Of a DNA stretch of 64,000 nt, positions 1-64,000 are shown one piece after another. Under the pieces are notes generated by a model. It was given only the letters and a program-made list of their open reading frames with translations, searched no databases and was not told where the DNA came from. Within the stretch, counting starts at the first letter, position 1, and each line of letters begins with the position of its first letter. The DNA comes from Heliocidaris erythrogramma (Eukaryota; Echinodermata; Echinoidea; Camarodonta; Echinometridae). The position numbers were made by a program, and so were the translations under genes. Location of the stretch: NCBI GenBank assembly GCA_025617745.1, contig CM046863.1:10962935-11026934 (forward strand), read 5' to 3'.

Positions 1-509
1 TCCCTTTCATTTGCATGTGGGATATTGGATATGTTTACTGAAGACAATATTGGCGGAAATTACGCAAAATCCATTTTGGAAACAGGTTCTATTGGCTTGG
101 TCGGACTTGGTAGAACTTCTTATCGATGACATTGCATCTCAACCTCTTCGGAATATCCCCCGAATAAAAGTAAATGATAAATAAATATCTGAAAAGATAT
201 TTGGTACTATAAAACCGGAGAATAGAGTTGAACAAGGGAAATACAAACTAAATTACCAAAAGGCTCGAAATATAGCGAGCTCTGATTGGCTGTCTAAAGA
301 TAACGGTAAAATTTGTGTTAGAGTATAAGAGAAATACGTACATTTTATAGTAGGCGTATCTTTCCTTTCATATTTTGAAATTTAACGTAGGTTTGATATA
401 CAAACCAACTTTCTCTAATACTATACAAAGTGAAACAATGTAAGTCTTACAAAATGGAAACCAATATGAGGTGGTTACAAATTAAAAAATATGGCATTTT
501 AGCTCATAC
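1..509. other. Unannotated AT-rich sequence
   Basis: I see no coding frame, RNA gene or clear mobile-element terminus in this stretch. It precedes the short tandem array at 510-606. Confidence 0.5.
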
Positions 510-606
510 ATTTTTCCTCTGACATTTTTACCTCTGACATGTTTTACCTCTTACATGTTTTCCTCTGACATTTTTACCTCTGAAATTTTTACCGCTTACA
601 TTTTTA
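510..606. repeat. Short tandem repeat, about 16-bp unit
   Basis: About six degenerate copies of a unit reading TTTTACCTCTGACAT lie head to tail. The copies differ by single substitutions and by one-base changes in the T run. The array is non-coding and its function is unknown. Confidence 0.8.
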
Positions 607-1037
607 TACCGAACCAATTATACATCATGTACCAAGATATACCTATGCTATGTTATACACCATTGAAAACTTGAAACAACAGAGGTACTGAACAGTAATT
701 ATGACTGTTATTGCACAGTCCCAACTTGTCTTGTGGGTTTTTTTCTTGTGCAAATAAAATAACAATTCTTTTAAATAATTGTTTATCTTGTCCTTATTTC
801 CTCTCTTTGTATTGCTGGGAAATGGAAAATATTAGACATAAACTTCGACCATTAAATTTAATGGTATTGTACTTTTGTATTATAAATTTCTACACAACCA
901 CGAGAAATATTTATCAGCAAACGACTGTCTCATAGTCTACCCTCGCTGTGAATCAACAAAAAAACTTTCTAAAATATTACTCCGCGGTGTAACCCGACGG
1001 ACCTTAATTTACAGTGATTATTTCCATCACCCTTTAA

Positions 1038-2871
1038 GTGGCCAAAGATAATAGTTCCCACGTATGTTGGCTTACGCACTCAAATACTGATGAAGGGGTC
1101 TTTCGTCTGAACACAGATCTACATTCAGAAGATTGGGATGATGTTCTTGTCTTTGATAATGTGGATAGAGCTTATGACGTTTTTTTGACCAAATTTCATT
1201 ACTTTTTCAATAAACATTTTCCATATGTGAAAACTAAAAACAAGAAAAGAGGAAATCATCCATGGATAACCAGGGGTATTCTCCAATCAATAAAAAGGAG
1301 AAATATTCTTTATAAACGTAGTATTAAGCATTCAACGCATGAAAATATTGACAAATACAAGAAATATCGGAACAGACTGACGTCAATTATACGTTACTCC
1401 CGTAAGTCATATTACTCCACACAATTTGAACAGGCAAGGGGCAATATGTCCTCTACTTGGAAAACTGTCAAAGATATATTACGTAAGCATGGAAATATTG
1501 CTACTCCAGAAAAGTTCACTCATGATGGAAAAGAATTTACTTCGGCAAGAGATATTGCAAATGCATTTAACAGCTATTTTACTAATGTTGGTACAAATCA
1601 AGCAAAGTTAATAGATACAAATGGTACCAATTTTAGGAATTATCTACGCAATTCATCCCAATTTTCTATCTTCTTCAGGCCAACTAACTATCTAGAAATC
1701 TTCAATGTAGTAAGTTTGCTGAAGAATAGTCACTCATGTGGCCATGATGAATTAAGCACATCCCTGTTAAAGCAGATTATTGACTCAATTATAACCCCAG
1801 CTGTACACAATTTGTAACCTCTCATTGTCGACAGGAGTGTTTCCTTCTAGTTTCAAACTAGCCAAAGTGATCCCGATTCATAAGAAAGATGATGCAAAAT
1901 TCATCTCTAATTATAGACCTATTTCAGTATTACCTAGCTTGTCTAAAATTCTAGAGAGAATTGTTTATAATAGGCTCTATGAATTTTTGGATAATCACAA
2001 GTACCTAAATTCTGAACAATATGGATTTAGGCAATGTCATTCTACCGACCTTGCATTGTTAAAATTTTACGACCGTGTGTCAACTGCCCTAGCAGCTCGG
2101 GAGCATGTTGTTGGCGTATTTATGGATCTCAGTAAAGCCTTTGATACACTTGATCACTCTATTCTTCTTTCTAAATTGGAGCACTATGGAATAAGCGGTA
2201 TTGCGTTACAGTGGTTTTCAAATTATTTATCTATGAGAAGCCAATATACCCATTGCAATTGTACAAATTCAGATGTTACTTTTTTAAAATGTGGCGTCCC
2301 CCAAAGATCTATTCTAGGTCCGCTATTATTTCTCATCTACATTAATGATATTTGTGATGCTTCCGCAGATTTGCATTATACTTTATTTGCGGATGATACA
2401 AGTGTCTTCTTGTCACATTGTAATATCCAAACGCTTGAACAAAAACTGAACTCAGAACTGCTGGTTCAGGAGTAACCTGCTCTCTCTAAATATAGGAAAA
2501 ACCAATTTTATTCATTTCAGGGAAGGAAATCTACTGGCAACAAACAATTAAATATTAAGGTGGATGGTATAGAGTTAGAGCGCAAGACATGTACAAAGTT
2601 CCTTGGTGTGTATATCAATCAGAAGCTTGATTGGAGTGACCATGTGGCTCAGCATAACAGCACCATTCACTCCTATCCCACCAGGCAGGCATCAAACATA
2701 CATTTAGTCAATCCCCGCACCGCGTTAGCACATAAATCAATGAGACATAGCGGTCCAGATATTTGGAATTCTCTTCCGCAAAATATCCGTAATTTGCAAA
2801 CCCCACTTTCCTTTAAAATGGCCGTAAAGCAAATTCTCCTTTTAAAGATGCATGAATTCCAAGGTACATAA
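1038..2871 (+). pseudogene. LINE ORF2 reverse transcriptase, frameshifted and internally deleted
   Basis: The frame 1038-1817 covers the linker between endonuclease and reverse transcriptase, with an HPWITRGIL block. After a frameshift, 1825-2475 carries the RT core: NYRPISVLPSLSK, FMDLSKAFDTLDH, the GVPQ.SILGPLLFL block and the catalytic FADDTSVF. A third piece, 2560-2871, begins at KFLGVYINQKLDW but jumps directly to the C-terminal block with SGPDIWNSLPQNI. Against the longer copy at 46-49 kb this removes roughly 110 residues. The product would copy LINE RNA at a nicked target, but this copy cannot do so. The GTG at 1038 is not a real start. Confidence 0.85.
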
Positions 2872-3377
2872 CTCAAAGGATGCTTTTATTTATGTTTACA
2901 TTGTAATCGATGTTCTATGTATTGTACTTTATTTACTATTTCTTACACATCGAAGACTTATTTATTTATATATATTATTTGTCAACATTAGGGCACCCAT
3001 TCACATTTTATGATTCCTATTTTCTGCTTCTCTTTCCCTTGTAAATAAACTCTCTCTTTTTTTTTCTATTCATATTTTTTGTTGATTTTTTTTTAATTCT
3101 ATGTTATTCTGTAAATAAAGTTTGTTGTTAGTGTCATCATTATTTATTTTCCTTTTATAAATTATGTATTATTTACAAAATGGAAAGGTATTGCAATGCT
3201 TCAAGCTTTAGCTTATATTGCCATACCTCTGCATGTTACTACGTTATCCATATATTGTACCTGTATTATGATCATATTTGCCTTTTAATCCTGTAATTGA
3301 GTTACTCATACTTATTCTCATTTTTTTTGGTCATATTGATCATACTATGCAATACCATGTACCATGCAGAAAAATAA

Positions 3378-3407
3378 TGAATAAATAAATAAATAAATAA
3401 ATAAATA
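3378..3407 (+). repeat. (AATA)n LINE tail
   Basis: A run of AATA units directly follows the 3' untranslated region of the LINE and marks its 3' end. Confidence 0.8.
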
Positions 3408-3511
3408 ACTCTTAGATTTACGTTTCTCTGTCTGACGTACAGAACCAAAGTGGGTTAACTAAAATTACGCCCTGAAACCAGATTTGTCTTAATTTATAAG
3501 GTGGGATGTTA

Positions 3512-3850
3512 GTAATAATAATAATAATCCGCTTTTATATAGCGCCTAATACATCTGTGATGTCTCTTAGCGCTTTACTGATATATTATTACCCCGGTCA
3601 TCGGATTCTGGCATGCCCGCACACAATGTATGCACATTCTCCGCTCCCGGGGAGTATTCCACAGATGACGTCAAAATAAGACGTCCTCTTGACGTCTTGC
3701 GTTGGTGCAAGTTGTCGTCTTATTGACGTAATTACAGGACGTAAAAAAGACGAAAACCACGACGTAAATATCACGTATTTTTTACCACTTTCTGCTATCA
3801 GGGGTGGTTCATGCACACTCCGGGGACTTATCCACTGATCCACAACACCT
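3512..3850 (-). mobile_element. tRNA-like SINE, interrupted by a GACGT-rich insert
   Basis: On the minus strand the element starts near 3850 with a tRNA-like head (GTGTTGTGGATCAGTGGATA). It ends with a GCGCTATATAA segment and a (ATT)n tail at 3512-3526. That tail resembles the 3' end of the L2-like LINE at 9.7 kb and the SINE at 29.8 kb. The body is interrupted at about 3662-3790 by sequence rich in GACGT. Similar CCCGGGGAGT/CCGGGGACTT words flank the insert and may be a target duplication. Confidence 0.55.
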
Positions 3851-4110
3851 CTACGATTTTAAGTACAGATCCCCTCTAATTTTTCTACATTTATTGATTT
3901 ATTTATTAGGTTGGCTGCACTTCAAGTACAGACCACCTTATACATGCATTTTCGTTCGATTTTTCTTTGTTTCTTTTTTTTTTAATATTTCTACACACTT
4001 TTTTTGTGACGACAAGATCTCTAATATGGCTTGTTCAAAAGTAGTCAAAATTTAGCAGAGTGGTAGATATGGTAATGAAGTTGTGCCCCCTCAATTTCTT
4101 TTTTCTTAGT

Positions 4111-4380
4111 CAGTGGAGTAAAATCACGCAAAACCGTTATAACGCAAACCCGTAATAATTTGACGTCAGAATAGTTAATCCATTACCAGGAGATCACTCT
4201 CCGCGCTCTACTGTGCAAGAGAATTTGCACGCAAACCCTAAGTGAATGGAGAAAGCATGAACGATTCCAAGATGCGTTCTCAATCTTTAAATTCACAGGG
4301 ACGGTTTAAAAAGCAAAGGAACGGCTGTAAATTATGATACTATTGAAGGCAAATTTATATTTGATTAATCTATCCTCGCC
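4111..4380 (-). repeat. Inverted relative of the DNA upstream of the transporter gene
   Basis: Read on the minus strand, this segment aligns almost continuously with 25790-26016, which lies directly before exon 1 of the transporter. Shared blocks include GTGCAAGTGAATGGAGAA-type sequence and GATTCCAAGATGCGTTCTCA. It is either a dispersed element or a copied promoter region. I found no transporter exon beside this copy. Confidence 0.75.
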
Positions 4381-5151
4381 GATTCGTTTCCCCCTGACGT
4401 GTTGCTATAAATCAATAAAAATCATAATTCATCTGTTGCAAGCAGCTGAAAAGAACGCTTGATAGATGTAATGATAGTCGTTGTGTGTCCAACATCCACG
4501 TGTGCATGATGACCAACACGGCTGGGGTGGCAGCATTACTAAAGCATTTTCTTCTCTCTTGTCTTCTTTTCACTTCTTTATTTATTTTATTTGTTTTTCT
4601 TCTCTCTGTCTTCCCTTTTTCCTTATATATTTTTTTTTTCTCCCTGTCTTCCTTTTTCAGTATGACCAACGCTTGCGTCAAATACGGGAAAGCAACTAAT
4701 AAGACTAGGAAAATCGCTGGACCGTACGACCTTGCTGTGCAGGGCTTACGTAACAATCAGCAAAATACAACGCTAAACCGTTATAACATTTTCGTGTCTT
4801 TTTAGTTATTGTACCGTGACGTCATCTAGGCGCTATTTTATAAAAAGTACACATATACATATATCTCCGCAATGGATAGTCATAATATAACCATAATTTT
4901 GGCATGATGCAAGTTAATCAAAAGAGAAATTAATCGAACATAGGCTGCACGCGCGTACGCGCACGTCGCTAGCGTTCAACGAGCACAGAATGGGTGATAT
5001 ATATATAACCGACAATTTATGATACAAGAGACAGCAACGTAGCTGAAATTCAACTTTATTTAATCAAGCTTTTGGTGTTCACGGCATTCTTCAAGTTCTG
5101 AAGGGAGTTACTACAAGAGTACAAACATTAAGACATATATAATTGTGTGCT

Positions 5152-5282
5152 TTTATATTCCGGTTGATCAACAATGCGTTTGCATGTTGATATCAACAAT
5201 ATGCCTTCATGGCATATGCCATCATGCCTTCATGTTGATATCAACATGCAAATGTATAATTTGTTGTCAACCGGAATTTAAA
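5152..5282. repeat. Imperfect palindrome with repeated TGTTGATATCAACA
   Basis: TTCCGGTTGATCAACAA on the left pairs with TTGTTGTCAACCGGAA on the right. Inside, the 14-bp palindrome TGTTGATATCAACA occurs twice around a CATGGCATATGCCATC core. The whole can fold into a hairpin of about 130 nt. It looks like a small foldback element; no target duplication was resolved. Confidence 0.65.
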
Positions 5283-6010
5283 AACACACAAATATATGTG
5301 TGTGTATATGCTTATGTATGTACTATTACTATGTTTAGAACATCGGAAGGCCGGTAAAGATGGAAAGCTTGATATATTTAAGTTAAAATTGACGCCACAT
5401 TAAAACAGAATAAAGCACCCCGTTAGACATTTGTCCAACAGAGTGCTTTGTTCTTTTTTGAGTCTCTCTTTTTGTTATCTCCGTTGCAGAACAATGTTCT
5501 ATATATATATATGTTTGTATACGAATGGATTATGGCGAAATATAGTTCTAAAAATGGTAATTAAGGAGAAGTCGTCAGTTGGGAGATATATACACTTCAC
5601 CCTAAGGGTTCTCGTCCTTGTGTAGTGGTAATTTTTTGAATTTTTAAACTTGAAAAATAATTTTCCGCTGACGGTAAACAATGGTCTCGTACTGGAGATT
5701 CTGTTTGACAACTATGCCTTCATTACACCGAAGTTTTTAGTTTAAAGAAATGAGGGTTCATATCAGCCGTACTGAAAACACAGTAATTAAGGGGAAGTGG
5801 GTTTTTGCTTTGTTTGGTTCTTAATCGATTTTATATCTTCATTATGCATCAGAATACGGAAATGAATTTTGAAACTGAATTCCTCCTTGGAATTTTCGGA
5901 GAGTAAAGTGACCCTTTTCAATTAATTTCACAAAAGTGCTGAAAGGTCCTTGATATTTCTTCAGTGGTCAAACGGAGTTCTCACGTTTTCGCCGGTGCCT
6001 GCCACTTGCA
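5283..6010. other. No gene recognised
   Basis: A small hairpin is possible around 5416-5452 (AAAGCAC pairing with GTGCTTT). Otherwise nothing coding or repetitive was recognised. Confidence 0.4.
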
Positions 6011-6419
6011 TACACTCTTAAAATAATTGGGCAAAAAAAATGCCCAACTTTTAAGCCAACACTGGGCAACATACTGTCCACACAACTATTGGTTAAAATT
6101 TGATGTTGGGCAATCCATTTACTATGTTGTTGCGCAAATTAAATCGCCCATCAGTTGGTGACCCATCAGATTTTACCCAACTCTACAATTGTCCAACGGT
6201 TGGTTATATTCTCAGTTGGGTAATTATATGCCCAACCAATTTATATTGCCAACCAACCAATTTTACCCAATAGGATTGCCCAACCCTCTTTTTGTCCAGC
6301 TGTTAGGTAATAAATTCAGTTTTTCCTCCAACCTAGGTAAAAAAAAAAAAAACCCTGCTTGTTATGTCTTTCTGGGTCATAACTTATCAATTCTAACCTA
6401 TCCTACTTTAAGCTATCCT

Positions 6420-6423
<4 letters not shown>

Positions 6424-6451
<28 letters not shown>
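6424..6451. repeat. (TA)n microsatellite
   Basis: A pure TA run just before the LINE insertion. Confidence 0.85.
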
Positions 6452-6455
<4 letters not shown>

Positions 6456-6466
6456 GCTATCCTATC

Positions 6467-9400
6467 CATATCCTTTTAAGACGAGACCGTGTAGGAGAAC
6501 ATGGTGGTGGGGTCTGTCTTTATATTAGACATGATATTGCATTTAACGTACGAGAAGATCTTACACAAAATGATATTGAATCGTTATGGATTGACATTCT
6601 ATTACCCCATACTAAACCCATTACTCTAGGTGTTGTGTGCAGACCCCCTACAGATCATTATTTTATTGAATATCTCACTGACACCTTGGATAAATTAACA
6701 AAAGATGATGAGGTTATAATTTTAGGGGACATGAATATCTGCCTTTTGCAGCAGTCTTCATTATCAGAAAAATACAAGAATATTTTTAATTTAAATGGTT
6801 TGAGTCAACTTATAACTAAACCCACTCGAAAAACATCGGCCACTTCATCATTAATAAACCATGTAATCAGCAGTAAAGAAGAAAATATTTGTCAAAGTGG
6901 TCATTTTTTAACCTACTGCTCTAGGAAGCTAATAAGACCTGTATTGAAACAGCATAGAAATATAAATATTCGGTGTATGAGAAACTATTGTATAGATGAT
7001 TTTAATAATGATTTATCTCGAGTCAATTGGTCTGACATATTAGAATGTAAAGAAGTAAATACTGCGTGGTCAATTTTCAAAAATATTTTCATGTCTATAG
7101 TTGATAAATGTGCTCCATTAAAAAAAGTAAGAATTAAGCAAAGAACCGATAAGTGGATGAATGCTGAAATTATTTCGTTAAAAAGACCATGAAATATAGC
7201 TTTTAAAAGAATGAAAAAGGATTGTGCTAATTTAGAATTAGAAAAGAAATATAAACTTTTACGTAATTTGGTGCAAAGAAAAGTGAGACAGGCTAAAGAT
7301 GAATACTTCCAAAATCAAATTGATGAGCATAAAAATGATTCTAAAAAGTTGTGGAAGAATCTGAAAGATTTAGGTTGTAAAAACAAACAAAAGAATATTA
7401 TTAAAAGAGAATGTTATTAATATCCAAGGGGAGTTATGTCATGATAATATGAGGATAGCGAACGAATTTAACAATTATTTCACAACTGTGGCAGAAAAAT
7501 TAGCTAGTAATCTGCCAGATAGCAACACAAATGAATTTGGAACGGACAGTGTTAAATTACAAAAATTATACGACACTAAGGGTGTGTCGAAAGGTTGTTT
7601 TCTTTTTTCTCCTGTCAAAGAAAAGTTTGTTTTAGATGAATTAAATAAGTTGAAAATATCAAAGTACCGGGCTTGACTTGGTACCTGCCAGATTTTTGAA
7701 GGATGGAGCTAAATATTTGTATAAACCTTTAACTTACATTATTAACTTATCTATCTCAGCCTCCACCTTCCCTGATGAAATGAAACTTGCAAAAGTAACA
7801 CCCCTTTATAAAAAAAGAAAGCTAATGTTAGCAATTATATACCGATTAGCGTTTTAAGTATAGTCTCGAAGGTCCTAGAGAAATGTGTGTATGCCCAATT
7901 AGAGAACTACTTTCAAGAAAACAAAATAATATAAGAATTTCAATCTGGTTTTAGAAATGGTTATTCCACTGAAACTTGTCTTATTCACCTGTTATATTGT
8001 GTGAGGAACGAAATTTCCCAAGTACGTTTTGTTGGGATGGTTCTTCTTGACTTGCAAAAAGCCTTCGATACCGTTAACCATAATACACTGTTAAGTAAAT
8101 TAGAAGTAATGGGTTTAAATTCTGCATGTGTGCAATGGTTTAGGTCTTACTTGACCAATCGTCATCAAGTTGTCTCGTTGCAAAATGTACTCTCCGATTC
8201 TATGCCCATAAGATGCGGAGTTCCCCAGGGGAGCATATTAGGTCCTTTTCTTTTCATGTGCTACATTAATGATATGTGTGTTTGTGTCAACGACAGTAAA
8301 TTACTTTAATATGCGGATGACAGTGTGTTACTATATTCTGGTACTGATCCTAAGCTGATCGGGGAAAAACTTAGCTTAGAATTATCAAACTGTGTTAATT
8401 GGATGACAGCAAATAAGCTTAGCTTACATATTGGTAAAACCGAAAGTATTTTGTTTTGTTCGCGGGGTAGGCTGAAGTATACTGATGATTTCAATATAAG
8501 TTATAACAATCAACTCATTAAGAGACAGGATTCTGTGAAGTATTTAGGACTAAATATAGCTAGTGATCTTTCTTGCTCAAGTTTGGTTGACAGTATTGTC
8601 AAAAAAGCTAATGCTCGTCTAAAATTCTTGTATCGTTATCAAAATTGCATGAACTTAAAATCAAGACGCATTTTAAGTTTTTCCTTAAAACAATGTTTAT
8701 TTGATTATGCTAATGCGGCATGGTACTGCAGTCTAGGCAAGGTGGATCAAAACAAGTTAAAAATAATTCAAAATAAGATTGTAAGATTTATCAATCACTT
8801 ACCACCAAGAACACACATTGGGAAGAGTGAACTTGAAACAGCTGGTCTTCTTCAGTAGACCTTAGATCGCTACAACTTTTAATTCAACATGTACATAAGA
8901 TTTTTTACTCTAATGCAGATCACTATATTTCAAATAATTTTACTCGCTCTTCAAGTGTTCATAGGCATGGCACTAGAAATAGTCAATTTAATTTCGTAGT
9001 GCCTAAGCAAATTAATGCCTAAGCGGAAAGGTAAAATTGGAAATTCTTTTTATTTTAACGGTATTCTTTTCTGGAATTCCCTCCCAAATCATGTTAAGTC
9101 AGTTAGGATTTTTTTACATTTTAAAAGGGTATTGAAGCATCATCTGAAAAATGTGTCTACTCCATAACTATATTTCTCCTCTCCTTTTTGTAGCTCAGAT
9201 GGTTTTTTTCCTATATTATATGACTTACGTAACCAACGTTTATTATCGATAGTTTCACTATGATTTTCTGTATATAGTTTTTTCCGTTGAGTAAGTCTTG
9301 TTTTCACATTTATGTAATCTTCGCCTACTTTATAAAAATTTTATGTTTTACTTTGCTACTTTTAATTAGTACATTCTTATTACTTGTCGTACGTGTACGA

Positions 9401-9565
9401 TAGTCTTGTAGCCGTACTAATGTGTTTCTTAGTGTATTTTTAATCAGTTATTTAGGTAAGGACCGCATTGGAAATAAGCCATTTCGGCTTTCATGGGCTA
9501 TCCTGTCATGGTACCTGGTTATGTTTGTATTGCAATATACCTGACGAATAAAATCAAATCAAATC
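6467..9565 (+). mobile_element. LINE with AATCA-type tail, broken copy
   Basis: This non-LTR element starts inside the APE endonuclease (RRDRVGEHGGGVCLYIR near 6480-6530) and ends in an AAATCAAATCAAATC tail at 9550-9564. An 8-bp word ATCCTATC occurs immediately on both sides (6459-6466 and 9566-9573) and is a likely target duplication. It is inserted in the left part of the TIR element. The copy is 5' truncated and has many stops. Confidence 0.85.
6480..9020 (+). pseudogene. LINE ORF2 endonuclease/reverse transcriptase, multiply broken
   Basis: Pieces in order are: APE endonuclease (6480-7192, with ILGDMNI); linker (7211-7420, 7449-7676); RT fingers (LVPARFLKDGAK near 7680); RT palm (8001-8309, with LLDLQKAFDTVNH and CGVPQGSILGPFLF); and the catalytic YADD block with thumb (8313-8858, YADDSVLLY and KYLGLNI). 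A TAA stop immediately precedes YADD. C-terminal sequence continues broken to about 9020. The element would encode nicking and reverse transcription, but no single frame is usable. Confidence 0.85.
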
Positions 9566-9607
9566 ATCCTATCTGAGTCCGCTGAATCAGTTTATGACTT
9601 CCACTGG

Positions 9608-9645
9608 CAGCTGGATTACAGGCGCACGCCACAACGCCCAGTTAT
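9608..9645 (-). other. Short segment resembling Alu/7SL RNA
   Basis: The words CTGGATTACAGGCGCACGCC and ACAACGCCCAG closely resemble the antisense of the Alu/7SL core. The similarity is about 35 bp long and fades on both sides. It may be chance, a 7SL-derived relic or a chimaeric read. Confidence 0.25.
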
Positions 9646-9711
9646 ACAATCTAGTGCAAGCTCTAATATATACCCTGTATATTTTTTTTTATGCATTTGG
9701 TGACAGTTAAT

Positions 9712-10470
9712 AATAATAATAATAATAATAATAGATACTTATATAGCGCAAAATGCTAAAGCCTCTAAGCGCTTTTTTAGAAGTGAAGAGAAAATACATG
9801 TATTATATTGAATAATTAATACACAACATAAACATTTTAGTGATACATTTATAAAACAGTACATTCAAGCGTAGGCAACATTAAACAAGTAGGTTTTTAA
9901 CAAGGATTTGAAAGTGTTCACATTGTTTGCTGTACGAATATAAAGTGGTAAGTCGTTCCATAATGCAGGGGCGGCATGTAAAAGTGATCTTCGTCCATAG
10001 GATGTAGATGAAATGCGGCGTGGAAGTTGAAGGAGGGATTGAGATGAAGAGCGTAGGGTCCGTGATGGGATATAAGGTTGTAGGAGATCAGATAGATATG
10101 TAGGAGAGAGTCCAGCCATTGACTTAAAGGTGAGGAGGTTAATCTTGTAGGTGATGCGCATGTTAATAGGTAACCAGTGAATATTTTGAAGAATAGGTGT
10201 AATGTGGTAAGATGGAGGGACGCGTGAGATGAGGCGGGCAGCTATGTTTAGGATACGTTGGAATTTAGTAAGATCTTTACCAGGGAGACCAAAAAGAAGA
10301 GAGTTGCAAAAATCAAGTCTGGAGGTGACAAGGGCATGAACTAATCGAGATACAGTGTCATCATCAAGATAACGACGAATTTTACTGATCTTTCTAATGG
10401 CCATGAGTGCTGACTTACAAAGATGATCGATGTGATGCCAGTTAGTAAAATAGGGCCATCCCAAACCATA
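9712..10470 (-). mobile_element. L2-like LINE 3' fragment with (ATT)n tail
   Basis: On the minus strand this is the last quarter of an L2/CR1-type LINE followed by a short 3' end: AAAAAAGCGCTTAGAGGC, then GCGCTATATAAGTATC and an (ATT)n tail at 9712-9732. The AGCGC...TATATAAG...ATT end is shared with the SINEs at 3.5 and 29.8 kb. It is 5' truncated inside the TIR element. Confidence 0.85.
9865..10470 (-). pseudogene. L2-type reverse transcriptase C-terminal region
   Basis: The frame is open and reads as the thumb and C-terminal part of an L2-type ORF2. It begins at HIDHLCKSALMAIRKISKIR and contains LVTSRLDFCNSLLFGLP, the IHWLPI block and the typical end PALWNDLPLYIR...FKSLLKTYLF. The catalytic palm is absent because of 5' truncation. 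The first 45 codons of the longer open frame (up to 10611) are not LINE but the arm of the surrounding TIR element. Confidence 0.85.
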
Positions 10471-10799
10471 CGCTACTAAAAATTCATGAATATTCATATG
10501 TTTTCCCCAATATTGGGGAAAAATACGAATTTCTAACCGACCATCAGTTACCCAACAAAATTTACCCAACTGGTAAAGGGAATGTGACAAAATTACACAG
10601 CTACAGGGCAATAAGTACCCAACCCATACTTACCAAACACTGATGGTAAATATATGCCCAATATTTAGTAAAAATTATTGACCAATATTTGTTACACCAC
10701 TCGAGTGTCCAGTTGGTTAATAATAGCCCAGAATTGGGCATATTTTTAACCAACCAGCAGTTACCCAACGAAATTTTTACCCAACATTTTAAGAGTGTA

Positions 10800-11167
10800 G
10801 ATCACTATGAAACCAGCGCAGAGCAGCAGTACCATCGGGCCGCCGCACTGATCTCTACCTACCAGTACGAGTAGGAGTGGGCCGTCGGTGTGGCGGCAGA
10901 TCGTATGACGGTGGCTGTTTTGTAACGATTACACAATCCGCCGGCATATATCGTTCAGACTGGCGGATATCATTCCCGCTAGAACCATAACTGCCGCGTC
11001 ATATACGACAGATTTTGTTCCCTTAGCGGATTTGGTTATTTTCGCGACATAGTTCTAGAACCAATTTAATTATTTTTAAAAAGTCTTGCATTGTATACCC
11101 GTATTATAAGATGCCCTGTTTACCAGAAGTAGTGTCATGTTTGCCTGTTGTTGCTAAAATATGGAGG
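10800..11167. other. Intergenic sequence between two TIR elements
   Basis: No gene recognised. It contains ATCCGCCGG words (about 10938 and 11025) that recur around 20090-20160, so a small decayed element is possible. Confidence 0.4.
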
Positions 11168-11343
11168 AATAGGGCGGTTTACGCGATGACGTCAACACCC
11201 CTTACTTCCTAGTTACTGTTACTAACTCGGGCAAGCTTTGACCGATCGCCATCTTGGATTTTGCCCGATCTCCATGCAAAGTCAATGCGCGTCTCTCCCT
11301 AGCTGTTAATACGACGATAGTGACTATTTCATAATTTCTTACA

Positions 11344-11522
11344 ATGGCATCGACTTTGGGTTCATCGTCAAGGAAGTCAGTGAAGGATTGGACAGTCAGA
11401 GATTTGACAGGCTTCTTGAGACAAAGAGGTGTGACTATGAGCGGGTATAATAAGGAAAAACTTGTCAAACTTGCGACGGCTGTCGGTGACTTGGATCTTC
11501 CGTGGACCCCGATCTCACCCAG
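11344..11522 (+). CDS. SAP-domain protein, first exon
   Basis: The frame from ATG 11344 encodes about 60 residues with a SAP-like helix-extended-helix motif: VKDWTVRDLTGFLRQRGV followed by GYNKEKLVKLA. SAP motifs bind AT-rich DNA or chromatin. The sequence CCCAG|GTAGATA at 11518-11529 is a good splice donor, and the frame stops immediately after it, so this looks like exon 1 of a longer protein. Downstream exons are not recognisable in the window. The position 160 bp inside the TIR suggests it belongs to the transposon. Confidence 0.6.
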
Positions 11523-12101
11523 GTAGATACCGCCGGTTCGTGGCGGGAGAAACTCTCGCGAGCCGGATGCCCGGACCCAACGAAACTGACAGGGTATACG
11601 AGAGACTTCTCAGACATTCCTGAGTTTGGATTATTCCATATTTTCCACTACCGTATTTGAATATTAACAGAACAGACTATGACGGGAAAAACTCAAAGGT
11701 TATAAATCATTTGAGGATGTTTGTGATGATGTCATGATGTAATCACACTTTTCATCTCTCAATAAGAAATGCTATACCGGTATGTAGCTTCAAAATATGT
11801 GTAACAAAGTAATACATGTAGGCCTACAGTATTGATGGAAAGAAAGTTGACAGTTTCCCACATTGTCCGACTAATGTCTGTAATAACAAAGGATACAAAT
11901 AAGAAAGTATGATGAATAACTACTTGTACATGCGATAGACGCAAGTAAAGTATGTAGTCCTCTATATGCTATACACCCCTCCCCCCCTCACTCACACTTT
12001 GTACTCATCTGTTGCCTCAAACTTTTAAATACATACTAATATCAGTAAAAATAAAGAGTTATGAAAAGTTATAAAGCATTGATCCTGTAATTCATATACT
12101 G

Positions 12102-12190
12102 CCCCCCCCCCCTCCCCCACTTGACAGAAGGGAGTATGAGGCAATAGGAACAATAACTCAAGCTTCCTTCTGTCAGGGGGGGGGGGGGGT
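12102..12190. repeat. Hairpin between poly-C and poly-G tracts
   Basis: C-run plus CTTGACAGAAGG pairs with CCTTCTGTCAGGG plus a G-run around a 45-bp loop. It lies between the two coding pieces of the TIR element. Confidence 0.7.
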
Positions 12191-12194
12191 ACAT

Positions 12195-12689
12195 TTATAC
12201 ATATTTATTACTACGATCCACAAAATTGTAGACACGAACATCCAGGGGAACATCAGGGGGAACATTCGGGGGAACATCTTGCATGTCTTGAATTTCTTCT
12301 ATTTGAACTGCCTGATGGCTCTTTGGACTCGGAGGCAGAGCTAGAAGCTGAGTTTCCCACAACCGCTTTCGGGCGGAGACCGCAGATGTTTTCTGGCAAT
12401 TTGTCGCGCGCTCAAGCTCGGTGACTGCAGCTGGAATGGGGAGGGGATGTTCGATTGTCGGGCCGTTTCCTCCCACAAAATGCTTGGAACAGATGTAGGT
12501 ATCCTTGGAGATTCGGTCTATTCCAAAGTCCTTTCGACCACACATTTTCATCCAGGTTATTTTGTCCAAATATGTCTTTGGTTTCGGGAAAGGGATGAAA
12601 AACACCGCCAGCATTTCAGGCCTTTTCCCAAAATATCGTGAATCGCTGTTGCACATTCCATAACACTAACAGCAATGTTTTCCTCCCAT
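12195..12689 (-). pseudogene. THAP zinc-finger protein, N-terminal part
   Basis: On the minus strand, from ATG 12689, the frame begins MGGKHCC and meets a TAG at 12668-12666. It continues as CYGMCNSDSRYFG with the first zinc cysteines, then FFIPFPKPKT, a tryptophan in ITWMKMCGR, and the second zinc pair in YICSKHFVGGNGPT. This is a C2CH THAP domain, a DNA-binding module of P-element-type and other transposases and of host factors. A linker with PPNVPPDVPLDV repeats follows. The in-frame stop makes this copy suspect, though an unrecognised intron is possible. No transposase core follows. Confidence 0.75.
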
Positions 12690-12968
12690 TTTGCGGAAAC
12701 TGTGGAGAAAAATCCTCTTTTGGCGTACTCTCTCATGTGAAATTAAACCTTGATTTAGATCTACGGTGTGCGATGTGAAGTAGAATTGATTTTCTTTCAA
12801 GTATTGATGAGATAAGCTTTGATGCGACGCACTCTATTAGTACTCTACACGTACTTCTATAGATGGGACTAATAGAGCAGCAGTCGACGTCGACAGTTCC
12901 TTTGCCCGAGGTTGCGGGCCGTGTGCAAAATTAAATGTCTTTGCATATACTAAGTAAACCGCCCTATT

Positions 12969-14929
12969 AAAGACGAACTATGATTAGTCAACATGATAAG
13001 ACCTGATATTTTGTTTTTAGCTTTGTTTTGGATTCTATTCTTTCATTTCATAGTGACAAAGCTTTTCGACCTGCACTCATCGGGTCACAACGCAGGAGTG
13101 AGAAAATACAAGAAAATACGAAAGTCAAAGAAGGGTGTGTACAGCGACCCGGATATGATCCAAGTACGCTAAAATAATCGAAGAGCCTGTACAAACTCCT
13201 TTTGTCGGAATAATAGCGGATCTCTCGACTGAATGAACAACCTCTGTAAGATGCTGAGAGCTGCGTGCTCGGGCAACACTAGTGAACTGAGTAGGGTTAT
13301 ACGCCTTGGAACAAGCCGGACTATTCTTCAAGTGCTGACCAATAGCAGAGTCGCAGTGATTGCGGCACTGCACATTAACCACGCCAGCAGCGCTTTTGCA
13401 ATTGCAAGAGACAGAAAATCAGAGAAGAAAAGGAGACCAAGCAGAAGGAACAAAAAAATAAATAAAAAAATAAATAAATGAGTGTGTTGCATAGTACACA
13501 AAATAAGATCAAAGCAAAGGGACCACCACATAAAAATAAACAAATTACGTAAAGTCCATACCGTATGGTTAAAATCAACATTGTCATTGATCTGTTTCTG
13601 TTTTCAATGAACATATATGCCCCATACCATATTGCACTTAACCAAGAAAAACACCCCGTAGTTGTACATGATATTTCACTGATGATGGGTAACCATCAGA
13701 CAGAAAGAATTGTTGACAGACCCCCCCCCCCCCCCCCCCTCCCTTGCCACATCTTGCCATGGTCATAGTACTTCCGATTTTTTTTGCGATCGTGACAACA
13801 GGAGCCATGACCCAATGTAGTGTGAGCGCGGGAGTTACGACTACATGCATTGCCCATAGTAGCGAGCATGCGTGCACTGTATTGCACTGCGTATAATATC
13901 GATGAGATGGTGAACTAGAATCGTGAAATCTGTCTAGATTTACTTCAAAATACCATCCTTTTGTTGCATGTGGCTGTTCCAATTGTTCAGGGAAGGGAAC
14001 AAATATGAATAAGAACTTGATAATAGAAGACTATTTGTAATAAGTATAATAAAAAGAGTTCGAGGCACGAATCATGGTTTGTGTATATTAAAACATTTAA
14101 TTCATCTGATGCTAAACTGAAGGTTAGAAAGTGATATTTGGATTAGTGTAGAACATAAATTGTTATTCAACATAGAAGAAACCACACACTTAGTCTGAGG
14201 ATGTTTTGCACAACACTGTACACTTTTGAAAGGAGAAATCCTTTACTTAATACACAGAAGATGGGTTTTTTACAAGATGTAAAACTTTCTGAACATTTAA
14301 AATCATTTTTAACTCCTATAATTAGCCTACAATTGTCTTTTTGTTTTGTTTAACGCCCCATCAGCACCTTATTGGGCTATATCGAGGCATAGTACGTATA
14401 TTTGATTATGAGAGTGATACTTTGTGCTTAAATATTGTGGAGTTACATTGCAATAATCCGTTCGTTACATACCCTACAACTACTAGATAGTGCCATTGTA
14501 CATGTCGATACTGTGCATATGTACCGTAGAGATATACAGTCAGAGAGAGAAAATAGATCGTACAACCACAACAAGACTTGCCAGATCACCCACCATAGAC
14601 ATATTTAATTATACAGTCGATTTGATGGACGAGATAGATTCCATACAACTAGTGCTAGTATTACTTAAATCAGTATTATATGACTGCTTCCAATCTATTT
14701 CAACTCCAAGTATGTACAATATTTAGATCTTGTGACCATAAAGGCATTAGGTTTACTAGTATTATCCACTACTCACTTAGACACTAGATAGACCTTCATG
14801 GAAACCCCAAATCTGAAGACCAAAATTTTTGCTGATAAGGAGAACAAACTTTTATTGCATTACTAGAGCATGGACCTACAAGTACTATGCCCATGCTAAG
14901 TTAGTAAGAGTAATTGAGTTGATAAATCT
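12969..14929. other. No gene recognised
   Basis: This stretch holds a C18 tract (13722-13739), A-rich AAATAAATAAAA runs near 13453-13478 and short open frames without recognisable domains. I see no element termini. Confidence 0.4.
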
Positions 14930-15230
14930 CCGTCTTTGATGAGGGTTGGCTCATCTTTATCTGTGATGAGGGGTGGTTTATCTCCATCTCTGATGAGGGT
15001 TGGCACATCTTCACTTCGGATGGGGGATGTCTCATCTTCCTCTATTTGGAGAGTTGGCTCATTTTCAACTCTGAAGGGGGTGGTTCATTTTCTCTGATGA
15101 AGGATGGCTCATCTTCATCTGTGATGAGAGGTGGTTCATCTCTGATGAGGGTTTGCTCATTTTCAACTCTGAAGGGGGTGGCTCATCTTCTCTGACGAGG
15201 GATGGCTCATCTGCATCTCTGAAGGATGTT
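14930..15230. repeat. Degenerate 33-bp minisatellite
   Basis: About nine diverged copies of a unit containing GATGAGGGTTGGCTCATC and TTCATCTCT. The 33-bp period keeps a minus-strand frame, so the repeats may once have been translated as the tail of the RAG1-N-like protein. Several copies have stops. Confidence 0.75.
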
Positions 15231-15851
15231 ACTGTGTTATTATGAAGTGGTGATATTGTGGCAGTACAAGAATTTATGTTAACATTATTAATATGAATTA
15301 ATTTATGGCAATTCTTGCACCGTATTTCTATTTCATATTTGTACCTGTCGACATTGGCAAAAAGGAGTGCCTCGGGGGATTTGGCGAGAGGGAGGGTCAT
15401 AGGACCCTGAACTGGGGGGGGGGGGGGGGTTCCTGTGGTTCCAGGGTGCTGAAGGGGAATGTTATTGGTTCTTCGGGGAACAGGAATTCCTCTGTTAGAC
15501 TATCTCTACGCCTCCTTTTCTTTGGCTTGCTTCCTGGCATAGCCGTCCTTTTTACCCAGGTGCAAATGCATCATTATGTTTCACCCATCGAACCCGTTGG
15601 CAAACATCTAATTTGTAATTGGGACGAGCCTTCAAACATGCGCAGCATGGCGGGCATATCGATTTAGGATGCATTTCTGGATCATCATTTGTTGTATTAA
15701 TGGCATATTTCATTAGTTTGCTCGCAAAAGACTTGATAGGATACCGTTTACGATGTCGTGGTATCTTCTCACCACACAACCGACATAGGACTAATAGCCA
15801 TTGGGAATGGAGAACTTCCCTACCATTAGTATTACAATTACGTGCACTCAT
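14930..15851 (-). pseudogene. RAG1 N-terminal-like zinc protein fragment with degenerate C-terminal repeats
   Basis: Minus strand from ATG 15851: about 30 residues lead to VLCRLCGEKIP, then RYPIKSF, a spacer, and NDDPEMHPKSICPPCCACL, followed by VRWVKHNDAF. The order CxxC, acidic HP.xxC.xxC and W..H matches the zinc dimerisation part of the RAG1 N-terminal region and related N-RAG proteins of invertebrates (from memory, not searched). The frame stops near 15550. A second frame then runs from KPKKRRRR through a proline run to IRCKNCHKL. Downstream, 14930-15230 codes for or decays into an 11-residue repeat (SSEMKMSHP-like). No transposase or RAG1 catalytic core is present. Probably a pseudogene or a partial gene with a missed exon junction. 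Confidence 0.5.
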
Positions 15852-16440
15852 GATACATAAAAAGGGTTTAATTCAAAAGACGGGCGTCGAATGAAAAATG
15901 TCTGTTCTGACCAAAGGAATCCTATACCTCTAGCAAAATCTTTCCCCCTGTATGGTGAATAGCCCTAGAAATCAAATATCTTGTCCCTTTGTGAAAAAAA
16001 TTGTTTTCATGACATATGGAGTATTAATGGTTAGTATTATGACAATGGAGATGTTAATGACCTTCCCTCAAGAGTGATGATCGGGAAATGAGCTTAGATG
16101 TGCGATTGAATGATTTAAAATTATTATTTTGAAGGTTTGGGAACAGAAACAGACGCATCCTGAACTATAACATGCTTAACCCATTTCAACTACTTAATTG
16201 GAATTTTAAACATTTTTTGAAGTATTGGAAAGTAAAAATACAAAAAAATATTGTTTGCGCTCTCATGTGACCTTATTAAGCAGAATCGGCAAATAATCAG
16301 AGGCCTCTCGCGCCAGCACCCACACCTACTGGTCGTGTATTCAACGAACATACGTGAGTGTGAAAGCAAACAAACCGTTCCTCAAGAGCCCGCTAACTTG
16401 GAGCGGTCCAGCAGGGAGTGTGAAAGGCCTCACGTCCAAT

Positions 16441-16677
16441 GTTTAGTATGCAGCATTTGACAAACTATGGGGCCTCTGTTTTCCACGGTTCGCCTTCATT
16501 TTCTGATTGATTTTATTGAACCTCTAATATGCTTTATCAACCATGCATGTTGTTACAAGTTTACTTCTATACAATAAATTCATTGTAGATGCACAAAATA
16601 AAAGGAAAGCATTCAACTCATGTGTATATGGTGTAAACGTTGGCGTCTCGCCGGGGGGCCAAGAAAGGGTAACTGTT
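16441..16677 (+). repeat. Direct repeat, copy 1
   Basis: About 237 bp, starting near GCAGCATTTGACAAACTATG and ending at GGCGTCTCGCCGGGGGGCCA, recur at 17161-17395 in the same orientation. I estimate 80-85 percent identity by eye. No coding potential was recognised. Confidence 0.85.
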
Positions 16678-17160
16678 CTACTTGTATAGAAAAAGAGAAA
16701 GACCTGTCTACGCCAATGATCATCTGAAAAACAAATCAGGGGCGAGTTATACAGTTACACCCTCTCCCTGATGGAAACTTTTTCCCGTTTTTATATTTTT
16801 GTAATATACACCCATACCTCTTAATTCTGCCAACATTTCTTCCATAAGCCCTGATGGGGAACAAAATTACCCCAGTTTTTAGGAGTCGAGTGACAACCCA
16901 TCCCGACTTAAAATTAAGTGCGTCAGTTTTGTGTTTTGGTTATGTTTGGCCAACTACTTCTTTCTTACAAAGTTTGGCGCATATGTAAGATGGGTTGAAA
17001 TCGACCCGACTTACAATGAATGGGCCGGGGGGCTCTGGGGCCAAACCCGGCATCTTAGTTCAGGTTGACAAGCTTTTGTGATTAACATGGATGGAACAGT
17101 AACTTTATGGGGTCAAATCTCATACGGGGTGACTATTTTGGGACAGCTCCTGGCGTATAA

Positions 17161-17395
17161 TGTTCAGTATCCAGCATTTGACAAACTATGGGCCCCTCAA
17201 TTTTCCACGGTTCGCTTCATTTTCAGATTGATCCTCTATTGGACCTCTAATATGCTTTGTCAACCAGGCATGTTGCTTACAAATTTATTTCCATACAATA
17301 GATTCATTGTACATTCTCGAAATAGAAAGCATTCAGCCCATGTATCTATGGTTTAAGCACTGGCGTCTCGCGGGGGGCCAAGAACGGGTGACTGT
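17161..17395 (+). repeat. Direct repeat, copy 2
   Basis: Second copy of the block at 16441-16677, starting 720 bp downstream. Sequence between the copies is not itself duplicated. Confidence 0.85.
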
Positions 17396-17936
17396 CCACA
17401 ATCGATTTGCAGTAGAGAAGAAGGAGATAGAGATAAAGGTGAAAAATAATTGCTTTTCTTGCTTGTTTCGTGTATCTGACGATATAATTTTTTTCCCAAT
17501 ACGACGACACAATGACTACGAGTCAAGAGAGTCCTACACACTCAATTGGCCTGCAAACATGCATTGATTATACTTCACCTGCCGTGCATTTCGAGGTCAC
17601 ACCACACCAACAAGCTACAATTAAAATTTCAAGGTTGAAAGGAAACAAACCAGAAACTGGAATTTGCTTTTCATAGTTCCGCGGCTGTAAGACAGACATG
17701 TACTCATTGTATTTTTTTAAGCATCGATATTCCTTGTTACCTCAGACAGCAGCTACCATTACTGTATCAACACAGATAATACATTGAGAGGATTGTGACT
17801 GCTTCTCAAATATATCTTCATTTATTACATTTTGACACCGCTCATTGACTTTTAGTTTCTTCTCTACTTCATTAAACAACCTGATACAAACATTTCCGTA
17901 TCCCTTTTTACCAATTCACCTTTCAAGCACCCACAA

Positions 17937-18185
17937 AGTGCCTCTTTTTACTCTGGATAAGTGCCCCATTTTCTTTTAAATAAATTACTTGTTATAAGTG
18001 TCCTTTCCCCTCCTGGTGAGTGCCCCTCTTTACTTCTGATAAGTTCCACTCTTCTTTTCCATGAATTCCATTTACCCACTTGTTAAGTGCCCCTTTTCAA
18101 ATCTGATCAAATCTGATGAGTGCCCATTCTTTACTTCTGATAAGTGACAATTTTCCTTTCTTGTATATGCCCCTTTCCCATTTTC
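17937..18185 (+). repeat. Degenerate tandem repeat, about 27 bp
   Basis: Repeated words ACTTCTGATAAGTGCCCC and TTTTCCTTT occur about eight times with strong divergence. Non-coding. Confidence 0.7.
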
Positions 18186-18379
18186 TATAAACATCGGATC
18201 TAGCTCTTCTCTCCTAGGCCTTGATTTTGCAGATACGAATAGTTTCTCTCCTCTCGATGACAGCCAGCTCGACTCTCCAACTTATGATAATTTTCCTGCC
18301 ACATCAACACCAACGTGATAGTCCCTCATCAGCTCGTCCTCACTTTTCATCCCCACAACCTCGCTGATCGAGGAGAAAA

Positions 18380-19400
18380 CGGAAGGTCTCAAGGTCATGA
18401 CTTTAAATTGTAATGGACTTAAAGGGAGTAGGGGATGTAGATATCACTCAACACTCTCCGGACATTATCTTAGGCTGTTGATCAAAGCTCAACACTGATA
18501 TCCCAACGTACTCCAGCTTACTACATAGTGTTTCGACATCTCACAAATTCTCTATTCCAGGTGGTGCGTGAAGTCACCCGACCGTCATCTGGAAATACTC
18601 TTGATCTGATATGTACTTCAAATCCTGGTCTTGTGGACAATGTCGAGGTGCTACCTGGAATCTCCGATCACCACCTGCTGATTTACACCATCAAATCATG
18701 TCCCAAGCTCCAGCCAAAGCCACCATGGAAGATTCATCAGTTCAACAAGGTAGATATTAATCAACTTAAACAAGCTACAGGGGACTTCTCTGATGCGTTT
18801 CTCCTCTCAGATCCTGAAAAACGTTCTGTGGAGACAAACTGGATGATGATTTCAGATTTCCTCAGTAAATGTTTGGCTGAGCTTGTCCCGTCAAAGATGA
18901 GCAGAGGAAGGAGAAATCTCCCATAGATTGCACAGGCCATTAAACAGAACATGAGGAAAAGAGACCGACTGTACAAAAAAACTCGTCATCAGAATACTGG
19001 AGCTGACTGGGAAGTCTTCAGAAGGTTTAGCCAAGACTGTCAATAAAGCCCACGATGAATACATCAAAAACATCATAGGAGCCGGCTTAAATGATAATCC
19101 TAAAGCCTTTTGGTCTTATATCAAAAGCTGCCGTACCGAACAGATTGGAATTACCTCCCCTGCGCACAGCTTCAAAACTGTGTTCCGTGCTGCAGACAAG
19201 GCTGAGGCATTGGAACAATTCCACACCATTTCCACACCATGTTCACTCAAGAAAACACTCGGAGCTTACCCATCTATTGGCCATCTACACATTGACAGGA
19301 GAGGAGTGGAGAAGCAGTTACAGCAACTCAACTCCTCCAAAGCTAGCGGGCCTGATGAAATTCCACCTAAGCTTCTTAAGCTTATAGCCCGCGAGTCCTT
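18380..19400 (+). pseudogene. LINE ORF2 fragment (endonuclease to RT start)
   Basis: The fragment begins with the APE start (TLNCNGLKG near 18403) and is internally deleted. It continues at 18528-18926 with the endonuclease C-terminus (GNTLDLICTSNP, GISDHHLL), then a broken linker (NPKAFWSYIKSCRTEQIGI near 19100), and ends in the RT finger block LNSSKASGPDEIPPKLLKL at about 19385. The RT palm is absent, so the copy is truncated at both ends. It differs from the other LINEs in the window and looks like a separate lineage of the L2/CR1 type. Confidence 0.8.
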
Positions 19401-20090
19401 CTTTGTGTACACCCGTAATACAGACACATAACAACCATACGGACCATACCTCCACTTGCACGCACGCACATTAACATGGTGGGTATTACTTCAAGGAACC
19501 CCGGACCACTTAGGAAATTCTTCAGTAATGACACTTCGTCGTCCATCATGTCCTGAATCTGATTAAAATTATACAGTATAGTCAGTAGCTACATATCGTG
19601 TGTTAATATAAAGCGCGCGCCTAGGTCAAACGAGTTTGTATGAAAAAAAAATAAAAATGACAATTTTCAAGCAAAAATGTTATCGTTTTTCTGGTTTTTA
19701 TTCCTTTGTTTTCTAAGTACTACGCAACGTTACGGATTGTTTTTTTTTTAATGCCATCATTTACTTGAAATTATCTTTTCTTAAATCCTTTTCAAGGTTT
19801 TCTTGCTGTTTTTAAAAGTTTGTATTGATTTGTTTTAATCAAAGCTAAAACAATATTAAACTGCACCTTTAAATTGGGGTCTATTTGAACTAGTGTTTCA
19901 TATGAATTATTTCACTTGCCCTGATTGCTGATTATTATTATCATCTAATTATGAATGGTCTGATTATATGAGACTATCAAATTTCTTGGGTCTGATAACA
20001 TGAGACTATCAAACGATACTTTCAAAAGGAACGTTATTCGCCAAAATGATACCAAATCCGCCTGCCCTTTCGCCGATCAGACTACCAAAT
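19401..20090. other. No gene recognised
   Basis: AT-rich. Near 19957-20012 a short direct repeat contains TGAGACTATCAAA twice. Confidence 0.4.
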
Positions 20091-20096
20091 CCGCCG

Positions 20097-20142
20097 GGCG
20101 GATTGTGTACCGTCACCATGTCGTGACGGTACACAATCTGCC
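20097..20142. repeat. Perfect-arm hairpin
   Basis: GCGGATTGTGTACCGTCAC pairs with GTGACGGTACACAATCTGC around a 6-nt loop, with one mismatch. It may be the centre of a small palindromic element, as ATCCGCC words lie on both sides. Confidence 0.75.
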
Positions 20143-20477
20143 GCGAAACACGATCCGCCGTCACACCGGCAAGCCAGGAAAACGCGACCGCAGAAAGGTA
20201 AAAATTATTGAGAGTTACATCGGGGATACGACAGAAAAGAAAGAGAGAGAGAGGGAGTGAGAGAAAAAGAGAGGGAGAGGGAGAGAAGTGTGGGAGAGAG
20301 TGCGGCTTGATACTGACGAGATATAGATGTAGACTTGCTATTTGAGTAATCAGGTAAAATAAACATCAACAGAGAGGAAAAGAGGTAGAGAGAGACAGGG
20401 AGAAGGGGAAGGGTGGCATGAGAGAGATATAAGTATAAGGTCAAGCATGCAGGGGATAGAAAAGGGACGCGGGACAG

Positions 20478-23400
20478 TATGGGGCGCCAAGTGTAAAGTG
20501 GCTATTCCGTTACAATATTGCCTCATTTCGTGACAAAATTCACTCAAAACTGTCTTCTGTTACAAAATTATGGAACAACGGTTCATTTTGTTACAAAATG
20601 AATTTGGAAAAGTAATTCTGTAACAAAATGATTCTGACCACTTTCATTCTGTAACAAAAATTTATTTCGTGACAAAATCATTCACACTTCCATTTTATTT
20701 TGTAACGAAATCATTTTATTACAAAATTGACATTACAAAATAATTTTGTCCACTTTCATTTTGTAACGAAATCATTCTGTTACAAAATAGTATGGACGAA
20801 ATGATTTTGTCTACGTCGTTTTGTAACAAAACCATTCTGTTACAAAATTGACAAAATAATTTTGTCCATTCTATTTTGTAACAGAATCATTCTGTTACAA
20901 AATAGAATTAACAAAATGATTTTGTCCATTTTCATTTCGTATGACAAAATCATTCTGTTACAAAATAGAATTAACAAAATCATTTTGTCCATTTTCATTT
21001 TGTAATCGTTTCTCTTGCTTTTGTAATCGTTACTCTTTATTTTGTAATCGTTACCCACAACAGCCAACAACAGCCAACAACCGCCAACAACAGCCAACAG
21101 CAGCCAACAGCCGAAAACAAATCCCAGATCAGCCAAGAGATAATAAAGAGGGACTTTTAAGATTGCTAGGGCTTATTTCAGTAATTTTCAATCAGAAATT
21201 GGCCAGAAAATATTATTTCAGGACCTAAAATCACGAAATAATCAAAGAACAAGTTGTGATCGACTCATATATATTTTAATACGATTATTATTATTATTAT
21301 ACGTAATCTGATTGGTCAATTTGTCTGAGAGATAATTCCGTATTCTTGACCAATAAATTATAGTGTACACTTTAAGAGATAAAATCGTTGCACCCTGCTT
21401 GTTCTCACGGAATACGGGAAATATCTACGTTCTGGTTGCATATTCCATTCGGCCACAAGCAGGGTGTAACTAATATTATTTTTTAACCAATAACCATAAG
21501 GGTATGGAAGTACAAGTACAAAATGAAGTAGTGGCAAACATAATGAGACTTAATTTTTAAAGAAAAAAAAAATAATATTCATATGTTTTATATTTTAAAG
21601 TTTTCCTCCCCTATTTTTTCGTTTTCCTTTTCTCCATTCCAATTCCCTCCCCCCCCCCCCCTAAAAAAAGGGGGGGAGGGAATTGTTGAAGATAGTAGGT
21701 CCTTTGCATAGAAACATATCACGTGGAAAGAAAAAAAATGATCATTATCCTGAGTATCTCTGTCGCTCTCAGACATTACAGAAATATTGAGTAATAGGTT
21801 ATAATACACTCAGGCAACAAAAAGTAAGTTCAACCATGCTAAGATTTTATCATGACTCAATAAATAGTTGATGAAGTTCGTTCATACAAATAGCAAAGTT
21901 TACATAATTTGATAACCCATATATTCATTGGTTATTTTTTCAAGATTGATCAGGTTTTCATAATAAAATTAGTAAGTTATTATTCATTTATTTTGTCTTC
22001 TTTATTTTTCATTACATGATTGGCCTGTTAGGTTATGCATTATGCATAAGAAGATTACCAGGAAGTGCATTAAACAAACTGGCTCCAATATATGCAAAAT
22101 AATTCCTTTTATATTATGTCCTTGGGCGGGGTGCTTGGAGGGGGCATTTTAATATTTGTTTGTAACTTCATATAATATATAAGTAAAGAGAAGTAAAATC
22201 ACTCTCAGCGCCAGGATGTTTTTCAGGGAGTTGACACTCTAAACATAATTTTTTTTATACAATTACAAATTTGTGATAAACTTTATATATGAATGAATAA
22301 GTATCATTATATATCAACATGAATTAAGCTATTTATTGTTATTATCATGGACATTAGCATCATCTTTATCATCCACAAGAGTGAAAGGCTAGAGGAAAAC
22401 ACCGAAACTGTTTTATCTTCAATAGGAAAGAAAAGAAAAGAAATTAATCTATATATATACATGTACCTGGATATATATCTTGACATTCTTCATTATCTCC
22501 TTGTATTTATTCACGTATTTATTATCTAGTTATTCAATAAATTTTAGTTTTCATTAAGTGGACCATGGGGGGGGGGGGGGGGATGGAATAACTTGTTGGC
22601 GGATGCATGCAGGGCCTAGGAGGTACGTGCCCCCGCACCCCTGCAAACCTTTTTCCCCCTTCCTTCAATTTATTTCACTTAATTTCTTTTTCTCTTAATT
22701 CTTATCAAAATGAAAAGCTTTGGAAGTATTGTTCACCTATTTTATCATTTATTCATTTTCATATCCCTTCTTTCTATCTTTATTTTTCATTGTGGGTTAG
22801 GGTGAGGGGCTTTTACAGTACGGACCCCTTCACCGCCCTCACCCCCCCCCCCCCCAAAAAAAAGGGGGAAGAAAGAAAAGGAAAAGGAAAAAATAGGGGA
22901 GGAAAACTTTAAAATATAAAACATATGAATATTATTTTTTTTTTCTTAAAAAATTAAGTCTCATTATGTTTGCCACTACTTCATTTTGTACTTGTACTTC
23001 CATTTCCTTATGGTTATTGGTTAAAAAATAATATTAGTTACACCCTGCTTGTGGCCGCATGGAATATGCAACCAGAACGTAGGTATTTCCCGTATTCCGT
23101 GAGAACAAGCAGGGTGCAACGATTTTATCCCTTAAAGTGTACACCTATAATTTATTGGTCAAGAATACGGAATTATCTCTCAGACAAATTGACCAATCAG
23201 ATTACGTATAATAATAATAATCGTATTAAAATATATATGAATCGATCACAACTTGTTCTTTGATTATTTCGTGATTTTTAGGTCCTGAAATAATATTTTC
23301 TGGTCAATTTCTGATTGAAAAATTACTGAAATAAGCCCTAGCAATCTTGAAAGTCCCTCTTTATTATCTCTTGGCTGCTCTGGGATTTGTTTTCGGCTGT

Positions 23401-24650
23401 TGGCTGCTGTTGGCTGTTGTTGGCGGTTGTTGGCTGTTGTTGGCTGTTGTGGGTAACGATTACAAAATAAAGAGTAACGATTACAAATGCAAGAGAAACG
23501 ATTACAAAATGAAAATGGACAAAATGATTTTGTTAATTCTAGTTTGTAACAGAATGATTTTATTATACGAAATGAAAATGGACAAAATCATTTTGTCCTA
23601 TCTATTTTGTAACAGAATGATTTTGTCGTACGAAATGAAAATGGACAAAATGATTTTGTTAATTCTATTTTGTAACAGAATGATTCTGTTACAAAATGAA
23701 AATGAACAAAATCATTTTGTCCTGTCTATTTTGTAACAAAATGATTTTGTTACAAAATAGAATGGACAAAATTATTTTGTCCTATCCATTTTGTAACAGA
23801 ATGATTTTGTCATACGAAATGAAATGGACAAAATTATTTTGTCCTGTCAATTTTGTAACAGAATGATTTTGTCATACGAAATGAAAATGGACAAAATGAT
23901 TTTGTTAATTCTATTTTGTAACAGAATGATTTTGTTATACGAAATGAAAATGGACAAAATCATTTTGTCCTATCCATTTTGTAACAGAATGATTTTGTCA
24001 TACGAAATGAAAATGGACAAAATGATTTTGTTAATTCTATTTTGTAACAGAATGATTTTGTTATACGAAATGAAAATGAACAAAATCATTTTGTCCTTTC
24101 AATTTTGTAACAGAATGATTCTGTTACAAAATGAAAATGAACAAAATCAGTTTGTCCTGTCTATTTTGTAACAAAATGATTTTGTTACAAAATAGAATGG
24201 ACAGAATTATTTTGTCCTATCCATTTTGTAACAGAATGATTTTCTCATACGAAATGAAATGGACAAAATTATTTTGTCAATTTTGTAACAGAATGGTTTT
24301 GTTACAAAACGACGTAGACAAAATCATTTCGTCCATACTATTTTGTAACAGAATGATTTCGTTACAAAATGAAAGTGGACAAAATTATTTTGTAATGTCA
24401 ATTTTGTAACAAAATGATTTCGTTAAAAAATAAAATGGAAGTGTGAATGATTTTGTCACGAAATAAATTTTTGTTACAGAATGAAAGTTGTCAGAATCAT
24501 TTTGTTACAGAATTACTTTTCCAAATTCACTTTGTAACAAAATGAACCGTTGTTCAATAATTTTGTAACAGAAGACAGTTTTGAGTGAATTTTGTCACGA
24601 AATGAGGCAATATTGTAACGGAATAGCCACTTTACACTTGGCGCCCCATA
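20478..24650. mobile_element. Foldback DNA element with long inverted arms
   Basis: The ends read TATGGGGCGCCAAGTG and CACTTGGCGCCCCATA. Directly outside, GGACAG stands at 20472-20477 and again at 24651-24656, a 6-bp target duplication. The left arm (20478 to about 21660) and right arm (about 22850 to 24650) are inverted copies. Each has outer arrays of TTTTGTAACAGAATGATTTTG units, a TTGGCTGTTG array and an inner unique section. The centre (about 21660-22850) has no recognised gene. The architecture recalls the TU foldback family described in sea urchins. Open frames in the arms are artefacts of the repeat period. Confidence 0.85.
23460..24440. repeat. Expanded tandem array in the right foldback arm
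   Basis: Units of roughly 60 or 120 bp alternate GAAATGAAAATGGACAAAAT with TTTTGTAACAGAATGATTTT. The matching left-arm array (about 20600-21010) is less than half as long, so copies were gained or lost after insertion. The array keeps a reading frame (MKMDKMILL repeats), which I regard as fortuitous. Confidence 0.85.
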
Positions 24651-24656
24651 GGACAG

Positions 24657-24803
24657 AGGGTTCCAAACTAAAACTGAACTCCGACATACACTGCATACAA
24701 TGTAATTATATACGTATACCGGTAACTTAGCACTCTGAAACAGCAGACTTAAAAAAAAAAAAAACTTGCAAAATTTCGCTGCGTTCGGTCATGTCGCGGC
24801 CGA

Positions 24804-24834
<31 letters not shown>

Positions 24835-25785
24835 CTTTCCAGGGCCCCTTCCCCCAGTCAGAGAGAAGCTGAGTAAAGAAGCCAAGTAAAGTTCGGTTAA
24901 AGATAGGATTATGCAAGAACACAGGACGGGAAGAAAAAGAAATAGGGGAGGATGGAGGGAGGGTAAATTAAAAGGAGGAAGAGGATGATAGAATTGGGTA
25001 GGAATACATTGGGATAAAAGGGAGCAGTGGCGTATCCAGAATGTATGGAGGGGGAATAAGGGTGGGGCTATTGAGTTTTAACTTTCTGATCATTATGTGT
25101 CTCTCTTTTCGTATTTTGTATTTTTGTTTTGTCGGTCAAGTGGGATTTTGGTCTCGTGGGTCGTCAGTCCAGTGGACCTTTTAGACCTTTCTTCTCCTTT
25201 TCTCTTGCTTGTATACATTTTGTTGTGTCGGTCTTTTGAACCTCTTTGTAAATGTCTGCATGTCTACCGGTCTATATCCTGGGATAACCCCAAACAGAGG
25301 CGCAGTCAGTAGATAGAGAGATAGGGGCGAGGGGGGGGGGGGGGGGGGGGGGGGGTGTTGTGAACCCGGTAAGATTATCCTTTGATATTATCTGGCGAGG
25401 CAAGGCAGTGTTGCTTATCATATTTCATGTATTTATGTATCTAGCTATGATTTATCATTATTTATTCATTTATTTATCTTTTAATTTGTGTTTATTCATT
25501 CATTCGTTCATTTATTCGTTTTCATTATTCATCTTTTTTTGCACATTTCACTTATTCGTGGAGGCACAAAAATAAAAAGAAGCAAAAGCGAAAAAGCGGG
25601 GGGGGGGGGGGAGGGAGAGAGGGAAAAGACCTAAAAATTTGCTATAACGTCCCGAGCTTTCGCGCGGAAAGGGCACTCACCCCTCCCTGCGCCGGCCCCT
25701 AGTACAGTGCGGTATTGCGTCCAAATAATTGAAAAGCAGTCAGGGCGTCAAACTATCTTTCCACCTAAAAGGTGCTACGAGCCGT
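24657..25785. other. Low-complexity intergenic sequence
   Basis: Contains a G34 tract (24806-24839), a G29 tract (25329-25357) and a G13 tract (25599-25611), plus ATTTATT-rich sequence. No gene recognised. Confidence 0.5.
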
Positions 25786-25789
25786 AGGA

Positions 25790-26016
25790 TAAATTAATCA
25801 AGTATAAATTTGTCTCGTATATTGGAGCCGTCCCTTTGCTTTGGAAACCATCCCTGTGAATTAAAAGATTGAGAACGCATCTTGGAATCGTTCATGCCTT
25901 CTCCATTCACTTGCACACTGGAGCGCGGAGAGTGGTCTCCTGGTAATCGATGAACTATTTTGAAGTAAATTTATTATTACTGCGTTAGAACGGTTTTGTG
26001 TGAATTTACTACACTG
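25790..26016 (+). repeat. Sequence upstream of transporter, inverted copy at 4.1-4.4 kb
   Basis: This block ends about 100 bp before the start codon of the transporter and is likely in or next to its promoter or 5' leader. It is nearly collinear, inverted, with 4111-4380. No TATA-like motif could be assigned with confidence. Confidence 0.65.
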
Positions 26017-26118
26017 GCAGAAGGAGCGTTCGAGCGGACTTGCGTTGTGCTCTGAGCTACCGTCCTATTTCGAGAGTCCCTAATTTACACAACCCTACGG
26101 AGGCAATCCACAGGTAAA

Positions 26119-26314
26119 ATGGTGAATTGTTTGGGTTTTCAAAACCTTGCTGCCTTGAAATCGGTCCTAGCTCTCTTTCTGCAAACGTGTTACGTTCTTG
26201 GCACGATCAAGTCAATCGGGGTGTTTCTACCAGAGCTCGAAGTGAATCTTGGACTAACATCGACTGACATAGGACTTGCTCTGGGCTTGTTTGATGCCTT
26301 CGCTTTCGGTCCAG
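26119..26314 (+). CDS. Transporter exon 1
   Basis: ATG 26119 opens MVNCLGFQNLAALKS, followed by transmembrane segment 1 and the start of segment 2. The exon ends at TCCAG|GTATAT in phase 1. Translation continues past the donor only into intron sequence without similarity. Confidence 0.85.
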
Positions 26315-29300
26315 GTATATATTGTACTGATTGTAATATCCCGAACCACAAGAAATTTAGAAATTACAGAACGTTTGAACATGTTCCAGAACTTCTTGAG
26401 ACAACATCATGTGACTGTGTAGTACTGGGTGACTTAAAATGTGATGTTTCGAAAAACATTCACTATGCAAGCATGCCGATTGTTTAACGAGGAAGTCCAG
26501 TAAAATAAAATACTTGGTTTCATTTAAAACAGAAACTTCAGATTCTACATATAAAAAGAAAGTCTGAGGAATATCGGAAAACTAATAAGAATTTTATGAT
26601 TTTTTAGTGCCATGATAAACTAGGGAAAACAATGAAATTCACTCGACAAAATTTGCAACTTAGTCATTTTGACGTCATTAGGTCACAACTCACTAAATTG
26701 TTTTGTTTCTATTGATAATGCAAGTTGTAATTTTTTGTCCAAGAATATGATTTCCTTATCACTTGAACCAACTTATATGTATAGTAATATGTTTTTGCAT
26801 GTATACACTTATACAGAGTAAATAAATCTCAGTAAAAATCATGAAAATATTATTTTTCATACCATTATAGATAAAAATGAATGACTATGAACATTTAATA
26901 TGTAATTACCATGGAGAATCTACTGCACACGCTCAGTAGAGCTCTTTGCTCATGAATATCCACGCTCCTTGCCAAGGGGATTGTTGATTACAATTTATTG
27001 TGGCAAATAGTGCCTGGCAATCCTAAAGTTTATGTAGGCTATAGAGTTTATAGGCCTATTAGTAGACCAGCCAAGAAGATTTTTTTTTACTTTGGACGGC
27101 ATTTGTGGGTAATGCTCGGCGTTCATGCTCAAAGTCTTGCAAAAATACTGACGAATAACGTACGGGCGGATGCCCGCGCATTTTTGCCTAAAAATGCCAT
27201 TTTTGGCTCAAAATTTGAAAGAATGTCAAAAATCACGATTTTTATTTTTTTTGACCTAACATGTAATAACTGATTAAGACTTTTCAAGTGATGTCAGATT
27301 TATTTTGAGTTTCAAGTTATAAACCTGATTAATACACAATTGAAAGTAGGATATTACACACACATGTATGGTGTAGGTTGTGAAAACTACCAATATTTCA
27401 ACGTTTTTTACCCAACGTAAATTTGTCATTTTAAACGCCTTTTCTTGATTAAACATATCATGTATATTGTCATGTCACACACAGAAAAGAAATTATCCGA
27501 TAAGTTAATGTATAACTCATTTTATGATATCCCAAACAGAACGATGTGTGTTTACTGGATGCGCATTTTGACTGAAAAACACTATTTGAAGGTACATCTA
27601 GAGTGTATAAGGCAATTATCCCATGTTTATTAGTATAGTCTATGGGCCAAAAACTGAAATGCCTCCACCCCCTTAGAAATAATTTTAAATGATTTTCTTT
27701 TCCTGTTAGATGGGACCATTAACTATCAGAATATGCCTCTTTATCCTAAAATAAGAGGTGGGCGTGGCCACAAGGACTATTACCATGGCAACGGATCAAA
27801 CACAGTAGAATTTAAGAAAATGTCATGTATTCGTGATTAAGAAAGAACAAAAACACATTATAACATTTTAAAGTAATGTATCACAAGTTTCACACTTCAT
27901 AAAAACTCAAACAAAAGGTGTCCATCATGTTTGAAAATGGCTGTTGCTGTGGAAACAGTAAGACCAAAAAAAAAACATATTTGAGCAAAAAAAAAACCCA
28001 CGCTGCTACTGAAAAAAAGTAAATATTAATATATTTGTATTGTACATGATCATCTTCTCTTTTACACACACTCACTTACCATGTTTAAGTAAAGGGATGA
28101 TGGAGGAGACCACTAAATGTGTAGGCCGTTACCATGGTAACAAATAAATTTATTGCATTTCTAATGAAATGCAGAACTATATTTGTTTTCAACATGAAAT
28201 AATGGTAAACATCTAATTATTGCTACCGCCTGTTTGATTATATTCACAAATTTAGTTTGGAATATAGTTTGGAAATTGATTTATAAAAAAAAAAATCTGT
28301 TGCCATAGAAACAGAATTAATGAAGATGACATCTTTCAACTAAAGAAGGAAATGTAACTAACCAATATACAATATATAGCAATTAGATTAACAAACACCG
28401 TCAGCGATTAGAATCTGCTCGTTGATTGTGAATGTGACCAATATCATAATAGCTTTTACCAAAATTTGGTAGCTAATACAAAACTTGGTGTTGTCTTTCT
28501 ACCAGAATTTCTGTTTACTTGATTCCAATCTAGATCCAGAAGATTTGTGTTCGCTATTAAATGGGTGATACCTAAATTACCTAATTGAAGCACAAAGGAG
28601 AATTTAACTTTTTACAAAATATTTTAGACTAAAGTAGCAACATTCGTTGCATCAGCTTCAGCCCACACTTGGAACAAGGAGATTTTGATTGTTTGGCTCT
28701 TTTTAAAAACCCTGGTGCTCAGTCATCCATGGCAGAAATGTCATGAATGATGTACTACTAGACAGACAATAGGCTATTCTTCACCATGAAGTAAAGTTTA
28801 AAGTCACATCGATTACAACATTTTAATTAGAAGCACATGTATTTATGTATCCATTTATTTGAACTTATTCATACAGGATAAAAACATGATCAGTATAAAA
28901 CTGTTTTGCATCATGTTCCTGATGCAACAGGAATAAATAATAAGGTATCGCATAAATTGGTAACAATTTGATTTAATTTTGATTTGATTTGATTTGATTT
29001 ATTTACCACCAACAACATTTAATTACAATGCATTTGTTTTACATACAATGATATTTACATATAAATGAAGAAAAGCATTGGTTGGTAAAAGGGGCCAGAT
29101 ATTAGCACATGTCCTAGTCGAGCCTGACCCACAACACCAAAAAAAAAAAAAAAGTATTTTGGTAAAGTTCAATTATTACCCAAATTAAAAATTTATAAGA
29201 AAAGAAAGTAATATAGTTATAGTTACATTACAGTGTGCAATTGAGTGTGAGGGTCTGTATATTCCTTTGATTTCCAATCGAGCATAGCAGGATGTGATAC

Positions 29301-32300
29301 CCAGTGGTGGATCGGAGGGGGGGGGGGGGGGGGGGGGGGCTTTTGGCGGAGCTTTTTTAAATTATCCCTGATTGACATCTAGGACTTCAGCCCCCTATTT
29401 TGGCCTTTCCTTTTTTCTCTCTTTCACATCGAGACTCCTCCCACTTTGGAAAATCCTGGATCCGCCGGTGACATCAAATTCTTATGAAGAGGAAAAAAGT
29501 CATCCTAGTGGGGTTCAAAGTACAATGTCATCATGAAAGACTGGATAGACTCGTAGGCGTCGCTAGGCCTTTCTGAGTTGCAGGTGGGGGGGGGGGGGGG
29601 GGGTGTCGAGATCACTAATTTACGGACGAACCTGAGTCTGTGTGCCACCGATAACCGATAAACCTTTGTTTGTGAACGACAACATTATTATTTTTTGGGG
29701 GGGGGGGGGAGGGGCATGTGCAGAAGCAATTAACTGAATAATTTGTTCCCAACCTATATCAAGCGTGAGTCTATTTTCATTTAATGATGAATAATAATAC
29801 ATAACATTTATATTGCGCTGAATACATATGTTTCTAAGCGCCGAAGTAGTATTATTACCCTGGCTTTAGCCCAGGTGCCCTATAAGGCGCTGAAAGCAAT
29901 CAAGGAATAAATTCCTACCATGTACCCATTTACTACACCTGGGTGGAGAGTGGCGAATGTAGATGAATGTCTTGCCAAAGGACATTCGTGCCATGGCGGG
30001 ATTCGAACACCGAACCATGAGATCCACCATGAGATCCACAGTCCGGTGACGTATCCACTAGACCCCACGACACCTCTATTTGATAAATCTAATTCGAATA
30101 ATTCGAATATATGGGGGGGGGGGGGGCTGGGAGTTATATATTCCCCCTGAAATTTGAGGTGGGGATGGCCTGTATAATTCCCCAATATTTTTGGATGTGA
30201 GAATAACGTTACATCAACTTAAAACTACTAATTATCCAAATTCATTATTTAACAACATTTAATCATTGGTGTGGGAGGGGGATACCCCCCCCCCCCCCCC
30301 CCCCCCCACACCTTCCTCTCGCCAGTCATCCCCCAATCATGAACACAGATCCACACCCCTGTTCCCAAGGTAAGTTATAATAAATGACCTTAAATTAAAT
30401 TCCATGTATACAACTAAGGATTTATTTTGTAATATATACTATCTATTACAAGATAAAAATCATCTCTGTATTTCATTATGAAAATATAAAATTATATCCC
30501 ATCAAAGATTAAATGTGCTGACTGTGTGGTATTTCTTTTGCGCAGATTTGCACATTCATTGACTTGCATATTAGAATAAATGTACATTACTCCACTAGAG
30601 TCCCGGTTGTTTTACTGTGTTTACATAATACAATACACAATATCATACATAACCCTCTTAATACTTAAGTCTGCTCTTCCCAAGAGTATAATTCCATTCT
30701 CTCTATATGGATACATGACACATCATCACTGAATATTGTTGTTTATTTCTCTCACTTCCTGATATGGTGTTCCACCTCCTGGAGATTGACCCATTGCATT
30801 CACATGACTTCATATTTTTTTAAAGGAAAATCCTATGTGGACCGCACAGTGAATTTATAATCAACCATAATGATATGTATTAATGTTATAATGTTCATAT
30901 AACATATATCATTTTTCAAGGTATAGTTAACGATAACTTATATTATAAAAATGAAATAAAGTTTGGCTTTTTCACGACAAATTAAAAACCGAGATATCAA
31001 AGAATTTTTCAACCATTGATTTAGTATGCAATATAGCAAATTGTAACTTAAAAATTTGGGGTAAATATGATTCAGCATTATTTAAATAATTACAAGTATA
31101 ATGTTAAAAACTGATGATTAATCCTTGGATAATTCTGCATAATGATTATAATCATTTCATTTGTAGACTTTAATTGATTATTTATTCATTTATTTTTTTA
31201 ACTTGATGCATTAGTGTACTTTGTTGCTCTGATAATAAGCTTCACATTAGGATCAACCATAACATGTTAAAAGAGAGGGGTTTTATCATCCATAAGTTCT
31301 GTGTCCCTGACAGTAACGGCACGATCAGACTTAACCACTTGCACTACAGTAAAATAGTTGGACACTGCCAGGGGCAGATTTGGGAGTGCAATTCGGTTAT
31401 AGGGAACTGCTCTGTGACCGGCCCATCCATCCAACAACGTATATGTAGGCAAGTTTTCTTACATATTCAATATGATTTTGGTACATTATCAATATACCTT
31501 GGCAAGACCGACTTCCGAGTGGTCGACCAAATGATGAAAGCCATGCAGAAGTAATTTTGATGGGGTGGGTGCTATATAGCTCAAAATCAGCTTTACAGCT
31601 TTTAAAGTTTGTGAGCGAGCAACAATTTTGACACTGTTTAGTCAAAACACTTTTTTCTAATATCTAGAAAGATTTGAATTGAAAACTCAGAATATATATA
31701 TTAAGAATGGACATTTGCTTGCATGTTGTTCAATTAGGAATGTGTGGTAATTTTCAAATTCCAATAGTTTCGTGATATGTAACTCATTATTAACCATGAC
31801 AACGTCCATGAGGAACACATCCGCAACCAACTTTAAAGGCCAAGTTCAACCCCAAAATTGAGTTAATTCAATAAAATTAAATTAGACAAAAAGTTAAAAT
31901 ATTAATGTTAATGTTTTGCATTGTTTCATGAAACAATGATATGCATAACATTGGCTTTATGCAAAAAATTGAGCCGATAATGCCATGAGGTCACTTTTCC
32001 TTTTGTATTTTTTATTATATGAAATTTCAAATATTTCAGTTTTCTTCTCCAAGAATGTAAAACAAAGTTTGACTCCTCGTAGAATGTGTACGATCATCAT
32101 TATTATAACTTATTGCGATACAATGAAGAGAATCTTTATAAACATCTATGAAAAAATGAAATATTTTAAATTTCAAGTTCAAGTTCAATTTTATTTTATT
32201 TATTTCAACTCAACTCGACTTAACATCATAACAGTATAACAATTAATTACATAGTAAACAATAAAACTGAATATTCAATACAATACCACAAAATATATAT

Positions 32301-35300
32301 ATATATATATTTATGGTGAACGAAAATATATATTACAAATGTGTATTTTATATAGTCTATCCTTTTGTAAATGTAGAGCTGAGGAAATAGAGGGATCCAC
32401 TAAAAAGCAGGGCTTGTTGAGTGTGGATCCCTCAAAAAAATACTGTAATAGATTAAGCTGCATAAATATAAAATAAAAGGTATGTGTTACCAAATAAAAA
32501 TTAATATGTATAGTATAACATATTCTTTGGTGTGAATATAATATGAAAGTGACAAATGAGATATGGAGATGAAGAAAAAATATATATAAATATAACTGAG
32601 AGTAAGATGACAAAGTGGTGCGTCTGTGAAAAAAAATTGGAAAGACAAAAGAATTTCAAAAAGTAAAGCAGATGAGAAAAGAGAGAAAGAGAGAGAGAGA
32701 GAGAGAAAGGAGGGGGATAGTCATGGGTCCTGACCGCTTAATATGAGTTTATGAATTTTCTGTATATGATTTGAGAAAATGTGTTTTCAGCTTGATTTTG
32801 AAACAATTTAAACTTGATGAATTAATTATGTCATTGCTGAGTGAGTTCCAGTATTTTGGGCCGTAGAAGGAAATTGTTTTATGTGCGAGTAGAGTGCGGG
32901 TCCGGGGAAGGTGAAAACGGTGAGACTGTCGGGTCGATGAATGTATGTGGCAGTTCGTGTTTATTCAACTTAAACATAAATTGTCCTGTTTGAAAAAGAA
33001 ATAAATCAGAAAATTTTAAAATTTTGGACTCGTAAAATAAATGATCAGTATGTGAACGACTAGGAGCATTATGTAGAATCCTTATAATTTTCTTCTGTAG
33101 GATAGAGATTTTATCCGCAAGATATTTATTGGCGTTACCCCATGCCATAATTCCATAATTTAGATATGGTAGTATGAGTGAGGAATATAAAGTAAAAAGT
33201 GTAGTCTTTGGGAAAAAATATTTAAGCTTATTCATTATTCCAATGTTTCGCGAAATTGTTTTGGATATATTTTGAATGTGAATGTTCCATTTTAATTTAT
33301 CGTCAATAGTTAGCCCTAAAAATGTTGTAGATGTGACCCTCTTAAGGGATATGTTGTCCAAAATAACATTTCCTGGTAAATTTTGTTTCGTAGCTCTCAT
33401 CTGCCTGTTTGTTATGAAAATATTCATGACCTGGACAGCCTGCCTTGATAGTGTGGGCTTCAAAGGAGGCTCTTTTGATATGATTAATGTGATATGATTC
33501 TATTTTTACTTACCAATAACAAGAGAAATACATTTCAATATTTACAATATTTATAGCAATTTCAAAACATTTATACGTAGATCGTGGTAAAAAAAGAACA
33601 ACAAAAAAGAATGGTAAAATGAAACCAGTTCCGGTGCCAGTTTTGAAAATATCTGGGCAAACGCCAATAATGCCAACAAAACCTTTTTCTGAAACTCCCA
33701 TTTCAACCTCCCTTGAAAATAGCAGACAACTCTTGACCGTTTATGACTGAGTAGATGTCACACAGCCCTGCATGCAGCGGTTGTTACTCTGACCTTCCAA
33801 GACTGCACTCTCAGATGCTTACATGAACCTGGAGGTCTGGAGACACCCTATGAAGTCTCAAATTCTGCTCTGACCTAGCCTCTTGTCGATGCCCTGGCGC
33901 TGTTGAAATCCTTGGCGATATGGAGGCAAAATTTCTGGCAAGCGAAGCGAGCCAGAAACACCGAGGCGCTTGCGCCGAGGGCCTCTTGACACCTGATCTG
34001 AATTTCTTTTGTATTTCATTGTTTTGACGAATATTCCGACCAAATTTTGGTCGGTGAAAATCATCCAATAAGCGCGAGCTACCATGACGTAATGTTAAAT
34101 ATTCATGACTCGACTGTAAGCTATTTCTTAAAATGGCGGTCAACGTTTCTTCCACGACGAGTGATGACGATATTAAATTTTGTAAGAGCTTATAATATGC
34201 CGCTAGAATGTTGAAGATTGACAGATTCAAAGATTTGCAAGTTGATGCAATCAAATCTGCACTTAAAGGACAAGATGTTTTTGTGAATCTGCCAACTGGC
34301 TATGGAAAAAGTGTTATTTTTCACACGCTATCGCTCTGTGCTGATTACCTCCGTGGGCCAGGGATATATATGGAGAGTGAGACTGCATGCTGCGCTGCTT
34401 AGCTTCGCGCGCGAGCGAGCTGGGCCAGGCGGATCCCCCGGGGCCTTGCCGGGCAGTGAATTGCTGGTAACTCCTTTGTTTACATCAGAATTGATGGAGA
34501 TGCATCTATTGTTGAACGTTGACTTTTATTGCCCATTCTTCATTATTTGTAAATATATGATGATCTCTTGAGAAATATGTACATTTGTCTTATTTCAAAT
34601 TACCATGGTTTGTAAGCTAGAGATCGAATTCTTCATAATGTGCTTGTCTGTGAATGTATTTTGAGCAAGAGATTTACGTAATCCCCCCAAAAAATAATAG
34701 ACTAGTCCAGAACTGAAGTAAGAAATCCTCTTGAGATTTCATTGGCCAATTTGCTGGGCGATCGCCGCGGTTATCTAACTATTCACGTTTCATGCATAAT
34801 TCAGTAGGAAATCGTGCCTCATGAATATATAATTCAGGTCCGGTGTCAAGAGGCCCTCGGCGCAAGCGCCTCGGGTTTTTCTCCATATCGCCAAGGATTT
34901 CAACAGCGCCAGGGCCTCGACAAGAGGCTAGCTCTGACCTAGCTACATGCATATAAACCAGATCTAGGTCAAGTCCGGCCTAGAAGGAGACTAGATCTGC
35001 CAGTTCCTCTAGCAGTTTTCCTCCTGTGTTCATTGGTACTCAGGTTTAACACTTTGTAGAGCTCAGTTGTGACCTTGAACGGGCACCTATTGGTTGCAGA
35101 GGCTTGTCTCGAATGGGTGGGTTGCGGGAGCGGGATGGGAGCGGGAACGGGCACACCCTTTCGAGACAAGCCCCCCCGGTTATCTCGAATGGACGCGTTC
35201 CCAGCGAGAAGTTCAATGAACGCACCACTTCGAGACAATCGGGGGGGGGGGGGGGGCATTCCTCGAATGGGTGTGTTGAGTAGACTTTTGTAACAGACGT

Positions 35301-38300
35301 TTTTAGAAATTTTGGAAAAATGTACTCTTGCTGTTTTTTTTTCGTTTTTCTTTTGTCTAAGATAAAGAAAATATAACTTTTGACAAGGAAATCATTATTT
35401 GTGCAAAATAAATAGGAGAATTGAATAATTATGAACAATTAATACACGGGGACGAAAGGGCAAGTGGCATAGCCAGGATTTTTGTATTTATTTATTTATT
35501 ATTATTTTTGTTTGGCGTGACCTGGGCCCCGTAACATAAAGAGTGGTTATAAACTCCGATCAAGCGCTAATGGCAATCAATCGCTAAAATCCGTAACACA
35601 AAGCCCACCCCCCCCCCCCCTTTCAATCAAAGGCTATTAGAGCATGATTCATAGCGATCAATCGTTATTAATTTTTGCAATGAATTTAAAGAACACGTAA
35701 CGACTTGTCTTGAGACTATGACAATTCCATATTTGGCCGCTGATATCACTGAAACTAGTGAAAGCATGACTGGAAAAATGAGGTAGGTACCTCCGTTTTA
35801 TTCATATTATATGACGATGTCAATATATTTTAATAAATCATGACAATAATTATGTAAAATTCTAATGTAAGTAGCATTCTATGACAATGAATTGTGCATA
35901 TATAAAGATGAAAGCTGATATTTTACCGGAATTAAGACGCCTTTTTATCCTATCGCGCAACCCTGTTTCAGTGGCAAGAAGCACACGCTGACGGAACAAC
36001 CAAGGGTCCTTCGCCCGTGATCTCCGGCAGACCTCGCGTTGCTTGCCCGGTGGGTTGTGTACGGCAGAATTTTTTTCTGACTTGGACGATGCAAATTTCA
36101 TTGTGCTTGTAAAACTAATTTGTTATGATGGTATTATTATGACCCATGTCTCCTTCTATTTCTTAACACACTTGTGCAAACCCACAAAATAGGGGCCGGA
36201 TTTTTTCCAAGCTATTATGAGGCCAACCAAAAGCAACATTCAACAGGCAGGCCCACTATGTTTAACAACAGTAAATATATTAATAACAACATGCAACAGG
36301 CAGGCCAAACATTTGGGCCTGCCTGTTGCAAGCATGTTGTTATTGGTTGGCCTTATAATAGCTTGGAAAAAAATCCGGCCCCTATTTTGTGGGTTTGCCC
36401 AAGTGTGTTAAGAAATAAGAGACATGGGTCATAATAATACCATCATAACAAATACACAATTAAATTTGCATCGTCCAAGTCAGAAAAAAATTTTGCCGTA
36501 CACAACCCACCGGGCAAGCAACGCGAGGTCTGCCGGAGATCACAGGCGAAGGACCCTTGGTTGTTCCGTCAGCGTGTGCTTCTTGCCACTGAAACAGGGT
36601 TGCGCGATAGGATAAAAAGGCGTCTTAATTCCGGTAAAATATCAGCTTTCATCTTTATATATGCACAATTCATTGTCATGGAATGCTACTTACATTAGAA
36701 TTAAAACATATTGACATCGTCATATAATACGAATAAAACGGAGGTGCTTACCTCATTTTTCCAGTCATGCTTTCAGCGATATCAGCTAAACACTCTTTAT
36801 GTTACGGGGCCCAGGTCACGCCAAACAAAAATAATAATAAATAAATAAATACAAAAATCCTGGCTATGCCACTTGCCCTTTCGTCCCCGTGTATTAATTG
36901 TTCATAATTATTCAATTCTCCTATTTATTTTGTACAAATAATGATTTCCTTGTCAAAAGCTTTTTTTAGATACTGTTTTATTATATTTTCTTTATCTTAG
37001 ACAAAAGAAAAACGAAAAAAAAACCAGCAAGAGTACATTTTTCCAAAATTTCTAAAAACGTCTGTTACAAAAGTCTACTCAACACACCCATTCGAGGAAA
37101 GCCCCCCCCCCCCCCCCCCGGTTGTCTCGAAGTGGCGCGTTCATTGAACTTCTCGCTGGGAACGAGTCCATTCGAGATAACCGGGGGGGTTTGTCTCGAA
37201 AGGGTGTGCCCGTTCCCGCTCCCATCCCGCTCCCATCCCGCTCCCGCAACCCACTCATTCGAGACAAGCCGTTGCAGATAAGACCTTGCTAGTTGGAACA
37301 TGCAACAGTCATCCTCTAGGCCATTTCGATAATCTGCAGGAATTTATAAGCCTCTATTCATGGGCAAGATGTACAAGTTCATATCCTACAACATGCACTA
37401 AGATGTTACCAAGGAGAAGCAGGAGGATAAAACACTAGAAAAACACAAGGAATTGTTCTTAGTCTTCATCCGATGGACTGCCAATGATTACCTGTTTGGA
37501 TGCTATTACACATAAGTCATAAGTGCATAATTCAGACACATTTTGGAGCTATCCCGCCGTACTAATTAACAGAGGTACTACATGTTTTAACATGCGTGCA
37601 ATATTACAAAAATCCTGGGTTTTTAGTAAATATGGCCATCTTGTAATTACATACAAAGGTCATTATTTGGAATTTGGGACGTTCCTTCCCAGGTAACTTG
37701 TCATTTGAAGGGAAATAGGGCTATTAACCCTCGTTACCCAAGCTATTTTGTGTAACATAATGTCACAGGAGGGGGGGGGGTTGCCAACACCCCCTTCGAG
37801 ATATTTTTTATGAAGAATGCAATGCTAAAGGTCCTATCTCATTGACATGGAGACCAGTTGGCGACCTGGCGGCGACTTGAGTCTCCGCGACGTCCGCTGG
37901 AGATTAAACTCGATCTCCTGGGAGTCACGGGAAAATCAAACATGTTCGTTTTTTCAAAGACTTTTTCCAGTCTCCAGCTGGGGTAGCGGAGACTAATTTT
38001 GTCCGCGGCTGAGGAGACGTTCTCCAAGACGTGCTGGAGACCAAGGAGACTAACGATACGTTGCAGTGACGATGCGGCCACGTTTCCACGACACTGCTTG
38101 ACGTTGCTTGACCCACTTTAGAGACCCCGTGACTATAGATCTAGGTGTTTTATAGACAGGCAGAAGTTGCGGCGCGCGACGTCTTTTGCGGAGGCCCATG
38201 GCGACCTAGTATCAGAGACGTCACCGCAACTGCGAAGACGTTTTGAAAACCTCCGGGCGATTTGGTTGTCACCTTTTCTGGAGATGTCGAATTGCTGAAG

Positions 38301-41300
38301 GGAAATGGGAAATTTTTGCCTATTTCGCCGAGCTACCAATAAAATGTCTACTTTTTCCAGCTGACTACCAAAGAGTAAAGTTTCTCGCGCCTTCTTTGCC
38401 CGAAAATTAGTAATTCTTGCCCCAAAATCAATCCTTTGAAAATCTCGGGGGGGGGGGGGGCTGCAGCCTGTCCCCTGGCCTGGGCCTGGGTCTAGCTGGT
38501 CTTCGGACCTAGATCTATGCCTATGCAGAAACGAATATTTTTATCGGCTAAGAAGTACAAAGATGATGAATATTCAGCTGTTTATATCTCTCTTAATTTA
38601 TCGTTTGTCATGACAGTCCTGTCAATGTTATGTCTTGTTATGTACGCTGCTGATCGGAGCATTCAGCATTCCATCCTTGCACTAGGCAGGTCCCTGCCCG
38701 GGCAGCTGTGGCAAGCAGTTGTGAAAATTAGCTGCGATCACCTTCCCTAAACTTAAAAAAGAAAGTTCAAACCCTGTCATCCCTCAAAAACATGGCCCTG
38801 AGAATTTTTTTTAACCTTTTCTCGTTAAAAGATGCATTTTCAGGAACAGTTTTAAAACTTGATCCGTATTTATCGCGCGACCTAAAGATGACCATGAACT
38901 TGTTTCGAAAAATCAATTAGATAGCAAATGAATATTCCATTGCAAAACAGCCAATCACAGAAACGGAATCAGACCAAAGCTCTCCTAATGAAAAATCAAT
39001 TAGCTAGCTAATGAATATTCACTAGCAAGAAAGCCAATCAAAGAAACTGTCTCTTAAAAAAAAGCCCGTGTACAAAGTGAATCGTAAAAAGTTTGTGTCA
39101 GGGGTGTCAAAACAAAGTGGGGCACCAAATGGAAACACCCTTCATATCTTCAGTAACTTAGTAATAATCAAAGTTGTCTTCTTTTGCAGGTCCAGTCGTA
39201 GCGTACCTCTACCAAAGACTACACGGATGTTACCGAAGACTTCTCGTGATGACGGGGGCATTCTTAGCACCAGGGGGCCTACTGCTTGGATCTTTGGTGA
39301 CCAACAACGTTGAATTAGCTGCCTGTCTCTCAGCTGCTGGTACGGCAATTTCTTTACGATAATGATGATCATAAGGGTAGAAATGAAGATGATGGTAATA
39401 AAGATAACAATGATAGAAATAACAAAAAAATAATGATAATGAAGATAATAATAATAAAAATAATAATAATAACAAATAGTGAAACCTGCCGAAGTGACTA
39501 CATGTTATAAAGACAAAACCTTTTGTTTCCCTTGAACAGTGTTTCTCTTTGAAACATGAACTTAACCCAAAGACTACGGTTGCTCATGGATTAAGCCTAT
39601 GAGAGTTAAAGAATTCAGTAGTCAACGGCTTAAAGACCATGTCCTCGTAAGAGAACACTTTCCCCGTCTCCATTGAGCAGCTTTATATATAGGTTCCGCT
39701 GTCATAAAGCAACAATGGCAATATGGCTATCGAAAATCTTCGATGCGAAGGTAATGATAAGACAATAATAACGATTACTAACATTCACAGAAGCATTAAC
39801 AACATCGATACTTATTGTCATTAAAATTTATTGGAATAATATTCATGATAATACTACTACTAATACTACTACTGTGTACACTTTTGATTGTTTCGTGACA
39901 TTTTAAAATATTGCTCTGAATATCTAATTAGATTTTTAACTTTTCAAAAAAAAATCAAGGCCACAAATTTATGTGTGTATCAGTAACTAATTCAGAAAAC
40001 AACAATAACCATTTTGCATTGCAGCTGAAATTCAAGAACGACTTTTTAACCCAGAGACAGAGTCATGAACCATTAATGACACTGGGAAGCAAAAGGTTGG
40101 CAGAAATGACAGCTGTAACACACAATGGCAATCGTTAAGTTCTGAATTAATTACTGATAAATACCCATTTGGTGGCCTTGATTTTTCAAAAAAGTGGGAA
40201 ATCTAATTAAATATTCATGGCAATATTTTCAAAAATGTATTGCTCCCAATAGATTTTACATTCTTTAACTTTACAAAGTAAAAATCTTAGTCTGATACCA
40301 GGTATAATTTTTGAGTTATTAACGATCAAAAGTGTCCGCTGATTTTTTAACGCCTCGTTCTAATAATAGTAGTAGTTGTAGAAGTAGAAATAGAGGTAAC
40401 AACAACAACAACAATAATACTAATTATAATAATTATAATAATGATAATGACAATATGTTCTGAATTACCCAGGGTAGCCTCGTCATCAAAAATGATAATA
40501 ATAACGATAATAATAATAATAATAACAAGAAGAAGAAGAAGATATTGATAATGTCAGAGTCATGACGATCATTTTTAAAAGGTCCATGATGGTTCCACAT
40601 ATTGGGGGTTTTAGATAAAGTGCTACGGAATTATAGGAGTACACTCATAGTTCTGGTCCATGTCATTTACATATCAGTTGACTAGAGCAATGAGAAGAAT
40701 CTTGGATTTTTCATTAAATTCTGTATGTTTTCCTGCAGGACTCGGATCAAACATCCTCTCAATATCATTAGTAATTACACTGAGTGACCAATGCAGCGAC
40801 GAGTTCGGGATCCTCTATGGCATTGGGAAATCGGGATATGCCTTTGGCATGGCCCTGGTACCATTGCTTGCAGATTACCTGATGGGGGTCTATGGATGGA
40901 GGGGTTCCTTGTTGATCATAGGATGCATCATGGCTCATCTTATCCCACTGACCTTGATGGTGGATGTCAACGCAGGACAGGCCTTGCAAGATGCACCTAG
41001 AATTACGAACAGCGGTAGTGAAGGCATTTACGAACCATTTGATACGACTGACGAAGAGTCAGATATGGGTGATACGAGATTGTTGGAAAAATCCTCAGTT
41101 CGTCACCGGGATAAGGCAGCGACGGATGGGTTTCGTGACCACGGTACGCTTGTGAGTGGCAACATCTCCTCTGGAACTGACAACGGTACCCTGGATGCAG
41201 GGGATGAAGAGACAGCTCGTGATGATACAAGATTATTGGAGACACCATGCACCAATGAACGACATGAACGACATAAAGAAGTGACAGATGTGTCTCGTAA

Positions 41301-44300
41301 GGATAAGAAAACGCTTAGACAGATGAACTGTTCTGAAATATATAGGAATGCTTGTTGTATCCTTAGGAACTCTATTTTCAACCGTGATCGCTGGTTGATT
41401 CTTCTGTTGTTCGTTACACTGGTATTCGCTATGTTTGACGGCGGATGGCACGCATTCTTGATCCCTCGCGCCGTCCGTCGAGGTATCCCAACCGCGCAGG
41501 CTTTGTCAATTGCTTATTCAGCCGCAGTTGCAGCATTTATCGGTCGTTGTTTCGGAGGGTTACTCTTGCAATCTAAACTCTTTTCAGGCCACTGCTGGTT
41601 TCTCTTCCTAACCTTCCTGAACATCACATCGCTCCTTGTTGATATCCTTCTCCCCAGATTTGCTTTGATGATCGTGACGTCGTTCATTACGTCACTGACG
41701 GTTGCGGAGAGAAACATTCTTATATTGGTTCTCTGCAAAGACAGAGCTCCGCAGTCTGAGTTTCCCTTGATACTTGCGTCGTCGGAGATTGTGTTTGGGC
41801 TTGGAACGTTTCTTGGTGCTTCGTTATCAGGTGAGTCTTCATATTCATGCTGCGTGATACTGCGTGATACAACGAGAATAGAGAGAAAAACAGTGCGTAT
41901 CAAAAAAGTAACTCCAACTTTGGTAGCTTTATATAAAAATGTAACTTTATCTGTGACTTCGTAATTTATTTCATGGTAAAGAGTACTAAACTAATATTCT
42001 AATGATACCTTACTCATAATTCTGCTGCCACGGATGACTGAACACCACCTTGGGGCAATTCCACAGGTTGGTGGACATGGAGCTTAAAGGGAATGAAAGG
42101 CTACAAACAGCCTATAATCATGTATATTAATGTCAGCGTATTACAAATAATACTCCTATTTGATAATTTAAGAAGGATGGCAGTGTCTCAAATAGTTGCT
42201 GTTTCCTTGCTAGATATTATCCCATGGGGGCTGCCATTTTCTTTACAAAGTAATGTCAGAGCAGTTCTATTTGTGAGATACCCACTGACCTGTACACTAG
42301 CTACAAGACACTCATGGTCACCTGTGGCCCTGATAGCAGACTCACATCTTGAAGACGTCGTAAACTGGTCTAAACTCGTCAACTCGTCATACGTCGTGTA
42401 TGCAACGTCTTTACGGCGTCTTTATAACGTCTTGTGAAGACGTTATATTTCTACAGTAATAACGACGTAATTATGACGTCTTTACGGCGTCTTTCAAAGA
42501 CAATACTTTGCCATTTTTGTTATCAAAATCAACGATAGTACGACACAATAGTACGTGATACTGAAAATAATATCAAATAAAATGAATTAAATTATATAAA
42601 CAAAATTGCCATATTCTGATGTGTTGTCATTGTGAAAGGAAGTATGGGGGATTGGGGATACATAACCTATTTTTTTTTCGAAATTGGTTAAAGTAGACAT
42701 TCAAAGAAAATCACAAATATGGCAATTAATGTATCACTAGAAACTGGGAAGCTTACAGATGACAATCCTATAAGTTTTATGTCAACTGCGTATCTGATGA
42801 TTATAAAAACAACACAAATAAAAGCTCTTCTCAGCATCTGGAATATCCAGGATTCGCCAGAAATATAGCGATGTTTTGATGTCGTCACACTCGGGATCGA
42901 TCCTGCTTAAGCAGACGACGTCCTATAATGAATGAACGTAATTGCAATGCAATTATTTATCAAATTATAAAGAGTTTGGTGTATTTAAACATGACCTTAT
43001 TTCACACCATTATAAAGGGAAAGTGAAACTGATTCTGATAGCTAAAACCGGTTGATTGTAAATACACAGGAGAAGGGTCAATGATCAATGAAATAAACCC
43101 CACTTTCAAATTGAAAAGCCCTCCGAATAATAGCAGGCTGGTATTCGTTCCCTCTTGAAACGCCGAACATGCCCCGGTGCAAGCAGCTGAAAATACAATG
43201 GCGTCTTATTTTGTTTACAGGTGACTGATTCCTTTATTTTTTTAACGCTGCATTTTTCATCAAAATAATACCATACACGAAGTTAAGAGTGAGGCAACAG
43301 ACAAACATTAAGACTGACGCTAGTGAAGGAAGAGAAATAAGTGAAGAGGAGATGACAAAATAGGCTCTGAAAAATGTGTAAGATGTTATGGGACATCGTC
43401 TGCTTAGACAGGACTGGTCCATGGTGTGTCGTCACATATCTCAGCAGCGTTCGAGGAGCTCTTCAGCTGCTATATCGGGGGCTGTATTTTACCGTTTTAT
43501 AATTGATAATAATCATTACTTCAAATGTTTCCAAGCGTTGAATTTGGATAACCTTGTTTAATTTATGCAATCTATGCAATAATAAGTATTAAGCCAATAT
43601 TTAAAGTTCTACTTTAACACTTTCACTGACCTAGCTGTTCCTCTCATTTCTCTGCTTTATTAAAACCTATTTTCCGTGTGTCTTCCCCTTCAACAGGTCA
43701 TAAACTGACATCAAAATGACATCTATCAGTAATGACGAAGTATGTTTTGCCAAATTTGTAGGGCAATATGTTATGACATTTACGGCAGTATAATTTACAA
43801 GACTTTTTGCCAGTTTTGTAGGACAATATTTTTACGTGATATTCAGTCAATTACGAGATATCTTCTGTATTTGTATGATCAGGAGATGATGATATGCTAT
43901 ATTCAGACATGTATATATTGTATATTATCCGTTATTTAGGGGATATTTTGTCATGATATGGAGTTATTCGTAGAAATGGCGCGATATTGAAACAAATTCT
44001 GGGGCTGATAAATGAGATATTACTGTATTGAAAATAAATCATTATTTCATTATCATCATTATTATCACTATTATTATTATTATTATTATTGTTTGACACC
44101 CCCACGCCCACCCCCCCCCCCTCACCCTCCAGGGGGCACTCCAATGTTTTAGATTTGCTTTTTTGGGTCAAAAACATTTATTTTATATTTATCTTTATTT
44201 TGTCTTTTTATATTATCATTTGGGGGTCATAATATAGAAACGTATACATAATGGCCGGTATTCTGATAGCAGGTTTAATTTAACCTCAGACTAAGGTTAA

Positions 44301-47300
44301 CCCTAGGTTAACTAAACTACACTTAAAGGGTTACTAAAATAGAAAATCAATTTCCCATTTTTCGTAGGAAGGAGTCACCAGGAGCCAAAAAATATATACA
44401 TGTATATCACACACTTTTTTATGCATTCAGTCGTATTTCATAATCATTTGAAAGTACAATTTTGCTGATTTACACAGTCATAAGCCCCGCCCCTAAAAAA
44501 AAAATCGAAGCGACATCGTGATCACGTGATCTGTGACGTACGAAAAGTAAAGGAAAATATTCCACCCACCTGTATACCGTGCATGCCCGCAGGCCTGGCA
44601 GGCCCAGCCCGGTACGGTACGGTGCCGAGCGCGATAACGTTGATTTGGGGACACACTTTCATCAATAATGCCGAATCGGTGTATAGTTGCGGCTGTAGCA
44701 AGACCCCTATAAGATTTAAGCCTACATCTTTTTCCTAAAGATGAAAATCTACGGAAATTGTGGGTCGCAAAGGTAAACCTCACGCGGGCAGAGTGGCAAG
44801 GGCCGGCCAAGTGAGTGGAGTACAATCTGCAGTGATCACTTTGCCGAAGATGATTTTGAGGATCCTGGCCTGTATCCCGAATTTGGCATGAAGAAAAGGA
44901 TAAGCTAGCTAAAAGATTCAGCTATTCCAACGATCAGACTTGGAGTCAAGTCTTCCAATCTTTTTTTCAACGACATCATCTCCAGCAGCTGCAGCAGCTT
45001 CACCCGTAGACCGACAATTCTGTCTCTCGTTCGTTAGCTAAGGGAAGGGCTAACGAACGAGAGACAGAATTTTCGGTCTACTTCACCCGTAACTCCAGGG
45101 AGCTCCAACACATCGCGTTAGAGCTCCCTGGAGTTACTTCACCCACGGCCCCTTCACCAGGCCCCGGCGCGTATTCTGCGAGGGGTTCAAACATAATATG
45201 GTCGAATTCCCCTTGCCACTCGAGCTTCTTTGCCTTCGGGATCTGATAAATCATATGATAAATCAGAGTTCGTATCTGCATGGCTCAAAAAAGTCCTCCA
45301 ACTTGGAATCGCGGTCACTTTTCATCTCTCTATATAAGTTACTCGAATTCAGCCAAAATCTAAGTCATTACTACCGTACTATGTAAAGCGAAGTAAAAAA
45401 AAAAGCAGTAAGTGAAATAAACAAAACAAAGCATTCAGCAGTCGCTATGTACGAGGGGAACATAGTAACTGCCGTAGTAAAGATGTGTAGTACATTGTAC
45501 AGACGCATAAAACGGCTGTGCACGCGTTTAAGACCAATGCAAAACTTTCGTTCGGCAAGCTCAGATGGATGAGAACATTAAAAAGTTAAAAAACAAAACA
45601 AGAGCTGTATATTTGGGCAAAAGTGTTTGCTGATCTTGTAGAAAATATATTGATAATGATTATTCACTCCTAAGATTATATTGATTAATTTCCTTTTTTC
45701 ATAAATTGTCCGTTGAACAGAGGGGTTAAATACTGCATTGATTTGATTTGATTTGATTTTAATTATTTTCTTCTGCATGTTTCACATTTTACAAAGGTAT
45801 AGGCACAATTCGAATTAAGTATAACAAATATAATTACAATCATATTCGGGGAAACAATGAGTATAAAATGAATAGGCGGTAGTAATTAATCATAAATTAA
45901 CCTTTGCCAACTTACTGATATTTTAATGAAAAGCAGAAGATGGACTGTCACTATAAGCAAGTGCTTGATGATGTGGCAACGCAATCATATTCAGATAATT
46001 ATTATTTTTGCTGTGCGGAATAGATGACAAATTACATTATGACAATTATACTTTCCCCTTAGAATTATTTTAAATTGCATGATCCGTTTTTGATGGGAAT
46101 GATGAAATAAGGGGTTAAAGAAAAGAAAAAATTAAAAAATAACTAAAAGTGAAAATAATGTTGATAATGAAACTAGGAATAAAAAATTAAAGTTGATACA
46201 GAAAAAAAAGTTGATATGAGATTTCAGTAATCTAACTACAAACTTTAAACTGATTCAGTGTAACTCAATAGCAATCTTTCTTTATTTCTAGCTTTAAAAG
46301 CGGTGAGGTTTTGACAAGATTTGATGGAATCCGGTAATGCATTCCATATATCTGAACCATGATGTCGTATAGATTTATGTGCAATAAGTAATTTGGGATT
46401 AATCAAATGGTAATTGGCAGAGATACGGGTGGGATATAAATGAATTGCACTATTAAGCGTGAAAAAGTCTTGGAAAGAATCAGGAAGTAATTTGTTTTTA
46501 TATTTAAACATAAAAATACAGGTCTGGAGGGAATTGATGTCAGAAACTTTAAGTGTTTTTAATTCATTGAATAACGGGTCTGTATGTTCTAAATATTGAG
46601 AACCAGTACAGATTCTGATAGCCCTTTTCTGTAATTTACAAATAGAGTCTATTTTTGTTTTCCCACAAGATGCCCAGACCATATTGCAGTAAGTTATGTA
46701 TGGTAATATAAGTGCATTGTATAGCATGAAAAGAGTATTTTGAGGGAGATATTTTCTAGTTTTATACAATATACCAATATTTATGGATATACAAGTACTT
46801 ACATGACTTATATGTTGATTCCAATTCAGATTTTCATCTATAAAAACGCCTAAGAATTTTGTACATTGTTTACGATTTAGGGGTACATTATCAATCAATA
46901 TGTTATACGGAAAATTATTAGCATGCGCATTTGAATGTGTAAAGTAAATAAAATTAGTTTTGTCTATATTAAGGGACAATTTATTGCATTTAAACCAGGT
47001 TGATACTTTAGGTAATTCCAAATTGAGTGTATCAATCAAAGAGTCTAATCTTTCATGGGAGTAAAATATATTGGTGTCATCTGCAAATAAGATAAAAGAT
47101 AAAACGGGGCTAGTATTAATTATATCGTTAATGTATAAAAGAAAGAGGAGAGGTCCTAATATTGATCCCTGTGGAACGCCACATTTTATACTTAAGCAAT
47201 CAGAAGGAACCTCATTGAATGCAACATATTGCTCCCTATCGGAAAGGTAATTTTTGAACCATGTATGGGTCACTCCTCGAATTCCATATGTATGAAGTTT

Positions 47301-50300
47301 TTTGAGTAAAATATCATGATCCAGCGTATCAAACGCCTTAGACAAATCCATAAAAATTCCAATTACGTATTTTTTATCTGCCATTGCTGTAGTTATTTTA
47401 TCATACAAATGTACTAGAGCTAAATCAGTTGAATGATATTTCCTAAATCCAAATTGATTCATATTAAGCAATTCTTGAATACCTAAAAAGTCGTAGAGTC
47501 TTTTGTAAATAATTTTTTCGAGAATTTTTGATATGCTGGGAAGAATTGAAATTGGGCGATAATTCTTAATTTCATAAGGATCGTCCTTTTTAAAGACCGG
47601 ATTTACTTTTGCAATTTTTAGAGATTTTGGAACTATACCCGTATTTATAGAGATATTAAATATGTAATTCAATGGGGAAACAATTGAATATATGATCTGT
47701 TTGAGGAGTGATGTACTTATCCTATCGTGCCCTTGAGATTTGCTTGTATTAAGACATTTAGTTATGTTGATTATTTCAGTGGGATTTGTTGGATTTAGGG
47801 AAAGGGATCGAGAAGTTGGTTCATTGAGATATTTAGTAAAATTGTCATTTTGCTTGTCAAATTTGCGTGCAAGATTAGGACCAAGATTAACAAAGTATGA
47901 ATTAAATGTATTTGGTGCATCATCAATATTAATAGAAGTATGATTTATAGTAAAATTATCCTTCGGCAATTCTTTCGATTTTTTACCAATTATTTTATTT
48001 ATAATAGTCCAGGTTGCTTTCATATTTGATTTAACTTTTTTTAATTTCTCAGAGTAATGCATTTTACGGGAATTTCGAATGATATTAGTTAATCTATTTC
48101 GATATTTCTTATATCTATTACAGTTGCAAATAGTGGGGTTCTTTAAATATGTTTTGTAAAGTTTGTTTCTAGTATGAATAGATTTTAATATTGCCTTTGT
48201 TATCCACGGCATTTTAGCATGTTTAGCTTTCTTTTTTTCAGTAATTAAGGGAAAATTCTTATTATAATAAAATTGTAATTTATTGTTAAAATATTCGTAC
48301 GCATTATCTGCATTTTGCTGATAATATACATCGAACCATTCCTCTTTAATCAAGTCATTTTTAAATGATTCAATATTTTCAGGGGTTTCTTTTCGAAAAG
48401 GAATCTGTTTAGGTTGGTCTTGACTTAAAATGTCATTTTCGGAGATTGCAAATATTGGAAGATGATCTGATATATCGGAATATAGTAGACCACTAGTTAT
48501 ATTTGAATGGAAAATATTTGAAAAAATGTTATCAATCAGAGTTGATGAATTATTTTCAATTCTGGTAGGTTTATTAATATGCGGGTAACAGGTATTTGAA
48601 TATGCAAGTTGGAGAAATGTTTCATGATTATTATTTGGAGACAACAAATCAATGTTGAAATCACCCATAAAATACAATATCTTATTTTCTCTAGCTAGTA
48701 TATCAAAACATCTTTCGAAATCCCCATAAAATGGATCAATATGGCTATTGGGTGGTCGATAAATTAGACTAATTACAATATTTTTCGTTGTTGGATTTAT
48801 AATTTCAATAAACAATGACTCGCATTGGTTAATTGACAAGTCATGTCGAATCTTGAATTTAAGATGTTCTCGAATATATAACGCAACTCCTCCTCCTCTC
48901 TTTCCCAAGCGATCATTTCTAATCATTTCATAATTTTGCAAGTTATATACATTAGGTGAAAAGAATGGAGCCAGGTCTCAGTTATACCAATGACTGAAAA
49001 TGGGAAATTGTCAATACTATACAAAAAGGTTTCAAATGAATCAAAATTTTTATTTAAACTTCTGGAGTTAATATGGAGTAAGCTAAATGATTTAGTTGCG
49101 TTTTTAAAGCTAGAAACAAATTCCTGAGTTGTATAGTACCTACTATCAGAGGTAACATTATTAAGATCAAAGTAAGACTGTTGGTTGCGTTCATTCATTT
49201 TTATCGAGTGGAACAATTTGAGTTTGAAATGTGTTGAATACTGAGAAATCAGGATCAAATATGATGTTGTGTAAAGGATGAACAAGAATGAATGAAAAGG
49301 TGAAAAGTAATGACTGGGATGGAATGAAAGGTGAAATGGATGATGGGGAAAAAATGGGAACAAAATGGAACCTAACCTGACAGATAGACATCAAGAACTT
49401 GGTTATATAATGAGCTCGAGCATCACTACCACGTTGCGTTATAAAAAAACCAAACAAAGAAATATTTATATTTGTTATAATTTCAAAATAAGAAAACAAG
49501 AAAACCAAGCAATACATGTGATTTAACCTTGCCGGGTTGGCGTGATATGATATCGATAATGTAATTTGCAATTAATTTTTTTTAAATCATTATATTTTTT
49601 ACAAACTGAATACCTTTATAAATATCATTGAAGCAAAATATACATTTGCCAACTAAATATCAATCATATTTCAAGCATATCTTGTTACAACACGTTTTAA
49701 TGGATTTTATGATAACAAATGATAGCTGATATAGAATTGAAATAAATGGAATCGAAATAAAATATGATCGATAACAAATGTTAATTTCTTTACAGTTTTT
49801 GACAAATAGACCCATGAAGGTATATTAAATTCAAGTAAATAACGAGTTTTCGAATTTAAAGCCTTGTGATGAATAATTATGCGTATAGGTAAAATTAAAT
49901 AGAAAATATATGATCGATAACAAGCATTACATTTCTCGGAGTAGTATATAATTACAGTTTCATATAATATTGAAATTTAAACACAGGTAGAAAGCATGAT
50001 ATTCAATTAAAATAATACATAACCTCAGATGAAAGAAGATATGATAAAACCATTAATATACTCATATACCAAAAATTACATGTCATGCGTAGTTTCTTGG
50101 AATTAAAAATTAGACCGCTGATGTTTACAACTGACGCATAACCCATAGCATATGGACGTACGTCTGATTTTCTTATAATTAAATTAGTTTATTAATGTCA
50201 TGACTTCAACTTTAATCATGAAGGACAGTCAACAGTATAACCAATAAACTAGTAATAGTTGCATCTGTACATCAAATCATTAAGTCATCATTACATCAAG

Positions 50301-53300
50301 TCATTATCAAATGACATATTTGACGAGACTTCTTTTATATTCATTACATTGTTTGATCCCATTTTCTATTTATAATGGTTTAATATATATTAATATTGGT
50401 TTGCTTTTTAAGTACATGTATAACAACTGATAAAGTGAATCTGAGAATTAAATGCGTCATATACAATATGAAATGAACAATCACCTATCAAACATGCCAA
50501 CCAATTGATTTACAAGTCATTAAGGTCATACACGTACGAATATCGGACTTACATTTCTGTTCTGAATCGATCGATATACCTGATGAAACTTTTTATTTTT
50601 TGTTAGAATTGTTTAATTCCATTTAATTTATTGGAATTAAAAATCAGACCGCTGATGTATAGAAATGATGCATAACCCATAGCATCTGCTCGTACGTCCG
50701 ATTTTCTTATAATTAAATTTGTTTTTTTAATGTCATGACTTCAACTTTAATCATGAAGGAAAGTCAGCAGTATTACCAATAAACTAGTAGTAGTCGCATC
50801 TGTACATTTTCTTATCGATTGATTTACAAGTTATTAAGGTCATACCTGTACGAATATCAGATTTAGATTTACATTTCTGTTGAGAGATAATGATAATTTC
50901 TGAATCGATCGACATACCTGCTGAAACATTTTTTGTTAGAATTGTTTGATTCCATTTAAAATGGTTGAATATACTTTCCCTGGTCGTAACTTCACCTGTA
51001 AAATCATTGTGCCAAATAATAGTATACGATCTTTAAGGGCATCGTAAATAAAAATTAAAAATAAGAATTGTTACCGGAGAATTACAAATTGATGTATACA
51101 TGCTAAATTCACACGGATGTGGCAACTATCGATTCCCTGGGGAATTTACATTATTGTAAATTATTTTTATTTTTGTAAAAATTATTATCATGTCAACTAT
51201 CGATTCCCTGGACAATTTTAAAAAATACATTATTGTCACTGTCTACATTATTGTCACTGAATACCTGGTGAAACTTTTTATTTTTGTTACAATTGTTTAG
51301 TTCCATTTAAAATGGTTGAAAATACTTTCCCTGGTCAAACCTTCACCTGTGAACTCATTTATACAAGTGACGCAACTATCGATTCCCTGAGGAATTTACA
51401 TTATTGTAAATTATTTTTTTTTAATCATTTTTTTTTTAATTAAATTATCATATCAGCTATCGATTCCCTGAGCAATTAAAAAAAAAAATTACATTATTGT
51501 CACTGTCACTGTCATATGGCAGCATTGTACAATACCAAAATTTAAATGTTATGCGTAGTTTCTTGGAATTAAAAATCAGACCGCTGATGTATACAACTGA
51601 TGCATAACCCATATAATATTAAAATTTAAACACAGGTAGCAAGCATGATATTAGATTCAAATAATACATAACTTCAGATGAAAGAAGATATGATATAAAC
51701 GTTAATATCCTCATATACATGTACCAAAATTTATACGTAGCTTCATAAAATTAAAACTCAGACCTCTGATTGTGTGTACAATGTTATATGCTGCAGCCTG
51801 AAGATCTTATGCCTCTTACTCTTCATACGTCACTTGGGGGTGTGACCTCAATTAGCCAATCAGCTCACGAGTTTTAAGGCACGGTCCCAAAACCTCTACT
51901 TATCCCCCTTTTTCGCCAAAACGGGACATAATTTGGACAATCGATTGCCAGATTCGTGATTAGAAGGCAAAAATACATGGAAACAGCACCCATTTTCTCT
52001 CTAATTTAGTCAACCTTTAAACCTCACCTTCAGTCTAAGTGTAGTTTAACTCTATTTGGTATTCTGATAGCCAGGTTTAGTTAAACCTAGGTTTAAAATT
52101 TAACCCTGGGTTAAATACCATGGAGAATCTACTGCACATGCTCAGTAGAGCTCATTTGCTCATGAATATTCACAGCACTCGCGATTGAGGATCCACGCTC
52201 CTTAGCTTACTATAAGGGGATTGTTGATTTCAATGTATTGTGACACATAGTGGCTGGCAATCCTAAAGTCTATGTAGGCTATATAGCGTGTATATATGGT
52301 AGGCCTACGTTCTTTTTAACTGTATGTCATAGTTACATGCTCTTTTTGTTTGTTTTTCCTTTTTATACACTGCATAACTTTTAGAATTGTTTGTAAATGT
52401 TGTGATTATGTTTGATTCAATGAAACACAACCCCCACGTCCCCCCCCCCCCCCAAAAAAAAAAAACCTTTTTGATGTTAAATTCGAGCTAATTTAGGTCT
52501 AACTTTGTTGGTCAACATCAACATGCACATGTCAAATTAGTCAGCTTTTTTTATGCTGAATAATCAGCAAAAAATGGACGCATTTTTTTTTAACGCACAG
52601 GTTATTTTCAAACTAACTAAAAAATGTGATCCCATTAGCAGTTTGAAATAAATTTGGTATCCCATGATAGGATATTATATACCCTTTTTCTTTGGTGCTA
52701 AGCTAAAGAGAAGTTACCTCATATTAAAGTAGAAGGTTAATGAATTTAAATATTGGCTTAATACTTATTATTGCATAGATGGCATTAATTAAACAAGGTT
52801 ATCCAAATTCAACGCTTGGAAACATTTGAAGTAATGATTATTATCAATTATAAAACGGTAAAATACAGCCCCCGATATAGCAGCTGAAGAGCTCCTCGAA
52901 CGCTGCTGAGATATGTGACGACACACCATGGACCAGTCCTGTCTAAGCAGACGATGTCCCATAACATCTTACACATTTTTCAGAGCCTATTTTGTCATCT
53001 CCTCTTCACTTATTTCTCTTCCTTCACTAGCGTCAGTCTTAATGTTAGTCTGTTGCCTCACTCTTAACTTCGTGTATGGTATTATTTTGATGAAAAATGC
53101 AGCGTTAAAAAAATAAAGGAATCAGTCACTTGTAAACAAAATAAGACGCCATTGTATTTTCAGCTGCTTGCACCGGGGCATGTTCGGCGTTTCAAGAGGG
53201 AACGAATACCATCCTGCTATTATTCGGAGGGCTTTTCAATTTGAAAGTGGGGTTTATTTCATTGATCATTGACCCTTCTCCTATGTATTTACAAACGGTT

Positions 53301-55152
53301 TTAGCTATCAGAATCAGTTTCACTTTCCCTTTATAATGGTGTGAAATAAGGGCATGTTTAAATACACCAAACTCTTTATAATTTGATAAATAATTGCATT
53401 GCAATTACGTTCATTCATTATAGGACGTCGTCTGCTTAAGCAGGATCGATCCCGAGTGTGACGACATCAAAACATCGCTATATTTCTGGCGAATCCTCGG
53501 ATATTCCAGATGCTGAGAAGAGCTTTTATTTGTGTTGTTTTTATAATCACCAGATACGCAGTTGACATAAAACTTATACGATTGCCATCTGTAAGCTTCC
53601 CAGTTTCTAGTGATACATTAATTGCCATATTTGTGATTTTCTTTGAATATCTACTTTAAGAAAAATTTAAAAGGAATAGATCATAGACTGTAAGTTAGAT
53701 AACGTTAACATGGTATGATGGTTAACTTAACTTAGATGTAACTTATGTTTGATGTGACATCTCGGGAAGCTCTCGAGCTATAACCTTGTCCATCACTAAC
53801 TAGTTAGTATCAGAACTAGTAAAGTAGGGTCTGTTTTTGAATATTTATGTTAACTATTAGACTACTTTACAGTTAGACATAAGGTCGATCTCTGACTCTA
53901 ACGTTAAAACACTTGGAAATCGACCAAACGTTAGAATAGATCTACGGTAACATTTGAACTTTGAAATAGACACAGTTAATTTTTACTAAAATTAGGTCAA
54001 ACGTTAACAGTTAGATCTAACTTTAGTTAGAATCTAGATAGAAATCTACTAAAACAAACAAACAAAAACTTGCTACACAAAAAATAAGCAAATTAAAATT
54101 TGTATAATAGAATAATCTACCGTAACGTTAGATCTATCTATCTGTTCTTCATCATTTTATTAAATGGCCGCCATTTTGTAGATCTGGACTTTAATACAGG
54201 CAATTTCGCTGCAAAAAATAAAAAAAAATTAGGGTCCAACGTTAGACTAGGGCCTATGTTCGGTAAATGTCCTTTTCATTTCATTTCATTTCATTTATTT
54301 TATTCACCATAAAAAAGCAATAACATACAACGAGATATACAAGATATACACAGAAGAGCGTTATTACAATTGAGCTACAAAGAAAAGATAGGAGGAACAA
54401 AACAATAATTTATGGGAATGAGGGTCAACAGAAAGAGCAATTAGCCTTATGGAACGTCAACCCCTTTCGTACCAGGTCTGAGAGAATTTGATTCCGCTCC
54501 ACTAACCGAGATCACCGGCATAAAGGTACGGTAACTGCAGCGTTCTGACTACGCGACACAGTTAAACCCGACTTAAACTGCCCCCTGCGCGAGGCTAAAT
54601 TTCGAGGGAGTTATTACCACACTTAGACTGAGGTTAAACTAATCCTCGCTATCGGAATACCAAATTTTAACCCAGGTTTAAATATGGCGACTTAAACCAG
54701 GCTTATTACCACACTTAGACTGGGGTTAAGTTAAATCCGGCTATCAGAATGCGGGCCACTATGTTCTCTATCCTCTTGCTGTTTCTTGTTGTTATACCTC
54801 AACAATATCTAAAGACCTATTAACCATTGTTGCGAAAACACATTATGTGAAAAAATCTGAAACTTGTTTTTCTTTCTCTTCCAGAATCAACCGCCACCCC
54901 CCCCCCCCCCACATTCCCTCTCCATCATTGATGATTCCCTTTATAAAATATCGCTGTGCCCCTGAGTTTAATTCTATATTTATGGATATTCTTTTCACAT
55001 TGTTTCTATTTCCTGCTACAGGAATTGTTGCTGATGTGACTGGTACCTTCAACGCTTCCTTTATGTTCATCGCAGCAGTCGATGCACTCGTTCTTTGTCT
55101 CATGATTCCACCGACAATCGCTGAAAGTAGAAGAGACATCTTGGCTCAATAA
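26119..55152 (+). CDS. Monocarboxylate-transporter-like MFS protein, four-exon gene
   Basis: Exons 26119-26314, 39190-39339, 40739-41830 and 55022-55152 splice with GT/AG sites, all in phase 1, into 1569 nt encoding 522 residues. Twelve hydrophobic segments are visible, with a charged loop of about 110 residues between segments 6 and 7, as in SLC16-type major facilitator proteins. These carry monocarboxylates or related small solutes across the plasma membrane. Family-like features include KSIGVFLPEL in segment 1, GYAFGMALVPL in segment 5, GWHAFLIPRAV in segment 7 and an arginine in GRCFGG of segment 8. The aspartate paired with that arginine in MCT1 is absent here, so the substrate cannot be inferred. 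The classical N-terminal DGGWGW motif is not at the start, but FDGGWHAF occurs in segment 7. Introns 1 and 3 (12.9 and 13.2 kb) are mostly mobile elements. Upstream untranslated exons are possible. Confidence 0.85.
26909..27063 (+). repeat. Dispersed repeat, copy in intron 1
   Basis: TACCATGGAGAATCTACTGC, CTCAGTAGAGCTC, CTCATGAATAT and GGCAATCCTAAAGT are shared in the same order and orientation with 52118-52300 in intron 3. This copy lacks about 25 bp present there. The element type is unknown. Confidence 0.8.
27064..28960. other. Intron 1 sequence with X-box-like motifs
   Basis: No mobile element recognised. Four GTTRCC-N-RGYAAC-type inverted half-site pairs occur between 27780 and 28312 (listed separately). 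Confidence 0.4.
27780..28312. promoter_or_regulatory. Cluster of four RFX X-box-like motifs
   Basis: Motifs are TTACCATGGCAAC (27780), GTTGCTGTGGAAAC (27943), the perfect palindrome GTTACCATGGTAAC (28128) and GTTGCCATAGAAAC (28299). RFX factors bind such inverted half-sites, classically near ciliary genes. Function here is only inferred from motif density. Confidence 0.35.
28965..29135 (-). mobile_element. LINE 3' end with (AATCA)n tail
   Basis: On the minus strand an untranslated 3' end containing GGGTCAGGCTCGACTAGGAC and GGTGGTAAATAAATC leads into AAATCAAATCAAATC repeats at 28975-28998. Only the 3' end is present, typical of strong 5' truncation. Confidence 0.65.
29785..30080 (-). mobile_element. 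tRNA-derived SINE
   Basis: The minus strand starts near 30077 with GTCGTGGGGTCTAGTGGATA (A-box-like). A B box GTTCGAATCCC-like sequence lies about 50 bp on, a GGCAAGACATTC block follows, and the 3' part is GGCGCTTAGAAAC...GCGCAATATAAATG with a short ATT-type tail at 29788-29799. The 3' part resembles the tail of the L2-like LINE at 9.7 kb, so this SINE probably used that LINE machinery. A GATCCACCATGA segment is duplicated inside the head. Confidence 0.8.
30084..31820. other. Intron 1 sequence, nothing recognised
   Basis: AT-rich with G and C homopolymers near 30114 and 30287. The open frame around 31264-31554 has no recognisable domain. Confidence 0.4.
31822..31990. repeat. Possible dispersed repeat starting TTTAAAGGCCAAGTTCAACC
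   Basis: The start resembles a repeat I associate with sea urchin and other deuterostome genomes (AAAGGxCAAGTYCACCCC). Only one end is visible, as the LINE tail at 32.17 kb lies downstream. Recognition is from memory. Confidence 0.3.
32172..33480 (-). mobile_element. LINE 3' fragment in intron 1
   Basis: Minus strand, 5' truncated at about 33480 and ending in AAATAAAATAAAATTGAACTTG-like tail sequence near 32175-32215. It carries the RT thumb and C-terminal domain and about 550 bp of 3' untranslated region, which includes a TA microsatellite at 32290-32310. Confidence 0.8.
32746..33463 (-). pseudogene. LINE reverse transcriptase C-terminal region
   Basis: From about 33420 the frame reads TTFLGLTIDDKLKWNIHIQ, then the thumb with LILPYLNYGIMAWGNAN and the LQKKIIRILHNAP block. 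A frame shift near 32880 leads to LAHKTISFYGPKYWNSLSND and a stop near 32746. The catalytic palm is missing. Confidence 0.8.
33876..34930. mobile_element. TIR DNA element with 9-bp target duplication and helicase fragment
   Basis: Left end TAGCCTCTTGTCGATGCCCT and right end AGGGCCTCGACAAGAGGCTA form TIRs that continue, with an indel, for about 120 bp. GCTCTGACC occurs directly outside both ends (33867-33875 and 34931-34939), a 9-bp target duplication. Mutator-type elements make 9-bp duplications; other classes are possible. The interior carries the start of a RecQ-like helicase. Confidence 0.8.
34133..34402 (+). pseudogene. RecQ-like DNA helicase, N-terminal fragment
   Basis: ATG 34133 opens MAVNVSSTTSDDD and meets a TAA after about 20 codons. 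The same frame restarts at 34208 with MLKIDRFKDLQVDAIKSAL, then the Walker A motif LPTGYGKS and the following helix. This is the start of a superfamily-2 RecQ-type helicase, which unwinds DNA using ATP. Similarity ends near 34355 and the DEAD/H box and all later motifs are absent. It sits wholly inside the TIR element, so it is either a gene fragment captured by it or a relic of its own coding region. Confidence 0.75.
35101..37270. mobile_element. Near-perfect palindromic foldback element with 8-bp target duplication
   Basis: Ends GGCTTGTCTCGAATG and CATTCGAGACAAGCC are flanked by GTTGCAGA at 35093-35100 and 37271-37278. The two arms (35101 to about 36305, and about 36325 to 37270) are inverted copies over essentially their whole length. 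They meet at CATGCAACAGGCAGGCC and its complement near 36290-36350. The left arm carries about 190 bp more (35560-35760). A subterminal GGGAGCGGGATGG array differs in copy number between arms. No transposase is present. Confidence 0.9.
37840..38340. repeat. GAGAC/GTCTCC-rich segment, possible decayed palindromic element
   Basis: Words GGAGAC, GTCTCC, GACGTC and GGCGAC recur on both strands, suggesting internal pairing, but I could not fix terminal repeats or a target duplication. Open frames here are not convincing. Confidence 0.35.
38908..39047 (+). repeat. Tandem duplication containing CCAAT motifs
   Basis: A 57-bp unit (AAAAATCAATTAG, AATGAATATTC, AGCCAATCA, AGAAAC in order) at 38908-38964 recurs at 38991-39047. 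It lies about 140 bp before exon 2. Confidence 0.75.
39190..39339 (+). CDS. Transporter exon 2
   Basis: Acceptor CTTTTGCAG ends at 39189. The 150-nt exon encodes the end of segment 2 (PVVAYLYQRL), segment 3 (MTGAFLAPGGLLLGSLV) and the start of segment 4, and ends GCTGCTG|GTACGG in phase 1. Both phases fit the neighbours exactly. Confidence 0.9.
39400..39478. repeat. AAT/GAT-rich microsatellite in intron 2
   Basis: Imperfect AATAATAAT and GATAAT runs. A similar tract lies at 40370-40545. Confidence 0.7.
39876..40338. mobile_element. Palindromic MITE in intron 2
   Basis: GTACACTTTTGATTGTT at the left pairs with AACGATCAAAAGTGTCC at the right. Inner arms pair as well (AATCAAGGCCAC with GTGGCCTTGATT; TATCTAATTAGATTT with AAATCTAATTAAATA). 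No coding region. Target duplication not resolved. Confidence 0.65.
40739..41830 (+). CDS. Transporter exon 3
   Basis: Acceptor TTCCTGCAG ends at 40738. The exon encodes segments 4 (end) to 11 (start), including the long acidic loop (segments 6 to 7) with TRLLE repeated twice (DTRLLEKS, DTRLLETP). Donor TCAG|GTGAGT at 41831 is near-consensus. The open frame continues into the intron to 41964, which is not coding. Confidence 0.9.
42355..42500. repeat. GACGTC-rich segment
   Basis: GACGT, ACGTC or CGTCTTTACGGCGTC words occur about a dozen times in 145 bp. The insert in the SINE at 3662-3790 has the same character. Possibly two copies of one small element. Confidence 0.5.
42688..43617 (-). mobile_element. 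0.93-kb TTAA-flanked element, copy 1
   Basis: The segment is bounded by TTAAAGTAGA and TCTACTTTAA, consistent with a TTAA target duplication and short inverted termini. It is nearly identical, inverted, to 52724-53659. Both copies keep a 62-codon open frame with two hydrophobic stretches (43234-43422 on the minus strand here). AAGCAGACGA-TGTCC-like words occur inverted inside. No transposase. TTAA duplications are made by piggyBac and Kolobok elements. Confidence 0.8.
44040..44125. repeat. (ATT)n microsatellite and C tract
   Basis: ATTATTATT run up to 44092 followed by a C12 tract. Confidence 0.8.
44671..44985 (+). pseudogene. THAP zinc-finger domain, frameshifted
   Basis: ATG 44671 opens MPNRCIVA; after a frame change the sequence continues as GCSKTPIRFKPTSF, then FPKDENLRKLW in another frame, and ICSDHFAEDDFEDPGLYP in a third. 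Together they show the C2CH zinc ligands and the central tryptophan of a THAP DNA-binding domain. At least two frameshifts and a stop disable it. No downstream transposase is recognisable. Confidence 0.75.
45006..45081. repeat. 33-bp-arm hairpin in the THAP pseudogene
   Basis: GTAGACCG...TCGTTCGTTAGC is followed after about 10 nt by its inverted copy with one mismatch. The word CTTCACCC stands on both sides. Confidence 0.85.
45089..45137. repeat. Second perfect hairpin next to the first
   Basis: GTAACTCCAGGGAGCTC and its exact inverted copy enclose a 15-nt loop. CTTCACCC again stands on each side. Confidence 0.9.
45739..49600 (-). mobile_element. Nearly intact LINE in intron 3
   Basis: Minus strand. 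The 3' end is an (AATCA)n tail at about 45739-45763, preceded by a 480-bp 3' untranslated region. ORF2 occupies 46245-49200. The 5' limit is not defined; sequence up to about 51.8 kb contains nested duplications and may be its 5' region or host intron. No ORF1 was recognised. Confidence 0.85.
46245..49199 (-). pseudogene. LINE ORF2 endonuclease-reverse transcriptase, one frameshift
   Basis: About 985 codons in two overlapping frames. The first (to 48923) holds the APE start FSLLHINSRSLN and ITETWL. The second (48941-46245) holds GKRGGGVALYIRE, the GDFNIDLL block, SDHLPIF, the RT motifs with FMDLSKAFDTLDH, GVPQGSILGPLLFL and catalytic FADDTNIF, the KFLGVFIDENLNW thumb and a C-terminal HGSDIWNALP. 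The two frames meet at a T run near 48978, consistent with one lost base. Everything needed for nicking and reverse transcription is otherwise present, making this the youngest-looking LINE in the window. Lineage: APE-type, CR1/Jockey-like group. Confidence 0.9.
49950..51800. repeat. Nested tandem duplications in intron 3
   Basis: A block with GACCGCTGATGT, GCATAACCCATA and TTCAACTTTAATCATGAAGG occurs at 50085-50270 and 50637-50810 and partly at 51565. CTATCGATTCCCTG occurs four times (about 51125, 51195, 51370, 51460). A third block (ACACAGGTAG, GATGAAAGAAGATATGAT) occurs at 49983 and 51632. Several rounds of duplication are needed to explain this. Confidence 0.8.
52118..52300 (+). repeat. 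Dispersed repeat, copy in intron 3
   Basis: Same-orientation relative of 26909-27063, with about 25 extra bases (CAGCACTCGCGATTGAGG region). Confidence 0.8.
52724..53659 (+). mobile_element. 0.93-kb TTAA-flanked element, copy 2
   Basis: Inverted, nearly identical partner of 42688-43617, again with TTAA at both edges and the same 62-codon open frame (52928-53116). The high identity implies recent movement or gene conversion between the arms. Confidence 0.8.
54272..54340 (-). mobile_element. LINE 3' tail remnant
   Basis: TTTCATTTCATTTCATTTC followed by TATTTTATTCACCATAA reads, on the minus strand, as a LINE 3' end with (AAATG)n tail. No coding part remains. Confidence 0.4.
55022..55152 (+). 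CDS. Transporter exon 4 (last)
   Basis: Acceptor TTCCTGCTACAG ends at 55021. The exon encodes GIVADVTGTFNASFMF, segment 12 and the tail RRDILAQ, ending in TAA. AATAAA signals follow at 55170 and 55208. The frame matches exon 3 exactly. Confidence 0.9.
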
Positions 55153-55169
55153 GTTAATAGAAGTGACAA

Positions 55170-55213
55170 AATAAAATCGTAAACTAAATAACATAATGTT
55201 ACATAACAATAAA
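55170..55213 (+). promoter_or_regulatory. Polyadenylation signals of the transporter gene
   Basis: AATAAA at 55170-55175 and 55208-55213, 18 and 56 nt after the stop codon. Confidence 0.6.
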
Positions 55214-55245
55214 GCGATGATGATGCTGGTTATGTTTATTACATA

Positions 55246-55330
55246 CAGCAATCGATGCTGTGGTATTGTCTTATAATTCCGCCAACAATAGCTGAACGTA
55301 GAAGAGACATCTTGGTTCAATAAGTTAATA
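55246..55330 (+). pseudogene. Decayed duplicate of transporter exon 4
   Basis: The sequence from CAGCAATCGATGCTGTGG to GACATCTTGGTTCAATAAGT repeats the second half of exon 4, including its stop codon and the following bases, with a 2-bp deletion that breaks the frame. It lies 94 bp after the real stop. Confidence 0.85.
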
Positions 55331-55440
55331 TATTATTGTTGTACTTTCGTTTATACATAACCGCACAACAAGGGTCCCAAGTCCTTTTGATGCCATAAAG
55401 CCATTATGGTAATAGCCGGGAGGGCGCATTGTTATACATA

Positions 55441-55471
<31 letters not shown>

Positions 55472-55475
<4 letters not shown>

Positions 55476-56008
55476 GCAATGGAAATACCCACATGAGAGT
55501 CTACCCGGGTTGCCCCCCCCCCCCCCCCACCCCCCCTCCCCACTTTCCCGGATAGACCAACTCCGGGTCGATTAGGGTACTTTTACGTATGTTTCAGGCC
55601 ATTTAGTCAACCGAGGGTAGATAAGATTCCCCCTGCCTATATCACAATCATCCTAGACACTGTAGTTTATTGTCAACCCAGCGTAGATAACAATTCCTAC
55701 TGCCTATATCACAGACATCTACAAATACGAGTCTGGGTTGACAACAAATTAAAACATCTGAGACACGTGTGATATAAACAGTTGGAATTGTTATCTACTC
55801 TGGGTTGGCTAAAGAGCCGCAAAAACTACTCTGGGTTGACAATAAACTAAAACATCTGGGACACCTGTGATATTTAATAGTTGAAGGTGTTATCTACCCT
55901 GGGTTGACTAAATGGCCAGAAACATATGTAAAATGTTTAAGTTCCCTAATCGACCCGGGGGGGGGGGCGCTACCCGGGTAGACTCATGTGGGTATTCCCA
56001 TTGCTGCA
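55472..56008. mobile_element. Foldback MITE, TA target
   Basis: TGCAGCAATGGAAATACCCA and its complement form the ends. Inside, CTACCCGGGT and repeated CTGGGTTGAC/GTCAACCCAG words pair across the centre. TA flanks on both sides. No coding region. Confidence 0.85.
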
Positions 56009-56014
56009 TATATA

Positions 56015-56981
56015 CAGCCCTGGAAAAAATTATTAGACCAGCTCCTTATAAAGGCCTACCGTATATGGCAAGTATTGGCTATATCAGTAGTTGAATTTTC
56101 AGAATGATTTCTACTAGCTAACTCATAATGAGTGGACGAATACTCCCAAAAACAATTAACTCGTGTAATAACTAATCCCTCGGACAATTACCGCCAGGGT
56201 AATTGCCTCTAGGATAATTAATCCCAGACAATTTTCACTGAAGGACAATTACTTCTAAGGGCACCCCAACGGATAAAACTATCAGAACAACTAACAGAAT
56301 GTAAATATCCTAGATGCTAACTGTCCTCATGGATATTCTCCAGGGGTAGTGGTTTTGGAAAAAGTGTCCTGACAGAAGTGGTCTGGAGATAATTTTCCAG
56401 GGGCATGCCTGATTTTCTCGTTAAGCCATGTCCACTCCTCTGGAGGCGGTTTGTTCAGTTCTTGGTGGAAAATTGCTACATTTGATGATAGCAGCCATGC
56501 CTTGTGACATTCTGTCAACAAGGTGTTGCCCTTTTCCCCCCTCACAGCAGCGTATTCATGATGCAAGATTTTTTTTTTTTTCATAAAATTAATTTTCTAA
56601 TATCTTTAAAGTTTTATGTCACACGCACTGGTCTCAGTAGAATAGGCCTAATGAGAAGGCCATGGTGCTCAGACCAAGAGTAGTAACACTTGAAACTTAT
56701 CCTCTCAAACATTTATAGTCTATTAGGTGGTCCAAAAACTGTTTCTCATGGGAAAAAAGGGGTGTTGTAATTGTCTGGGGAAATTTGTCCTGGCTGTAGT
56801 CGTCCTAGTGGTAACTGTCCTGGGGGGAAAAGTCATAGGTGCAATTGTTCTAGTTAGTAGTAGTCCATTAATCATGCATTAGCTGTTGATAATCATTTTT
56901 TCCTACTGCCATAGAAATTGGACTTAACACTACTCATATACCCCATAATGGAGCTGGTCTAATAATTTTTTTCCAGGGCTG
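56015..56981. mobile_element. Tc1/mariner-like MITE, TA target
   Basis: CAGCCCTGGAAAAAATTATT and its near-complement form the TIRs (over 25 bp), with TA on both sides, as expected for Tc1/mariner-group elements. Subterminal regions carry degenerate GGACAATTAC repeats in opposite orientations in the two halves. No transposase. Confidence 0.8.
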
Positions 56982-57077
56982 TATATATATATATATATAT
57001 ACAAATATTTGTTTTTTGTATCTTGGCAACGTATGCGTCTTCTTGATTTGTTTGCATTTGATTGTTTATTTTCAGTC

Positions 57078-57112
57078 TTACTTTGATAAAGGGCTTTGAC
57101 CGAAACGTCAGT
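57078..57112 (+). ncRNA. Possible decayed hammerhead ribozyme of a Penelope-like element
   Basis: The string TTGATAAAGGGCTTTGACCG followed by AAACGTC has the order of hammerhead core boxes: CTGATGA-like, a short stem-loop, CGAAAC and GTC. Penelope-like elements are known to carry minimal hammerheads of this form. The first box departs from consensus, so activity is doubtful. Confidence 0.4.
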
Positions 57113-57119
57113 CCAACTT

Positions 57120-59487
57120 TTGACTCCTGAGTATTTACTCTTTCTTCGAGATATTTACATTATATATGTTTGTGTGGGGGGGGGGGGGGGGGGGGGGGGG
57201 GGGTTGATTTTTACGAAATGTGGTCCTCCTACAAAGGGGCAAAGTCGGCCCCTTGGAGCAAGTGCAAGTGACATTCGGTCAGATAATTTCAACTAAACTT
57301 TGTCTTTTGAAAGACATCACCTCCAATGTATGTCTGCTATGATGTTTGTTTATATATTGCTGATTTGTACGATCACCGACATGAAACCAGTAGTGTAACT
57401 TTGATCGTTTATTGATATTTTGTTTTTAATTGTACATGTATGTTTTTTAAGCACATAATAACCTAAAACTGGAATCCGTAAAGATTTTCTTTTAACGACG
57501 TGTGGGTTTGTCATTGAACAAGAATAAGCTATTCTCTTTTAGCTATCTGTAAGAAAATCTTAAAACTGAATTTGTTCGGTTTTTATTACAAGGAGAATAT
57601 AAAACAACATAATAGCTACATGATATGCAGCCAACTAAATACCTACAAATGCCGTCGCCGGGTCGTTTCGGTGTTTTTGCTTTGAATCATTTTGTTTAGA
57701 CACCTTGTATAAATGATGTAGGTGATTTTGTCTAGTCCTTTCTGATATCGTGCTAAATTCCCATGTCTTCCAATACATTTTCACTATATTTTTCCGTACT
57801 CCTCTACAAGTCATGACCTATGTAGCCAGTTCGTATAGAACACCTATATCCGTTTTTTTCTTTCCTTCTTTCCATACTGCAACCAAATAGACCTGTTCAC
57901 AAATATATCCTAATTTTATGCATAGTTTTAAAACAAAAGTTGTTCCTGACAACCTGAAAGCTTGTCAGAGGCTTGTCATTTCATTTCATTTTATTTTATT
58001 TCAACACGGCAACACTTGCCTCAGCCAATGGCTGTTCTTCTGCAAGTTCGTGCATACATAAAAAAACATACAAAGTATAACACATGAGGAATATCACATA
58101 GAAAATAACAAAATAAATACATGTAAATCCTCTTACACATATAAAATAAAAAATTACAGTAAAAAAAAAAAATAACAACAATTCAACATATGATAACATA
58201 AGATTACATGAGTAAAACAAAGTATAGCAACAAGTAATGCATGCAAACTGGATTCCAAGTATTGTAGTTCATTTATTAATAACAGGTTAATGGAATACCT
58301 CGTGACTAGGTCCCCAAGAAAGAAACATCCATAAATTTGAATAATTTTGTGAGCAGGTCTATTGTCTTTGCCAACTGCATATAGAAATTTTTTCCCATTT
58401 GTTTTCTTTTAAATATATATTCATTCTGTGGGCCTGCTTTGCTCATGCGGCGCCTATTGATTGCGCGCAAAACCACCTCTTTTATCACCCTATTTTCACA
58501 CAAAATACAAGCATCCGACTATTTATACTGACTTGTGTCAAAGTATTTGCCAAATATGATATCTTGTAGGAAATGATGACATCAACAATTTTTGTTTTAC
58601 TTATCTACTATTGTAGATTTATTATGGAACTGGGTTTATACCACATTGTATACTTCATGTACGATTTCTTGATTGAATACTGGTTATTCTGATTACTGAA
58701 TACTTACTCTCATACTTACGAATTCTTACCATTTTTATCAATTCGAATTTATCGTCTTGATCTTTTTATCTATCGATGCATCTTTTTGTGTATATTATAC
58801 GTGCATGATGTCAATATACTTGATTGAAGTTCAACTACTTCATGGATTATGTTCATAAGCCATAATGGAGGGAAATCTGAATCACTAGAAAAGTATTTCA
58901 CACCTTTTTTTAACGAACATTGTAATAATAGATTTACATACTGAAAGTATATAGTTCTGCAATCTATGAAATGCATTATGTTATTGACACCTTTGAAGAG
59001 TTGGCATAATTATAGACATAATGTGCATGTTTTTTTGTATTTTTATGCATGTTTATGTATACATAGTGCATTTTTATTACTTCATAACTATCATGACTAT
59101 GGAATATGAGTGAGCAGGTATTATAATGTCAATATCTATATCATAAGTTCCTTTTCTTTATTGTATTTCTGCTGTAAGTACATCAGCCTGGTAAATCAGA
59201 TCATCTTCGTATCGTGCTCAGGTTTTTATAGCATACGTCCTCTCTGCTGCCTCGGGCTCGGCTTAAAACAGTTGTCGGTAAAAATTACTGACAAAACACT
59301 TGACGAAACGCTCCCCAGAATTAGGCGACTCCTAATAATTACCATACTGAAAGATGTAAATAAAGCGTTTTGTGTTCCAAGCAGTGATACATTTTCAAGC
59401 ATAAATTTCAATGCAAGACGTCTCCTAAATTCAATTGATTCGATTAACTCACTTAATTTTAAATTTGATATAACAGATTCAATAATT
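57120..59487. other. No gene recognised
   Basis: Holds a G27 tract (about 57176-57203) and a TTTCATTTCATTTTATTTTA stretch at 57977-58001 that looks like another minus-strand LINE tail. Open frames at 58306-58503 and 59110-59499 show no domain. Confidence 0.4.
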
Positions 59488-60700
59488 CAACAGATGTAGC
59501 TCTCATTGAACTTAAGATTTCGAATGCTTTATCTAAAAAAGAACATGTACTTGGTGTATTAATGGACCTTAGTAAGGCATTTGATACTCTTGACCATCGT
59601 ATTTTACTTGAAAAAATTAACTTTTATGGTATCCGAGGAATCCCCTTTTTATGGTTTAAAAATTATTTGTCTGATCGAAAACAATATACTACTTATAATG
59701 ATGTGAACTCTATTATATTATCAATTAAATGTGGGGTCCCCCAAGGTTCAATCCTTGGCCCCTTGTTATTTCTCATATACATAAATGATATTTGTAATTC
59801 ATCTTCTTTACTTCAATTCATCCTATTCGCTGATGACACCAATGTATTTCTTTCCAATCATAATCTTGAGTATCTTTTTGAAACTATGAATGTACACTCT
59901 AAAAACTTAAGTGCTGTATTTAGCACTTTTTGAGGGCATGTATAGGGACTGCACTCAGAGTGCTATTGACTGCACACAGCGTGCTATTTCAGCACTTTCA
60001 CGGGAGCTGGACCGGCTCCTTAAACTGCTAAACATTCATTTAAAAAATCGTGATTTTGGCGAGCCTCGAACCAGGGTCCGCTGATCGACAATTGCTGGCA
60101 TTACCGCTAGACTAACTCACACCGTACGGTTTAGAGCAGATCATATTGTTACATAGTGAATTTACGACACCACATAGTTCATGTTATCTACTTGACTCCC
60201 ATGACTAAACTGGATTGCAAGAAGCATTCGTTAGTCTATCGGTAACGTCAGCGCCTCTCAATCAGCGGAACCTGGTTCGAGGCTCGCCACGGTCACATTT
60301 TTTTGGGGGGGGGGGGGGCTGGTAAATTAGCACACTACAAGTGCTAAAACAGCATTTCAGGTGCAGTCACTATACATGCCCCGAAAAAGTAGCACTTTAG
60401 TTTTTACAGTGTATAATTACCCAAGGTCTCAACGTGGTTCAGAAGTAATAAATTATCATTGAATATAAAAAAGACGAATTATATACACTTCAAAACCCCA
60501 AGGTCAAATATTAATAACCCATCCTTTGATATATTTATTGACAATATAAAGATTGATAAAAAAGAAAGTACCAAGTTTTTAGGCGTTACTATTGATGAAA
60601 AATTGAATTGGAATTCTCATATAGCTAATGTTGTGACTTCTGTATCACGTGGAGTTGGTGCATTGTACAAAGTAAGATCGTATATTCCTCTATATACGAG
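59488..60700 (+). pseudogene. LINE reverse transcriptase fragment, split by a MITE
   Basis: The first half (59488-59891) contains LMDLSKAFDTLDHRILLEK, GVPQGSILGPLLFL and catalytic FADDTNVF. The second half (60414-60700) resumes at the RT block before NKLSLNI and continues with KFLGVTIDEKLNWNSHI. A MITE separates them. Close to the LINE at 46-49 kb in sequence. 5' truncated at about 59488 and cut at about 60700, where BEL/Pao sequence starts. Confidence 0.85.
59894..60411. mobile_element. MITE with tRNA-like inverted halves, inserted in a LINE
   Basis: Ends CACTCTAAAAACTTAAGTGC and its near-complement (CACTGTAAAAACTAAAGTGC read inward from the right) are flanked by TA. Inner sequences 60060-60118 and 60228-60292 are inverted copies resembling a tRNA: TTAGTCTATCGGTAACG and GGTTCGAGGCTCGCC. 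A G15 tract lies near 60305. The insertion interrupts the LINE within the RT domain. Confidence 0.8.
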
Positions 60701-61590
60701 CAGGCAAGGACCATAACATGAACACATGCAGAAGGAGGAAGAGATGCAACAAGGAGAACTGTTCTTCATTCCATCATCCTTTGTTGCACAGAGAAACTGA
60801 GCGTACCAGCACTGTTGATGTCGCTAGTGTCTCGGGAGATAAATGTTCAAATTCTTGGGCCAAGAACTTCAACTGTTGGGAGCTGCCTTCTGGACTCTGG
60901 AGCACAAATTTCCATTATCAAACAGTCGGTTGCAGATGATCTCGGGCTTAGAGGTAAACCGATCAAGATAGATATAGGCAAGGTTGGTGGAGATACGGAA
61001 ACAGTAAATTCAAAGCTCTATCAAATGAGGATTCGGTCGCTAGATGGTCAGAAAGCTTTTACCATTGAAGCAGTTGGACTTGAGAAGATTAATGACAATA
61101 TAGCAGCGGTAGAGATAGAGGAATTGGCGAAAGTGTTCCACTTGGATAAGACTGTCTTGCATCGAAGTGGAGGTTCCATAGACCTTTTGGTAGGTGTTGA
61201 CTACGCAAAACTACAAGCAGGCAAGACCAAGCAGGAAGGAGATCTGGTAGCTAGGTGTACTCCTCTAGGTTGGGTGGTATTCGGAGCAACACGCCAGATG
61301 ACAATGCACGGCATGCATGATATCATGAACATTCAAATCATGAAGAATCCAGTTGATTTGCAAGACTTCTGGACAACTGAAGCAATGGGAGTGTGTAGTA
61401 GGCAGGAGCATGATGAACAGAAACTAATCCGCAACTCTTGTGAAAAGGTTGGTCGACAATGGTTAGTACCTTACCCATGGAGAAAAGACCCAGCCACACT
61501 ACCAGACAATATACAACTCGTTGAAAAGATGTTACAAGCTACAGAAAAGAAACTTGCAAAAAATCATTGCCGTATCTCGGTTTGATGAGC
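60701..61590 (+). pseudogene. BEL/Pao retrotransposon Gag-protease part
   Basis: A zinc-knuckle-like CRRRKRC...FHHPLLH near 60724-60793 is followed in another frame (60815-61585) by an aspartic protease with DSGAQISI, then LLVGVDYAKL, LGWVVFGA, a DFWTTEAMGV block and the start of the RT-proximal region (VPYPWRKDPATLPDN). This order is typical of BEL/Pao polyproteins. One frameshift separates knuckle and protease, and the element stops before the RT core. It is fused upstream to a LINE fragment. Confidence 0.8.
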
Positions 61591-61689
61591 ACATCGGTTG
61601 TCACTCGTTCTTCGTCAATTCATAGCATTCGATTTTTCTATGACGAGCACATAAACTTGGCTGAAAATACCAGTGGATACAAAGGATTG

Positions 61690-62063
61690 ATGTGATGTAA
61701 CCTGATCACATTTTCTGTACCTCCTGTCTCTAGGACAGTAAATCTGAGACTGACCCAAGCTTGTGTTGCCAATTTAACATTTTAAGATTAAAACATTTGT
61801 CAACAATCTGAAAAAAAGAAAGATTTGTATTGCCAATTTGATACATTTAATTAACTGCTCATTTAACAATAATAACAAGGGTTTGTGATGCCAATATGAT
61901 AAATTTCCAATTTGGCAACAGAATTAACAATGGCTAGTGTTGCCAATTTGAGATTTTGGTTAAATTCTTGATTTTTGCAACAAATCTCAACATTCAAAAT
62001 GTACTTTCTTCCTAAATTGTTAATTAATCATAGAAAACAATATTTTAACCAAACATACTCCCC
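61690..62063 (-). mobile_element. Putative 3' LTR and polypurine tract of BEL/Pao
   Basis: On the minus strand, 190 bp after the integrase stop, TGGGCGGGGGAG (62054-62069) is a good polypurine tract, and the LTR should begin at the following TATGTTTGG. The region contains four diverged TTGCCAATTT units. The far LTR edge is a guess because no second LTR is in the window. Confidence 0.45.
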
Positions 62064-62257
62064 CGCCCAATGAGGGAATTCTTTCCTCATGACAAACTTG
62101 TACACTAACTTTTCACAAAATATATGATTCAATTTAACAATTCTTAACATTTAAACTACGACCCAATAGGGAAAAAAAGTCTATATGTCTTTAACAAAGA
62201 TGTTACTATGGATTCCTCTGTTATTTAATTTTGTCCAAATAGTCTTCATTGTCTTAT

Positions 62258-64000
62258 TCAAGTATCGTAACCTTCGGCTGGAACGATAACAGCAATCTTC
62301 GTGACTGGTCTACGATATTCATGGTTCATTGTCTTTACTTTAATATTGCGAACCTTTCCGTCCTTTCCTGGATAGACCTCAATGACACGAGCGATTGTCC
62401 ATTTACCACGTATGACATTTGCATCGGCCAACATCACGATATCATCAACGCATATATTTCGGCGATCCACATTCCATTTGCGTCGTGGCGTCAACAAAGG
62501 TAAGACATCTCGAGTCCAGTGTTGCCAAAATGAGTCGACAGTGCGTTGAACTAGCTCCACCCTGTGTCGCGGATTTCTGGTCTCTCGAAAAGGGCCCTGG
62601 GCTACATGACTTGACGCTCGCCCCAACAACATGTCGTTTGGACACAGGTAAGTACCATCATCCGGGTCGGTAGGAATTCTGCCGATAGGTCGCTGATTGA
62701 CTAGATTGGCAACTTCAAGAAGGTAAGTATAAAGTTCGAAGGGCGTAAGTACTTGTTCTCCTATTGCCTTCTTCAGTGCATACTTACAACTCTTCACCAA
62801 AGATTCGGCGCATCCGTTCTGATGTGGGGCCCCTGGTGTGATGAACTTCCATTGCGTACCTTGCTCAGCACAAAAGTCTTTCAGCGTTTCATCAGATACT
62901 CCTTGGACCATAGCTCTTAGCTCGCGTTCAGCCCCTACAAATTGTGTGCCATTGTCACTTAATATCATTCTAGGCTGACCTCTTATAGCAAAGAAGCGAC
63001 GTAGTATCTTCAGAAACTCCATGGTAGAACAATCCTCTGCAAGTTCAAGGTGGACGGCCCTTGTATTCAAACAAGTGAATATAACACCGTAGTGTTTCGT
63101 CACTTTATTACGCCCCATCTTCACAGTTAACGGTTTAAAGTAGTCACAAGCACAGAAATGAAATGGCGGTGTCTTAGGTGCTAACCTTTCTTCAGGCAAT
63201 TCTGACATTTCTTGTGTTTCAGTTTTGTGCTCGAAGGCTCTGCACACCGCACATCTGTACTTAATTGTCTTCGCTAATTTGTGTCCCTTCACAATCCAGT
63301 ATTTCCTTCTAACTTTACCAGTAGTTACAGCAACTCCGCTATGGCCTATCTCATGAATGTTGCGTGTTATCAATGTTGATATCCAAGCTTCATATGGAAG
63401 TAGGATGGGGTGTTTCACTTCAAATGCTATTTTAGCTCTGTTTATCCTTCCTCCAACTCTCACTATTCCCTCATTATCAATGAAAGGACTGAGTGCTTTG
63501 AATTGACCCTTCTCAAGTCTTTCCTTCAAGTTTGTCTGTGCAGCTTTGATCAGATATGTCTCTCCTCTCTGTAGGTCTTCTGGTGTGAGTGTGTTGCTAG
63601 TTTCATCTCCAGTCTTTCCCCCTCTCTTTCTGCATCTAGCCTTTAGCTTCTCGACGAACTTCAAAACGTTTGACGTTACTCTAACAAGACGCCTCCAACT
63701 GGAGAACTTTTCACAGTTTATCAGCTCTTCTTTGGATTGTGATACTACAAGCACCGAATGTTCCTTGCGTTTCTCGTCCTCAATTCCTACCAGTCTCTCA
63801 CCAACTCCTGCTGGTTTCTCATTGACTCCTACTGGCCATTTCGACTTCGGCTGGCGCAAGAAACTGGGACCATATTGCCATACCCCTTTCAGTTCATCCG
63901 CTTTCAATCCTCTCGATAGAGCATCGGCAATGTTCATCTCTCCTGGAATATGCTTCCATTGACTTGGATCGGTGTTGCTCTGTATCTCACCAACTCGTGT
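62258..64000 (-). CDS. BEL/Pao Pol C-terminal part: RNase H end and integrase (partial)
   Basis: The minus-strand frame is open from the window edge to a stop at 62258 (580 codons visible). It starts in the end of RNase H (WKHIPGEMNIADALSRG). The integrase zinc domain follows (HEIGH ... CAVC), then the catalytic core with its three acidic residues in ACDYF, LSDNGTQF and NGCAES, and a C-terminal domain with GKWTIARVIEVYPG. Integrase joins the retrotransposon cDNA to the host chromosome. No stop or frameshift is seen, so this copy may be young. It runs opposite to the fragment at 60.7-61.6 kb. Confidence 0.9.
   Translation of the reverse strand, partial: TRVGEIQSNTDPSQWKHIPGEMNIADALSRGLKADELKGVWQYGPSFLRQPKSKWPVGVNEKPAGVGERLVGIEDEKRKEHSVLVVSQSKEELINCEKFSSWRRLVRVTSNVLKFVEKLKARCRKRGGKTGDETSNTLTPEDLQRGETYLIKAAQTNLKERLEKGQFKALSPFIDNEGIVRVGGRINRAKIAFEVKHPILLPYEAWISTLITRNIHEIGHSGVAVTTGKVRRKYWIVKGHKLAKTIKYRCAVCRAFEHKTETQEMSELPEERLAPKTPPFHFCACDYFKPLTVKMGRNKVTKHYGVIFTCLNTRAVHLELAEDCSTMEFLKILRRFFAIRGQPRMILSDNGTQFVGAERELRAMVQGVSDETLKDFCAEQGTQWKFITPGAPHQNGCAESLVKSCKYALKKAIGEQVLTPFELYTYLLEVANLVNQRPIGRIPTDPDDGTYLCPNDMLLGRASSHVAQGPFRETRNPRHRVELVQRTVDSFWQHWTRDVLPLLTPRRKWNVDRRNICVDDIVMLADANVIRGKWTIARVIEVYPGKDGKVRNIKVKTMNHEYRRPVTKIAVIVPAEGYDT

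What the first reader, a model, noticed from the sequence alone, without database searches (positions are those of the whole stretch)
14930..15851. RAG1 N-terminal-like zinc domain outside any RAG1 gene
CRLCG, then HPKSICPPC with preceding acidic residues, then W..H follow the order of the RAG1 N-terminal zinc dimerisation region. Related stand-alone N-RAG proteins and transposons have been reported in molluscs and other invertebrates. Here the domain is followed by a basic stretch, a CKNC pair and 11-residue repeats, with no catalytic core. It bears on how RAG1 acquired its N-terminal half.
Basis: partly seen in the sequence, partly recalled or inferred. Interest (0 to 1): 0.7.

Follow-up and report, generated by a model that had tools for sequence, protein, structure and literature searches.

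The report
Decayed Chapaev transposon, RAG1-like zinc domain
This is a broken copy of a jumping DNA element in what looks like a sea urchin genome; the element carries the zinc-binding front part of the immune protein RAG1, which is already known from this class of transposon, so it is a new member of a known kind rather than a new gene.

Summary
The RAG1-N-terminal-like zinc domain is real: a profile made from other RAG1-like zinc domains of the genome finds the window ORF (15552-15851, minus) at E 2.3e-10, while the best of 2000 shuffles scores 9.3 bits. It is not a gene of its own. It lies in a 3'-truncated, frameshifted copy (14458-16356, minus) of a multicopy short DNA transposon. Complete relatives begin CACGTATGT and end ACATACGTG; 12 of 12 read at both ends have a perfect 4-bp target duplication. 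One relative keeps a 235-codon ORF with the zinc modules in RAG1 order but no RING. The genome also holds a ~9.9-kb element with the same nine terminal bases and a 4-bp TSD, encoding a RAG1-like N-terminus with RING (E 1.6e-12 to RAG1) and exons with a D-D-CxxC-HxxxxH-E pattern. CAC...GTG ends, 3-4 bp TSD, 'Chapa' domain and RING are described for Chapaev transposons (PMC4079192, PMC4411706, passages). The window copy is best read as a decayed non-autonomous Chapaev moved in trans; six examined loci of a sister subfamily share stops, so spread with a dead ORF. Known kind, new member; modest interest.

The parts
14458..16356 (-). Copy of a short non-autonomous Chapaev-type DNA transposon; 5' end present, 3' end missing (about 520 bp shorter than relative L003, by arithmetic)
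   Evidence: Alignments of L002, L003 and L007 begin at 16356 = CACGTATGT (L005 ran 3 bases and L020 10 bases further, taken as chance); last base shared with L003 is 14458; no 3' end of the family found in the window
16325..16356 (-). 5' terminal sequence CACGTATGTTCGTTGAATACACGACCAGTAGG
   Evidence: Pattern occurs 151 times in the genome with up to 2 mismatches, 0 for the reversed control
15552..15851 (-). Fragment of RAG1-N-terminal-like (Chapa) zinc-domain ORF, ends early by frameshift and stop
   Evidence: relative L003 has the ORF open for 235 codons
15771..15785 (-). CRLCG zinc motif
15645..15671 (-). HPKSICPPC zinc motif
   Evidence: coordinates counted by hand
15500..15541 (-). Basic stretch PGSKPKKRRRRD in a shifted frame; compare PGRPKKRRRRD of L003
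   Evidence: sequence; L003 ORF
15266..15319 (-). CKNCHKLIHINNVNINSC finger; in L003 it aligns with the post-RING finger of the full N-RAG protein (IHCKHCTADIHYTHSNQHSC)
14926..15222 (-). Tandem repeat, period 27 bp, 11.5 copies, 66% matches, encoding acidic DEPP-type repeats
15414..15429 (.). Run of 16 G on the + strand (proline codons on the minus strand) within the former ORF

Best explanation
The feature is a decayed copy of a non-autonomous Chapaev-superfamily (CMC group) DNA transposon. The lineage once encoded a RAG1-like N-terminal 'Chapa' zinc domain, probably as part of a Chapa-RING-DDE transposase. Internal loss left a 2.5-2.7 kb element with both termini and a short Chapa-only ORF without RING or catalytic core. 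Shown: matching CACGTATGT/ACATACGTG ends, exact 4-bp TSDs, copies in many places, a deletion derivative without most of the ORF and dead-ORF copies that also spread, and Chapa-RING ORFs followed by transposase-like exons in larger elements of the same genome. Inferred: that these exons belong to a Chapaev transposase, that such a transposase recognises the shared CACGTATGT ends and moves the short elements in trans, that the window copy then lost its 3' end and its frame, and that its zinc ORF now does nothing.
For: Homology of the domain: a profile of zinc domains from L030, L031, L033 and the two L034 copies hits the window ORF at E 2.3e-10 and L003 at 1.7e-12. The larger relative L031 matches RAG1 in the PDB (6oem) residues 155-374, from HP..C..C through the RING and the finger after it, at E 1.6e-12; the ten best PDB matches are all RAG1. 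Of 6 places found with PF12560, L029-L033 score 28.4-31.3 bits against a cut-off of 23.3; L034 passes only with its neighbours. Mobility: 151 five-prime and 158 three-prime termini, 0 reversed controls; 46 of the 100 listed 5' ends have a listed 3' end in opposite orientation within 12 kb, one 3' end serving twice; 12 of 12 pairs read at both ends have identical 4-bp flanks (10 pairs fetched, two from L002/L037 and L005/L039). Trans-mobilisation: L062 (2,051 bp, TSD TGGG) is the 2,674-bp element without bases 561-1182, most of the zinc ORF; L014, L015, L016, L018, L019 and L020 share in-frame stops at the same places with small variations, so were copied after the ORF died, and a pair with that subfamily's 5' terminus has a TSD (C10:18021784, TGAC). 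Class: the L032/L038/L061 element has the same first 9 bp at both ends and TSD ATCA, a PF06918 exon (E 1.2e-18), and D, D, CxxC, HxxxxH, E residues kept in loci L063/L064 whose four matching exons are 27-48% identical. Chapaev hallmarks (CAC/GTG ends, 3-4 bp TSD) from passages of PMC4079192; Chapa and Chapa-RING in Chapaev from passages of PMC4411706.
Against: No autonomous copy with the window family's own subterminal sequence was found; none of the 9 transposase-exon places falls inside one of the 46 pairs. The large element's 5' end shares 14 of the first 15 bases with the family's 3' end but 10 of 15 with its 5' end. The window copy has no 3' TIR and no TSD. No Chapaev reference transposase was available to compare, so the class rests on termini, TSD, domain order and a motif pattern picked out by eye; exons 1, 2 and one more stretch of L036 had no match in L063/L064 at E 1e-3; Pfam gives only DUF1280 above its cut-off, and no RAG1 core match. 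PDB search with transposase exon 6 found nothing. The intact short ORF alone does not reach RAG1 in Pfam above cut-off or in the PDB. The second half of the short ORF shows frame-0 dN/dS below 0.66 in all 15 pairs of the six close copies, which fits a protein that mattered for a time.
Confidence: 0.9

Rival explanations
1. The Chapa-only ORF of the short elements was functional: a zinc-finger protein without catalytic core that binds transposon ends and represses or helps transposition (like truncated P-element repressors, recalled), kept by selection for a time.
For: L003 keeps a 235-codon open frame with zinc modules and a basic stretch. Between L003 and the diverged copy L006, dN/dS in the zinc part (codons 1-112) is 0.43. 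In the rest of the ORF (codons 113-235) frame-0 dN/dS is 0.26-0.65 in all 15 pairs of the six close copies (L002, L003, L004, L005, L007, window), against 0.31-2.19 and 0.66-1.74 in the two off-frame readings.
Against: In the zinc part the same six copies range from 0.27 to 3.0 (one pair undefined), and for L003-L006 the off-frame controls are 1.03 and 0.61; pairs are not independent, changes are few, the second part holds repeats, and no correction for transition bias was made. Only L003 of the nine copies compared is open throughout. A derivative without most of the ORF and copies with a dead ORF spread.
Confidence: 0.14
2. A host N-RAG gene (domesticated, stand-alone) that happens to lie in repeats.
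For: Open frame of 99 codons from an ATG in the window with well-formed zinc motifs.
Against: Frameshift and stop remove the rest of the protein; six other loci are 81-92% identical in protein (L002, L003, L004, L005, L007, L008/L011); transposon 5' end at 16356.
Confidence: 0.03
3. A Transib/RAG-like (RAGL) transposon remnant, that is, a RAG1L N-terminus whose core was lost.
For: The same genome has RAG1-core-like loci (8 matches at 5 places).
Against: TSDs are 4 bp, none 5, in 12 of 12; the linked catalytic exons do not match PF12940; the five core-like loci compared did not align to the window (E 1e-6, 60 bp or more).
Confidence: 0.03
4. Unrelated zinc finger (zf-AD or similar) with a chance likeness to RAG1.
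For: Weak Pfam match to zf-AD, E 0.47; L033 too has a zf-AD match, E 0.001, below its cut-off; C..C...C..C patterns are common.
Against: Profile E 2.3e-10 with shuffled control; same order of modules as L031, which matches RAG1 along 200 residues.
Confidence: 0.01

Closest known systems
Chapaev DNA transposons with Chapa domain, some with RING (Kapitonov and Jurka 2007, seen only as cited; Kapitonov and Koonin 2015, PMC4411706, passages)
   Same: CAC...GTG termini, 4-bp TSD, Chapa-type zinc domain, zinc domain followed by RING in the large elements
   Different: The window family lacks RING and transposase, and the window copy lacks its 3' end
N-RAG-TP of Aplysia californica (Panchin and Moroz 2008; paper not held, known from passages of PMC8355894 and PMC2996935)
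   Same: A transposon said to consist of RAG1 N-terminal-like sequence without the core
   Different: Host is a probable sea urchin; sequence relation not testable here
Vertebrate RAG1 N-terminal region (zinc motifs, RING/ZDD)
   Same: Order of zinc modules; larger relative L031 matches RAG1 155-374 (6oem) at E 1.6e-12
   Different: Window family has no RING, no nonamer-binding or catalytic core
Transib / ProtoRAG / TransibSU RAG-like transposons (PMC7204232, PMC4411706, passages)
   Same: Same wider CMC-Transib clade (PMC12730594, passages); N-terminal zinc motifs in RAG1L
   Different: 5-bp TSD (PMC8355894, passage) and RAG1-type core in those; 4-bp TSD and no such core here

Membership tests
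Chapaev superfamily | Termini 5'-CAC...GTG-3' | tested here: met
   Complete relatives CACGTATGT...ACATACGTG; in the window copy only the 5' end is present
Chapaev superfamily | 3-4 bp target site duplication | tested here: met
   Relatives: 12 of 12 with exact 4 bp, plus the large element with ATCA. Not available for the window copy (3' end lost)
Chapaev superfamily | Transposase with D-D-C(2)C-H(3-4)H-E pattern | tested here: inconclusive
   Absent from the window copy. Pattern present by eye and kept between L036 and L063/L064; no Chapaev reference sequence to align
Chapaev superfamily | Chapa zinc domain, in two subgroups followed by RING (PMC4411706) | tested here: inconclusive
   RAG1-like N-terminal zinc domain in the window and with RING in L031, L033, as described; but the published Chapa alignment was not available to compare
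RAG1 N-terminal region | Profile match above curated cut-off (PF12560) | tested here: not met
   Window fragment 13.6 bits and L003 10.8 bits against 23.3; relatives L031 and L033 pass
RAGL / Transib transposon | 5-bp TSD | tested here: not met
   4-bp in 12 of 12 relatives
RAGL / Transib transposon | RAG1-type catalytic core in the element | tested here: not met
   Core-like loci do not align to the window; exons of the large element do not hit PF12940
N-RAG-TP (Aplysia) | Sequence and termini of the published element | not testable with these tools
   Paper not held

The most novel reading that the evidence does not exclude
In echinoids, Chapaev elements shed both RING and catalytic core but for a time kept a coding Chapa protein that acted in trans on the shared CACGTATGT ends, as a transposition regulator. 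That would give the RAG1 N-terminus an ancestral role separate from cutting DNA, and such core-less coding elements would be ready donors of that half to RAG1-type cores in the same genome.
Probability: 0.1. Interest if true: 0.6.

Novelty: new member of a known kind. Interest (0 to 1): 0.3.

Why it matters
It moves a puzzling 'RAG1 piece without RAG1' into a named class: a RAG1-like N-terminal half exists as the Chapa(-RING) part of Chapaev transposons. This genome holds RAG1-core-like loci, full zinc-RING-transposase elements, and short zinc-only and zinc-less derivatives. That is useful material for asking how the two halves of RAG1 met, but the window copy is a fossil and settles nothing alone.

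Tried and rejected
AlphaFold2 on the 7-row alignment A1 gave mean pLDDT 35.5 and was not used for a fold search; the alignment was shallow and its L029 row is out of frame in its first part because that copy has a frame break. PDB searches with the window fragment (best RAG1, E 0.23), with L003 alone (no RAG1) and with one transposase exon (nothing) were not significant. Mollusc origin: rejected in favour of an echinoderm, because the mitochondrial contig has cox1, tRNA-Arg, then ORFs that look by eye like nad4L and cox2, and reads in the echinoderm code; gene order as an echinoderm mark and the sea-urchin look of cox1 are recalled. Splicing across 15520-15560: not needed (L003 is open through it). 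Tallies used 100 of 151 five-prime ends and 100 of 158 three-prime ends (only these were listed) and 136 of 150 zinc-domain hits (14 rows of the C20 clusters left out by oversight; no listed 5' end lies there). Literature searches; no listed title or abstract start shows a Chapa-only Chapaev family of echinoids, but Repbase reports are not held and most papers were not opened.

Full report
What was claimed. The pattern is there. The ORF 15851-15552 reads CRLCG, then NDDPEMHPKSICPPC, then W..H. The basic stretch, the CKNC finger and the acidic repeats follow, but in other frames. The repeat period is 27 bp, i.e. 9 residues, not 11.

Is it related to RAG1? Directly the likeness is weak: PF12560 (RAG1_imp_bd) E 0.051, below its cut-off but the best of four matches; RAG1 in the PDB E 0.23. 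The intact short ORF L003 reaches E 0.37 with PF12560 and no RAG1 in the PDB. Larger relatives in the same genome settle it. A search with PF12560 found 6 places; L029-L033 score 28.4-31.3 bits against a cut-off of 23.3, and L034 (17.8 bits) passes only with its neighbours. L031 (337-codon frame; 312 residues searched) matches RAG1 (6oem) residues 155-374, through the RING and the finger after it, at E 1.6e-12; the CRLCG part aligns too but scores nothing by itself; the ten best PDB matches are all RAG1. A profile made from L030, L031, L033 and the two L034 copies, without the window family, finds the window ORF at E 2.3e-10 (38.1 bits) and L003 at 1.7e-12 (45.0 bits); the best of 2000 shuffles of L003 scores 9.3 bits, and the best of the other 1171 window ORFs of 30 residues or more 7.3 bits.

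What carries it? The window ORF has many relatives in the genome: 150 scored matches at E up to 1 out of 200 candidates, a lower bound, its own place included. DNA likeness runs beyond the ORF and, in L002, L003 and L007, stops at one base, 16356, where the sequence begins CACGTATGTTCGTTGAATACACGACCAGTAGG. This terminus occurs 151 times with up to 2 mismatches; the partner terminus CACGTATGTTTGCACCGCTCACTTNGTGGG occurs 158 times; reversed controls give 0. Among the 100 listed of each, 46 five-prime ends have a partner in opposite orientation within 12 kb (one partner serves twice); 14 of the 46 are 2,026-2,156 bp long and 12 are 2,454-3,066 bp. A zinc-domain hit lies within 2.5 kb inside 24 of 100 five-prime ends and outside 0 of 100. 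I read both flanks of 12 pairs: nine of the 46 and the L003 pair, and L002/L037 and L005/L039, which are also among the 46. All 12 have the same 4 bases on both sides.

The copies. L003 has the ORF open for 235 codons: CRLCG, HPKSMCPPC, CPIC, GRPKKRRRRD, then CKNC...HSC, acidic repeats, and no RING. L031 has a RING-type stretch between the basic stretch and the last finger (zf-C3HC4 E 5e-4, just below that family's cut-off; RAG1 match over the RING). The window copy has lost the CPIC pair by a small deletion and runs into a stop; it ends at 14458, about 520 bp short of the 3' end of L003 (arithmetic). L062, a complete 2,051-bp element, is the 2,674-bp element without its bases 561-1182, most of the zinc ORF. 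L014, L015, L016, L018, L019 and L020 share stops in the zinc region, such as KSM**SCC (exactly so in L014, L015, L016, L019; one of the two stops in L018 and L020), so this subfamily spread with a dead ORF.

Selection. Among six close copies dN/dS in the zinc part runs from 0.27 to 3.0 with few changes; between L003 and L006 it is 0.43, with off-frame controls 1.03 and 0.61. In the second half of the ORF it is 0.26-0.65 in all 15 pairs of the six close copies, lower than most off-frame readings (0.31-2.19 and 0.66-1.74). The pairs are not independent and the stretch is repetitive, so I call this suggestive only; it speaks for the rival that the short protein once mattered.

What moves it? Behind the N-RAG ORF in L031 and L032 lies a set of exon-like open stretches (L036, L038). 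The L032 element starts CACGTATGTCTGCACG and ends ACATACGTG with ATCA on both sides, 9,941 bp by arithmetic; the L031 copy lacks about the last 32 bases. One stretch matches DUF1280, PF06918, at E 1.2e-18. In loci L063 and L064 (a second family; four of seven stretches match, 27-48% identical) VGGD.GG, FEG.D, CC.YC, HLLE.H and EQGGE are kept: picked out by eye, this is the order D, D, CxxC, HxxxxH, E described for the CMC-Transib clade (PMC12730594, passages). Of 9 places with the DUF1280 exon, 5 have a zinc-domain hit 2.3-3.6 kb upstream; the other 4 have none within 10 kb. None of the 9 lies inside a short-family pair. The large element's 5' end shares 14 of the first 15 bases with the 3' end of the window family and 10 of 15 with its 5' end.

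Placing it. Chapaev transposons have CAC/GTG ends and 3-4 bp TSDs (PMC4079192, passages). Kapitonov and Koonin (PMC4411706, passages) describe a 'Chapa' zinc finger shared by RAG1 relatives and Chapaev, followed by RING in two Chapaev subgroups. N-RAG-TP of Aplysia is described as a transposon made of RAG1-N-terminal-like sequence (PMC8355894, passages; the original was not held). So the window holds a decayed member of a non-autonomous, RING-less family best placed in Chapaev. The transposase class is inferred from these features, as no Chapaev protein was at hand to align.

The host. The genome is 1.06 Gb in 26 contigs. The mitochondrial contig has cox1, tRNA-Arg and then ORFs that look like nad4L and cox2, and reads in the echinoderm code. 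I take it for a sea urchin (gene order and cox1 likeness recalled). It also has RAG1-core-like loci: 8 matches at 5 places.

Verdict. Observation mostly right, interpretation half right. Known kind, new member; useful context for RAG1 origins but a fossil in itself.

Noticed in passing
G000 contig C20, about 13.575-13.592 Mb and 13.660-13.681 Mb: 21 zinc-domain hits about 1-3 kb apart, all on the minus strand, in two clusters: perhaps a tandem array of this transposon family.
   Followed up: no
L021-L028 (C1, C7, C18, C21, C5): RAG1-core-like (PF12940) loci over the cut-off, 5 of 8 matches with stops inside; C18 locus L023/L024 has long open stretches and one with HHPACAVCSRF, like the third RAG1 zinc motif.
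   Followed up: partly
L034 1432-1581 and about 2616-2770: Two diverged copies of a zinc exon of the same type (CRICW...HP..C..CR) about 1.2 kb apart, each followed by stops as if at an exon end; another N-RAG gene or family.
   Followed up: partly
L033 1369-2379 and L063: Open 337-codon zinc-RING frame of a second family with transposase-like stretches about 2.3 kb downstream.
   Followed up: partly
window 16438-16676 and 17159-17395: Direct repeat of about 240 bp, 84% alike, just outside the transposon 5' end.
   Followed up: no
window 1059 (+): CACGTATGTTGGCTTACGCACTC: an isolated match to the 9-bp terminus, no further likeness to the family found.
   Followed up: partly
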